Origin: Capitulum mitella
Taxonomy: Eukaryota; Arthropoda; Thecostraca; Pollicipedomorpha; Pollicipedidae
Direction of reading: 5' to 3'
Length of the DNA: 64,000 nt
NCBI GenBank assembly: GCA_030062745.1
Contig: CP099846.1
Coordinates: 27,611,201-27,675,200, forward strand
Part shown: one piece after another, positions 1 to 64,000 of the stretch
Layout of the letters: every line of letters begins with the position of its first letter
How positions within the stretch are numbered: position 1 is the stretch's first letter
The notes under the pieces: model-generated
The model's input: only the letters and a program-made list of their open reading frames with translations
The model's database searches: none
What the model was told of the DNA's origin: nothing
Program-made: the position numbers and the translations under genes

Positions 1-257
1 AGGGTGCTCGCCGGCGCTGGCCAGGGCCACGGCGGAAGCGACACGCGGGCCGTTTGAGTCGCGCTGAGCGGGCGGAGGTCACAGGTCAGACAGACGGCTA
101 CCCTGTGATTTTAGAAATCAGCCGCCCTCCCGCCCGGCTCTCTCGCACGAGGCCTCATCGTGCCGCGCACATTGTCCACCCGCGAGAACGTCGCCGAAGC
201 GCAGGGCGCACGGAACCCTCTCCACCGGCGTCGCGCCCGGCGCGGTCGGTCGCTCAC

Positions 258-401
258 CTTGTTGACCTGCTGGAGCGCCAGCCCGGCGTCCACCCAGCTG
301 GGTCGCAGCAGGAACTCGGCGTTGTACGGCGCCGGCTCGTCGGCGGGCTGCTTCTCGGCGTCGGCCGGCGGCGCGCCGCCGCCGCTGCCCTTGACCGTCA
401 T
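258..401 (-). CDS. First coding exon of an unrecognised gene (partial; continues left of the window)
   Basis: The sequence shows an ATG at 401 on the minus strand followed by 48 open codons that end in AAG directly before a consensus donor (GTGAGC, first intron base 257), so the exon ends in phase 0. The peptide starts MTVKGSGGG, has an acidic Pro/Ala stretch, then a better structured part (PYNAEFLLRPSWVDAGLALQ). It has no signal peptide or membrane segment. The exon lies in a CpG-rich island, as expected for a promoter-proximal exon. I do not recognise the protein family and assign no function. The rest of the gene must lie left of position 1. An open frame on the plus strand over the same bases looks like a GC-rich shadow. 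The exon call rests on the start, the donor and the composition only. Confidence 0.5.
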
Positions 402-1000
402 GACGTCGCTGGCGGCGCTAGGTCACCGCGCGGCGGCGCATCGCGCGCACACTGATCCCGACGCGTGGCGGCCGGCGGCACACCCTCGCGCACCTCCCGA
501 GCGGCGACTGGCGGCGGCGGCGGCCGGCAGCCGCGCGGCGAGCGCGCTGCCGCCGTCCGGCGCGCTGATTGGCCGGCCGGGCGGCGTTCCCTAGCAACGG
601 CGGCGCGGCCGGCGCGCGGACCACACAGGCAGCGGCGGCGGGCCGCGCCGGCGGCCGCCCCGGCCGGTGTCCCGATAATAAACACATGGCCGCCCGGCCG
701 GCCGGAGCCGTGCGTTTATTGCACCGGCGGCGACGGCCCTATATCAGCTCGGGCCGGACGTCGCCGCCGGCGGTCGGCCGCCCGGGCGGCGGAGAGCCGC
801 GGGGCGGGGGCGGGGGCGGCCGCCGGCGGCCCCGAGGCGCCACCACCGTGCGGGGCTGATAAACGCCCGCCGTCGGCGCGCGGAGATGGGAGCCGCTTCC
901 TGTCGCACGACAGGGATGCCGGCGCTATCGCGGCCGCATAGTTTATCGTTTTTATGATGACGTAAAAACGTAAACGGTAGCCGGCCGGCCCGCGGGAACC
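402..1000 (-). promoter_or_regulatory. CpG-rich promoter / 5' UTR region of the 258-401 exon
   Basis: This stretch is extremely GC- and CpG-rich up to about 950 and then drops abruptly to AT-rich DNA, so it looks like a CpG-island promoter for the minus-strand exon at 258-401. Visible motifs are a TATA-like GATATAGG on the minus strand near 740-750, forkhead-like ATAAACA and GTAAACG words near 676-684 and 970-976, and a CRE/ATF half-palindrome TGACGTAA at 958-965. No transcription start can be fixed from sequence. Long open frames here on both strands come from the lack of AT-rich stop codons and are not called as genes. Confidence 0.4.
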
Positions 1001-1987
1001 TGCCTTCCCCCATATTAAATCGCAATTTTCATCTGCGCCTCTCCCCAAATACCTGGAGGGAACCCACCATCATTTTCCGCGCATACGGATTCCGTTGGCC
1101 GGGGATGAAGTCAAATGTAAGGCAAGCATGTGAGAGAAAGAGTTCAGACACTGATCTGGACAAAGAAAGAACTGTTAATATGCTTCTGCTAAGGATAAAA
1201 TGTGTAAATCTGGCCTGATCCGTTCAATCCCCTTGGCATTTGCCGTGCGTGCATTTGATTCAGACTCTGTCATACCGTGGCGTAGCCATGATTTTTTTCG
1301 GAGGCCCTAGAGAATGAGGGGGACCCAACACTAAGGGGAACCCTTGAACACTACGAGGGCTCGCACGATTAGAACAACAGGGGTGCTTGGTAAGAAGTTG
1401 CTTTCTTCCACACAACAACCAAACTTTCTATAAAAAGCTGGCCTGGATTACTTACATGTACTGCTCTGGCCATTAGGCCCCCATTAACAGTAGAACTCCC
1501 GCTTTTTTCTGGGTCTGAATGCCCAGCCAGCCTGCCAGGCGCAAATTACGCGCCTACATTTCCATTGAGCTGCTTTGATGATCGCCTGACTACACCACTA
1601 CGCTGCCTGGCACTAGCATCCGGCAGCCATTCCACGACAGAGGTATCTCTCTTGTCAGGAGCTATCTTCGATTAGCCGGGTCCATGACCTTTCCAGATCC
1701 GTGGACATTGGGACCCTTTGGGACCCTTTGGGACATGCCAGGAACGCAGGCCAGGGGTCCCTTCCCATATTCAAGAATTTCCCGGTCAGGGGAAAGGTGA
1801 GTGCTGCCTCACAGAAGGGTTTTTGCCTGATGTCTGGGGTCCCTTCGCCGAGGAGTGGGTTTACCTTTCCCGGACGGGGGCCCTTAGGGCAAATGCCGGG
1901 TGGCCCCTATGTCTGTCAGAAAAATGCGGGTGGGTCCTAGGACTCCCAGGAGAACCCCCCCCCCCCGGCTACGATTTTCTGTCATAC
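1001..1987. other. Intergenic DNA; one possible hAT-type terminus
   Basis: No gene is supported. At 1275-1290 there is a word (CCGTGGCGTAGCCATG) resembling the CAGTGGCGTAGCCA terminus common in arthropod hAT elements, but no matching second end was found. A doubled GGACCCTTTG lies near 1708-1730, and there is a C10 run near 1958. Confidence 0.3.
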
Positions 1988-2828
1988 TCATCAATCCAGA
2001 GTTATTGATCCGTGTCTCATCAATCCAGAGTTATTGATCCGTGTCTCATCAGTCCAAAGTTATTGATCCGTGTCTCATCAATCCAGAGTTATTGATCCGT
2101 GTCTCATCAATCCAGAGTTATTGATCCGTGTCTCATCAATCCAGAGTTATTGATCCGTGTCTCATCAGTCCAGAGTTATTGATCCGTGTCTCATCAGTCC
2201 AGAGTTATTGATCCGTGTCTCATCAATCCAGAGTTATTGATCCGTGTCTCATCAATCCAGAGTTGTTGATCCGTGTCTCATCAATCCAAAGTTATTGATC
2301 CGTGTCTCATCAATCCAAAGTTATTGATCCGTGTCTCATCAATCCAGAGTTATTGATCCGTGTCTCATCAGTCCAGAGTTATTGATCCGTGTCTCATCAG
2401 TCCAGAGTTATTGATCCGTGTCTCATCAGTCCAGAGTTATTGATCCGTGTCTCATCAGTCCAGAGTTATTGATCCGTGTCTCATCAGTCCAGAGTTATTG
2501 ATCCGTGTCTCATCAGTCCAGAGTTATTGATCCGTGTCTCATCAATCCAAAGTTATTGATCCGTGTCTCATCAATCCAAAGTTATTGATCCGTGTCTCAT
2601 CAGTCCAGAGTTATTGATCCGTGTCTCATCAATCCAAAGTTATTGATCCGTGTCTCATCAATCCAGAGTTATTGATCCGTGTCTCATCAGTCCAGAGTTA
2701 TTGATCCGTGTCTCATCAGTCCAGAGTTATTGATCCGTGTCTCATCAGTCCAGAGTTATTGATCCGTGTCTCATCAGTCCAGAGTTATTGATCCGTGTCT
2801 CATCAGTCCAGAGTTATTGATCCGTGTC
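1988..2828. repeat. Minisatellite: 29 copies of a 29-bp unit
   Basis: Exactly 841 bases form a head-to-tail array of a 29-bp unit (TCATCAATCC, then AGAGTTATTG, then ATCCGTGTC) with no spacers. Units differ almost only at two sites: base 6 is A or G (CAATCC or CAGTCC) and base 12 is G or A (CAGAG or CAAAG). A single T-to-TG-type change (GTTGTTG) occurs in unit 10. Each unit holds a perfect inverted repeat ATCAAT...ATTGAT with an 8-nt loop. Flanks are unique sequence. No coding role is seen. Confidence 0.97.
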
Positions 2829-4240
2829 TTGCAAATGCAGCTTCATGGCTCGATTCAGCGCGTGTTTCCGTAATGTGCACTGGAGTTTTCCTTGCTTTCC
2901 TTGAAGGCTGAGCCATACTTCTCAAAAATCCTTGGAAGTCTTGAAAGTTGAGCTTCCTAAAACAGTTTTTACTTCACCATGAAGCCATGAGATTCTGAAA
3001 ACCCTAGCCTTCTCCTGGCAATAAATTTGGCCACCTCCGTAGTTCAACTTGCAAGTTGCACGTCCTTTCACAGAGCTCGATGCCTTTGCGGCACTCGTCA
3101 TCTGCACCCTACCTAACATCAACATTGCATTTGCAAAACCATTAGTTCTGGATCACAAACATCTCACTAAGCCGTGTTGATTGCTGTAAGAGTAACAAAG
3201 AGTTGACCATGCTGTCTGATTCCATTATTTCTCTGCTGTCGTTCTGAGCTCGTCTCTACCAAACCGTCCTAGTTTCCACTTGCACACACACAAAGCACTA
3301 AATCGCTGGCCCCTGGCGCCAGCAAGAATTCTCTACAAGGCTCTCTTAGCGTGACCAGTACTTAGGGCTAAAGGTATGCTGTTTGGCAATGCTCATTATA
3401 CCGGTAACTCATTCATTAAATTTGGGCCATGCATCATTTTTGTAAAGCCTAAATGAGCATCAGGGAAGTAATGGATTCATATATCTCAATGAACATGATT
3501 TGCAGACATGTAGCGGACTCTATTGGTATCCTTTGGTTCAGTTTAATTGCATTAGATACATCATTTTCTTGCATAAAGACTGCCTTGGCTGGACCCCGTA
3601 TCCAACATCACAGAGCGAATTATCTGCCGGCAAACGAGGCCAGTTAGCCATTTAACGGTAGAATCGGGAATTCTCTGTCTGTCAAACTTTTATGGCCTCC
3701 TCCTCAATGTTGTCCGGTCATGGTGTTTGGATCCTGAGCTGTGCCAGCTCTGTGTGGATGAGTCAGCAGAACCCATGGAGTCGCGCTCTGCGTACCTGGC
3801 GCCATGGTGTTTGTCTCCTGTTCCCCAGTGCAGTCTCCAATCGGCCTGCGTGCGTTGCAGTCCTCGCCAGCTGCGCGTGACGGATTAGTGGAGGTAACTC
3901 TCCCCGCCGGCCCTAGTGCTCTCTACGCAAGGAGCCGGTGTGTTTTGTGGCTTGGTCTTATCGAATTTTACCGCTTCCGTGAAGCACTGTGGGCAACTGT
4001 CAATAGCGTCATGTCCAAAGAATCTGAAGAGGAGGCGTGGCGGTACTTCTCTTCAAACCAGGCCGCTCACCACCACGGGGACTTCCTTTCACACTGGGCG
4101 CGAAACCAACTCCTGCTCACAACACAACGGTCCGTTCATCACGACCTGAATCAAAGGGCAGGCGTTAATCGTCCTGTCAAACGCCACCATTGATCAGCAC
4201 GTCGCCGGACGGTCGAAACCCCCCACCCTCGGACAGGGCC
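2829..4240. other. Intergenic DNA without recognisable genes
   Basis: Moderate-GC unique-looking sequence. Short open frames occur (for example 3804-4193 on the plus strand) but none shows family similarity, codon bias or splice context that I can support. Confidence 0.4.
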
Positions 4241-4273
4241 GTCAGCGTGTCAGCGACGGCTCCGCCTGACGGC

Positions 4274-4295
4274 TGACGTCAGCGCGTCACGTGAC
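4274..4295. promoter_or_regulatory. Full CRE next to a palindromic E-box
   Basis: A perfect TGACGTCA (cAMP-response element, CREB/ATF site) at 4274-4281 is followed four bases later by the perfect palindrome GTCACGTGAC at 4286-4295, the preferred site of USF/MITF/TFE-type bHLH-ZIP factors. Both sit in a GC-rich segment (about 4200-4500) that also contains TATA-like words (GTATTTATG near 4407, CTTTAAAAG near 4541). This suggests a promoter or enhancer. Which transcript it would serve is not visible. Confidence 0.4.
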
Positions 4296-4299
4296 CCGC

Positions 4300-7200
4300 G
4301 CGACCCGGCCTGGGAGCGGCGTCACGGCATGTCGCCGGCCCGACCACACGCTCCGGGCCGGGCTCTGTTTATCTATTTGCCCGGCTCGGATAATACGGCG
4401 GACCGTGTATTTATGCAGGCCCCCGAGCCTCAGCCCGCGCTCGATTTGTTTTCCATTTGCCACGCTGGTTTACGGGCTCGGCTCTCTGCACGGCAGGGAT
4501 GGGCTGGCTTCATCCTGGCTCACTCAAGCGCGAATTTGCAGCTTTAAAAGAGAGCAAAAGAACCTTTCCATCAAAGTATCCAAGGGAGCCGTATTTTGCT
4601 TAAACGTTCGTAATGACCGAGAAACAGAAAATAATGCTGCGTCCATCATTTTAATTAGTACCATCAAGATAGTTTACAAATGCATCATTTTGGCAAAAGC
4701 AAGCTTCGTGGCACTAGTGTGCAGTTTAAACGCACAGTAACAACTGTATCCACGTCCCCAGTTTTTCTCTGTACGCCGACAAAGAACGCGACAGCCACAA
4801 CGACCTTTTCAGCAAGTATTGCTCCGGCAGCCAGCCCCGATCCCGTCCATTAAACCAAACGGTCGGAGATCTCCCCGCAGCCGACCTCTCCGTCATCGGC
4901 ATCACGCCAAGCAGAGCAGATTCTTTGGACGACACCACGCCGCCTCAGAGCCCCAGATCCAGCGCCGCCGCCGCTCCCGAGGACGACCGATTCCCACGGC
5001 CGTGACCGGGCTGTCCGAACCGGAGGCGTCCCCTCCAGTGGGCCAGATTAGGGCCTGCACAATGCGGGCGGGCCCCTTGATCCTGCAGGGGGCCATTGTT
5101 GACCGCCGGAGCCGGCAGCGCCGGCGACTATTACTCGATGCGCAATGCAAATGAACTTCTTTATCATGTAGACGACCATTGTGGCAGAAGCGGCAGCCGG
5201 CCGTCAGCTGACCTCAGCTGGCACGTTCTCTGCCGTGTTTGCATGCGGAGAGAGCATGGTGCGAGATGGGTACTGATGCCGGCTGTTCGCTTTTTGACAA
5301 ACTGGTCTAATGGTGGGTCGCTTCAGTCGGACAAATTGTGACATGTAGTGCAGATAAATGCATCGTAATATTTAGTCCGCACAAAGGTGTCCTGAATACA
5401 TTGTACGAACAAACTGAATGATTTCGCAAACGTCGTCAGGCTCATTGTTTCCTTTCGGTAGACTGACTGCTCTGGTACATCAAAACACAGTTCTGGTACA
5501 CTAAATAATCGTCTGTTTGTTGAAATTACAGGACGAAGTACCCTATAAAAAGAAACATATGTGTCCACCAGTTGGTACAATTTATGTTACAGAACACGAT
5601 CTGCAAAAGTAGCGGTGTGATCGATGTTGACCAACTTTGTTCGTGATAGAGACTTTACACATCGGGAAAGTTAATCATGATGCAAAACGGTTTTCGAGAA
5701 ACATCGTTCAGTCAACGGGAGAACGTCAAGCACAACGCTTGATGTCAAAGAACCGAACGGCAACACCCAGAAAGCTTCGATAGACGCGGGCCCAGCCTGG
5801 TGATTTAACGAGTCCACGAAACATGCCAGTTAAGTCTTCATGCCCATTTCACCGAATGTACATTGATGCAGGGGCGCCGATTTCTGTATATGATTGGGGG
5901 GCAAGCCGAGGGCCCGACAGCGACAACTCCCCCAAATGTGGGTTTCTCAACGGATTTAGCCCACTTTATTTTGACCAACGGAAATTTATAACTTTTTTGG
6001 TACTACTTCCCAAATGAAAAATTGCATTGATCTCCGTGTACACAGGTATATGTAAAGATGGACGATGGAAAGAGATAGGCACATCGATTTGCACTTTATT
6101 CCTTACGGTCTGGTTATCTCTTACCTGTTGCGGCTGTTCTTTTCCTTCTTATCACTCATTTTCCTTTAACATCGGCGGAAAATATTGGGCAGGCCCAAAC
6201 CAACATTGCAGGCGGCCCAAATCAACATTGGTTAGGCCAGGGCCCTCTCAAAAGAATACAGATTGACTCCCCTGTATTGATGCAAACATTTCTCTAGTTT
6301 GCACATTTCACGCCGTCAGATAATCCGTGCTCGATGCGTTTGACCCCACTGTTTTTATCTCAAGTTTGACTCCTACCGTGCCAGCCCCTGTCCTGGATGA
6401 AACGATGAAGACAAGTATATCCCGGTCCCCGCCATGCCCACCCTTTCCCTATCCGAGGATGTCCAATGTACATCCCAAAGTTCCGTCCCCGCCCCTCGGC
6501 TTGTCGCCCGGCCGACAACATGCCTTCATCGCCGTCCTCCCTCGCTGCCTGCAGGAGAGCGGGGACAGGCCGGCCGGGCAGCCGGTCTCCGTGTGCCGGT
6601 CCGGGCCGGGCCAGCGCGGGCCAGACCGTCCACCGGCGGCGGCGGCGCTGCCCGGCCCGACTGCAGCCGCCGCCCGTAACCCCGGCCGTCGCCGGCGGAC
6701 CACCGGCGACGGCCGGCCAGTTATCAGTCCGGTCTCAATTACTGCGCAATGGTCCGGGGGGCGCCCCTCCCCCACACATCCTCCCGCCGTGGGCGGGCCC
6801 AAGACGTTCCGTAGGCGGCTACGGCTCGGTGGGAGCTCGATGGTCGAGGCGTCGATTGCTGCTGTTCTGGTATCCTGGTCCATTGGTACCATGAGGTATC
6901 GGTTCTCGGGTCTTTTTGCATTATTCCGCCCGTCGGGTGTCCTCGTCCTCGGGTCCTTGACGGGAGGTGATGGCCCCATTGCTCTTCCTCCTGAACCGTC
7001 CGTGCCCCTCACATGACGCACCAACCCCGGCCGGGCATGCGATTTGACCGCTATCTTCAGCACGCTGTGTCACAGCTGCCACGGATGCTCCAGATCAGCT
7101 GCGTCGAATGGCGTAAGACCAAGCCAAAATCGTTGAACAAAAAAGCAAAAAAATGACGCAAACCCAGCCCCACCAGGATCATTTCATTCCCAAATTTTAG

Positions 7201-7340
7201 ACTGACTATTTTCTGGATATTTTATTTGACTATTATACTCGATATTGACTATTTTCACACACTTTTGCGGATTCTGTATGTTGTCTCCTAAAAATCAATG
7301 ATATCATTGTTTGAATGTTCTCTAAAGATCATTACTACCG
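4300..7340. other. GC-rich, regulatory-looking intergenic region
   Basis: Two GC-rich blocks (about 4820-5140 and 6480-6990) alternate with AT-rich DNA. A perfect POU octamer ATGCAAAT is at 5145-5152 and a SOX-type CATTGTT at 5094-5100. A solitary hAT-like end CAGGGGCGCCGATT begins near 5870. Opposed open frames of 229 and 204 codons at 6327-7063 overlap on both strands in the GC-rich block. Neither resembles a known protein, so no CDS is called. Confidence 0.35.
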
Positions 7341-7348
7341 TACGCAGG
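7341..7348 (+). repeat. Left 8-bp target-site duplication (TACGCAGG)
   Basis: TACGCAGG here recurs in the same orientation at 8853-8860, immediately outside the inverted termini of the element between them. This is the expected footprint of a transposition with an 8-bp stagger. Confidence 0.65.
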
Positions 7349-8852
7349 GGGTTTTCGGGCAGAAATGCGTCGGACTAAAGTTCGTAGGACAATAGCTCGT
7401 CGGGCAATAGTTCGTAAGGGCAAAAGTTCATCGGACATAAGTTAATCTAGGGCAAAAATTCGTCTCGCGAAAGTTTGTATGGAGGAAGTTCGTCTAGGAC
7501 AAAAGTTCGCCTCGCTAAAGTTCGTATAGAACAAAAGTTCATCTAGACCAAAAGTTCGTTCAACAAAAGTTTGTCTAGGACAAGAATTCGTCCAGGACAA
7601 AAGTTCTTCTCGCAGAAATTTGTTTAGGGCAAAAGTTCGTCTGGGTCAAAAGTTCGTCCAAGAAAAGACTGTCGTCACATAGTTCTCACACGAAAGTCCA
7701 TGGCAGTATATGTATAGTCAAGAAAAATTGCCAACTGTCGGACGACAGCTCATGGAATCATGCTAGTGAATGAGATCCTGTCCATGGCCGGATCCGGAAC
7801 TGATCCCATTCAAACTCGTGCACATCCAGCTTTAGCCACTGTACACCGTACTGACCTACCCGAGTCACAGGCGAGGGGGTAACCCGACCAAGGTTCGTAA
7901 GTCAACGGTTCATATGGGGAAAGGTTCGTAGCTAAAGATTCGTATGCACGAGGTTCGTATGATAAAAAGCTAGTACGGTAAAAGGCTTTTATCGGAAAAG
8001 GTTCGTGATGCAGAAAGTGTGAACTGCAAAAGGCTCGTATGAAAAAGGTTCGTGGAAAAATGGTTCGTAAGGGAAAAGATTCGTGAGGAAAAATGTTCGT
8101 AATCAAGGGTTCGTAAACAAAGGCTCATATCGGAAAGGAGTCGCTCCGGGTTTGCGCAGAAAGCGCGGTACAGGACACTAGAGGCTGCAGGCCGATCAAG
8201 GGTGCAATCGGACTTGGTTCGGTCCAACGGAGAGGTTAGGTTAAGTTAACTTAGGTTAGGTAATGTTACTATTTTATGTCCGATCCTTCTCCGATACAAG
8301 TCTTAAGTGAACTATCTTTTGATTTCGAACCTTTTTTTCTTATGAAGTTTTCCTTTACGAACCTTTTTCTACGAATCTATTCCATACGAACCTTTTGCAG
8401 TACGATCCTTTCCCATTAGCGAGACGAACTTTTATTCTAGAGTAACTCTTGTTTTAGACAGATTTCTGTAATGATGGTGGTGATTCGGAATGACAGACTT
8501 TTGTCCTAGGCAAACTTTTGCCCAGTGCAAATTTTTGTCTTATACGAACTTTTGTCGTAGACGAACTTCTGCGAAAAGAACTTTTGTCACGGACGAACCT
8601 TTGTATTAGACGAACTTTTGCCCAAGACGAACTTCTGAAAGACGAACTTTCGTTCTCGACGAACTTTCACCCTCGACGAACTTTGGCCCTAGACGAACTT
8701 TTTCAAGCCGAACTTTTGCACGACGAACTTTTGTTCTAGACGAACTTTTGCCCTAAACGAACTTTTATACGACGAACTTCTGCGCGACGAACTTTTGTCC
8801 AACGAACTTTTGTCTGACGAACTTCTGCGATACGAACTTTTGCCCTAAAACC
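7349..8852. mobile_element. Foldback-like non-autonomous DNA transposon with inverted subrepeat arrays
   Basis: Termini are inverted relatives: GGGTTTTCGGGCA on the left and, read from the right end inward, GGTTTTAGGGCA. The left arm (about 7360-7670) holds roughly 19 degenerate ~17-bp units of the type AAAAGTTCGTCTAGGAC. A second array (about 7885-8125) uses AAAAGGTTCGTATG units. After a spacer the same units return in reverse complement, first CATACGAACCTTTT (about 8330-8410), then CTAGACGAACTTTTGTC (about 8410-8850). A 12-bp palindrome TAAGTTAACTTA at 8242-8253, flanked by GGTTAGG words, lies near the dyad centre. There is no coding capacity. Long inverted arms built from direct subrepeats are the hallmark of Foldback elements; the 8-bp target duplication would fit hAT- or P-like enzymes. 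Confidence 0.7.
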
Positions 8853-8860
8853 TACGCAGG
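8853..8860 (+). repeat. Right 8-bp target-site duplication (TACGCAGG)
   Basis: Direct copy of 7341-7348, adjoining the inner terminus ...CCCTAAAACC of the foldback-like element. Confidence 0.65.
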
Positions 8861-9589
8861 ATTTTATAGTTCCGGCTCTGTAGTTGGCAGGACACTTAAC
8901 CCAATTTGTTCCAAGTAAGCCTCGATGCACATGGCCGTAATAGTCTAGAAACTGTTTTTTTACCATTGAGTGTACTGGGCAAATCCCATCTGCCTTAAAT
9001 TTATATGTTAATGCGTTAATCAACACCTCACAGATGGCTCAGAACTTCCCGGTGGCCTATGTTCTCCGAATGCTAAAACAAATGTGAGCATCCCCTAACG
9101 CCTTTGCTTTGATCTTACGCTTAGAATGCTAACTCAACCCGCCAATGATGGGGCGCTTGACGCCCCTCTGGCGCACTTCTCAAATATCTCCCAAACTAAT
9201 TTGATCAGCGCCTTGACACTTTCAGTACTTTTTCTCAAATTAATTATGCACATACTGACAAAAACTTGGCAACAAGGCCATCTTAGGTCACGCCATAAAT
9301 GCGTCATAATGGCGCCATGTTTTCCGATTTGACCTCCAATTTTACTTCACTGCCGTATTTTTGACACTTTTACAATGTATGGTGACTGCGACTTGAATTA
9401 CAAAATTATAGAATCAACATGACCTGAAGGTCCAATATGAAGTACCCCTGACCTCATGCTAGATCATCGTAGATCGGATATTTTCTTCCGGGTTCAGTGA
9501 GAAAACATTTAGAGAAGGAACTGAATTAACTTTTTTACAGAGCTAGACAGATTATCGAATTTTATGGCAACAAACTGCACGTACAACTC

Positions 9590-10330
9590 ACACAGCAGTT
9601 TCTTGTGACATCGCAATAATTTTTCCGTAGTCTGGCCTATGGTCTATGACCTATGCAGATTTCAGGTTAGCAAGTAGGCTGGTGGCGCTTTTGCACATTT
9701 TGTATGGCCGGTGTGGAGGCCTTTGCAGTGCTGTGCAGCATTCCATGGAAATGTGCAACATGGGACAAAATTATTTGAAGCATCATCCAGAGATGTCAGA
9801 TGAAGCCCATCAGACTGCTAGTAGTTCCCCGAGTTTGAAACTGCAAAATGTTGCAATGACGCATGTGCACGGTTATAAGGGCCATTTCAAGACTTTTTAC
9901 TCCCAAGTCTATTTGAAAGTGTCTTGTATAGAATCTCCGCGTGAAAGGGACCAAGAAACACGTACTGCATGCCACACTTTGACGGAATTCCAATTTAACC
10001 CAGCCTGTTAACTTCACCTTTTATGGCCTTGGGTCAGGTGGCACTTTGAATATGAGATTAAGCTTGCAGGAACATATTACCACATCAATTTTAGTCTCGG
10101 TCTGCTTTCTGTTGTCAGTGGGGAATATGGTCACTTTTTCATGCTTGACCTGACCCGTGACATCATTAGTGATCTGGAGCAAAAAAAAAACAGTACGCCA
10201 TAAGACCGCAAGGTTCGGCGCTTTCGACTGGCTTTTGAATCAGCCGTAGCGGGCGATTGGTTCTCGAGACAGACATGGGGGGGGGGGTAAACGCCCTCTC
10301 CCCAGTCAATGGAAGATGGCGAAATCATGG
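9590..10330 (+). repeat. Dispersed repeat family R2, copy 1
   Basis: This segment is clearly homologous to 31730-32490. Shared landmarks in order are ATGCAGATTTCAG, TCCATGGAAATGTG/TCCGTGGAAATGTG, CATGGGACAAA, CTTTTATG(A/G)CCTTGG, GACCTGACCCGTGA/GACCTGACCTGTGA, AAGGTTCG(G/A)CGCT and CGATTGGTT(C/T)TCGAGA(C/T)AGAC. It has no conserved reading frame. It is probably a decayed non-autonomous transposon whose ends are not resolved here. Confidence 0.7.
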
Positions 10331-10399
10331 CTGGAGATTCCGGTGGGTTTGGGGTCCAGTCCACCCAATAATCAGGGTCATAGCATTCAGGCCCCCAGC

Positions 10400-10495
10400 A
10401 TTAGTCCTATGGCAATGGCTGAAAAGGAACGACCTAAAGCCCTATTTGGACCATCCTCCATCAATAATTTCCGGAAGTCTCAAGCCATGAACGAA
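10400..10495 (+). repeat. Short dispersed repeat R3, copy 1
   Basis: About 95 bases match 16952-17047 (shared TGGCAATGGCTG, AACG, TTTCGGAA-type words and CAGCCAT(A/G)AACG endings) with about 75-80% identity by eye. No coding content. Confidence 0.5.
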
Positions 10496-10499
10496 ACAC

Positions 10500-11480
10500 C
10501 CCAGCCAATATCAGGCCAACATAGTCGCAGAGGAATTCGTATTCGGGAACATTTGGGTATCCTCCTCTGCGGCTTTGGATACTTATTGGTGTTGCCAGCG
10601 TCATTTCAGAATTAATTCGGTATCGCATGCATTTCCATAGGCCTAATGGCAAATTTCGGAATTTCTCGCATTACTAATGCAACGCCAACTATGCAGAAGA
10701 TTCCAACCATGCTCTCCTCAGAAAGGAGATATAGATCATGGGGATGCTGTTGAGCTTTTTGCTTCAGTTTCTTTTCTTTTCGGATGTCTTGTTGATGTGC
10801 TTCCAGAAAACTGTCAACCTCACAGGGAATTTTGGGTCCATGAGACTGTCTCCTCCCTCTTTTAACCGTATCCCGTTTCACAAAACCCTATATCCAGTAA
10901 CGCCGGAAAAAGCTTACTGGGCTGACCTGACATTTTCTCCTAAAGCGCAAAATGTCCACTATCGGACCATTTGGGTTTCGGTGTCGAATAGCTTTTGTGA
11001 GCGCATTATGCTAAACATCTTCATCCCTGAAAAATTGGTCACACTGCTACTTTCAGGCACGCGTATTCTGTTCCTTCGAATGGAAAGTAACTATGGCAAA
11101 TTGTTGCCGAAATAGCTCAATGAAAAGAGCACTGTCACGACTCACTAATCCTTCGGGAAGTCAGGCTAAGGTATAGTGCTGCCACCTACCACACGTTATT
11201 TCAACTAAAGGTTAGATAATACCGGTAAAGTACGTTTGTTGCATACCGTATGCAAGTCCGAATCTGGCGCAGGTACAGCTTTGAATTTGGCAATGGAAAT
11301 GAGCTTAACAGAGTATCCATTGCAGTCCTTGCCAAACCAAAATTGGTCGCAAGGAAATGTATATTTAAACTATCTACGCAACCCTCTAAAATCTGGAAAC
11401 ACAAAACTTTCCCGCAAGCTCCCGAGAATGAGGCAAAATTCCCCGGGACCAGGGACGTGCGGGCGCCCAGCATCACCATC
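10500..11480. other. Intergenic DNA without recognisable genes
   Basis: AT-rich, with short open frames only (such as 10738-11115 on the plus strand). These show no conserved motif. Confidence 0.35.
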
Positions 11481-11990
11481 ACCCATTCAGGCGGCTTGCA
11501 GCAGCGTGGCGGCGAGCCGCAACCCGAACCAGCCCGGAATGCGGCGGCGCCACCGCAGCGACCGGCGGCGCGCAGCGCGCCACGCCACCGCCGCAAATTG
11601 AATCCAACCCGGCGGCCGGGCGGCGGGCGGCGGCGGCCGGCTCACCTCTGACCCGCTGATTAAAAGCGCGCGCCGCCCTGTAATAAGCGGCCGCGGATCC
11701 GGCGCCTGCACGAGATGTCCGCCGTCCGGCCGACGTTATGGTCGGTAATGAGGACTCGGAGGCCGGCTGCGCGCCGCCGCCGCCGCCGCCGCCGCCTGAT
11801 GACTCAATCAGCAGCCCAGCTGGGCGGCGGGGCGCGGCCGGCCCGGGAGGGCTGCCGCCGTTCAGGGGGGAAGGGGGTCGCGGCGGCGGGGTGTGACCAC
11901 CGGTGCTCGCGGGTGGAGTTCGATCGAATAACTCTCGGCGGAGTGGAGTACGTTGTAAATTGTGCTCCTTTATGACGCTCCAGAACCGTT
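11480..11990. promoter_or_regulatory. CpG-island-like block with a possible minus-strand splice donor
   Basis: A sharply bounded GC/CpG-rich block containing (GCC)n tracts. On the minus strand the junction AGAG|GTGAGC at about 11646 is a good donor, so this may be a 5' (possibly untranslated) exon of a minus-strand transcript, similar in setting to the 258-401 exon. The 216-codon open frame across it is rich in Gly/Pro/Arg homopolymers and is not convincing as protein. Confidence 0.3.
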
Positions 11991-13228
11991 GCTTTTTCAT
12001 GGTCGGTATGCAAGGAATGCGCCTGCTGCATAGCGGATTGAACCAAGCGAAGGATCTTCGTAGGTTCATAGTGTAAAACGGTTTGCAATGCCCGTATTTA
12101 AAAAACTTTAGTGGTGCCGTCCTGACCACTTGGGCGTTCTTCCGTTATTTGTCCAGGTCTAACACGCTCCACATTCATTTTCTTCTTTGTCTCGCAGTTT
12201 TCTGAGCTAATTGCCGTCATCCGTCTGAGAAGTGCTGCTGGAGCAGAAATGCAGTTTCTAAACCTCGTAGCCATCTCACCACTTCTGTTCACTTTGCGTC
12301 AAGGAGTATACAACCCACTCACTTAGAAGTAACAAGACTTGAGAACAAGAGCATCCAGAAGATGTGTGTGTGGGGGGGGAACTTTTTTGTGTGTGGGGGG
12401 AGCGTTTCTCCACGTAGGGCTAATGTTAAATTTCCCAAAAGTATGGCGGCCATAGACCATTGGCCATAACGGTTCCTACTCCCATGTCACGAGAGGCGAC
12501 ACGAAAAACAGCGCAATTTCTACTTCATTAACTTCACTGTCACGATACGATTCATCGATGTTATCGGATCGTTTCAGGTTTTCAGCGGTCGTTATCGGAG
12601 CTGTCAAGATGGAAATTCGGCTTGTGAAAATGTATGCAGTTCACGAAAGCCTCCAGATCAATCGAGGGAATCGAGAGACGCGTCACATTAGAATAACAGA
12701 CCTAAAATAACTACCCATTGCGCTCGAATTTACTGTTCGTCATTCAGACCAAGTAAGCTGAAATAAATCTGGCATTTGGCACATTACCAAAGACATTAAA
12801 GACATTTGTGCAAGACGCGCGGGTGAAGCACTGGCGCAGTGCACTGGGTAAATAAAATTAAATTGTAGCACATCGTCGGACGAAACTGATGTTGCTGTCC
12901 GTCCTGCGAAATCAGGTTGTCATAAGCCGTCTTTTAATCTATCGATTTTGGCTCACCCGTAAACGAACTGTCCTATCAAATATCAGCCCTTTAATGCTGC
13001 CCCAGCTTAGGGTTAGCAGTCCCATGGTAATGTATACTTTCTCGGTTGATTTCGCTTGTTTCAAATGAGAACAGTGGCGGCTGGTCATGAGAAGCAGCTG
13101 AAGAAGTGCTTCATCAAAAATATGGGGAAATGTGGAATTAAAATTATTCGCAGTCTGCGTGTAATAACGCCGTCTATAAAACTAATTGCGTGATTTAACT
13201 AGAATAACGTGCTCATTGTGTCCTTACA
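11991..13228. other. Intergenic DNA without recognisable genes
   Basis: AT-rich sequence with a poly-G/GT tract at about 12364-12402. Nothing coding is supported. Confidence 0.35.
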
Positions 13229-13232
13229 TTAA

Positions 13233-14487
13233 CCCTATTCTCGAAGTGCTACACGGTATGGCCGATTCCCGGCAGGGGGAGCGGCGGATTCGGCCCCTCC
13301 GAGATCTCGAGAACTACTCGTCCGATTTCATCGCAACAATCGGCAATCGATTTGCCATGACGTCAACTACATTTTTATGAAAAGAGCTTTTCAAAATTTT
13401 GAAAGGGCATGAAAAGGTTTGAAAAGGATACAGGATACCAAAATATCAGAATGGGGGTACTTTTGGATGTCTTATAACTCCGTTATTTATAGACCGATTT
13501 CGATGAAATTGGCATGAATCGAGAGATTATGGATGGGACTTTAACCATTGGTTTACCATTGGTTTATTGGTTTGGTTTACTTTTACCATTGGTTTACATT
13601 TCAAATTTTGAGGAAATTCATTGGCGTTCTTAGGGTTTCAAAAATACGAAGATGAGTTTTTCAAAACCTACATGAACAAAAAAGGTAAAAACACCTCTGT
13701 GCTAGTCATGTTATGCCAGAGAAGTACAAATCGTATTACACTGTTTGTATAATGTTAGTATAGGCGGTGCCAGAGGACATGGAAAAGGTGGAACTGTCAT
13801 GGTCATATGCTCTTAATGTCAGCTTGTGACCCTTGCCCTTAAATAACCTCCATTGACCTTGGAGTCACTTGGAATGACCTTGTGTACATTTAGTATTATC
13901 TGTAAACGTTTTAAATAATTTGAATTCACTCTATTTAAAAAATTCCTTATTACGGCTATTGTGATATAGGGTACGTTTATTGACATTTTAGGTTGTAGCT
14001 CGGTGACCCGACCTAATATCAAGTTGAAACCTGATACACAAGTAGAGGGCAGCATTCTACGTCATATATATTCCAGATTTGACATTTCAGAAAATAGCGC
14101 CGAAACTATTATTATAAAAGCAAATTTTGACTTTTGACCTTGGCTTGACCTTGTAAAGCGACCTCAGACAAACAAAATTGTATTTGCATGTTGCCCAGCT
14201 ATTTAGCTATACGTCCATATAACGTTGAAGGTTCTATCTTAAAAACGCTGTTTTGGGCAGTCATTTTCCTTTTACCCTCAACAGGGCCAGAAATGGCCTG
14301 AGGTGCCTCCCAAATACGATGCCTGGCTCCGCCGCTGAGCAAAAAAGAATTTTGAAATTTTGTGACATTACGTAGAAGGAATAGCTAGGACAAGTGAGTA
14401 AGTTTCGTAAAGCTACTTCAAAAAGCCTGGAATTGGCAAGCAAAAAACCCGAGGGGGGAAGAATTCAGCCCCCTGCTGGGAATAGGG
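13233..14487 (-). mobile_element. MITE family M1, copy A (TTAA target, reverse orientation)
   Basis: TTAA (13229-13232 and 14488-14491) flanks an element that begins CCCTATTCTCG and ends in the complement of CCCTATTCCC. It is homologous over its whole length to copies B-E, reversed relative to B, C and E. A TTAA duplication plus CCC-starting inverted termini is typical of piggyBac-superfamily elements. There is no transposase frame, so the element is non-autonomous. It lies 442 bp from copy B in the opposite orientation. Its receptor half-sites are partly decayed (TGACCTTGGAGTCA near 13855). Confidence 0.85.
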
Positions 14488-14491
14488 TTAA

Positions 14492-14925
14492 CCAACATTG
14501 CAGAGAACATGCCGTCAAAGACACCTCACGCTGTGCCGCACCCCACCCCCACGGCCCCACAAGCATACTGCGCAAGGCGGCCGCAGAGGCAGCCAGCTCA
14601 TCCGCCTCAGCCAATGCTAGAATCTAATGTAAAGCAGCGCCCCTGGTGAGCGTCCGCGAAACTGGCCGCCGCCAATGCAGCTGGCAGGTGGCTGGCAGCT
14701 GGCCCCGTGAGGTGAGATAGTAGTCTCTGGCCGCCGCCGACGCGGCGCCACCGTTGGGCACACCGACGAAGGATGCTCGACTGCACGTTTGCACCACGCC
14801 ACTGGCATCAGTTGCGGAGAAAGGAATGTGTTTGCAGGATAACTGCTGATTAAGACTATCATTATTATGCTACATGGTATACTACATATTATACTATTGA
14901 TTACATATTTGCATTTTACGTTAGT
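14492..14925. other. Spacer between inverted MITE copies A and B
   Basis: Moderately GC-rich unique sequence without a supported gene. Two donor-like GTGAG words (near 14646 and 14713) are present but no matching exon was found. Confidence 0.4.
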
Positions 14926-14929
14926 TTAA

Positions 14930-16133
14930 GCCTATTCCCGGCAGGGGGGCGGAATCCACCCCCCCTCGGGTTTTTTGCTTGCCAATTCCAGGCTTTTTAA
15001 CGCAGCTTCACAAAACTTGACCACTTTTCCTAGCTATTCCTTCTACGCGCCGTGACAAAATTTCGAAATTCTATTTTGCTCAGGGGCGGAGCCAGGCAAC
15101 GTTTTTGGGAGGCACCTCAGGTCATTTTTGGCCATGTTGAGGGTAAAAGGAAAATGTCTGCCAAAAACAAAGTTTCTAAGATAGAACTTAAAACATTACA
15201 CGAATGTATAGCTAAATAGTTGGGCAATGTGCATATGTAATTTTGTTTATCTGAGGTCACTTTACAAGGTCAGGTCTAGGTCAAAAGTCAAAATTTGTTT
15301 TTTCGCAATAATTTCGGTGCCGTTTTTTCAAATGCCAAACCCGGAATATATATGACGTAGAAAGATGTCCTCTACTTGTGTACCAAGTTTCAGCTTGATA
15401 TCAGGTCGGGTTACGGAGCTATGACCTAAAATGTCAGTGCACGTACCCTATATCGCAAAAGCCAAAACATGAATTTTTTGGAATAGAGTGAATTCAATCG
15501 ATTAAAAACGTTTACAGATAATACTGAATGCACACGACATCATTCCAGGTGACCCCAAGGTCACTGGAAGTCATTTAAGGTCAAAGGTCACAAGTTGATC
15601 TGAAGAACGTGTGACCATGACAGTTCCCCCTTTTTTATGTCCCTGGCACTGCCTATGCTAACATTATACAAATATTGTAATGCGATTTGTACTTCTTTCG
15701 CATAACATGACTAGCAGAAGCTAAAAAAGCGTTTTGGCCTCTTTTGTTCATTCCGTTATTGGAAAACTAATTCCCCTATTTTTGAAACCCTGTGAACTCC
15801 CATGAATTTTCTCAAAATTTCAAATTTGCATACCCATGGTAAAAGCCCTGTTCATAATCTCTCGATTCATGCCAGTTTCATCGAAATCGGTCCATAAACA
15901 ACGGAGTTATAACAAGTCGAAAAGTACCCCCCATTTTGACATTTTTCCCCCCTGTATCCACAAATTTCAAAATTTTGAAAATTTCTTTTTATAAAAATGT
16001 AGTTCACGTCACGGCAAATCGATTGCCGTTTGTTGCAAAGAAATCGGATAAGTAGTTCTCGAGATCTCAGGGGGGCCGAATCCGCCCCCCCTGCCGGGAA
16101 TCGGCCATACCGTCTAGCCCTCCGGGAATAGGG
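14930..16133 (+). mobile_element. MITE family M1, copy B (TTAA target)
   Basis: TTAA flanks both ends (14926-14929 and 16134-16137). The left terminus is GCCTATTCCCGGCAGG (first C changed to G) and the right terminus, read inward, is CCCTATTCCCGGAGGG. Next to each end lies the G/C-rich block that gives CCCGGCAGGGGGGC. The interior is AT-rich with TGACCT/AGGTCA clusters, including AGGTCA-A-AGGTCA ending at 15590. One AGGTCA in the array is changed to AAGTCA. No open frame of note. Confidence 0.88.
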
Positions 16134-16218
16134 TTAAAATGCTAGATATATGTTTTGAAACTGTGCACAAAAGAATCACGAATGACTGTATGCCCTAAGC
16201 AGTGACGATCACCTGCCT

Positions 16219-16268
<50 letters not shown>

Positions 16269-16366
16269 CCAGAGGAAGCTGGAAGATATTAAGGTAAGAG
16301 GTAAGGTAAGATTACCCGCGCTACGAAGGTAATCAGAATATGATATATAAAGATATGTAGTTTAAA

Positions 16367-16406
<40 letters not shown>

Positions 16407-16585
16407 AAATATGAGGATAAAATAGATGTATATATATATATATATCGTTATATATCATATTCTGATTATCTCTGATAGATTAGATTACAGGTCATTTCTG
16501 ATGATATAAAGAAATATATGTTTCTTTATATATCATATTATATATCATATTTATATATCATATTCTTTATATATCATATTCCGAT
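16219..16585. repeat. (TA)n microsatellite block
   Basis: Pure TA tracts at about 16219-16265, 16370-16400 and 16430-16445, followed by repeated ATATCATATT words to about 16585. Tyr/Ile/Ser frames read through it are artefacts. Confidence 0.9.
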
Positions 16586-16951
16586 TAGATTCGTAGCGCG
16601 GATTCAGTTGGATGGCCGGCCCCAGTTGACTCTAGCTTTCTTTCCAGATAACAAACAAAACATCGAAAGTGATGCGTTATGTAACACTTCGTTTTTTTGT
16701 ATAAGTCGATCTGGAAAGGTTTAGATATCATTTACGGTTTAACAGTTAGACACCGTATTTAAGGCAGAGCGGTAGTTTGGGACTAGACTTGCGCTGTGCT
16801 TTAGGTGTTTGTGAGACCACGAGCCGCCACTGAATGGAAAGTGTTTGCAGCGGCAAAACCGCATCAACGGCCATATGGCTGGCGGTCATGGGGAGGAGGG
16901 TTGGGGGCTCGGCCCCCCCGCCGTCCCCGCCCCGCAATATTCATGAATTTC

Positions 16952-17047
16952 AACATAAGGCCAATGGCAATGGCTGGAAAGCAACGGTCTGAAGTCTTAT
17001 GTGGACCGCCTCCCCAGATGATTTTCGGAAATCTTCAGCCATAAACG
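16952..17047 (+). repeat. Short dispersed repeat R3, copy 2
   Basis: Homologous to 10400-10495; see that entry for the shared words. It is preceded by a G/C-rich stretch (GGGGGCTCGGCCCCCCC) like those that mark MITE termini elsewhere in the window. Confidence 0.5.
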
Positions 17048-17627
17048 GTCGGACCGCGCCATCCTAGTGGCTTTTCCCACTTCGAATAACTGTGTTAACC
17101 ATTAACAAGCATCGTTCTTCTGAGAGTCCAAGTACTGCGTTTGCCATATATCAGCTGTTGTTTCGAGTGCAAATAAATGCATTTCTGACACATAATCGGC
17201 ACCGAAGCCATTTTTGCATTTTGGTGGCACCCATGACTACCCGTGCCGCACCTGTTCCGGTTACGAGGCACCACGCGAACCGGCGCGCGCCGGGATTTTA
17301 AGAATTTTCAAACGAGCTCGCGACGCTTGTCACCCGCCGACACGGTCGCCTTTAGGGCGTCCGATCTGACAAACCACGGGCCGCACCGGCGAATCGCATT
17401 TTGCAAAAAAAAAGAAACAAAAAAACATGGCGTAGGGCTCAGCACGTGCCGCGTGCTGGCCGCAGCAACACGGAAAAGCACTGTTTTGCAAAGTTAAGAA
17501 GATAAGGGATACGGACTGCAAATTACTGACTAGAGCTGACGTGTCGGCTACCGCTGAACGAGGTAGCCGTGGCACGCAATCGAAACGGGGACTTTTTGGT
17601 TTTCGAATTATTGCCATTCATACTGCA

Positions 17628-18472
17628 ATTGCGACTGCGTGCGAGGTTTGGGCAGGGAAATCGTTAATACGGACAGAAATCCATGTTTTTGTTGTTCTGA
17701 TGCTACAATAAAATAATCATGACTCGCCTAACTTTCCTGTTATGACACATCAGGCAGACCAGTGGGCGTCGTGATTTTGCGCGAAGTCGACGCAATTAGT
17801 GTTATTCCCGATGAAATGAAAATTGTGGCGATCTCAGCAAGAACATGAGGTTAAAAAATACTGCCACTGAATGTCTTGGTCAGTTCTGTACACGGCGGTA
17901 TATATTATTGGTCATGTTCGTTCGTGGTTAACTCAAATCAAAGCGGCCACAGAAACATTATGCACAGTTTTGCAAGGCTTAGAAAGTGGGGTATGAATAA
18001 TTTAAGCCGTCCGCAATGCGAACTTGGCGATTCAAAGCCCTTGCGCCACAAGGTTTCCACTACGAATCATTCCACAGGGCCGACTTTGTCCAGCCGGCCG
18101 GGTAAAACTGCACGCATTCAGCGTGGGCATATTTCCGATTTCCAAGTCATTTGTGTTTACAGTGCGATTATGACCGCACGTCATGTTTGCCCAGGAAAAA
18201 GTTGGTACTAATCTAATGCCCTGTGTTTCTGATGTTACAATAAAGCAATCATAGTGCACCTCACCTTTCCTGCTATGACGCATTACACAAACCAGTGCAA
18301 GTTGCCACTCACTCGATGCAATTTGCGCTATTTGCATTTCATTGAAGATTGTGGAAACGCCATTGAGAGCATATGTGTGACAAGAAATACTACCATTAAG
18401 TCCCTTCATCAATTCCCGTAAACGTCTAGATCAATAATTGGTCATGTTCCTTCGTGGTTCACTCAAATGGAA
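17628..18472 (+). repeat. Tandem duplication, period about 533 bp
   Basis: Sequence from about 17628 to 17940 returns about 533 bases later (about 18160-18472). Landmark pairs are TTCTGATG(C/T)TACAATAAA (17695/18228), TATGAC(A/G)CAT (17740/18273), AAATTGTGG-type words (17820/18350) and TTGGTCATGTTC(G/C)TTCGTGGTT (17909/18442). The copies have diverged substantially, so the event is old. No gene is recognised inside. Confidence 0.65.
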
Positions 18473-18998
18473 ACGTAAAAAAACTCTACAAGACGCATTT
18501 TTCTCGCTTTTTTCCCGATCTCGATCCAACCCAGTTCCTTTTGCCCCTAGATGAAAATTATATTATGCGATCTTGCTGGGTTGGAGGCACCTTCCGTTTC
18601 CGGAATTTTACACCTTATGAAAAATCTTCGTCAAGGTAAAGTGATGATATGTCGGTACAGTCCTTTCAAAACTGGGACAATTGGAACTTCCGGGACTGGA
18701 ACCAGAAAAGAAATGTGGATATAGACTAGGAACGGAAACTATGGGAGTACGATACGGCACGATACAAGGGAGGGACAAACAGACCAGGCAGGGGACGGGG
18801 ACAAGCGAATTAAGACAGGGGACTATGGCAGGGAGTTGGGACAGTTCCACTCCACTGTCCGCCAAGAATCTCGCCGCCAACCTCTAGTGGACCAAATCCT
18901 TTCTGTCAGCATGAATTGTTTGCACAGTTGCACCAAGATCGTCCGTCCTCATGAACCAATATTACGCGGACGGACATGACAGGATAGCACCGTCTCGG

Positions 18999-19492
18999 CG
19001 GTGGCCGCAGCTGTCGTTCGGCAGGCGCCACCGTCGGAAGTCCGGCGACGCCTGGGGGAAGGGGATCGCAGCGTGTCCAGGCCGCTCAGCGAAGGGCCTG
19101 TGTCTTCAAACGACGTCCTGCGGCGCCCGGCGGAGCCCGCCAGCGCGTTCTTGGGGCTCGATTTGACCGGAGACGACACTGCGCCGGAAACGCTGAAGTT
19201 GCAGGCGGACCGCGAAGGACACAGACAACCGCGCGTCGCAGCCGCTGCAACCCGTCTCGTTAACAAAGTAATTAACAAAAGAGTGCAGCTCATCTCTGGA
19301 CAGTCATCACACAGCGTGATGCCACACCGCATAACAGTCCCAGTCCAAAAGCAGGGTCTACCTCGTCCCCACGCCACGCGGTGCGTCACAAACGTCAGCG
19401 CACACAAAGAAAGCAACGCTAAAATCGCCAACAAAACACCACAGCGATTAAGTCCGCTTAAGCCTGCCGCTCAAGCATGTTCGCCAAAGTGA
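18999..19492 (+). CDS. Putative terminal coding exon of an unrecognised gene
   Basis: A GC-rich island with an open frame on the plus strand and mostly G/C third positions up to about 19260. It encodes a hydrophilic peptide (APPSEVRRRLGEGD, then LGLDLTGDDTAPETLK). There is no in-frame ATG at the beginning, so a splice acceptor is needed; TTCGGCAG at about 19024 is a candidate. The frame stops at 19490-19492, and an AATAAA follows at 19684. The opposite strand is also open and encodes a hydrophobic leader-like stretch (LLAILALLSLCALTFV), so the strand is uncertain. I recognise no family. This may be an exon or a GC-rich chance frame. Confidence 0.22.
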
Positions 19493-20559
19493 CGTGCGGG
19501 CTCGTTGTCATTGTTCAACGCTGTTGATGTAAGTCCTAAGCAATCAATAACAGTACACAATACGACCAATTGTAAAATGTGACCATATAGGACCTTTTGG
19601 CCTAAGGTCCGAATAACTTCAAGGTAGCCTCGTAACCTATATCCGCATCATGACTTCACACAGCTAGAATTCTCTCTTTTCGCGAATAAATGACGAATCA
19701 CATGGTCATAAATCACAGAGGACATCTTACTTCATGGTCTGATGTACAGCGTATTTTCTGGGCAATCCAAACTCGATAAAATCACAGGAGTGCTGGAATT
19801 GGCTGTATCTGCTAGAGTGACCAGAACAAGAGTCAAGACCTATACTGTTTGTTCCCCATTTGAGAGTGAAATGGTACGTTTTGCCGCTGACCTCTTGAAC
19901 CCGATGCCCCATATGAAAAAATGGCATGAATCTGTTTTTTGGCTTCTGACGCTCTTTCGGAACCTGCGTGACACCTTTCGCAGTGAAAGAGTGACTCTTT
20001 TACCTGAATGTGAATGTGTACCTGAATGCTTAGTTACGTGTGTGTGTTTATATTTATAGTTCTGTCTGTGCGTGCCCTTTTATTTATATTCCTGACTCCG
20101 TCTGTAAATGAAAATTTCATCCCTTGAAAGTTATAGCCAATACATACATGCAAACATGCAGCGTTGGGCCCACCTGTACTTTTGGTGTTGCAAATACGAC
20201 CTGCAACCTACAGTAGTCCTGAAATTGAATAGTACACCTGAGGCAGCATCCTTGCACACACACACACACATCCCCCCCCAAACACGCGGGCATAGCTTAC
20301 AAAACTCCACAGAATGCCCCAGGTTGTCGCCAGCATAGCACTGCAAAGAGTACGCGATTAAGAAAATTCATAGTATCAGAAGCACTAGACTAACAGCTGG
20401 AATCAAAGTAAAACACATGAGAACAGGCAGGTGCGGCTTTCAAAGGTGGGTAATGTAAATATTATTTTTCCTATAAAAAAAACTGTGTTTTAGGAGCCTT
20501 TTCAAGACAAATTTAGTATTATTTGAGACAAAATGGCACAAAATTTGGAAGCACATTTC

Positions 20560-21370
20560 GTGAAGTTTATCTTAATATGTTTATTTTTAGTTTAGAAGTC
20601 AAACAATGAGACAATCATGTTGTTACATCTTGTTTACCTTTTCCTTTAGAAAATCAACTAGGCTGCCAACCTGCTCTATGCTAAATAGTGACTAGTCCGC
20701 AACAAGCTTCATACTATATATTTCACATTATTTGCGTCATTAAGTGTGCCAGTCAGCTATGAATCGATTATTTTAACACAGAATTGTTTTTACACACTGA
20801 TGCAGCCAAAGGGGGGCGGAGCCCGCCCCCATTCCCTCAGGCCCGCATTTTTTGTGAAAACCATTGCCCATTGTCTTCCCAGCGGAAGATTTTCGTATGA
20901 TTTCAGCTCACACGGAATTTCGGGCTCCCACAGAAAATCCTGGCCGCACCCCTGTTTTTACATATGGCGCCGGTCATTCAAATGGTGAAACATTTCTTGT
21001 TTCGCAAATTATTTTGCTTGCACTAAGTACATATAAATCGCCCAGAACAATTAAATTCAGACTAACAGATCAAATCGAAACGGGCAAAACAGCACGTTGA
21101 CAGACTTGAAATAGGCCAACAAATAAGTCTGACGCAGAAATCATTGCAGATTTATGGAATTCGTGTATTGCAGGAGTTTTTGACAATACAGGTCTGACGC
21201 AAGCACGTGAGTTTTTCAATGAGATAATCGATTCAATGGCACTTAACTTGGTCAAATTGTACACAGCTGTGACGACACCACTCCATTTCATGGAAGCACA
21301 CCGCAAGTAAATTGACGGATTGGAGTGTTGTCACAGTCTGTGCTTGCAAGTGTGCTAAATGAGTGGGTTT
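20560..21370 (+). repeat. Dispersed repeat family R4, copy 1 (interrupted by a hAT-type MITE)
   Basis: Homologous to 58348-58770 plus 59833-60005. Landmarks in order are TTTAGTTTAGAAG, TGTTTACCT, AGGCTGCCA, CATTATTTGCG, CATTCAAAT(G/T)GTGAAA, CGGGCAAA, ACGTTGACA, CAACAAATAA, TTGCAGGAGTTTT and GCAAGTAAATTGAC. It contains no conserved reading frame. The two copies differ by one insertion each, which helps define both insertions. Confidence 0.75.
20795..20954. mobile_element. 160-bp hAT-type MITE with 8-bp target duplication
   Basis: TTTTTACA at 20787-20794 is repeated at 20955-20962. Between them is a 160-bp element with termini CACTGATGCAGCCA and, read inward from the right, CAGGGGTGCGGCCA (10 of 14 match). 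CAGGGG-type ends with an 8-bp duplication are typical of the hAT superfamily. The related repeat at 58590-58625 lacks the element and has a single target-like sequence, so the insertion is confirmed by an empty paralogous site. No coding capacity. Confidence 0.8.
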
Positions 21371-21902
21371 TTAAATAAGGTAAATTGCAACAGCAGCTCT
21401 TCCATTCAGGCATATGAAACACTGTCTCACCTATAGTGCTAAGTTTTACCAATGTTTTTCTTACGTTTCATTATCCTATTAAAGTTATCAGAATGAGATA
21501 AATCGATGACAAATGGCCGCAGCTCTAAAGAAAGTGCAGCACCGATGACAGCTAAATCTGTTCATTATTTTGGGAAAATCTCAGCATAGTCTTTTGGCAA
21601 ACAGCACTCGTTTTCATTCGAAAGCCAGTGGGAAAAACTGTCAATGCGGCATGTCTCACATGGTTACCATATCGCATCGGCGGCGCGCTATTTGGCACCG
21701 ATTTTAGCGCGTCAGGCAAATTGATTGTTGAGTGCCGTTTCAGTACATGAACTGCGAGTGACTGCGGGTGCGTGCGATGAATACTGTGAAGAAACCCACA
21801 GAGACCAAAAGCTTGAAATACCGGCAGCGGCATGATATGTGCGTTGCTGACAAAACTGAGCAAATAAGACACCATTTGAGAGGAGTGGAACCCCAGGAAG
21901 GT

Positions 21903-21908
21903 TTTATT
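21903..21908 (-). terminator. Candidate poly(A) signal AATAAA of the sulfotransferase gene
   Basis: TTTATT on the plus strand reads AATAAA on the minus strand, 609 bases past the sulfotransferase stop codon. It is the first canonical signal I found downstream. The cleavage site is not determined. Confidence 0.35.
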
Positions 21909-22516
21909 TGTTTACTCATTGCCAAGGCCCCAGAGCCACTCCTCAGACAAGGTACATGGGTGTACTTCATGCCAAGTGACTGTTGTTCCATGTGCCACGC
22001 AAGTAAGTGCTTTTACCATCGAAAACAAAAAATACGGAACCTTTGCTACCCATGAGATCTAACTCATGTCACCAAACATGCGCACAAAAATCTCACCTTC
22101 AAGCTATCCGAAACAAACAAAAAACATGCCTTAACATCCACCCGAATGGCGTAGCATGGCCGTTCAGAGGGACAGATCTGCGGACAGTAACACATGTAGA
22201 ATATTCCATATCGCGGAGGCCAGAGACCGCAGCGCGGTACGACTGAACTCTTCGAAATACAGAAACCATAGCTTGAGCACTGGTCGCTGACTGAAGTTCA
22301 GACATGCACTCTCAGTCGGGTTAACTATGTCTAGCCGACGTTTTTGGTCGTCTTCAGGCAAACGCCATCAGAGACGTGGCGCGCCCCAACGTCGACTGAA
22401 GGCATCTTTGCCCAACTGCAATGAAATTCCCACTTCCTTCGGTTTTGAACTGCAACATTCGTCACCATTAATCTGTTGTCCAAACGGCCTTCATCGCGGA
22501 TAGAAGACGCCGGCCT

Positions 22517-23325
22517 TCACATGTCATAGCCCAGCTCCCGGACCACATCGCTGCAACCGGCGTCCATCTCTGCCCGCAGTTTCGGTGGAACCTCCTTCCG
22601 CCAGTGCAGGGGGTCGAAGTCGGACGCGCGGAACGTGCTGAAGTAGGCGGTCTCGTTCGCCTTTCGACTGTGCCTCCTCGGCTGGGAGCCGGCCAGCGAC
22701 GTCCGCGGCGCCTCCGTCGCGTTCACGTGCTGGCGCAGATAGGCGGCGAGCTGCGGCGGCTCCGGCAGGCCGAGCTCGTCGAACAGGGCGGCCGCGGCGC
22801 GGCGCGGCGCGGCCGCCAGCGTCTCGTAGCGCACGCGTCGGTAGCGAGCGTCGCGCAGGTGGCGCACGGCGGTCAGGTCGGCACGCAGCGTGCGGCATGG
22901 AAACGTGCGGCTCGAGCGCAGACCCGCCCACAGCGCGGCCTTGCGCAACAGCGAGGCGATGGAAGCGCGCGGGTCGCGCACTAGGTGCAGCAGCTGCAGC
23001 CGGGCGGCCAGCGCCGGCTCGGCCAGCAGCGGCAGCACCTGCGCCAGCGCCGGCCGCACCAACTTGACGACGCGCACGGCCGACCGGCGGCAGCGTGTCG
23101 CCAGCTCCGAGACGTTGGGCGACGGCTTTGCCTGTTTGCTGATGAAGGCCCGGTACTGGTCCTCGCGCAGCACTGGCGACTGCTCCAGCTGGCACGTGAG
23201 CAGCTGCCGCAGCACGCCCACCACGTCCACGTCCCGCAGGCCGACCACCCGCGGGCCCTTTTTGACGTAATAGTAGAACGGTTCGAAGAAGTACGTCGTG
23301 GTCTCGGGCAGTGTGAGTATCTCGC
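22517..23325 (-). CDS. Carbohydrate 6-O-sulfotransferase, exon 3 (last coding exon, residues 90-358)
   Basis: This exon encodes the catalytic bulk of a Golgi carbohydrate sulfotransferase of the CHST1-7 (Gal/GalNAc/GlcNAc 6-O-sulfotransferase) family, which moves sulfate from PAPS to C6 of a sugar. Recognisable parts are FFEPF (about residues 102-106), VKLVR (176-180), the 3'-phosphate-binding motif LVRDPRAS (204-211; Arg206 and Ser211 are the expected ligands), RYETL (255-259) and a C-terminal LGYDM. N-glycosylation sequons are at about residues 160, 291 and 313. The exon starts after a good acceptor (TTTCGCGTTTACAG) with two bases that complete the Gly split by intron 2. Upstream in-frame ATGs at 23380 belong to the intron. 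The stop is TGA at 22517-22519. Codon use is strongly G/C-ending, unlike the surrounding DNA. The sugar substrate cannot be told from sequence. Confidence 0.93.
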
Positions 23326-26060
23326 CTGTAAACGCGAAACTCGTGGTTGGCTCCTGCAGGGTGTCCTCCATGCCTGACAAGCATTTGTAGCAGAGCTTTG
23401 CGCTTGGTGTAAAAGTTTGGTGCTAGCGGCCTTACTTGCGCCCATATTTATCTTTGTTCAATAATGTTCTGTTCAAGAATATCTTTGTAAATAGCCCGTC
23501 ACTCGCCAAAAAAGTCGCAAAAAAATCGCAGAGCTTCCAATAATCACACCTAGATTCTTGTCAACAAATACTTGCCACTAACAGCACTAGCACTTAACTA
23601 CGTCACATGCGTCACGGAGCCTGCACATGCTGAGCCTCAACAGTCACAGTCTGTTGAGGCCAGAAACAGTTCTTACGTGGTGCCGACAAACGGAGATGAT
23701 AAAATATGATGGAGCAATTATGCCATCACTTCAAATCAATCACGATACGCTTCCCAAACTAAGTGCTCTGGAAAGACAATGCTTTAACCAATGGATGGCC
23801 ATGAAGAAGAACGAAATCATCATAGCTGGCCGATATAAGGCTATGCAAAAGCTCAGAAGTTTTTGTTGGTGCATGCTATTTTTGTGTTTAAGAGAGGAGC
23901 TAGGCGAATAGACGAGATAGTTCACACAAGCTAACGATTGGCGCAAAAGTGACACTTTAATCGAAGCACCGTTCGGTAATAATTAGTTGTTGACTATTGA
24001 ATAACCAAACGCGGCCGCACCAGATGGGCCCGCGTACCAGCGACAGCCGATACCACGTCGCCACATCCCGTCCACCGCCCCTGCTCAGTCGCTTAATCTT
24101 CCAGATTTCCAGGAGGTACTTTTGAAATGTTCTGGCTACCATCGTCGTCGCCGCCTACCTCTGGTAGGTAGCGAAGTGTTCTGGCTACCTCATCGTCGAT
24201 TAGCCCGGTGTCATAAATAAGAGTTTGAGGTATTTTCCGACGACGAAATAGCGAGGAAGTCAAAATTTTGGACATGAGAAGTCTCTGCATACAGATGTCG
24301 TAAGGTGGAGTGAAATGGGCAATGCATAACTAAATAATGACTGACCGTTTTCAATGGGTGGCCTCAGAGATATTTTGGAGAATCAACCAGTTGGGTACGA
24401 AACAAGTGGGCGTTAAATTGCGACATGCTTTCTCTCAGCCAGGTACGGAGAATATTGCTTAATTTTGAGCCAAAGGAATAATAATCTGTCGGAATGATTA
24501 CCCCATGATGCTGACATACCGAACACGGAAATGGTCCTCCAGATATGCAAGTGCGGATGGAAAGCGGTAGCAAATTTCAAAGTCGCACTGCAGCCGGTAC
24601 GGCCGATCTTCGAACAGCACTAAGGCAGTTGCGAGAAGAGTGCGAAAATAGGCACCTCGAGGATTGAGGCCCATGTCAAATTCCTCTCTTGGGGAAGAAT
24701 GGATCTAATGTAAGCCGGGATGTGTGGCTGTTGCTCAGACAGGTTGTAAACAGTGATATTTTGCGTACATCACGTCAGGGAAGTGCAGCCCAAGTCAAGT
24801 CTTCGTTTTCTGGTCGGTGTGTTCTGCAGCGCCCTTGTCACAAGTTTCGCGTCCCTGTTTTGAAGTATTTTGAGACGAAGAGTATCGGTTAATGTCATGT
24901 TTTTATCGTAAACGGCGCCATATTATCCAAAATAAGTCTAATTTATACCTTGTATACTTGGTCGAGAATGGACCATGGAATGACTGGGGCTAAATTGGTA
25001 TATGGGACATGATGCTATGTTTTTTTTTATAAGGTCCTGTATGTGTTGACGGAAATGGAGACATTCTGAGACAGTACTTTCATGATGTTTGCGACTGTCT
25101 GAAAAAGGAAAACGCTGGCCGTCAAACACCAGGTAGGGAACATGTATCGTTCCGTTGGTAAACGTTTGCCGAACGTTTTAGAAGCATTAAGTGTGATCGA
25201 CCACTTTCAGCCATATCTGTGAAGTATCATTTCACGTTACTGATGCAAGACACCATATAGAACGGCTACATGTTTGATATCTTTCAGACGCTAATTGGCT
25301 TTCAGACATCTTTGTCTGATTCCCTTCACTAAAGATTCTGGGGACTAAATGTTAAACATTTACTAGATATTTCCTAGACCTTAGAACCTGGTCAGATTTA
25401 AGAGTCTTGGGAAAAATATTTAGAACATGAGAAATCTAGAAAACAATAAAAAATGGCTGTTTTCCGATACCAAAACTTTACAGCCATGAAGTGAACTTCG
25501 TTACCGCAATGTGAGTTATGCGCGGCAAATTTAGAGACGCTTAAAATATCTGAAACTTCCAGTCCTTTAACGTCTTGTTGACACTCCGAACTAAAATTTT
25601 TGTCTGTCTATAGCATGAGCAGAATTCGCTCATTTGGAAGCAGTGGCCATACGTAAGAGTCCTCCGCTAAAAATGATAATTTTTGGTTGTTGTGGCAATA
25701 ATGCACGATCGCCACCATCAGTAACACCGGATGCTAACACTCACACAGACTTGAGGTGTGGCTCCGAAGGAAAGCGTGAGAGTATACGAAGATCCTGAAT
25801 TTCAGGAAGGAAAGGGCGTGTTAAGGGCGATCAGCCCTCCCGGACGGTCGTTGAGTTAGCTTAGTCATTTCATGGGGAAGCCTGGAAACAGCAATGCCAC
25901 GTCTCCAAACACATCCGTGGGCACTGCAAAGCGAAAAGACGCATGAAAACATTCTTTAGAGGTCACTTTTAAAGATTCTGAGGATCCAGCTCAACGGGAT
26001 TAAGTTTTGAGTTCCGAAGCCTATCTTTGATATTCCCGCATTATTTTGCAACAAGGCTTG

Positions 26061-26116
<56 letters not shown>

Positions 26117-27834
26117 GTGTGTGTGTTTCTTCCACGCATTCCGCATCACTTAAACATCTGTCTTTCACCCAAGCTGCGAAACTGATCAGATCAGTTCGAA
26201 GGCGAGTTCTCTAGCCAACACCAAAGCTACCACCTACAGGAGACGGTTTCTCGCACCGCAAACGCGGTGCCAACCGCTGGAGGGGAATACTCGAGGCGCG
26301 GACTCATCGACCTGCGGAGGGCGCTGGAACCCCTGTGTAATCGATAGCACGGCAGCCGTCGTGCTTTTCATGCCAGAGGAACGCCAGACGCGTGCTGTAG
26401 TTGAGGCCACCCGCTGTGCGTAAGAACAAGACGCTGATTGCGTCGATGCCCGCGTTTTCTGGCTTGATCCGGTGCAAAGTAAGAGGTAGCTGCGGCCGCG
26501 GGGCACGCTCGGTGACTTTTGGGGACTCTTAACAGCCCAGGCGGTTAAGCGCGTACGCGTGCGCTACGTAACTGGGACGGTCGATGTTGCCACTGAACAG
26601 CACGCGGGCGCTCGCAGCGCGGACGGGGTAGAGTGCAGAGTGAACGCCGGACAGAGTGCCCGGCGTTTTACCAAGGAGACGGCGAGTGCTTCAACAAGGC
26701 CGGAATGTTTTTGATGCGACTTCGATGTGATTTCTCGATGTGATTTTCGAAGCTCTAGTCATGGTCAATACGGGCCGTGGCCGAGCTGGGATAAGCGACA
26801 ACAATGAAACAAATGGCAAGCGTTTGCGCGTCCTTCGTAACAATTGTTGTATGTCATGTTTTTGGCAATCTGATATAGTGATGTTATTTAGATAGATAGA
26901 TTAAAAAACAGCAAATAGTGGTTTTTAAAATGATCTGTTGTCGTCTCAAAAATATTCATGTGGTTTCTAAGATGGCCTTTTCATGGATGATGGCTTATCA
27001 GCTAAAAGCAAAAGCATCAGTTTTACTGTGAAGCATTTTGCCCAGTGCACCATTTCGGTTTCCGAAACAAAATGCTGAGGGTGATTGACACTCATAGTTT
27101 TCAGCGACTGCAGGCCTGTGGCGGAGCTCATACTCAAATGCGCACGGAATTTTGTGAACTTGCCGGAACCACTGAAGTACTTCAAAAATAGTTTCAAAAT
27201 GAATGATCAATTATCTTTAGTTTACCTTTAGTTTGTACAAGAACCCGCAGCTGGAGGTTCAATGCTATCGCGGTAAAATGGGACAAATATAAGCGGGCAA
27301 AGACAAAGGACTGCTTTCCATATTCAGCAAAAGGAGCGCTTCTGAATAAGTTGACAATTTGTACCAGACCGTCACGTTTGTCCGGCCAATATTTCATCGT
27401 TCTCTTTCACTGTTTCTTTGACACCATGAGACACAAAGCACACCTGACTGGACAGCTCACCAACAGCCAATGACATAACAAACCAGCCGCAGGGTGCCGA
27501 GCGGGGTCGTGGCCGAGCACCATAAGGCGAAATATTTCCCGTGAAGCTGCCAATCACGAGGTGGGAATATGATGGGGAGGCAAAGAGGTCCACGGTATGG
27601 TACCCTGCACAGCTGCACGGCTCGTCCCCAGCACCATCGGCCATGCCACACGGCGGCCGGTTACATATCATTCCCGCTCAGGAATCTTACAGAAGGTGAG
27701 ATCGCGTGACTGGGCATATCCTGGACCGTGCACATGCGATGGTCAGGTGTTACACCGGTAGCCGACAATGAAATAGGTTCGTGCAGCAGCTGTGAAAAAG
27801 AGAGTGCGCATCGCCCTCATTCGTGAAGTTCAAG
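23326..27834. other. Proximal part of sulfotransferase intron 2
   Basis: Mostly unique AT-rich intronic DNA. It contains a local direct repeat TGTTCTGGCTACC (24129 and 24178), a (TA)n tract with a (GT)n tail at 26067-26125, and a hairpin AACGCCGG...CCGGCGTT at about 26644-26668. No gene is supported on either strand. Confidence 0.45.
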
Positions 27835-27838
27835 TTAA

Positions 27839-29033
27839 CCCTATTCCCGGCAGCGGGGGGGGGCTGAATTCGCCCCCCTCGGGTTTTTGCTTGCCAATTC
27901 CATGATTTTTGACAGAGCTCCACGAAACTTAGTGGATTTTCCTAGTTATTCTTTCTACGTGCTGCGACAAAATTTCGAAATTCTATTTGCTCAGGGGCGG
28001 AGCCAGGCAACTTTTTTGGGAGGCACCTCAGACCATTTTTCGCCCTGTTGAAGGTAAAAGGAAGATGACTGTCAAAAATAGCGTTTTTTTTAAGAAAATT
28101 TAAAATTTTCTATGGATGTATAGCAAAATAGTTGGGCAACGTGCGGATACAGTTTTATTTATTTGAGGTCACTTTACAAGGTCAGGTCAAGGTCAAAAGT
28201 CAAAATTTTTATAGTAATAATTTAAGCGCTATTTTTTGAAATGCCAAACCCGGAATATTTACGACGTAAAAGCGTGCCCTCTACTTGTGTATCAAGTTCC
28301 ACCTTGATATCAGGTCGGGTCACGGAGCTATGACCTAAAACGTCAGTGCGCGCACCCTATATCACAAAAGTCGTAAAATGGAACTTTTGAAACAGAGTGA
28401 CTTTGAATGACTGGAGACGTTTCCAGGTAATATTAAATGCACACGAGATCTTTTCAAGTGATTCCAAGGTCACTGGAGGTCATTTGAGGTCAAAGGTCAC
28501 AAGCTGGTCTGAAGAACATGTGATCATGACAGTTCCCCTTTTTCATGTCCCTGGCGACGCCTGTGCTAACATTAGACGAACATTGTAATACGATTCGTAC
28601 TGCTTTAGCATAACATGACTAGCAGAAGCCAAAAAAGCGCTTTTACTTTTTATGAACATTCAGTTGTTGAAAAACTAATCTTCCCGTTTTCAAAACCCTG
28701 TGAACGTCTAATATTTTTTTTTTAATTTCAGACGTGTGTACCGATGGCAAAAGTCGCATCCATAATCTCTCGATTCATGGCAATTTCATCAAAATTGGTC
28801 CGTAAACGACGGAGTCCAAACGTACCCCCCATTTGGATATTTTTGCACTCCTGTAAGCACCCCTTTCAAAATTTTGAAACGTTCTTTTTTAAGTGTAGGT
28901 TACGTCATGGCAAATCGATTGCCGTTTGTTGCGATGAAATCGGATGAGCAGTTCTCGAGATCTCAGGGGAGCCGAATCCCCCCCCCCCACTGCCGAGAAT
29001 CGGTCCATACCGTGTAGCCCTCCGGAAATAGGG
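27839..29033 (+). mobile_element. MITE family M1, copy C (TTAA target), within sulfotransferase intron 2
   Basis: TTAA at 27835-27838 and 29034-29037 flanks termini CCCTATTCCCGGCAG and, inward from the right, CCCTATTTCCGGAGGG. The element is 1195 bp, non-coding, and inserted antisense to the host gene. It carries the best preserved nuclear-receptor half-site arrays of the family (28164-28195 and 28467-28499). Confidence 0.9.
28467..28499 (+). promoter_or_regulatory. Nuclear-receptor array DR4-DR4-DR1 inside MITE copy C
   Basis: Four perfect AGGTCA half-sites in 33 bases start at 28467, 28477, 28487 and 28494, with spacers CTGG, TTTG and A. Upstream, at 28164-28195, are four more, including TCAAGGTCA (28187-28195), the extended half-site bound by FTZ-F1/SF-1 and ERR monomers. 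DR1 is the classic RXR/USP-HNF4 spacing, and DR4 the LXR/TR-type spacing that EcR/USP also tolerates. Function in vivo is not shown by sequence. Confidence 0.6.
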
Positions 29034-29037
29034 TTAA

Positions 29038-31729
29038 ACTTCGAAAAAGCGAGAAAAATAATGTACAGATTTCTTTATGTAAATGTGACGCCCGAAGCCA
29101 ACGTCAACATCTTTTGGAGTTACTTCACCTATAGTGTTTACGGAATATATCTTTATTCCACTTGATATTCTACTTAAGTGAATACAACCTTTTGAATGCA
29201 CCCATTCGATTTAAGGTGGTAATGTATGGCGTGTTAGGTAATGTGGTGGCATCATGAGTGATCTGGAGAATTGAACTGAGAATCGAATTGCGCCAAACAA
29301 CAGGTTTCTGGTCTAAATTGGGCTATGGCCAGATTAAAAGAAAATGCTTGCTCTCAAATTTAATTGAACGGAATAATGAGAACTAAAACTCAGAAAAACA
29401 CCGCCCCAGGGAAATTTAAAAGTGAACTCATTGGAATATGTCAGAGGACAACTGCTTGCAGAATATTTTGTAACTTGCTGTCAGCAACATAAGACGACCA
29501 ATGCCAGTTATAGCATAATATGTCATTACTTCGGCGGCATTTTTTGCATTATATATTTACTGAAAATAGAAGGCAAGATGGAATTGTCCTTAAGCTCACA
29601 ATATCATAATAAACTCATTATAAGCTCATAATATATTCTGGACATTATGGACTTAAGGCCAATTCTATCTTACCTTATTACAACAATCATGTTCACCCAA
29701 GCGCTCAAGTATGTTGATACTTGGAAATATGTTTAGTCACGGAAAAACATCGCTTTGGAGCAAATTTAAAAGTAAGCGCACGCAGGTGGAGACGGTGGAG
29801 GAGAACAAACGGAAAAAACTCGCACTATGCTTCTGAGTATGAATGAATTGGGTGCAAAGACATAAAGGTACGAAGAACCGCTATCAGTAGTTTAACAGAC
29901 CTGGTAATACTGTGACGGAGATTTGAAATTTGCAAAGGTATACTGGGCTTCAGAGCATAAGAGACTAACAGAAACGCGTAACTTGAGTCTTTACGCGTAA
30001 CTTGAGCCAGTTTGTATATCCTATGCCAAACGCATGCATACACACTTGTAACGCATTCTGTCTGTGACGCCAAGATTTGTGAAACCAGAAGTATGCGTTT
30101 TAACGAGACATGCAAATTCATGCGTCTGAGTGATATATTACGCGGCAAGACATGAATAAAAATGCCACTGAATGACGTATTTGAAATCAGTGGCCCGAAA
30201 GCTTTTTTATGTTGATTTTCAAGTGAACTAATACACACCATAAGTTCATTAGACCAGAGCGTATAGCTGCACAAATTTGTGTCAGTAATGATAATGTTGA
30301 TGCGCGGTTGCAGGGCCACATTTGCGGTCTTTAAACAACTGTCAGTGAGCATTGATGTGGCAATATATTACAATTCTTTGACAAGCAATAACCTTGCGAC
30401 ATTTTGAAGGCAAGACCGTACACAGTCGGGCCGTGTTGCCATGCAAGTAAAACCTCAAACCTTCATTGGCAAAGAACCAGGAGGACATTCAACCTCACAG
30501 ATGACAGGCCAAACGGTATTTAAGACAAACGTTATAATTGGTCGAAAGGTCAGAGTGCAATGCGTATACGCTGTGAGGAATAAATCATAACAGTGATCTG
30601 ATGATGCTGAAAAGCAATGTCCTCATTACTACCCAGCCGACATTTCCGGTGGGCCCCGACTGAACACGGCACTTGGCAGACCGGCAAGGGTCCTGTATAG
30701 CCGCCACCGGCATCGTCGGGAACGTTGACTCAGCCGACTGCCCAGTCGGAACTCAGCACGGGTCCAGTGCTTCACGCACCACGTGACAGCACAGGCGATC
30801 CCCTCATTGTTGCCCAGTCTGCGCCCGGTCGGGATTCAGTCGGGCCCCAGTTGCAGAAGAATGCTGTAACTTCTGAGAATTCAAATGTATTTTCTTGCCA
30901 TATAGTTTTCATTATCCATCTGCAGTATTTTGGGCGAGATGATTTCTGCTTACGGGATAAATTTGAAATGCATTTTTTTAGCATGAAGGAAACAGACAAG
31001 AGATTAGCAAAGATAGGCATGGGTGTTTCGAAATTTAGTGGTACTATACGATCAGTCTGGTGTTAAAGCTGAATCATGGGGCAGCCGTGGTCCACTTCCG
31101 CTGCAAGCCGTCGAATCAGTGCAGTGCGTGCATTAAATGCATTTACGTCGGATTGAACTGTTAAAACTCGCTTGAACAGCAACAGCAGGGTAAACATTGG
31201 GAAATGAAACCAGAGCTTCAACCAGGTAAAACCAACAAGTGAGTGAGAAGGCGTTGCCATGTCGCGTTAAGGTACGGTTTTTGGCCGAGCCAAGTTTGTA
31301 CCACCCACATGGTCTCATATCAACAGTCCTGCTTTTTTCCCTGAATGATTTGTGTATCAGAAATAAGTGTCATGGTAGGTTTTAAATTTGTGAGTAACTG
31401 TAGCCTTCAAATGTAGAGGAAGTTTTTTCATTGCACAAAGGACGTCCTTAACTGGAAAATAATCGATGTAGTTATAATAGGAAGCGACATAATCGGAATG
31501 CATCGTGCATCCCCAAGACAGACAGAGGAAGATTTTCTGTCAGCTAGAGAAATATATCCATTAATGTATATATATTCGTATACGCAGGGGGCAATCCATT
31601 TGTCATACATGCTTCGTTAAATCTGGCCGTATACCCGACATCAATACGCTTCTTTACAGGTGCCTAAGCTTTCTTGCAGACCTGTTCTCTTCAACACATG
31701 AGTTAGAGGTTATAGCACTTAGTTTTGCT
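29038..31729. other. Intronic DNA (sulfotransferase intron 2) without recognisable genes
   Basis: AT-rich with only short open frames, plus a doubled ACGCGTAACTTGAG near 29978-30007. A GC-rich patch at 30630-30860 has repeated CCCAGTCGGA/CCGGTCGGGA-type words but no protein signal. Confidence 0.4.
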
Positions 31730-32490
31730 ACCTGCAACATTGTAATTTTTTCGCTACTGAACTTATAATGATTTTATGCAGATTTCAGCATAGCGAGTAA
31801 ATTGGTGGCATCTGTTTGACGTTCTGCATGACCGGTGTGAAGATATTGGCTTTCGCAATGCTGTGCGACATTCCGTGGAAATGTGCTACATGGGACAAAC
31901 TGACTTTGTAGTGTCATCCTACTTGTCACTATCTGTAGTATCATCCTAAGATGTCATATGGAGGTCATTAGTGTGCTTATGTTACTCCTAATTTGAAAGC
32001 ACAAAATGTTGTAATATTGCAAGTGCACCATAAATGGGTTCATTTTAAGGCTTCCTTACATCTAACGTTCTCCAAAAGTGTCTTTTTAGAATCTCGGTGT
32101 CAGTTGGGTTAGAAAACATGTTCTGCATGACACGACATTACGAGGCTTTCACCCAACCTGTGGCTTCGACCTTTTATGACCTTGGATCAGGTGTCACTTA
32201 AAATATGAGACTAAGCTGCTAGAAACGTATGGCTACGCAGACTTCACTATCGGTCTGTTTTTCATTGTGACAAAACGACTCTGGGGAAAATGGTCATTTT
32301 TCCGTATTTGACCTGACCTGTGATTTCACTAGTGATCCAAAATTACGAACAATGTATATGTCACAGGACTACAAGGTTCGACGCTATCGATTGGCGCCAG
32401 TCGTCCGTCAGATCGGACGATTGGTTTTCGAGATAGACGGGGGTTAAACGCCCCCCCCCCAGACCAATCAGTTGAAAGTGGCAAAATACC
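31730..32490 (+). repeat. Dispersed repeat family R2, copy 2
   Basis: Homologous to 9590-10330. It is followed by a G/C-rich tail and GGGACCGGG|TTAA at about 32509-32517, which resembles a right terminus of a TTAA-targeting element. No matching left end with TTAA was found upstream, so its limits are unresolved. Confidence 0.65.
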
Positions 32491-33023
32491 CCAGCCAATG
32501 ACGGGACCGGGTTAACACGCGCACCGCAAGGGCAGAAGGGCGCTTTTGTGTCCCTCCTCGAATCTTTTTCTTGTACATCTTTCTTTGCAGATCAAATTTC
32601 GAACAACACCGGACACCGGACAGAGAACGGATGTGAGCGGGCCGCTGCTGCTTTGTAGCATTTATGACAATTTGATAACTGGTCGACTGACGCTAAAAAA
32701 ATCGGAAATCGGCCATACATTCTTGGAATTTGAAGCATTTGAAGTCAAACAAGCATAAAAGTAACGTTTGTGGCAGACAGCTGGAAACTTTGCGAAAGGA
32801 CAAGCGCTCTGCGTAAGATTACAATTTGAACATTATCAGACATCATTCGGGGATAACTGAGGATGACGAATGCGCCAAGAGCAAAGCCAAAGTCAATCAA
32901 GGTCATAACAGGCCAAGACCAATCAACTTGGGGTCTGATCCAGCTTTGCTTTGCAACATGTCGACTTGTATAAAATATGTATTCAAAGAAACTAATAAAA
33001 ACAAGTTTGCGTACAATGAAACG

Positions 33024-33026
<3 letters not shown>

Positions 33027-33071
<45 letters not shown>
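33027..33071. repeat. (TA)n microsatellite
   Basis: About 22 TA units. The adjacent GTATTATTGTATTATTG / AAGTTGTATT words (33150-33195) are also low-complexity. Confidence 0.95.
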
Positions 33072-33075
<4 letters not shown>

Positions 33076-34044
33076 AACAAATATATAGTGTTTTTGTTTT
33101 GCAACTATCAAATCTTGTACATGGATTCGTTATAACGAAGTAATTTAAGTTGTATTATTGTATTATTGTTAAGTTGTATTAAGTTGTATTACTGTAATTG
33201 TCATAAAATTCGCTTTGGGTCAAAGACTTTATCCAAGATCAATGACATCGCTTCACTTCATTTGACTTTGCGGAGGTCAGTAAACACCGAAACTAACTAA
33301 ACGTACTGATGTTGGCTACATTCACTGGATGTACGCAAAATGGCGCGTTAAGCGCCCTTACTTGCACTCAGTCTTCATCAGTGTCCGGTGTTATTCGAAC
33401 TTTGGTCTGCAAAGGTAAAAATAGCGTCATAGGTCAATCATCACTCATGACTTCAACCCAAAATTGTTATTCAAAACCTCAAATGACTGGAAATTGCCGT
33501 ATTCCACGTTTCTAAGCTTTAACATGCGCCCTTTTCCCGTTTTCCGAACTTTTGGCGTCATTTGACTTTGTAGATATAAACCAAGGGTCATGAAAGGCGC
33601 AACCAATGTAGCTGTTTATCACCCCACACAACCCTGAAAATTCCGTGTCTTTAGCTCTTTTCACTTCCGAGATTGAGGAACACAAAAGTGCCTCCTCCTT
33701 TCCAGTGCGCGTTAACGCGAAACCAGCTGTCACTGCGGGTGTTAAAAGCCCTCTTGCGGACAAAAAGTGCATCGAAACATTCATAACGAGCTAAGCGTCA
33801 CATCGGTTACTAAGAATATGGTACATTTTTTGACAATAGCACACACTGAGAAAGATCAGCATTACTTTAAAACTTTATATGCTTAAAATCATTTTCTGGA
33901 TGGCGAAGCTGCCCAGCAAAAAATATAGACATGTTGTTCGACGCAGAGAAAATGACGCTAGATACCAGACCAACAGGTCAGTGGGTTTTGCTGGTAAGAC
34001 CGCCGACATGCCTGGCCGCTTCGTCGGCAGCCCAAACCACTCAC

Positions 34045-34188
34045 CGGCAAACGTGGAGCCACTCCTTGGCGACGACGAAAACAGAACAACGAACAGCGGA
34101 TTGTCACTGGAGGCCGGTCCACCGTCTGCAACGTACGTCCCGTCCGAGCTGCGCTGTCCACAGCGACCGTCCGCGCAACGACCGACCC
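34045..34188 (-). CDS. Carbohydrate 6-O-sulfotransferase, exon 2 (stem and 5'-PAPS-binding loop, residues 42-90)
   Basis: A 144-base exon bounded by a strong acceptor (GCGCCTTTCAG) and a strong donor (GTGAGT). Read in phase it has two bases finishing Arg42, 47 codons, and one base of Gly90. It encodes a Gly/Ser/Cys-containing stem, a buried strand PLFVVLFSSS and then PRSGSTF (residues 82-88), the 5'-phosphosulfate-binding loop that exon 3 lacks. Joined to exon 3 it gives GSTFAGEILTLPETTTYFFEP, whose spacing from the loop to the EP motif matches that of vertebrate CHST proteins. The frame is hidden because other frames are longer here. Intron 2 (34044 to 23326) is 10.7 kb and contains MITE copy C and repeat R2 copy 2. 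Confidence 0.88.
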
Positions 34189-34888
34189 CTGAAAGGCGCC
34201 AGCCGCCAGCGTCACGTTACCACACAGCAGACTTGTGTTCGACATCTTTTGGGTGTTCCGGATCAGGATTCAAGTCAGAGTGACTTGATCCGGATCAGCA
34301 TTTAAATCTCAGCTATTTTTAAAGGTGATCCAAATCAAATGTTATTCACACCAACTTTTAAAAAATGGACCCAGATCAAGCATTGATTCACGAGCTTTAT
34401 TGATTCGAATCAGCCATTGATTCAAAATACCAATTACATATAACCGTTATTGCACTTACAGTAAGAAATGCATATATAAATCTATATATGTATTTGAGAA
34501 ATTAGGCAGCAGGTTGTTGGATATGCAAGTTTCGTTAAAAACAACAGCACATTCGGCGTTGGTTATCCTTTTTGGGGTGCGTTTAACTTCTCGGATTATA
34601 TTCTTTGCTTCATCGGCGTGCTCGTGTAGGACGGTGCCTAGGATCACTATGATTAAGAAGCGCACAATTATGTCGTTCCTTCTATATTTTTATTCGTATC
34701 AATATCGACGTCTCGTCTTATCCTAAAACTTTTTCAAGAAATAAGTAATTGTATCCAAGTCTTTCTTACATTATTCAGCCTTGTGTGTCACGCTTTACAT
34801 AAAACACATTGTTCAATATTTGGACGCTGTTTGTAAATGAATGCAAACGCATGTATACACGCAATATACACATTCCGCACACGTCAGT

Positions 34889-34931
34889 CGGGTTTCGGTT
34901 TCGGTTTCGGTTTCGGTTTCGGTTTCGGTTC
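34889..34931 (+). repeat. (GGTTTC)n microsatellite
   Basis: Almost seven perfect copies of the hexamer GGTTTC. Because the unit is 6 bp, all frames stay open, which explains apparent peptides such as (GF)n or (VS)n. Confidence 0.95.
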
Positions 34932-34989
34932 GCCTGTTTATGCCATGGCCAAGAGGAGGACCCTCATACAGTGGCAGCGTTCTATTGAT

Positions 34990-35016
34990 ACACACACACA
35001 CACACACACATATATA

Positions 35017-35087
<71 letters not shown>

Positions 35088-35095
35088 GTGTGTGT
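34990..35095. repeat. (AC)n-(TA)n-(TG)n compound microsatellite
   Basis: ACACAC (about 34990-35009) passes into a long TA tract (to about 35083) and ends in GTGTGTGTG, giving near-perfect dyad symmetry at the edges. Confidence 0.95.
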
Positions 35096-35583
35096 GTGTG
35101 GCTGCTTTTGCTATTTTATGACTACATAGTGTGCAACCCAAGTCTGTAAAACGCATGGAAGGTGATACAATTTGTGTTACACTTTATATGCTATTGGAAA
35201 ATGGTGACATACGTTTAATCTAAATGCATATAAATGCACTGTAAGGAATATTGCATACGGTTAGATAGGATCTACCTTCTAGGTGCGTACTTCACTCAGA
35301 TAGCAGGCACGAATGCAGCGAAACATTAGTATGTACCAACATTAGAACATAACCACGGCACCCATAGCTTCGGGTGTTCAAACGTGACAGGCTTAGCTAC
35401 TGGCTACTGCTAGCTGAGCCTAGACGACTGCTTTCTGGAGAACATACTTAAGCCTGCCTGTTATGGGTAACGTTGGTATCTGCACCATTTGGCATCCTCT
35501 TCAATGTAATTTGATTTGGTGGACGGTTCCCACGGCTGCATTCTCCAAACTGACCCAGATCTAATGCGATTCGCTCGAACAAC

Positions 35584-35922
35584 ATGCGATTCTTGATTCA
35601 GATCAGATCCGGATCAGAATCAAGCAGAAGTCTGAGACACAGCGCTGGTTCCGGTGCGATCGCTCATCCCGGGCGACACAAGCCTCGATGTATTGCGTCC
35701 AAACGAACCAGGAGAGGCGTCCTGTCTGCACTCTCTACGCTCCACGACCTGTCGCTGAGTCATCCCCCAACCGACCCACCCAGTCCATCCGCCATCGACC
35801 ACATCATTCGCAGCAAAGCGGAACTTGCATCCCATGCGGGAGTGGTGGCCTGGAACACCAGCGAACACCACCTGATTTCAGTGGCCGCAACAGTCACACG
35901 GCCCGACGCGGCCGTGTGACTG
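35584..35922 (+). pseudogene. Remnant of a non-LTR retrotransposon (APE-type endonuclease, C-terminal part)
   Basis: The open frame ends with a stretch that fits the last blocks of an apurinic-like LINE endonuclease: SAIDHIIRS (the S-x-IDHI block) followed about 25 residues later by WNTSEHHLISV (the SDHH block, with Glu for Asp). Earlier blocks and the reverse transcriptase are not recognisable in frame, so the copy is truncated and dead. It stops at a perfect hairpin (35886-35927). It lies in sulfotransferase intron 1 in antisense orientation. The clade (I/Jockey/R1-like) cannot be fixed. Confidence 0.5.
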
Positions 35923-35927
35923 TTGCG
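35886..35927. repeat. Perfect 18-bp inverted repeat at the LINE remnant breakpoint
   Basis: CGCAACAGTCACACGGCC (35886-35903) is followed by a 6-base loop (CGACGC) and its exact reverse complement (35910-35927). The second arm brings the stop codon that ends the endonuclease frame. Confidence 0.97.
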
Positions 35928-36589
35928 AACGGGAATAACCGCGGGTATCTTGATCTACGCGGCATCTTGACCGCGGCTCCCTCTGTCTAGACCTCCTCCA
36001 GGTTTACTGGGTTCCATTCTATGAGGCAGACTCCGCGACTGAGAAGTGGAACGTGGGGTGCAACGTGCGTGGGGTAAAACTGCGGTTTCGTCCTACCCGT
36101 GGCTACAAGATGAGGAGATGCAGTCTGCAATGGGAGCCGGGACCCAGGCACATGCCATGGAGGACTGGAACCCATCTGAGGACAATCAAGTAGACATAGA
36201 GTACCTTCTCCGCCGGAGCGCCGTCAAGACGTCCTGAACCGTGCCTGCTCCGCGTACATCCGGACATCTTTCAAGAACTCCAGGACAGCAACATGGAGTG
36301 ACATTCGGCAAAACCTGACCTCGTCTAAGAGCCCCGAGCCGAAGACGACCTGCCCAGCCGACCACGATCCTCAGTTGCCGGCGGGCTGAACCGGCTTTGC
36401 GTCCGCCAGCCCCCATGTGGCGGGAGCGCCGGCTGCATCCCACACCGGGGAGACTCTCCGGCCTCGCCCGCCGCGCGTGCGCAGCGGCGCGTTCGCCCTG
36501 CGTTCGGCCACGTTCCCGGAACTGTCGACGCTCTGCGGCGGATGGGCTCAGCCCATGCTAGCGGCCCAGGATCACCAGCTGCGTGCTAA

Positions 36590-37804
36590 CCCTATTCCCG
36601 GAGGGCTACGCGGTATGGTCGATTCCCGGCAGGGGGACGGATTCGGTCCCCTCCCCGCTCCGGATCTCGAGAACTACACATCCGATTTCATCGCAACAAA
36701 CGGCAGTCGATTTGCCATGATGTAAACTACACTTTTGTAAAAAGAAGTTTTCGAAATTTTGAAAGGGGCAAAAATATCAATATGGAGGGCACTTTTGGAC
36801 TTCTTATAACTCCGTTATGGACCGATTTCGATGAAATTGGCATGAATCGAGAGATCATGGGTGGGGCTTGTACTACTTGTACACACATTTGAAATTTTGA
36901 GAAAATCATAGGCGTTCACAGGGTTTCAAAAATACGAGGATTAGCTTTTCAAAAACTACATGAACAAAAAAAGGTAAAAGCTCTTTTTTGACTTCTGCTA
37001 GTCATGTTGTGCTAAAGAAATAAAAATCGTATTACAATATTCGTACAACGTTAGCATATGGGTGCCAGGGGATGAAAAAGGAGGAACTGTCATGGTCACA
37101 TGCTCATCACGTCAACTTGCGACTTTTGACTTTAAATGACCTCCAGTGACCTTGAGGTTACTTGGAATAATCTCGTTTGTGTTTAGTATTATCTGTAAAC
37201 GCTTTCAATCATTTGGATTCATTCTATTTCGAAAATTCCATGTTACGGCTATTATGATATAGGATATGCGCACCGACGTTTTAGGTCATAGCTCCGTGAT
37301 CCGACGTGATATCAAGTTGAAACTCGATACACAAGTAGAAGGCACCCTGCCTCGCCATATCGTTCCGAGTTTTGCATTTCAAAAACTAGCACCGAAATTA
37401 CTACTTTAAAACAAAAATTTTACTTTTGACCTAGACTTGACCTTATAAAGTGATCTCAGACGAACAAAATTGTATTTGCACGTTGTCAACAAAATCGTTG
37501 CCCAGCTATTTAACTATACATCTCCATCAAGTTTTAAGTTCTATCTTAAAAACGCTATTTTTGGCAGTCATTTTTCTTTTACCCTCAACAGGGTCAAAAA
37601 TGGCCTGAGGTGTCTACTAAAAACGTTCTCTGGCTCCGCCCCTGAGCAAAAAAGAATTTCGAAATTTTGTCACAGTGCATAGAAAGAATAGCTAGTAAAA
37701 GACACCAAGTTTCATGAAGCTGTGTCAAAAATCCTGGAATTAACAAGCAAAGTAGCTGAGGGGAGGGACGAATTCAGCTCCCCCCCCTCCTGCCGGGAAC
37801 AGGG
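36590..37804 (-). mobile_element. MITE family M1, copy D (CTAA target), within sulfotransferase intron 1
   Basis: Same family as copies A-C and E, in the orientation of A. CTAA occurs at both edges (36586-36589 and 37805-37808) instead of TTAA. Termini are CCCTATTCCCGGAGGG and, from the right, CCCTGTTCCCGGCAGG. Inside are degenerate TGACCT clusters (TGACCTCCAGTGACCT at about 37138-37153). Non-coding, 1215 bp. Confidence 0.85.
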
Positions 37805-37837
37805 CTAAGAGCGACTTTTCCAGTTGTGGAACGCCGC

Positions 37838-37839
<2 letters not shown>

Positions 37840-37903
<64 letters not shown>

Positions 37904-38040
37904 GTGTGTGTGTGTGTGTTTATAGATATACATATATATGTACACAATGCCAATTACTTTGTGTAAAAATTATCGACCTAAAATGCGACACTATAACGTA
38001 TATTATTGTACACCCAATGCCCATTCTTCCAAAAATACAA

Positions 38041-38092
<52 letters not shown>

Positions 38093-38118
38093 TGTGTGCG
38101 TATGTGTGTGTATGGGGG
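37840..38118. repeat. (TA)n and (TG)n microsatellites
   Basis: TA tracts at about 37840-37904 and 38042-38090 with GT-rich tails (37903-37920 and 38090-38112). Tyr/Ile frames across them are artefacts. Confidence 0.93.
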
Positions 38119-38354
38119 ATGGGTGCGTAATTTGTTTTTTTTGACATGTTTTAAAACCATGCAAATGATGAAAATTGTCCTCGGTCTAAATGAAGTGGGT
38201 TAAATGCGTTGAGAAACTTACGTTTGGGGGGGGGTAGGTTATCCGGTCCGCGATTCCAACAAGCCGATCGTTTATGCAAAACTTCACCCTTGGCCAAGAT
38301 TTCACACGGTCTTGAGTCAGGCTACGAGGAAGCGGTTATGTATTGCGTCCTTAC

Positions 38355-38494
38355 GTTGGTCATCGCCGGAGGTGACGATGCGCCCCTGCCACTCGTAAGC
38401 GACCATGAGCAGCATCAGCAGAAGCAAGAAGCAAAGTGCCAGCAGACCCGTCTCCCGGCATTGGCGAACGAGCCTCATAATTTGCCGGCCTATT
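38355..38494 (-). CDS. Carbohydrate 6-O-sulfotransferase, exon 1 (signal anchor, residues 1-42)
   Basis: The ATG is at 38478-38476. It starts a short basic tail (MRLVRQCRE) and a hydrophobic segment (about residues 11-28, GLLALCFLLLLMLLMVAY), the N-terminal type II signal anchor expected of a Golgi sulfotransferase. After 41 codons plus one base the exon meets the donor GTAAGG (first intron base 38354). That phase fits exon 2 exactly and creates Arg42. Sixteen bases upstream of the ATG lies a strong acceptor (CACTGTTTGTTTCAG, exon from 38494), so a separate 5'-untranslated exon probably lies further right. Intron 1 (38354 to 34189, 4.2 kb) holds a LINE remnant and MITE copy D. Assignment to this gene rests on strand, topology and phase; a transcript would settle it. 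Confidence 0.78.
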
Positions 38495-38599
38495 CTGAAA
38501 CAAACAGTGCGGCATGAGGCATGCAACCAAAATTTCCCTGATGTAAAAAACATGTAACGCACAGGACAAGCCAATAGCCGCAAATAAAAAAATCACAAT

Positions 38600-40140
38600 T
38601 TCGGAAATTCGAAAATAAAGAGAATGAAATCCGAAGGGTTTCTGTTTTTTTTGAGAGTCCGTTGGCCGGCCCCTGTCTAACAAAATTTTGGCGCCTGAGT
38701 GCATCGCAAAGAATTCCTGAAAATTCCACCCCCGCTGTGCGCTGTGGTATCCCGTATAACCCTACCAACTCTATTCACCGATCCTGGCGTTCCAGCTGGG
38801 TTCTTCGGAAGCTCCGCAGGGAAACACGTATCATCAAGAAAGGGGTCAACGGACACTATTGTATAACATCCTGAAAGCAAGCGTGGTAATCCCTTTCCAC
38901 ACCTGACATCCCAAACGGACCTCAGGTATTCCTTATTTGGGATGGCTCGGACGGCACCCCCACCGACGCCTGCACGGGCTCGACTTTTTGGCCGAGTCAC
39001 CGAACCCCCGCTTCCTGTCATTTTTTTTCAGCGAGTGAAATCATCAGATTTCCACACCATTCCATCGACAGGCCTTGAGCCGGAGCTGAGATAACGCATG
39101 AGAGTTTGAGATAGCACATCTTTACTAGTTGACCGCTAGTTAATGGACTGTATCCGTCAGCACGATGACTGATAAATGACGATGGGGAATTAACATCCCG
39201 CCGTGCATGCGTTTTTACAGTCCTCCGCACAAACAAAATAACTCGACCCATTTTCTCCTCGACCAAAGGCATGGGTAAAAAATTGTGTTGAAAGCTGGTG
39301 CGGCAAAGGTCTGCCCGGTCAGGCCCACATCTTCAGTTTCCGCCCCCCCCCCCCCCTCGCTCCAACCCATTATTTTCTCACCGGATCTCACCCATTTCGT
39401 TTCCGATTTTGATGGAAATGACTTAGAAAAAACTCTTTCCGCCACCTCCAGCTTTACACCGTAGTACTGTGAAAGCCAGCATTGAAGAGTGCGGGAAACT
39501 ACACTGCACTTTAGACCCACTTAACCGTAGTGCTCTATGATGACATTGCTTCATAATTTAGATGCTCCCTGCTGCGTGGGTTAAATTTTGCACCTCATAA
39601 TTTTGCGGAGAAGTAAGAACTTCGGATGTGGATGGCTCTATGCCACACCCAGTTTTGAAAACACTCGCCGTTACAAGCTGGTGTGGCGTGCCACATCAGC
39701 TTTTGAAGTTGGTGTGGCGTAGGCCACACCCGCCCCACCGCATTCTCCACCCATGATAAAACGCGACAGAATTCAACCCATGCAGAACAGGGGGCGGGAT
39801 AATGCACGCACAGGATGAGAAGCATAAAATCATCTGCGGGACTCACCGTAATCTCTTCGCGTCCAAATCCCCAATCAATGGCGACCTGGAACAGCGCTGG
39901 GACCCAAGACCCGGCAACACGTACCAAATGATATTCCGAGCCCAGCGACGACTTGCTTCGCTGGCCTTACCCGGCCAAGACGAGCCCGACGGTGTCGGTT
40001 CGGAGCATGGTCTCAGCAGGCCTGGGTAGCAGTACTCCGTGCACCGACCACTGCCGCTCTGGCCCGGCGCTAGGCGCGTCTCGCCGGCGCGGCGTCTCAC
40101 CAAACGTAACGGTTCGCACGGACGTCATGCATTTCTACCT
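38600..40140. other. Intergenic / possible 5' region of the sulfotransferase gene
   Basis: The 5'-untranslated exon implied by the acceptor at 38495 should lie here or further right. A somewhat GC-rich patch at 39880-40110 is a possible location, but no donor or promoter is convincing. A locally repeated GTTGGTGTGGCGTAGGCCACACC-like word lies near 39680-39730 and a C13 run near 39345. Confidence 0.3.
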
Positions 40141-40189
40141 TGACGAGACTAAATTTAAGCTTACGACTAAGACTAAGCCTCCCACAAAG

Positions 40190-40965
40190 CGGTTCACCTC
40201 AGGTCTGGGAAAGGCCCATTTCAAGTCAGGAAAACGCCCATGTTAGTTTCAGGCCCGGAAAGGACCCATCTCAGGTGTGGAAAGGGTCCATCGAAGACGC
40301 AGAAAGGGCCTGTCTCAGGTCCAGAAAGGGCTCATTTTGGGCTCAAAAAGTAGACATATCAGATCCAGAAAATCCCGTCTTGGCTCTTAAGCCCGGGAGC
40401 GGCCCATCTCAAGTCCGGAAAGGGTCCATCTTAAGCTCAGAAAGGCCCCTTCTTAGGACTGGTTAGATTAGAGTTAGGTTAGACTGGTTAGGTTAGAGTT
40501 CATCTTAGCCTTAAACTCAAAAATGTCAGTCTCGCGTCTGGAAAGGGATCACTTTAGATTCAGAAAAGGCGCAGCTAAAATCCGGAAACGACCCATTTAA
40601 GTCCTTACACCTGGAGAGGACCCAGAAGTGCATTTGAGGGATGGAGCTCAGGGGGCTGGAGCCCCTCTCCTTAGCTCGGAGGAGGCCCCTTCGAATCCGG
40701 GGCCCCTCCGCGAACAGCGGGACCCCCTATTCGGGCCGAAGGGCCATCCGCGCCTGGCGCGGATAGGTCTCTTGACTGCGTCGCTGAGAGGCCCCTAGGG
40801 TCCAGGGGCCCGTGAGGCTCCAAGCCCATTACGGGACCCACCTTACGTGCAGTAAAGCGATCCTTGCTGGCTGTCAAGGGCCCCCTGCCGACATGCCTAC
40901 GGGTGTAAAAAGACCCTTCCTGGTCTGCAAAAGAGCCCTGTTGGCTCATCATCAAATGCTTCTAA
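40190..40965. repeat. Degenerate tandem array (about 27-bp unit) that partly reverses orientation
   Basis: From 40190 to about 40640 a unit of the type CAGGTCCGGAAAGGGCCCAT recurs roughly every 27 bases with strong divergence. At 40461-40503 it is broken by GGTTAG/GAGTTAGG words. Toward the right end (about 40905-40950) the units appear as the reverse complement (CCCTTCCTGGTCTG, GAGCCCTGTTGG). The design echoes the foldback-like element at 7349-8852, but termini and target duplication are not resolved. Confidence 0.55.
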
Positions 40966-41657
40966 AATATTATGAGGAGAAAGAAAACTTAGAAACACAG
41001 ACATTAACGCAAACGAAGTATTTGTTGAAGTAATACTTGGGGGTATGGTAGATTATAGGCATGGTAATGTCCATTCGTGCTAGGCTGCGGTTCCAGTGTG
41101 ATGGAGGTAATCTTTCGAAATTAAGCTTCCGGCGCGCCAAAACATATAATTTTTGCTATTCACCGAAATGATAAGTCGACCGGCATTGGAACGCAGGGCA
41201 GTTGTAAAGAGAAGAAATCATTCCTAATAGCTTCAAGGGTCTTTCCACAATAATATGGGATAATGAGATAAATCAAATGTATGGTTATGTTACGTTAAGT
41301 TGCGATTTAAAAAGACGACGGAAGCTAGCTCTCGAGGAATAAAAATTTCCGCGCGCCTTCGGCGCGGGAAATTCACTAATTTTGTGGTTGGCCAAATATT
41401 AAAACAGCTTTTTCTGATTAGCAAACGCCGTAATTCCTGTTTACCTACTCATCTCGAGCCACAGAAGGGCCCACATGAAGTCTCACATAAGGAACCCCAT
41501 CGGGGCCGTGCACACCATCGTCACCTTAGGAAAATCTTGCGTGCGTGACTGTTCGTATAAAATGCCTGCCAATATTGTAGGCAAATTTTAACCTTTTTTG
41601 ATTCACGACAGACGTGGAAAACGACATCGAAACAGGTGCGGTGTAACTTGCTGTTAA

Positions 41658-42782
41658 CCCTCACCGGAGCCCGGAAATCCCCTCTCCCCTACTGTTTTCC
41701 GAGCGTGGCGAAAAAACGGCGGAGCGCAGCGCCACGAAATTTTCAGTACCTTTCTCTTATCTGTTTCTCAGTCTGCGTGAAAATTTCAAGTTGCAAAGAA
41801 CTCAAACACTGACCGAGGTCTGGTCAAAGAGATCAGCCTCCCAAAAAAATTGTGGCCCTAATAATTTTTTTTAAGGCGGAACAGATTTGTATAAAACTTG
41901 CAAGAGTAACAGAATCCAATAAATGCAACAACTTGTATACTTCGGATTTCATGGAAAATCGAAGGCCAGCGACTTCAGGTCAGGTCGCTTTTAGGACCTT
42001 CTTGATATCTGGCTTAAATTTCAGAGAATATTTGCTGGGCTTTTATGCTCAGATATTGTCAAAAACATGGCCAGTAACATATACTCCCATCATATTACCA
42101 GAATACGCGTGGCTTTGGCTCAGGTCATGACCCCTGATAGGAGTATCTGTTGCCCGCAACATACAATTTCCATGAACCCGAAACTGCCTGCCTAAAAACA
42201 ATAATTTATTGTTTTCTAGAGTAGGAATAAACGATGAAATCAAATTCAGCGTAAAATAGACCTATCTAACGTCGCTGGAGGTCATCAAAGGTCAGTGACC
42301 TCCGATGACCTTATTTGACCCAGGTCAACCTTCAGGGCAGTGACAAATGCTCATCAAGTGTTTTACTATGCTACGGGCAATATCTGCCATCCAATGTGTC
42401 ACCAAAACCACCGGGTAAGTGGAACCGCGATTCATCATAATAGCGCCACAGACATGCAGGTAATTAGGTCGTGGATTGACGTGACCTCATTAATTAATTG
42501 ATTAATTAATAATCATCTGAGTATGCCACCAAAATGAAAATCACAACGTCGATTTCCTTTTTTATCTCATCTTCACTCTAGCTCAGTCCGGCCTACCATG
42601 ATACCTGATGACCTCAATATTGACCCAGACTTAAAAAACTTGTGCTTATTCGACTCGATTTGATGAGTTCTCTTTGCTGGCATTTCATTTTTATCTGTGT
42701 GGCGCTCAGAACCTGAGACCCTGAGGGTGGATATCTGCCGCCGACCGGTGTAGAGGCATTGTCAAGTCCGGCTGGGCGCGGG
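41658..42782. mobile_element. TTAA-flanked non-autonomous element, family M2
   Basis: TTAA lies at 41654-41657 and 42783-42786. The left terminus is CCCTCACCGGAGCCCGGA; the right, read inward, is CCCGCGCCCAGCCGGA, a partial inverted repeat. The 1125-bp interior is non-coding, AT-rich and unlike family M1, but is again rich in TGACCT/AGGTCA words. A further end of this type (TTAA then CCCGCGCCCAAC) is at 60296. A piggyBac-like mobiliser is inferred from the target and the CCC ends. Confidence 0.6.
42279..42328. promoter_or_regulatory. Symmetrical nuclear-receptor site DR4-IR1-DR4 with a following inverted pair
   Basis: AGGTCA (42279-42284), 4 bases, AGGTCA (42289-42294), one G, TGACCT (42296-42301), 4 bases, TGACCT (42306-42311): four perfect half-sites mirrored about position 42295. 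The central IR1 satisfies the ecdysone-response consensus RGKTCANTGAMCY. TTGACC-CA-GGTCAA follows at 42315-42328. Receptor binding is known for such motifs in general; activity here is inference. Confidence 0.6.
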
Positions 42783-43755
42783 TTAACCGGCCCAAACACA
42801 ACAAAGCGAAAATCATTAGAACGTCATTATAAGGTCAGTTAACTACCGAGGTGAAATGCCTATAACTGCACTACGTTCAAAATCTCCATGCCGTTCTGTT
42901 ACGAAATTAATTGGGTAGGAGGTCCAGAAGGACTTCAGAAAGAGAAACGTTGAAAACATTAAAAATCCGTCACCTCCTACTTCGACTGATCGCATTTCCC
43001 TTCACACTCGAGCACTCGTCGCAAAACAATATCCATGCAAAAGTTGGGCTTCGAAATTAGCGTTTAAGATATGTGTACTGGTACGTGAAAAAATGTAGCT
43101 GACTTTTTGATGCAATTCACGGTCACCCGACGTCTGCCAAACGTTGTCAAGACCCGAGGGAGATATTGCAGGATAAAGAGTGCATATCTTTAGTAACATG
43201 AATAGTACCATTTGATAAGGTTATTTTTTGGAGTGATGCCTGAGAAACATGTTGATAAGCCCATGGTCTAATCCTTGAACAAAAGAGTCCCGGAGAATTA
43301 TAGATACAAATGGGATCCGATTGTGCTGTGTTGTGGGACAAATGTTGTGCAAAATTTCCAGTATATAATAAAACTTGAAAAAATGCATTTTAATATTGTC
43401 CAAAAATTCAGAGCGCCTTCGGAACGCAAAACTTCCAGTACTCGATAATGCATTTGAAAATACGATAACGAAATGTGATAGGAATATATATAAATAAATA
43501 TGTATTATAAAGAGCGAAATATGGCAGTACTTAAAACGTTGGCACGCCTCTGGCGCGCCAAGCATTTATGTACGTGCAAATGTATTGACCTGACGTGTCT
43601 TCGGGGCGCGCGAATAAGACATTTATGCCGATTATATGCAAACGCACTACCTTTTGTGCCTGCCACAGAACCAATGCGATATGTCACCCTCCTGAAATCG
43701 GAATCGGAGGCCCCGTGAAGACGGGGCCCCTCCCGATGTCAACCCCCACTTAAGG

Positions 43756-43860
43756 AAAATCCTGGCTATGCCGCTGGGGGCCATCAGCCAATGTTAGGAA
43801 GCCCCCTTCGGTTAGTTCCCCCCCCCCCCCCCTAGTCGCAAAACCCTGGCTGCGCCCCTG
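43756..43860. mobile_element. Remnant hAT-type right termini
   Basis: Two right-end-like words occur: AAAATCCTGGCTATGCCGCTG (about 43758-43778; here as one 21-base stretch split by a mismatch to the usual ...CCACTG) and AAACCCTGGCTGCGCCCCTG (43841-43860), the reverse complement of a CAGGGGCGCAGCCAGG end. No left partners or clean 8-bp duplications were found. An 8-bp perfect palindrome arm pair GGCCCCGT/ACGGGGCC precedes them (43709-43728). Confidence 0.4.
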
Positions 43861-44937
43861 TAAGGAAGCGAAAAATTCCTTCACTCAATGCGTATGTGGT
43901 TTTTGTCCGGGTTTCTGCGGCCACTGTTCGCAGAAGTATTCATTGATGTTCCGATCGTACGTCTGCTGGCGAGCAGAGCCGCTCCCATCGTCCAGGTCAG
44001 CGCAGTCCTTCATACGTCAGAGCTGGGGCGCCGACCCTGAGCTCAGGTCTGGCTTCGGAATCATTAGAGCTCCCGAGAGCTGTGCCCACCTAAGTCGGCT
44101 CTTTTGACTGTGCGTTCGGGGATGAGGTCGCCGGGAAGGTGCTGGGTGGCGCGGGAGGAGAGTGCTTTATAACGCAAGATATGTTTCATGTGCCTGCATT
44201 GTCCTGGCTGGGCCCCAGGAGCCACGGTGTGGAGGAGCCCCTAAGAACCAACGCAAATACAATGCAGATTTAGACCGGCAATGTGTGGAGTCGTCTTGTC
44301 AGTCGGAAATCTGCGTTCAGCAGCGAAGCCGTGTGTGCGCCAGGCGGGCGAAGGCGTGTAGTGACGCTGGCTGGACGAGGCAGATTGTTAGCTTTACAGT
44401 CATATTTTTCCACTGTGAGAGGCAAAGCCGTCATAGAACTAAAGGAGGGGCATTGTTGCGGTTTTCCTGTAAATTAATGCGGAATTTCTTAACTCTGATC
44501 GACGTCGTTTGGGTAAATCATTCTACTGACTTTTCCGCGTAAATACTGAAATAAATACGCTGGCAAAGAACTGGCGGGTTTTCCCTCACAGAAGATTAAA
44601 TGAACAAGAGATATGGCAATGTCTGCATAATGACAGTTCAGTTCCCCAGGTGGAAACGGTAATCACTCAGCCTCTGCGAAATAATAACAGCTTGAGGAGA
44701 ATCACTTTTACCTCCATAATTTGTACAATCCATGAGTACAAGGGCATGTATTCCTGATCAACATCTATAAAAACGATACCAAGGCCACTTCACCCTGGTT
44801 TTTGTGTTTGGAACTTTATCCTTGTTACACCTTACCATTAACATTTTCATGCGGTTATCTACATATATTGTTGCGAGTTTCAGTAACATTCCAGTGCTGT
44901 GCTTATAAAAGTTAAACTGCGCCAAGGGGAGGGAAGG

Positions 44938-44940
<3 letters not shown>

Positions 44941-44978
<38 letters not shown>

Positions 44979-45081
44979 AGAGAGGGAAGATAGAAATAAA
45001 AAGAGAACGAGATAGGGAAAGAAAGAGATGAAGAGAAGGGGGCAGAGAGAGAGAGAGAGAGAGAGAGAAGAGAGAGAGAGA
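44941..45081. repeat. (AG)n microsatellites
   Basis: Purine-only DNA with AG tracts at about 44941-44971 and 45046-45081, separated by AG-rich degenerate sequence. Confidence 0.93.
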
Positions 45082-48000
45082 ACACTACTTACAGACTTTT
45101 GGTGTAATTATAAGATCACCTCAGGGATGATCAACGTTCGATTCCAGGGCATCCTGAACAACGAATGTTCCCAAATAACTGCCAGCGAGTGATATCACGA
45201 CATGATTGCACGAAGTGCAGAGACGCTGCAGGAAGCCCCAAGCCACTTTTCTGTACTCATCGTGACGTAGGTATCAACGCGCTCTGACGCATACATTGTG
45301 GAAGCACTACAGAATGTGTCGTAATCAAAAACTATCCGGGCTGCACTGTACAGACACACCTTGAACTTCTTAAGGACTGCCACATTATACACACACCAGA
45401 AGTTAACACAATATACAGCGAACCAATACGCTGCATATGAATACTTTTTGACGGAGCAAGAAAACATGGAAAACCTGCTGATAAGAGTTTTTTAAGCAGC
45501 ATAACAGACCATTCTTCTGCCGAATCTCGGAGTTGTGACTTTTTCTGTGATTGTTTCTGTGTGACACATCATACGGAAAGAACCCAACATATTTGTATTC
45601 GTTTACATACGTTAACTGTGAGTCACACCATGTGAACTGTGGCAACACCATACTCCTAAAACAACTTGGGCTGCATAACCATGCTCCCAGTCTTCTTTGT
45701 ATTGTACATTATGTCATGCTCTTTGGCAAATTTCAAATTTCTCGCACGTATCCAACGAAGCTTGGGAAAGGAAACGTGGCGGCGACACGAGAACCAAGTC
45801 TTCGGCATACGCGGTTGATTTCTGCTGTTTTCATAGTGGCCTAGATGGTGGCAACCTCCACCAGTGCTAATGGCGGCTGAAACACCATGAATAAATCTTC
45901 AGCATGTGGTGCCCTTGCCGCGTGGTCTCTTCACGTGTATTGCCGTAATGCACGGTGAACTGGAGCATGTTACCGGACGTAAACGTTTCGGCTCAGTGCA
46001 ACGGTCCGCACGGCGCGAGCTCCCGGGCCAATCCCCGGCCGTCCACCTCGCGCCGGCGCTGGCCTTGACCGCTGCCGCAGACGGTGACCTTGGCCAGGCG
46101 GTGACCCGTCCGGCCGGGCGCAGGGCGGCGAACGGACACACCACGCCACACGCCACACACACAAGTGCGTTGGGCTGCAAACTGAGCAATCCGTCTCGGA
46201 TAGCATTAAAACAGCCGACGTAATGGAGGGGATAAAGGAAAATGGCAGGTTATTGCGACCGACGACGACGACGACAGATAAGTGATGCACACCAAAACCT
46301 TTGTTGCCCACTACTCCACATTTAGTTGTATTGTCACAGTTGAACATCGTAAGAAACGTAGTAAATATCGACCATGGCAGCGCAGTAATGAAATGACATT
46401 GGGCTTTGCTGTAGCCACTTAAAATCGTACGAGTATTTTCTTTCACGCGAAGCAGAGAAACCTACACATTCTTTAACTCATGCCCAGCAATGAAAATAAT
46501 GGATTTCTGTAGCAGAAAAGATGCAGCTTAACAAAGGGCACTTTCCTGATAATTCCTCGCTATCTTGTCTGACAGCAATGAACGTCTAGGTGCCTTAAGC
46601 AGGTCTAAGACAGCTTAAGCGCTAAAATCGGGAGCCACTTACGTGCTTTGGTGTCGCTTTGCAAAGCGCTATTGGCCTCTGACTGCCGTTAACATGTCAT
46701 AAGCAAGTCCCAAATACTAGAAAGTGCATCATGGACCGCAGTTCCCATGCTGCCATCATTACGATTCAAGTGCATTGGTGCAGTAGTTTGCTAACTTCAA
46801 TATTTCGTGAAATATTAGTCGCCAAGAGGAAACACTCCGCTAAGAGTGACGTGTAGAAAACATATAAGATAAGTTTGCAACAATGAGTATTATTGCGAAA
46901 CAGGAAATGCCTACATAATCTGTATCTTAAATCGGTTACGTACCGTTGATGAAGGAACAAAACTGAGTCAACTAGATAGCCACCGTTCAGGCATGCCGAC
47001 GGTTGGTGAGAAGTACCTTGCCACAGCACCGCCGCAGCAGTTCTTCAGAATTTCAGAAATCGCCAGCAGAAAACATTAAATATACCTTCCCTCATCCGGC
47101 AAAAGATCTAGGGAAGCCCCAGAAGACATCAGCCACTGAAGAGGAGCCAGCCTCACAGCAGGCACGTTGCAGGCAGTTTCGAAGACCTATGCGTCTTCAT
47201 TTCGAAAGTGACAATGTCTCTCAGACACCAATCTGGGTCGAAGTTAACGAAGGGCAGTGTTTCATCCGGGGCATGCTTAATGACTGGTCAGTTTAATATA
47301 ACCTTGTGCAATATGTTAATTTCGCCACGAGGCCATACCATACATACATGTCACAACGAATGCCGCTTTAACGATCACCTATTCTGCCTTCATAACTTTT
47401 CTCCGAATGTAGTTTAACACGTAAACACCCATTTTCCGCCAAATCTCAGCATGGGCCTTGCGTGTGGGCGACTTCGACTTAGCAATTTGAAGAAAGTTCT
47501 GATGCTTTGGCATTGCATTAGGTAGACGATGTGGAGGTCTCCGTGCAACTTACAAGAAGAAAAGGTCGGTGGAGCACGACTCATTTCACTTCAGCCTGCC
47601 TAATTGGGGTTCCGACACCAGCGGGTGGCAAGTGTGTCGCGACATGGCATACTGAGCGTAGGACAGACGGGACAGCTATCTTGAATAATGATGCCATCAG
47701 AATCGTAGATCAGCTCAGGACTCATCTCTTAAAAATGCTCAGACAGGTCAAAGAGGGTCAGACGTGTTTTCAAAATGATCGCACCAGGCTTTTAGCAGCT
47801 CAAAACGCCTTTCACTCACACGAGTCATGTGTTACATGACTGGTTAACTACCAAACATTCGTCATTCCTATTTTGTTTGTAAATTACATCGTGACGCAGT
47901 TTATCGAAATCTTTCAAAAGCCGCGGTTTTTTAGTATCTGTAGGTGGTTTAACGATGGTGCTCGTCGTATGGATGCCGAAGCTCTTGGGCATTTCAAACC

Positions 48001-48200
48001 TCCGTTTAGCAAATCCGTTTCTGCATATCACTGTTGGTCTCACACCAAGCGTAGTCTGATAAACAACGACAGGATTCATTGCCTAGACTGACTCTCCCCA
48101 TTCCCACGGCACGGCCACCGACACTGACCGGGTAAGCTTCGAGTAGGCTGCAGCATATTCTGGCCATGCTCCCAGGAGGTCATTCACACGAACCTCTTTC
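45082..48200. other. Intergenic DNA; a GC-rich patch at 45960-46140
   Basis: The GC-rich patch holds open frames on both strands (105 and 96 codons), neither recognisable. The frames at 47003-47296 and 47531-47839 encode hydrophilic peptides without known motifs. No exon pair with matching phases was found. Confidence 0.3.
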
Positions 48201-48222
48201 TCAGACTTGTGGGTAGGGAACA

Positions 48223-48223
<1 letters not shown>

Positions 48224-48282
<59 letters not shown>

Positions 48283-48294
48283 TTGTAACACTGT

Positions 48295-48327
<33 letters not shown>

Positions 48328-48330
48328 CAC

Positions 48331-48388
<58 letters not shown>
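48224..48388. repeat. Compound microsatellite (TC)n-(AC)n-(TA)n-(TG)n
   Basis: Tracts follow one another: TC about 48224-48283, AC about 48295-48316, TA about 48317-48327, GT about 48335-48387. Confidence 0.96.
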
Positions 48389-48389
<1 letters not shown>

Positions 48390-48441
48390 CGAATTATATA
48401 TTCTGCTGCAGCACTGTCCACAGCAATCTGCACTGAATTCA

Positions 48442-48495
48442 CGCATTTACTGCCGGTCGGTCGCAGCATTTGCTGCGACCGATTGGCAGTATGCG
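48442..48495. repeat. Long hairpin (20-bp stem plus 5 bp, 2-nt loop)
   Basis: From 48449 to 48490 two 20-base arms pair at every position (18 Watson-Crick, 2 G-T) around a TT at 48469-48470; the core is TCGGTCGCAGCA against TGCTGCGACCGA. After a 2-base bulge, CGCAT/ATGCG adds five pairs. Such a short loop suits a DNA cruciform or a templated inversion better than a microRNA precursor. Confidence 0.9.
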
Positions 48496-48499
48496 CAGA

Positions 48500-50300
48500 C
48501 TTTGTGACACTGGTATATTCGGCATTTGTACGGGTATATGGCCTGACTCGTTGCATGCCAAGGAGATAACGCAGAAACAAATACGGTCCTCTTTTAACGG
48601 TCAGATCTTGTTTTTCGTCACCATTATGGTTCACTTGGGTAATTTCATTCGCCAAGCGGAAGCACAAAGGAGTAGAAGCCCAGCTTCAGTGACTTTCCAT
48701 ACGGATCGTCCCAACGAAGTGGCGTGTTTTACAGCGTCAAAGCAAGTATATCTACGGGATAGGGGATAGGGTTGCCGAAACACGGATTGACTGCAGTGGA
48801 GGGAACACGTCGTGATATCGAATGATATTAACCCCTGACGGCTCATCTTAGAGACCGTCGACCAAACGTTTTCTGGCCGATTCCAGTCCTAAGCTAATCC
48901 CCACTTTCAGCCATCTCTTCTCGCTGTCAGCCAATTCCAACTTCGGTAACGAACACAGGGTTTATTGCTATTCCGCCCAAATACGTCAACTGGAGACAGT
49001 TTACTTGTAGTGCTGTGGCATGAATGGCAACCTTCTGGTTTTACGGACCGCTCTTTCGTAACGGTTGTTATACCATTGAAATGACTATCTACACTCGCTG
49101 AGTAGTGCACCAATTTGTCTCAAAAATGCATCGCTCTACAAGATTCTTCGGCAAGCACCCACCAATGGCCACAAACCTCACAGCTCCAGTGGTCTGACGA
49201 CCGCCTGCCGCCGCAACCGAAGGCAGTCGGTTGAGGTCCGAAGAGCAGCCTGTACCCTCTGCAGTCAGGCGGGAGCTCCCAGTCCCAGCCCCACGAGAGG
49301 CCCGCCTGCCCCCGGCAACTCGGAATTAAGAAGACCGGAATCAAAAAATAGTAATCGACGAAAACTGCGGACGGGATTCTTTCAATCACGCTCCGGCGGC
49401 GCCTGGGCTTGACACGAGCCCGCCGCCGGGTCCCACTCCGCCCGCCGGCCCGGCTGGGACGGCACCGTCCGGAGGCCGACGCTCGCGACGAATTCGGCAG
49501 TCCGAACGCGGTCGACAGTTAGCGTTGGTCGCCGTTCGAAACTGTGTGGTCATCACCTGCTCCAGCGGGAGGCAGAGCGCAGCCTGAGACCAGCCACGAT
49601 TTACCGCGGCCGTTGGCTTCGCTGCGCCTTTGCTCGATTCACACGGTTGATTTGTGGGGATGTTTGGGCGACGATGGCGCCAGTGCGCTGAGTAATGAGC
49701 GCACGTGGCAATAGTTCCCGGTTCGTCTGTTGTGTCAGAGCGACTTTAAATTTAAATGCAGTCGACATCTTTGACATGGCAAAGTCGAAAAGACCATGAG
49801 CATCGAACAGTCGTTTTTAGACGCTTATAACACGGCCATCCCCGGTTAGAGAAATCTGCTGCAAAAAGAAGCAATGACAACCTAGCTTATTTTGACATGA
49901 CTAAAGCCCTGCAAAGAACTTCTTGACCCCACTGCTTCTCCAAATTTCAAAACCGTAACAATCCTGCTACGGTTGTGCAAGGAGACTGTTCAATGTTTTT
50001 GTCTTATTCAGTGAACAGTCGTTGAACGTGGAGCGTGGAGGTGCCAATCCGTCTCCCTGTCGTTCGCGCCGACGATTTCTGTTGCTCTTGGCTCCTGGTC
50101 CGCCGTCCTGACCCAGCCATTTTCCGGGAGCCCTGTGTCAGTCCCAGACACGAGACCGGTGAGCGGGAACAGCGATTCGAGTGCTGTACGCGCATCCATG
50201 TCTCCGAAGACTGTTCGTGATGGAGTGGTGGGCGCTGCAATACCCTGAAACCTGAACAATACAACCCTGAGCTATGGTAATTGGCCGGGAGACAGGCGAT
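48500..50300. other. Intergenic DNA; GC-rich block at 49180-49560
   Basis: The GC-rich block contains GGGCTTGACACGAGCCC (inverted repeat) near 49405 and open frames without recognisable motifs. Nothing is supported as a gene. Confidence 0.3.
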
Positions 50301-50329
50301 TGGACGGCTGAACAGCTGTCGGCAGGACT

Positions 50330-50540
50330 GTTGGACGGCTGGCAGCTTGACGGCTGGACGGCTGGATGTCTGGACAGTCGGACGGCTGGACGGCTGGACA
50401 GTCGGACGGCTGGACGGCTGGACAGTCGGACGGCTGGACGGCTGGACAGTCGGACGGCTGGACGGCTGGACAGTCGGACGGCTGGACGGCTGGACAGTCG
50501 GACGGCTGAACGGCTGGACAGTCGGACGGCTGGACGGCGG
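50330..50540. repeat. Minisatellite with 24-bp unit (about 8 copies)
   Basis: GGACAGTCGG recurs at exact 24-base intervals (about 50371 to 50515), the rest of each unit being two ACGGCTGG words. As 24 is a multiple of three, every frame stays open, producing repeated octapeptides on both strands. The 130-210 codon frames over this region are therefore not called as genes. A poly-G run follows at 50562-50576. Confidence 0.95.
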
Positions 50541-50658
50541 GGCAGTTCGCTGTATGAACAGTGGGGGGGGGGGGGGCGGCTGGAGTGCGGAATGGTAGGG
50601 TGGGGCAAGATTTTTTTGGGAAAGTGCAAGGCACAACTAACGAAAAGTTGCCTCTGGG

Positions 50659-50917
50659 CAATGGCGGATCCCTAAAATCGCCAGGGAGGGGCCAATCAAA
50701 ACGGCCATGCTCGGGGCCGATGTGAGGCTCTATTGGGGCCGCCGAGCCCCACCCTAACCTTACTCCAAAAATAAAAATTCCTGGGATTCCGGCCACTTTA
50801 TTTTCAAAGTGACCCTCATACGGAATTGCTCTGGAAAAAAACAGGCTTTTTAAGAGGACCATTCTACCTCTAGCGGGGTAGCCATGACCTCGCGGTTACC
50901 CTCTAGATCCGCCACTG
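50659..50917. mobile_element. hAT-type MITE (termini CAATGGCGGATC / CAGTGGCGGATC)
   Basis: The left end CAATGGCGGATC and the right end read inward, CAGTGGCGGATC, match at 11 of 12 bases, and CAGTGGCGGATC is a common hAT terminus. The 259-bp interior is non-coding. Flanking 8-mers (CCTCTGGG and GCTGTTGA) match poorly, so the target duplication is decayed or the boundary is off by a few bases. Confidence 0.65.
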
Positions 50918-50949
50918 GCTGTTGAGTCTTTATAAATGTCTTTTTTTAT

Positions 50950-52340
50950 ACCGCAGTAGCATTAGAGGTCCGCTCTTGATCGTGTGGACATCATTCAATA
51001 AGATGACTCGCTCAGAGTGTCATGTAATTTCTATCTGTGTCATGAAGTATTATGTGGTGCCATGTCATCACGAGTCGTACATTTTGTCTGGATATTCACA
51101 TCAAAGACCATGAGTCTCTTCGGCGAGAAGCATCTCTATATTCAGCTCACACTGAGTGTCAATTTAAGCTTCGAGTTGTATTTGAAGGCAGATTTGAGAA
51201 GCATTGTCAAATTTCTAATTGCAGTGAACTGATTTACTCAGCATTCAGCCTTAACATGGCACCGCCTGACGTGTTTTTATACTCCCGACTGCCCGGGGGT
51301 GTCAAAAAGGGTACCCTCCTGTTATCTCAGGATCTTTCCGTCGTACCTGAATCGGTCTACCACCAATCGACAGCCTTGAGTCTTGCAATTCAGAAAATAC
51401 TATGTTAACCCAGATCACGTGACTGATGGCGTCACAGGTCACGTAAAACGCAGAATACAGCGTCGCAAAACCTGACACAGGTTTTGCGACATGTCATTAG
51501 CAACACTAATGTTAAACCCTTCAGCTAGGTATCAAATGAAACGTCACGATATTCCACATCAGAAGCATGCCAAAATGTTTAAAAAATGTCGGGTCATGGT
51601 CAGCCTAAGGCAGGTTAAATATTGGTCTTGTTTTACATGTCAAAGTTCGATACTTACTAGCAGCCATTTTGATCTAAGCGGCAAAAAAAGGCGAAAGTGA
51701 AAACTTCTGATGATCAGTTTTTCATTGCCTGCTCGCCATCCAGTCAATGTCATTCTTGGTCAGGTCAGATAAGGTTATATTACTCTTCCTGAAAAGAGCA
51801 ATAATCACGCGTTGGGATTCTTAATTACGTCAAATGCAGCCCTAAAATGATATCTCGCGATAATCAAATCTGTCTGCTCTGTTTGTTTCTTATCGAGTCG
51901 AGATCAAGCCAGTTTAGGACAGATAGTTTTTCTTCATCTTCTGACTAGGAGCAATAATTGCTTTCTGCTGCTACTGAACGATCTTCCGCAAACAATGTCG
52001 CTTTTTATTTCCTTTTGACATCGACTTATGACGTGACATGACATGACCTTACGTCGCATTTGGTGAATCTTGCTAAGAGTCGCATATACTCCTAGATTTG
52101 CTTGTCTGGCTTGAACGACGGGGAAGGCCAGCGGCAAACACGTCTATTGCCCACACTGCAAATCACTTCAACTGTCATCATGCATGTGACCTAGCATGAC
52201 CTTTAATGTTGACGAATCACGGTTTAATACCCTTTTGGGTATCGTGTCCTGTACAAATTCGCGAATATTATAAAAAACCAAGCATGTTCGCGTCACCACC
52301 CGAAAAGACGGAAACATGCATGCAAGGGCTCATGTATGAC
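50950..52340. other. Intergenic DNA rich in TGACCT/TCACGTGA words
   Basis: No gene is supported. TTAA followed by CCCAGATCACGTGAC at about 51404-51422 could be a further TTAA-element end. AGGTCA/TGACCT half-sites are scattered through 51440-52360. Confidence 0.3.
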
Positions 52341-52341
52341 G

Positions 52342-52899
52342 TCATATATCCATGACCTGACCTAACATGGCAATGGCTCTAATGTTAAGTCTGACACGAT
52401 CCGACAAGAACGTGCCGCTGTTCCTGGCCGATTGCGGACTGAGGGCCCTCCGTGATGAGTTTCGCGCATCTTCCGACGCTCTAGGAGTGACATGGGAACT
52501 CAGGCAGGCCCCGTGGATGATCTCGAGCGCTTTCTGTAGCGCTGTCTGGCATGCGTTTCGTCGCTGGCGGTTCAGTACTTTGTCCTGTCCTGATGATGAT
52601 GTCGGGATAGGACCGCGACTGCCAGTTCGGCTCCAGAACACGGGAGACACGAATGTGACACAAGTCTCGTTTCTTGCAGCAAGAATCCTGTCTTTTGCCT
52701 CCTGCCGCACCACCTTGTTGTCTGCTATCATGGCCACAAGCACGTTTTCGGGAAACGTGAAGCACGTGTTGTTTTGCACGATGCTGCGCCCACATCTTGG
52801 ACCATTTTTGGACGCAGCCTCAGCAGCTCCATGGCGTAGAAGAAGTGAACAGCACCACTGGTGAACTTGGATGCGTTTTGCTAAGCCACATGGGACCAT
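52342..52899 (-). pseudogene. Possible fragment of a transposon-encoded protein
   Basis: A 185-codon minus-strand frame contains FPENVLVAMIADNKVVRQEAKDRI, split here only for description as PENVLVAMIAD and RQEAKDRILAAR. This pattern reminds me of a conserved block (PEN-hydrophobic-MxxD...R+xxxxRI) in transposon-like proteins repeated in invertebrate genomes. The rest is not recognisable and the opposite strand is also open. Recall-based, weak assignment. Confidence 0.22.
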
Positions 52900-53031
52900 A
52901 CACCTGCTCTACGAAGATGGCCAGCTGTTTCAGTTCATCGTTTGGGTTCCGTATTCTACGTATATAACGCAAGGATCCTAAGTGTTAGCCAGAGGAAGTG
53001 ATTGACGGAGAGGTTTTCGCTGTTTCTTTAA

Positions 53032-54242
53032 CCCTATTCCCGGCAGGGGGGGGGGCGGAATCCGCCCCCCCTCGGGTTTTTTGCTTGCCAATTCCAGGCT
53101 TTTTAACGCAACTTTACGAAACTTGGTCACTTTTCCTAGCTATTCTTTCTACGTGCTGTGACAAAATTTCCAAAAAAATTTTTTTTGCTCAGGGGCGGAG
53201 CCAGGCAATGTTTTTGGGAGGCACCTCATGCCATTTTTGGCCATGTTGAGGGTAAAAGGAAAATGTCTGCCAAAAACAGAGTTTTTAAGATAGAACTTCA
53301 AACTTTATATGGATGTATAGCTAAATATTTAGGCAATGTGAAGATTTAATTTTGTTTTTCTGAGGTCATTTTACAAGGTCAGGTCAAGGTCAAAAGTCAA
53401 AATTTGTTTTTTTCGCTATAATTTCGGTGCCATTTTTTCAAATGCAAAACCCGGAATACGTATGACGTAGAAGGATGCCCTCTACTTGTGTGCCACGTTT
53501 CAGCTTGATATCGGATTGGGTCATGGAGATATGACCTAAAATGTCAGTACGCGTACCCTATATCGCAATGGCCAAAAAATGAAATTTTTGAAATAGAGTG
53601 AATTCAAATGATTGAAAACGTTTACAAATAATATTAAATGCACACGACATCATTCCAAGTGACCCCAAGGTCACTGGAGGTCATTTAAGGTCAAAGGTCA
53701 CAAGTTGATCTGAGAAACGTGTGACCGTGACAGTTCCCCCTTTTTCATATCCCTGGCACCGCCTATGCTAACATTGTACAAACATTGTAATGCGATTTGT
53801 ACTTCTTTAGTATAACATGACTAGCAGAAGCCAAAAAAGGGCGTTTGCCTCTTGTTCATTCAGTTGTTAGAAAACTAATCCTCGTATTTTTAAAACCCTG
53901 TGAACGCCCATGAATTTTCTCAAAACTTCAGATTTGCGAACCCATGGTAAAAGCCCTATCCATAATCTCTCGATTGATGCCAGTTTCATCGAAATCGGTC
54001 CATAAACAACGGAGTTATAAGAAGTCCAAAAGTACCCCCCATTTCGACATTTTTGCCCCCCTGTATCCACAAATTTCAAAATTTTGAAAATTTCTTTTTA
54101 TAAAAGTGTAGTTCACGTCACGGCAAATCGATTGCCGTTTGTTGCGATGAAATCGGACAAGTAGTTCTCGAGATCTCAGGGGGGGGCGAATCCGCCCCCC
54201 TGCCGGGAATCGACCATACTGTTTAGCCCTCCGGGAATAGGG
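53032..54242 (+). mobile_element. MITE family M1, copy E (TTAA target)
   Basis: TTAA at 53028-53031 and 54243-54246. The left terminus is CCCTATTCCCGGCAGG and the right, inward, CCCTATTCCCGGAGGG. It is very close to copy B over its length, suggesting recent common origin. It carries the intact AGGTCA array (DR4-DR4-DR1) at 53668-53700 and TCAAGGTCA near 53383. Non-coding, 1211 bp. Confidence 0.92.
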
Positions 54243-54841
54243 TTAATGCCGGCACCGAGCCGCCCGCTTCGGCCTGGCAGCAGGCACGCAATAGGCGCTG
54301 GTCGGATGACAGGTCGTGCACAACCTCGGCAGCCGGCCGACAGACGTGGGATGCGTTCAAAGCTGGACACGCGTGGGCGATGGACATCTTCGCAGAGTTT
54401 CTGACCTAGTGGGCCTTTGAAATACTGGCCCATTGGCACCGTGGCCTTCGTCTCAGTGGGTGAACAGGTGCCTGGGTGCAGGGGAAGAGAGGAGTCATGA
54501 ATGTTGGAACTCCCATATTATCCCACGGTAATATGGGACATGAGTACTGACTAACTCAGCGACATGAGTAAAACGTCACGAAATGAATCCCCCATTCAGA
54601 TCTTGCAAAGAAACATTCGAAAAAAGTCAAGGGTAACACTTAGCTCCGTAAAATATTCCTTCGCACTTCTTGCCTTAGTCTCTCTTTCATTTCATTTTCA
54701 TAGATTTTTTTTTACAAATTCTCATAGATTTATTTTAAAAAAGAATCCAGAGGTTCACTCTGCTGAAGGCTAACTTGCGAGGAAACCCATTCTCGTGCAG
54801 CTGACACACCCGTCAGTGAAGACCGGTCCGAATCTTCCGCT

Positions 54842-55390
54842 CTATATTTGCACAAGAGCACTATTTCGTCCGCCGGTATTCACGTTCATCCTATCCACTC
54901 GGCGCGCGGTCAACGATTCCTCCAAATCGAATGTACCGTGGCCGATATGTCCACCTCCTGGCCCTTCGCAGCAGACCAGATGTTTTTCGCGTCCAGTCCG
55001 TCTGAGTTCAACAATCCTGCCGTCGACAGTCTCTTCCACTACGACGTGTTTTATGCCCCTTCTCCCATGAAGTTCCGTGCATTGCACATTACCTTTGACC
55101 GAAACTTCCCGTTTTATTTTCGCCTTATTTCTCTATCTATTCCTTGTCCTTCGGACTTTGTCCTTGCCAACTACGTTTGACTTATCAGCCTTAGAAACTA
55201 TGCCAAAGCCTGACGAGAGGGCAGAACCCACGACAGCAGCAGTTTTTGTTTTGTTTGCTCTGTGCTGAGGTGGCGCAGTTGGCCGCAGCTCTTGTGAATC
55301 AGCCTCACCAGACTGGCTGGTCGGCCCAAACTGAGCTTCCTCGGAGTCAGATGAGCTAGGCACGCTGCCACCTTCTGTTTCACGAGGCAC
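54842..55390 (-). pseudogene. Two collinear open frames separated by one TAG, unrecognised
   Basis: Minus-strand frames 55390-55133 and 55087-54842 share one reading frame, parted by a single TAG codon and a short stretch. The first part is Ser/acidic (SSSDSEEAQFGPTSQSGE) then basic (KTKTAAVVG, KADKSNVVGKDKVRRTR). The second contains HVVVEETVDGRIVELRRTGR and CCEGPGGGHIGHG. This might be a decayed retrotransposon ORF1 or a host gene fragment. I recognise no firm domain. Confidence 0.2.
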
Positions 55391-56203
55391 AAGGTCGGTG
55401 GCACCCCTATCCGCAGTCCCTCCGCTTCTTTGCAGACTCTGAGTTGCCTTCTTGTCGATACCAGGGATAACTTGGTGCTGTTTCCCTCTTTGGTCCTGCA
55501 GAAACGTTCATTCGCGAAGATGGATTTAACGATATTTCGGACAGGTGCAAGCGGCGCGAGACGCCAGTTTAAGCGTGCTGTATCCCGACTCCAGAGTACG
55601 TGTCTGTGTCTTTTGGGGGAGAGGAAATAGCTAGTCACCAGCCAATGCAATAAATATCTTCATCGCCACGACTCGGCCATCATCAGCCATCGTCATCGTC
55701 CACGGCCACGGCCACGTCCACGGCCATGTCCCAGATTTTTTTGGGGAGGGACAAATCAAAAACGTATTTGAATGGGGATCTTGCGAAAAACGTTCACCTC
55801 CAGCCAGAATTGGAGGGGGCGGGAGTAAAAGCCCATTTCGCCAAAATTGGGGGCATGTCCCATCCTACGTGGTTAAACCCACGGCCATGATCAAAACAAA
55901 TGCCCACGACATGCGCTGTGATACGAGGTGCGTTGAGGCAGGTTAAGGACGCTGCGTCCGTGTGGGTTTCGGATCATACAGAGGTGGACGTCTTTCTTCA
56001 CACGTGGACGTAAATATGATAAACATGTCGCGGCAGCGCACGCTGGGAATTCCCGGAACTCGGTCGGAAAGGGCGTGATCGGATGCGCTTATGAACAGGG
56101 TCTCCCTGGACCAGACCTTTGGCCACTGGATGACGTGCTATGGCGGTGACGTGATGACGTGCTGCTTCTGTGCGAAGTGGTGGCATAACGGCCCAAATAT
56201 GCT

Positions 56204-56243
56204 CCGGCACCAGCCAAAGCCTTCAAGGTTTGGCTGGTGCCGG
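56204..56243. repeat. Perfect 15-bp inverted repeat
   Basis: CCGGCACCAGCCAAA (56204-56218) pairs with TTTGGCTGGTGCCGG (56229-56243) over a 10-base loop that itself contains CCTT-C-AAGG. Confidence 0.97.
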
Positions 56244-56249
56244 CACGGG

Positions 56250-58050
56250 CGCCGTCTCTCATGACGTCCATGCAGTCCAGCATTTCCTGGTTTCGGAAGA
56301 GTATCGTCGTACGATTTGGAACAGAACTGCATATTCGATTCCTGTGGTTCTGAAACCTACCCAGACAGTGTTCCTGTACCAGCGGTACCGATTTTAGAGC
56401 AACTGGAAGTACCTGTGGTGGTACTGCAATACTGCATCCCTAGTGGACAAGAAATGTTTCGTTAGTGAGCTCGTCGTGTAAACGAATTCTGTGATAAGGT
56501 TTAAGGGATGAGAGTGATTATGGTGGAGCTGACTCGACCTAAACTTCAGGTCAGTGCCGCCGTGGGATCCGGCTCTCGCTCCGAATTACCCCCGTTCACT
56601 CTGCGTTGACCTGAGGATGGCCTAGGGACGAACTTTGTCACCACTTGCATTGCTACTTTTTCAGGGCTAACTACATTTGAAAATGGGAATAAAAATAATT
56701 TAATGCTCATAATAGAAGAAATCCTCAATAAAAATGCACTTATATTTCGGCCGTGGGCCCTCCTCAATGTCTACACAAGCAATCATCAAACTGATATTCG
56801 ATTAACTACATTTTGCCAGTATCGCGTATTCATGACTTACACAGGCCGCATACCAGCCATTCGGCCGACGATTATCGCGGATTGGCACTCACGATTTGCA
56901 CTGCACGGCTGACTGTGCAAAACCTGACGCCTTTTGGACTTGCGCTGTCCATTCATGCGACTATCTCGGCAGCTTTCAGCTGAAAACAATCGTCAGAAAA
57001 ACGTGCTGGCAAAAAAATCGCAACGGCTAAATCGCGGGACGAATGGCTCGTGTGCTGCCACCTTCAGGCTGCCATTGACAGCCACGCGCCAGAACACGGT
57101 CGCGGGTCGGCGGGTGCTGTCGCGGGCGGCCGCATGTCTCAGTTATCAAACCAGATAATTCAGAAAGGCTGTCCGTAACATATTTGTGGCTGAACACATC
57201 CAATGCGTTCTAGTATTGCCCAGAGTCGGGATGAATTCAGAGAGTGATATGGGGAGGAGCGCTCACGTTTCTGGGGTACCAGACGCTGGTTGTCATCATG
57301 GGAGGGCTACGGGCCATGGTTCCACTGGTCTCTTGGGTTCCCCCTCTCCGCGCTGGCGGAATCGGTGACCAAGGAATTATATACGGTGGTCTCTTAACTA
57401 TTCCATGAGGTTCCCCTCTCCAGCCACGCTTTGTTCACAGCTTAGCGCTCCCCAGCACAACGCTTTGCCTCCCCTCCCCTCCCTCACAGTGTCATTTCTT
57501 GGCTACGTCTCCGGGCTGGGTTGCGGCCCTTTGGGCCGAAGAACTTCTCCATCCGCCTCGCAGCTCGGGGGGTCCCGGATTCTGGCTGGAGGGGACCTCT
57601 CGGCGCTCCGCACGAAGCGCCTTAAGACCACCCGGCTTTGTGGTTCCGCCACGGTCTGGTGCATCATTATAACGGAACCCTATCTACATACACAAGCAGG
57701 TACTCTGCTGACCTGCAGATCTAGGCTTGCTCTTCTGAAGCGAGAGCTCTGTGCATACAAATATTAGGATTTGCTTTGTTTTATACAGTTAAAATCCACC
57801 AAAGCATAGCGCCATGTTGGTGTATGAAAGAATAACATAACAAAGATTTTGCTCATCCGTCAACATGTTGGGACGTTTCTGTCACCCTGTGTCACAACTG
57901 AACCCACCGATCTAAGAGCACTTTCTCATTCGGCACTTACGTATGACCAGGCTATTGTATATCGTACGTTGCTATAAAAAAAGACATGCAAACGTCATGG
58001 CATGGAGAAGTAGAAATGCAGCAGGAGCGTGCAATTCCGAAAATCGCGAA
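56250..58050. other. Intergenic DNA without recognisable genes
   Basis: Short open frames only. A C/T-rich patch with pyrimidine runs lies at 57400-57490. The GC-rich patch 57500-57650 shows no motif. Confidence 0.3.
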
Positions 58051-58059
58051 GAATTGCAT

Positions 58060-58346
58060 TTGCACAATAGAATGTGATACGACGATTTACGTATACGAAG
58101 AACTGTTAAATGAAGATCTACGTATTACGACGAAATGCGATACGAAGAAGTGCGTTTATGGAGTTCCGCGGATACGAAGAAATGGATGTACGGAGATTCG
58201 CGCTTACGAAGTTTTGCGACCCAAAGGACTGCGAATACGAAATTCTGCGCTTACGAAGTTTTGCGACACGAAGATACGCAATACGAATATATGCGATGCC
58301 AAGATCTGCGTACGGATATCTGCGTACGAAGAAATGCGATACGAAG
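58060..58346 (+). repeat. Degenerate tandem array (about 15-17-bp unit, ATACGAAGAAATGCG type)
   Basis: About 17 diverged copies of a unit with core TACGAAG and TGCG. It resembles the ACGAACTT-type subrepeats of the foldback-like element but in one orientation only. It ends exactly where repeat R4 copy 2 begins (58348). The 128-codon frame across it is repeat-derived. Confidence 0.7.
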
Positions 58347-58347
58347 C

Positions 58348-60005
58348 CTTATGATGGAAGCAATTTCGTGACCTTTATCTTGATAGACTTATTCTTTAGT
58401 TTAGAAGCCAAAGAATGGGCCAATAATGTTGTGACATTTTGTTTACCTCAACGACTAGAAAAACAACAGGCTGCCAGTTTGATCTATGAACAGTGATTAG
58501 TTCCAACAAATTTCATATTAAATTTCTTGCATTGTTTGCGCCACGTACTGCTCCAATAAGTTTTGAATCTATCATCTTAACACAAAGTAACTTTTATGTA
58601 TGTTGCTAGTCATTCAAATTGTGAAATATTTGTTGAACTATTTTGCCTGCACTTTGTATATTTAAATCATCCAGAAGGATTTAGCTGAGACGAGCAGATT
58701 AAAGCAAAACGGGCAAAGCAACACGTTGACAAATGTTATGCAGGTCAACAAATAAATCTTACGCGGATATCATGATAGTTTTGTAGCGCGAGACCACAAA
58801 ACGTCTTAGTGTATGATTGTAGCACACAAAACATGACCAGATCAACCCTGGTAATTGAAAACACAATGCGATACATAGTATGAAAAGTATGGAAATAATG
58901 AACCACGCAGGCGATGCAGGCTTCCTGTTCTGCCAATGTCGTTTTCTCATTCCTTATTCCGGGATGTTTGCGGTGACCAGCGCGGAGACCTTGCAAAGCC
59001 TTGGTCGTGGCGCTGTCGTCGGCAAGAAGCTCCTTGACTGCACTTTCAGTATCAATTTTACAGCAAGGGGTCATTTGGTATACCTCTGCCTGTGGCCTTC
59101 AGGGCAATACCCTTTCCGACCGGGAACGCACCGTAGATTTGTACCTTAGTGGCAAGCCACCCGCATTCTTCGCTTATGCGATGGGCTCCAGTCGGGGGCT
59201 TTCTTAAGGTACGAAGCACGTGAAGCGTAGAAAAACCGTACGTGCTGCAAAATTGTATTTCTCGACGAAATGGCAGATAGCTGGATCACGCATATCGGCT
59301 AAATGTACACATGCACTCGTCCTGTTTCCTAGTAAAATCACTAAATTCGCCAAAACATGAGAACTGTGAAACGATACAAAATGAAATGTTCAAGTCAGTT
59401 AAAGAAAGCGTCTATTTATCGACGATAAATGTCGTGACTTTGACGGCACGTGAAAGATCCCTCAGCATTATTCGGTCCATTGCTGGGGCAAAATTATTTA
59501 TGCTTGGGTGCACTTGGGTGGTGGGGTGAGGGTCTGCAAAACAAGTTCTAATTAGTAAAGGCTCTCATCCCAACGCCGTCGACTTCAGAAAGGTACGGAT
59601 CAAATTTATATAAAAAGGCATTTCTTGCCTGCCAATTCGCCACAGTTTACATAAAAGTAGATGCAGAAAAGGAAAAATATCAATCGAGATAAAAAAGATC
59701 ACATCTAAAAGTTTAGAGTGACGTACTGACCACAAAGTGCAGCTTGTGGTCACCATCCACAAACAAATCTCTGGTGACCTTTCGTCATAATACGTGAAGT
59801 AATGACTATGACTATCTTCAGTCATACACTAAAGAAGATTTGTGAAACTCTTGGATTGCAGGAGTTTTGACAATGAAAGTCTGATGCAAAGTACGCGTTT
59901 ACGTCGGTGACAGTACCACTTATTTTCATGGAAGCATGTTGCAAGTAAATTGACTGACGGATTAGTGTTGTCTCAGTCTGCGCTTGCGCATGTGCCAAAC
60001 ATAAT
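58348..60005 (+). repeat. Dispersed repeat family R4, copy 2 (interrupted at about 58778-59832)
   Basis: Homologous to 20560-21370; the two homologous parts are 58348-58777 and 59833-60005. The intervening ~1.05 kb is absent from copy 1. It has inverted words near its edges (TTAGTGTATGA at 58809 and TCATACACTAA at 59823), so it is a probable insertion. It contains a 109-codon minus-strand frame (59074-58745) without a recognised domain. Confidence 0.65.
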
Positions 60006-60295
60006 TAAAGTTTCCTATCTCTTTGTGGGTGCGCGTACACGCATCAAGTCTCTCTGAGCATCCACAAACCTGGTTTTGGCGTCCTCAATAGCTTCTGTGC
60101 TCCGACAAAGATAAAATTGTTTTATATATCACAATTTCGAATTTTAATCTGTTTCTCGCTTTCACTCATAACTAGACTTCTTCCAAACATTCTAAAATAC
60201 CTATTCAGTTCATGTTATGTTCTCTGTGCTGAATACGCATACATTGCTCCCGCTTCTGCTTCATGTTTCCTGGGCCACATGTGCTCCTCGTTAGC

Positions 60296-60330
60296 TTAAC
60301 CCGCGCCCAACTGGCGGTCAGCGCCGATGA
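60296..60330 (+). mobile_element. Solitary M2-type terminus
   Basis: TTAA followed by CCCGCGCCCAACTGG matches the right terminus of the 41658-42782 element (CCCGCGCCCAGCCGG). No second end is visible downstream, so the copy is truncated or disrupted. Confidence 0.4.
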
Positions 60331-61228
60331 CGCCCGACTGGGCGGGTTGACTGCCCACTCTCTAAATCAAGAACGGCTGGTCGCGCGATAAAAATAAGCA
60401 CCCTGTTGGAAAGCTCGTGACAGTATAGCTCGAAACTGACCTCATTTTTAGTCTTCGATAATACGTAAGTCATTTACGCCCTATATATGTTTTCTCACAG
60501 CTGGCTGAATGAGACCGGTAAATGGCCTAGATATCAAGGGCTGTGATTAATAAAGTCTAGGTAAAGCTACCAATGAACAGGTGAAAGTCCACAGATGCCG
60601 ACACACGCCTAACTTTTCTGATATGTTTAATATATACGCCGAAACGTTGAATTAAACGGCGATTTTCTCGCCGACCGCCGGCGAGCGCCGTAGCCGAATG
60701 CGGTATAAAATTAACGAGAACTAATTTAAGTTTTTCTTTATCTTTGCGACACAGGCCTTTCCATGGAATATTTTGTTATACTAGTCGTACTTGTGATGGT
60801 TCCTCGTGCTTAAATATTGAAGAAATTAATCGGTTGCCAATCTACACAACTGTCGGAGCGTTACTTGCGAGCGTCCGTTTATTTCCAAAATACGCAATTT
60901 TCGAAACTTTTTGAACCTCTTGGTATTACTCGTAACCGTGCGAGACAGTTCCGTCATTTGCAACCCGTTCTGAGCACTTCGTCGCCGATTTTGACGGCGG
61001 TGCATTTCGGCTCGCAACTGTTATTCGTGACCTGACCTCAGGCCAATGGCTGGAAGTCATTGATGGACCTTGTCCATTGATGGTAAATGGGTGTTTGCAT
61101 TCACCCCACACTAGGGTGGCACTTATTTTCGACATTTTGAATTTCTACTGGGACGGGCAGCCGATCTGTTCTATCCCTGGCAAAAACAACGTGTGTAATT
61201 TTTTTTTTTGAAAAATATTAATATTTAC

Positions 61229-61275
61229 AGGTCGCTCAAGGAGGTCAAAGTTGATATTTTTGGCAAAAAAACTGA
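61229..61275 (+). repeat. Left inner inverted repeat of the DDE transposon
   Basis: AGGTCGCTCAAGGAGGTCAA (from 61229), followed by an AT-rich stretch, matches the reverse complement of about 63940-63988, where AGGTCGCTCAACGAGGTCAA is read. The element's outer left limit may be near 61109 (CACTAGGGTGGCAC); the outer right limit lies beyond 64000, so no target duplication can be tested. Confidence 0.8.
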
Positions 61276-61584
61276 TTTTTCGATATTTTGTTTAATTTTT
61301 TTCCCGTCGTAAATGTGTCATTTTTTGCATTGATTATTATCATATTTGAGTTAAATAACATATTTTATTCAACACTTGTGATTCTGGGCACCTGCCTTCT
61401 GACTCTGTTCAGGAGCGTAAAACGTTTCACCACGACGGGTGTAAGGGTGACTTGCTTCGTCGGGTCGTTTCGAAACGTTTTGTGTTCTCTGGACTCGGGC
61501 TCAGTCACGGGGACGGTGACTGTGGGCTCAGTCACGGGGACGGTGGACCAAAAGAAGACGGTGAAGGAGGCGGCGGCGGAGACA

Positions 61585-63736
61585 ATGACCGCCGTGATAC
61601 CCTTCTGGGAGCGCGCGCATATCCCGATGCAGAAAAGGCAGCGCGCGCAGGAACAGATCCTTCGCCTCCACGAGAAGTGGAAGGCGCTCAAAAAAAAAAA
61701 AAGAAGCGGCGGACCAAGACGCAGGAGACGAAGGAGAAGGAGTTTGTCGAGTCGGCGACCGGTCTCTTCGACATCGCGCATCAGGACGCTCTGGCGACGA
61801 TGACGATCAACGAGGACAAAGAGTTCCTCCAGGCCCAGCGCGAGAAGGGACGGCTGAATGGTGCATGGCGGCGAAGGAAATGACCCTGGCCGTCCTCGAG
61901 AACCGGAAGCGGAAGAAGGAGGAGGCGACACAGCGATATCGAGAGACGGCTGAGATCGAGCGGCAGACTCTCGACGAGACTGCGCAGTTGGCCTCTTCCA
62001 GCTCCTCTAGTGCCGTCAGCAGCCCCACTCGCTCCGTCCACCAAGAGCGCGACGGCGACGACTCGCCCGGTCCATCGACCCCGGATCCCTCGACTTCTAC
62101 AGCAGCGTGTTTGCCGCCCAAGCGTCGCCGCGCAGCAACGAAGCTTATCAGCACAGAGCTAACCGCCGCGATGGAGCGGACAAAGATGTCCAACCGCGAT
62201 GGTGTCTACGTCCTGACGGCGGCGGCTCGGAGCCTGGGACACAAACCTGAAGAGCTGGTCGTCAACCGTGAGTCATTTCGCAAGTCCCGGATGCAGTTCC
62301 GGAAGGCCAAGGCTACCGAGATCAAGGCCACCTTTGCACCGACCGTCCCCCTCAGGGTCCACTGGGATGGGAAAATCGTTCTAGGCGTCGACGGCGGACC
62401 AGCCGTCGACTGACTTCCGGTCCTCGTCTCCGGTGACGGTGTGTCGAAGCTCCTGGCCGTGCCGAAGCTTCCCAACGGCACCGGAAAAGCCGCCGCTGAC
62501 GCTGTCCTCGCGGCGCTCGATGACTGGGAGGTGAACGACCGAGTGAGGGCGTTCAGTTTCGACACCACTGCCTCTAACACCGGCCTCAGCGCCGGGGCCT
62601 GCACGATCATCGAGCAGCGGCTCGACCAGGACGTGCTCCACCTGGCCTGCCGCCACCATGTTTATGAACTTGAACTGTTTATGTTTATGAACTGGAGATG
62701 CCACCATGTTTATGAACTGGATAAGGCGTTCACCGTCTGTCTCGGCCCGTCCAGCGACCCGGACGTTCCTTTATTCAAACGCTCCCAGACAAATTGGGCA
62801 TCGTTAGATAGGACGGCGCCGGAGCCCTTCGACGACTGCGATATGCCGCCACACCTGCACGATAGCCGCGACGACCTCCTTGTGCAGGTCGACCGCCTCC
62901 TCGACGACCAGCACCCACGCGATGACTACCGCGAGCTGCTGGAGCTGGCCACGATTGTCCTCGGCGGGGTTCCGAAGCGAGGTGTGAGGATCGCCCGCCC
63001 CGGTGCACTGCACCGGGCGCGCTGGATGGCCAAGGCCATTTACTCGGTGAAAATATATCTCTTCCGCTCACAGTTCCGGCTCACTGCGTCCGAGAAGAGC
63101 GGCATCCAGCGAGCCGTGACGTTTGTGGTTTCCACGCACGTCACGGCCTGGTTCAAGGCGCCGATTCCGGCGTCTGCCCCGGCTCAGGACCTCGGCTTCC
63201 TCAAGTCGCTCCTCAAGTACGAGGACAAGCCGGTGTCCAAGACGACGGCCGCCGTCTTCGGCCGTCACCTCTGGTATCTGAGCGAGCGACTGGTCGCGCT
63301 CGCCTTCTTCGACGAGGAAGTGACGCTCGCGACCAAGCGCGAGATGGTCATAGCGCTACGCGAGGAGGAGGGACCCGAGGATCCCCCTCGCCGAGCCCAA
63401 GTCGAGCTCACGGCGGCGTCGGTCTCCAACAAGACGGTGGCAAACTTCGTCACGACTGGCTCCGCCAGCTTCTTCACCCTTCTCGGCCTGGAGACGGACT
63501 TCCTCGACAAGGATCCGGCCTGCTGGGAGGAGGAACCCTCCTACAACGCCGCCTCTCGCCGCGTCAACTCACTCCGCGTCGTCAACGACTTCGCGGAGCG
63601 GGACGTCGCGCTGATGCAGGAGTTCAACTTGGCCCTCACCAAGGACGAGGGCCAGAAGCAGTTCCTGCTACAGGTCGTCGAGGAGCACCGGGTCAGATTT
63701 CCGAACGCCCGCAAGTCCAGTGTGACTGCAAACTAG
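61585..63736 (+). pseudogene. Decayed DDE transposase gene (hAT-like RNase-H fold, tentative)
   Basis: The protein is spread over three frames. Frame 1 from ATG 61585 gives MTAVIPFWERAHIP...LHEKWKALKKKK; after an A-run near 61691-61702 it continues in frame 0 (LFDIAHQDAL, FLQAQREKGR); after a one-base loss near 61863 it continues in frame 2 to the stop at 63736. A TGA at 62411-62413 interrupts frame 2 between VHWDGK and LPVLVSG. The core FDTTASNTG...LACRHH matches a transposase family repeated in many invertebrate genomes and resembles the D-x-x-x-x-N...C-x-x-H block of hAT enzymes. A small in-frame duplication (HHVYEL repeated, 62657-62720) follows. The C-terminal half (63000-63736) is intact and G/C-ending. 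The copy is inactive; the superfamily is inferred. Confidence 0.75.
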
Positions 63737-63939
63737 GCGAAAATGAGTGGTAGCTGGTATGAGCTGTGCACACATGAGACCCCTCACCAACCCCCTTTGA
63801 AGGGCTAATACTCGAGAAGAGGGGGTCTACCTGGAACCAAGAGTGTTGAATATATGTTATTTACGTCAAGTGTGATGCTGTTCATTACTACAAATGACAG
63901 ATTTAGAATGAGAAACATTAAAAACAAAATACTGAAAAA

Positions 63940-64000
63940 AACATTTTTTCCCCAAAAAATAGAAACTTTGACCTCGTTGAGCGACCTCTAAATATAAAAA
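63940..64000 (-). repeat. Right inner inverted repeat of the DDE transposon (cut by the window edge)
   Basis: Reads TTTGACCTCGTTGAGCGACC on the plus strand, the inverted counterpart of 61229-61275. The sequence stops in the AT-rich part that should lead to the outer terminus. Confidence 0.8.

What the first reader, a model, noticed from the sequence alone, without database searches (positions are those of the whole stretch)
42279..42311. Mirror-symmetric DR4-IR1-DR4 receptor site in a second TTAA element family
Four perfect half-sites are arranged as AGGTCA-4-AGGTCA-1-TGACCT-4-TGACCT, an almost designed-looking palindrome centred on a consensus ecdysone-response IR1. That two unrelated TTAA-flanked families (M1 and M2) both carry dense ordered half-sites suggests selection, perhaps for hormone-timed transcription or mobilisation, rather than chance.
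Basis: partly seen in the sequence, partly recalled or inferred. Interest (0 to 1): 0.82.

Follow-up and report, generated by a model that had tools for sequence, protein, structure and literature searches.

The report
Receptor-site arrays in small transposons
A 33-base palindrome of four hormone-receptor binding motifs is the surviving core of a longer ancestral array carried by families of small, apparently non-coding jumping genes in what looks like a crustacean genome; the array geometry is far too regular for chance, although its binding and effect are untested.

Summary
Observation confirmed: AGGTCA-4-AGGTCA-1-TGACCT-4-TGACCT lies exactly at 42279-42311, inside a TTAA-flanked transposon, M2 (41654-42786). 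The window's genome holds 35 perfect copies; the backwards control finds 0. M2 is a real family (40 scored of 384 candidates). The block is NOT specially conserved: among 29 other M2 copies 690 of 1197 windows are better kept, and none of the 29 is perfect. The ancestral consensus, however, carries 22 perfect half-sites (0.49 expected, shuffle maximum 4), and the block is the middle of an ancestral seven-unit mirror array. Three other repeat families share the core geometry with unrelated spacers. Spacing is strict: 50 of 51 pattern places keep one register. M1 and M2 share one end but not recognisably their interiors. Half-site clusters recur about every 165 bp (post hoc). Best reading: arrays for host nuclear receptors (EcR/RXR favoured), kept by selection on active progenitors and decaying nearly neutrally in copies. 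Hormone-timed expression or mobilisation is untested.

The parts
41654..42786 (+). M2 copy: TTAA-flanked transposon without a recognised gene (TTAACCCTCACC...GCGCGGGTTAA), 1133 bp including both TTAA
   Evidence: second copy L031 with the same ends; left arm 42 matches from 40 scored candidates of 384, right arm 41 matches from 40 scored of 281, the window's own included in both
42279..42311 (.). reported block: AGGTCA-4-AGGTCA-1-TGACCT-4-TGACCT (DR4-IR1-DR4)
   Evidence: exact match; 35 exact places genome-wide, control 0
42269..42331 (.). full ancestral central array of seven half-sites; in this copy the outer positions 42269 and 42326 have decayed, and 42316 reads TGACCC as in the consensus
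   Evidence: consensus of M2 copies
41799..41835 (+). half-site cluster 1 (five perfect half-sites in the consensus; decayed here)
41963..41987 (.). half-site cluster 2 (IR1 plus overlapping direct repeats in the consensus; one perfect site, 41977, here)
42110..42127 (.). half-site cluster 3 (ER6 in the consensus; 42122 perfect here)
42477..42487 (-). half-site cluster 5 (overlapping direct repeat in the consensus; 42482 perfect here)
42589..42614 (-). half-site cluster 6 (DR4-DR4 in the consensus; 42609 perfect here)
27835..29037 (+). M1 copy, TTAA transposon sharing the terminal ~140 bp with M2; half-sites at +331 to +360, +496 and +632 to +665 (other copies at 13229-14491, 14926-16137, 36587-37808, 53028-54246)

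Best explanation
The block is the intact core of an ancestral seven-half-site array near the middle of a non-autonomous TTAA transposon (M2, piggyBac-type by its ends). Shown: the element, its family, the ancestral array, the strict geometry, and its recurrence in other repeat families with unrelated spacers. Inferred: the half-sites are binding sites for host nuclear receptors, most likely the ecdysone receptor with RXR (IR1, DR4 and ER6 are all present). Inferred: they were kept by selection while the progenitors were active, for example because receptor binding opened or transcribed the element's chromatin in the tissue or stage where a transposase acts. After insertion single copies decay nearly neutrally, and this copy kept its inner four half-sites by luck.
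For: M2 consensus holds 22 perfect half-sites against 0.49 expected, M1 consensus 9 against 0.49 (maximum 4 in 1000 dinucleotide shuffles for each). Density per kb: 30 M2 copies 8.0, five M1 copies 5.7, flanks outside the named families 1.05, six autonomous-looking piggyBac elements 0.36. Within the M2 consensus array, collected without regard to the block, half-sites are 95% identical to each other and spacers 30%; over four family consensuses 94% and 31% (22 half-sites, 14 spacers), three of these families having been collected through the perfect block. With the central gap left free from 0 to 15 there are 51 places: 35 with gap 1, 15 with gap 11, one with gap 9 (4 of the 15 overlap gap-1 places). 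With the two outer gaps free from 0 to 12, 35 of 48 places are (4,4). The genome has 49 zf-C4 exon matches, two pairs of which match an EcR domain at 74-93%. Drosophila EcR-USP drives 20E-induced reporters in yeast through ER6, IR0, IR4, DR1, DR4 and DR5 (PMC5494300, passages).
Against: Half-sites are not significantly better conserved than other positions among M2 copies, so no host-level use of individual copies is visible. No binding, expression or chromatin data exist here. Any nuclear receptor that reads AGGTCA could be the ligand, and IR1, the centre of the block, is not in the list of response elements that I saw in PMC5494300 (its use by EcR is recalled). The one family A copy met independently of the block (L051) has a decayed array.
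Confidence: 0.58

Rival explanations
1. The half-sites are binding sites of the transposase or an accessory protein of these elements, needed for transposition, and only resemble nuclear-receptor sites.
For: They occur in several TTAA families with related ends and are constrained at the level of the active element rather than the single copy. Multiple internal transposase sites are known in other superfamilies (recalled).
Against: The clusters are spread through the element with the largest at the centre in M2, not only below the ends. Six autonomous-looking piggyBac elements with paired TTAA ends hold 0 to 2 half-sites each, 0.36 per kb. Family B shows no TTAA at the ends of its aligned part yet has the same array.
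Confidence: 0.15
2. A host chromatin or architectural zinc-finger protein, not a hormone receptor, binds the arrays; the roughly 165-bp spacing of clusters phases nucleosomes and protects or silences the elements.
For: Cluster centres fit a period of 164 bp (2 of 1000 random placements reach the power; nine of eleven sequences had the three clusters needed) or 166 bp for consensuses alone (1 of 1000; four of five used).
Against: The period was looked for after seeing the data. M1, M2 and A share parts, family B has long inverted arms so some of its clusters are mirrored, A, B and C were collected through the block, and the right half of the family C consensus is poorly aligned. AGGTCA with DR4/IR1/ER6 spacing is the textbook nuclear-receptor grammar (recalled; EcR-USP use of DR4 and ER6).
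Confidence: 0.15
3. No function: the arrays grew by local duplication of a 10-bp unit and are copied passively.
For: The units have a fixed 10-bp register, as tandem duplication would give, and copies decay nearly neutrally.
Against: Successive units of the M2 array keep the six half-site bases but share almost nothing in the four spacer bases (95% against 30%). The array is mirrored about an IR1. The same geometry recurs in families with unrelated spacers.
Confidence: 0.12

Closest known systems
Primate Alu repeats carrying DR2 (and DR4) hormone response elements (PMC1785376, abstract and section list)
   Same: A high-copy non-coding transposon spreads nuclear-receptor direct repeats through a genome.
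   Different: Alu DR2s arose largely by CpG deamination of a non-consensus motif in AluS; here dense DR4/IR1 arrays are already in the progenitor consensus, several families share them, and the host has EcR-like genes.
Mouse SINE B1 bound by the pioneer receptor NR5A2 (PMC11102866, passages)
   Same: Repeated elements carry an orphan-receptor motif bound in the early embryo, where chromatin opens.
   Different: NR5A2 reads a single TCAAGG(C/T)CA monomer site; here sites are mirrored multi-unit arrays with fixed DR4 and IR1 spacing.
piggyBac-type non-autonomous TTAA transposons (family recalled)
   Same: TTAA at both ends, inverted ends beginning CCC, no recognised gene, piggyBac transposases in the same genome (118 matches, fragments counted apart).
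   Different: Ends differ from those of the piggyBac elements examined beyond TTAACCC, and I know of no piggyBac-type element described with receptor-site arrays (recalled).

Membership tests
piggyBac-type non-autonomous transposon | TTAA target duplication with inverted ends beginning CCC | tested here: met
   41654-42786 and L031 end in TTAACC...GGGTTAA. In the 30 extracted stretches TTAACC is seen near the left end in 10 and GGGTTAA near the right end in 12; in the others it was not seen.
piggyBac-type non-autonomous transposon | no transposase of its own, autonomous relative in the genome | tested here: inconclusive
   118 DDE_Tnp_1_7 matches in the genome. In 6 of 8 fetched, paired TTAA ends were found, but their inner sequence (CCCATTAACGCCCAG in three, like CCC(A/T)TTAGTGCCCA in three) is not that of M1 or M2; 110 matches were not examined.
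piggyBac-type non-autonomous transposon | mobilised by a piggyBac transposase | not testable with these tools
   needs a transposition assay
ecdysone response element (EcR/RXR) | AGGTCA-like half-sites as IR1 or DR4 | tested here: met
   exact block; DR4, IR1, overlapping direct repeats and ER6 are the commonest spacings in 63 loci held, 34 of them collected through the block
ecdysone response element (EcR/RXR) | receptor present in the organism | tested here: met
   two EcR-like DNA-binding-domain pairs, C11:5120833-5121731 (93% and 78%) and C6:31132490-31133492 (86% and 74%, one stop inside the second match), against a recalled Drosophila EcR domain; matches that cover nearly the full zinc-finger domain in one exon are 46-58%. 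RXR/USP was not searched by itself.
ecdysone response element (EcR/RXR) | binds EcR/RXR and responds to ecdysteroid | not testable with these tools
   needs gel shift and reporter assay
host-adopted regulatory element | block conserved above the element background in individual copies | tested here: not met
   33-column window mean 0.834, exceeded by 690 of 1197 windows (29 copies); half-site against other columns 0.8605 and 0.8475, 111 of 1046 circular shifts as high. Within the block half-sites are a little better kept than spacers (0.842 and 0.813).

The most novel reading that the evidence does not exclude
Several transposon families of one arthropod-like genome, at least one apparently without TTAA ends, carry the same mirror-symmetric nuclear-receptor landing array in their interior, near the centre in M2 and the short family A element (M1 has a related direct-repeat cluster there), with further half-site clusters about one nucleosome length apart. 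Host receptor binding (EcR/RXR or an orphan receptor) is used to open the element's chromatin at a set developmental time, so that transposition is hormone-gated; in passing this may have seeded the genome with thousands of receptor sites that titrate or rewire moulting-hormone signalling.
Probability: 0.2. Interest if true: 0.88.

Novelty: new variant of a known kind. Interest (0 to 1): 0.64.

Why it matters
Whether transposons exploit, or supply, hormone response elements is, as far as I know, argued mostly from mammalian SINEs. Here the receptor sites are in the ancestral sequence of the elements, in strict geometry and in several families; for M2, A and C 40 candidates each were scored as matches out of 384, 382 and 322 first-look candidates. 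That makes two questions testable in an arthropod: does a steroid receptor gate transposition, and have transposons distributed moulting-hormone sites across the genome. The consensus array is also a ready-made probe for identifying which receptor reads it.

Tried and rejected
Rejected: chance; M1 and M2 as wholly unrelated (but their interiors, positions 300-1100, show no similarity once half-sites are masked, 213 of 300 shuffles do as well); special conservation of the block in copies; halves of M2, M1 or the short family A element as inverted repeats of each other (no score above the best of 50 shuffles; apart from the last 20-40 bp of M1 and M2; family B does have long inverted arms). Coding capacity around families A, B and C: 8 of the longer open frames from the fetched loci gave no Pfam match beyond one weak DUF hit, E 0.033; their other frames were not scanned. 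A comparison of the window's M2 with single M1 copies was weak (for four of five M1 copies the score equals or exceeds the best of 60 shuffles, for the fifth it does not); the M2 profile finds the ends of four of the five M1 copies at E 0.001 to 7. In the masked consensus comparison the reverse orientation also exceeds its shuffles (43 against 36), as inverted ends would give. Rfam finds nothing in the window. Paper searches for AGGTCA or hormone response elements together with transposable elements or MITEs showed no earlier description in the listings that I saw: 0 papers; 4; 0; 1; 8 of 37 listed. One search (EcR, DR4, IR1, crustacean, RXR) gave 2 papers that I did not use. A search for barnacle and MITE gave 11 papers, none used beyond the two barnacle genome papers.

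An independent conservation test in family C was planned (40 matches scored of 322 candidates) but the letters could not be fetched; the same test in family A (40 of 382) was not pursued for the same reason. Two of the 29 M2 copies (L054, L060) have nearly the same block, lie about 65 kb apart and may be one duplicated insertion; they were counted as two.

Full report
What is there. The 33-bp block at 42279-42311 is exactly as described. It lies in a TTAA-flanked element, here called M2, at 41654-42786. A second copy, L031, shows the same boundaries, TTAACC...GGGTTAA, with similarity falling away outside. Searching the window's own genome (G000, 477 Mb, 16 contigs) with the left arm alone, block excluded, gave 42 matches from 40 scored candidates of 384, at 74-79% identity apart from the window's own; the right arm gave 41 matches from 40 scored of 281. 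So M2 is a real, old, multi-copy family.

The block among copies. I aligned the window copy with 29 copies cut out. Conservation was measured on the 29, the window copy left out, in columns with at least 18 letters. None of the 29 has four perfect half-sites; the product of half-site column frequencies predicts 1.5%. (Two further M2 copies with perfect blocks, L012 and L031, are known only because the block pattern found them.) The block's 33-column mean identity is 0.834, and 690 of 1197 windows are better. Half-site columns average 0.8605, other non-CpG columns 0.8475, and columns close to half-sites 0.833; 111 of 1046 circular shifts of the half-site mask do as well; a half-site is kept exactly in 42% of copies and an average other hexamer in 40%. 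Within the seven-unit array, half-site columns average 0.857 and spacers 0.800. So there is at most a slight excess, not significant here: copies decay nearly neutrally after insertion.

The ancestral sequence is the remarkable part. The M2 consensus (1169 bp) holds 22 perfect AGGTCA half-sites; 1000 dinucleotide shuffles average 0.49 with a maximum of 4. AGGTCA is its commonest hexamer, twice as common as the next (22 and 11). Six clusters lie at consensus positions 152-184, 315-334, 462-474, 622-679, 830-835 and 968-988. The central cluster reads AGGTCA-4-AGGTCA-4-AGGTCA-1-TGACCT-4-TGACCT-4-TGACCC-4-TGACCT: three units facing four, in one 10-bp register about an IR1. The reported block is its inner four units. 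Within this array half-sites are 95% identical to each other and spacers 30%.

Genome-wide geometry. The exact block occurs at 35 places, the backwards control at 0. Leaving the central gap free (0-15) gives 51 places: 35 with gap 1, 15 with gap 11 (one unit further in the same register), 1 with gap 9, none with another gap (50 of the 51 are listed, the last is known; 4 of the 15 overlap a gap-1 place because the array there has five perfect units). Leaving both outer gaps free (0-12) gives 48 places: 35 are (4,4); nine have 4 on one side; four are (1,10) or (10,1).

Several families. The 35 loci cluster into family A (13), C (7), B (6), M2 (3) and six singletons. Family A has a short free-standing form, L014, a 693-bp TTAA element with the block within 2 bp of its centre. 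Family C has TTAA at its left end in some copies; its right end was not found. Family B shows no TTAA at the ends of its aligned part and has long inverted arms; the block is near the middle of the arms in L025, about 170 bp off in L017 and over 300 bp off the middle of the outer arms in L019. All four consensuses share the DR4-IR1-DR4 core plus a further unit on the left (perfect in M2 and C, altered to AGGCCA or AGGCTA in A and B), while spacers are unrelated: half-sites are 94% identical, spacers 31%. A, B and C were collected through the perfect block, so this comparison is biased for them; it is not for M2 or M1. The one family A copy met by accident and not through the block (L051) has a decayed array.

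M1 and M2. Masked of half-sites, the two consensuses align over the first 142 bp with score 56.5 against a maximum of 34 in 300 dinucleotide shuffles. With the G/C-rich first 46 bases removed the match over positions 46-160 still exceeds all 300 shuffles (33.5 against 28). The interiors, positions 300-1100, show nothing: 213 of 300 shuffles do as well (first seen). A profile of M2 finds the same end in the M1 consensus at E 4.6e-6 and the centre at 4.8e-5, the centre being mostly half-sites; it also finds family A's right end in reverse and its centre. Single M1 copies are matched weakly or not at all. M1's half-sites lie at 332-356, 501 and 637-664, close to M2's second, third and fourth clusters; M1's central cluster is DR4-DR4-DR1, without the mirror. 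So M1, M2 and A look like branches of one TTAA superfamily by their ends, whose interiors have diverged beyond recognition, or been replaced, while ordered half-sites remain.

Density controls. Half-sites per kb: 30 M2 copies 8.0, five M1 copies 5.7, flanks of 29 M2 loci outside the named families 1.05 (67 in 63,602 bases), window outside M1 and M2 0.93 (53), six piggyBac elements 0.36 (6 in 16,786 bases). The genome holds 118 piggyBac transposase matches, fragments counted apart; 8 were fetched and 6 had paired TTAA ends, none with the inner sequence of M1 or M2.

Cluster spacing. From five consensuses and six singletons, nine had the three clusters needed; the best period is 164 bp, and 2 of 1000 random placements reach its power. 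For consensuses alone (four of five used) it is 166 bp, 1 of 1000. This is close to a nucleosome repeat. It was looked for after the fact, the families are not independent, the right part of the family C consensus is poorly aligned, and B's inverted arms mirror some clusters, so I hold it as a lead.

Who could bind. The 49 zf-C4 exon matches fall into about 31 places when I group neighbours by eye, so about thirty nuclear-receptor genes; two pairs match a recalled EcR domain at 74-93%. In 63 loci held, 34 of them collected through the block, the commonest spacings are DR4 (114), IR1 (42), overlapping direct repeats (41), ER6 (16) and DR14 (14). Drosophila EcR-USP drives 20-hydroxyecdysone-induced reporters in yeast through ER6, IR0, IR4, DR1, DR4 and DR5 (PMC5494300, passages). 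That fits EcR/RXR but does not single it out.

How it most likely works. Shown: element, family, ancestral array, geometry, recurrence, near-neutral decay of copies. Inferred: selection on active progenitors for receptor binding; identity of the receptor; benefit through chromatin opening or transcription at the time and place of transposition. The closest precedents are Alu DR2/DR4 elements (PMC1785376, abstract) and SINE B1 with NR5A2 (PMC11102866, passages).

The organism. Unnamed. Two EcR-like genes, 477 Mb and 16 contigs would fit a barnacle: Capitulum mitella assemblies are given as 463 Mb on 16 chromosomes (PMC8416341, passages) and 512 Mb, with 16 chromosomes in a figure legend and an ancient genome duplication in the title (PMC11331182, passages). 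This is a guess.

Noticed in passing
13229-14491, 14926-16137, 27835-29037, 36587-37808, 53028-54246: M1 is very common: five copies in 64 kb, and about 3.1 kb of M1 in 103 kb of M2 loci, so it may make up several per cent of the genome.
   Followed up: partly
L072 184-566 and 3229-3710: A piggyBac element seems to have inserted into an M1 copy at a TTAA: the two M1 pieces end at profile positions 827 and 828 on either side of it.
   Followed up: no
G000 C4:18409978, C6:15890102, C12:13319132, C15:8734195: Four sites with a different geometry, AGGTCA-1-AGGTCA-1-TGACCT-10-TGACCT or its mirror, suggest one more family with its own array.
   Followed up: no
L017, L019, L025: Family B elements have long inverted arms (about 400-700 bp, 68-74% identical) with the receptor block between or beside them.
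   Followed up: partly
1987-2829: Tandem array of 29 copies of a 29-bp unit, 97% matches.
   Followed up: no
7357-7673 and 8497-8847: Two degenerate arrays with the same motif (GGACAAAAGTTCGT) in opposite orientation about 800 bp apart.
   Followed up: no
22517-23422 (-): 301-aa open frame resembling a sulfotransferase (Sulfotransfer_3, E 2.5e-5, just under the curated cut-off).
   Followed up: no
61598-63736 (+): Two neighbouring long open frames (271 and 440 aa) without a Pfam match at E 0.1; they may be one uncharacterised protein.
   Followed up: no
G000 C11:5120833-5121731 and C6:31132490-31133492: Two EcR-like DNA-binding-domain genes, which would be consistent with a genome duplication.
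   Followed up: no
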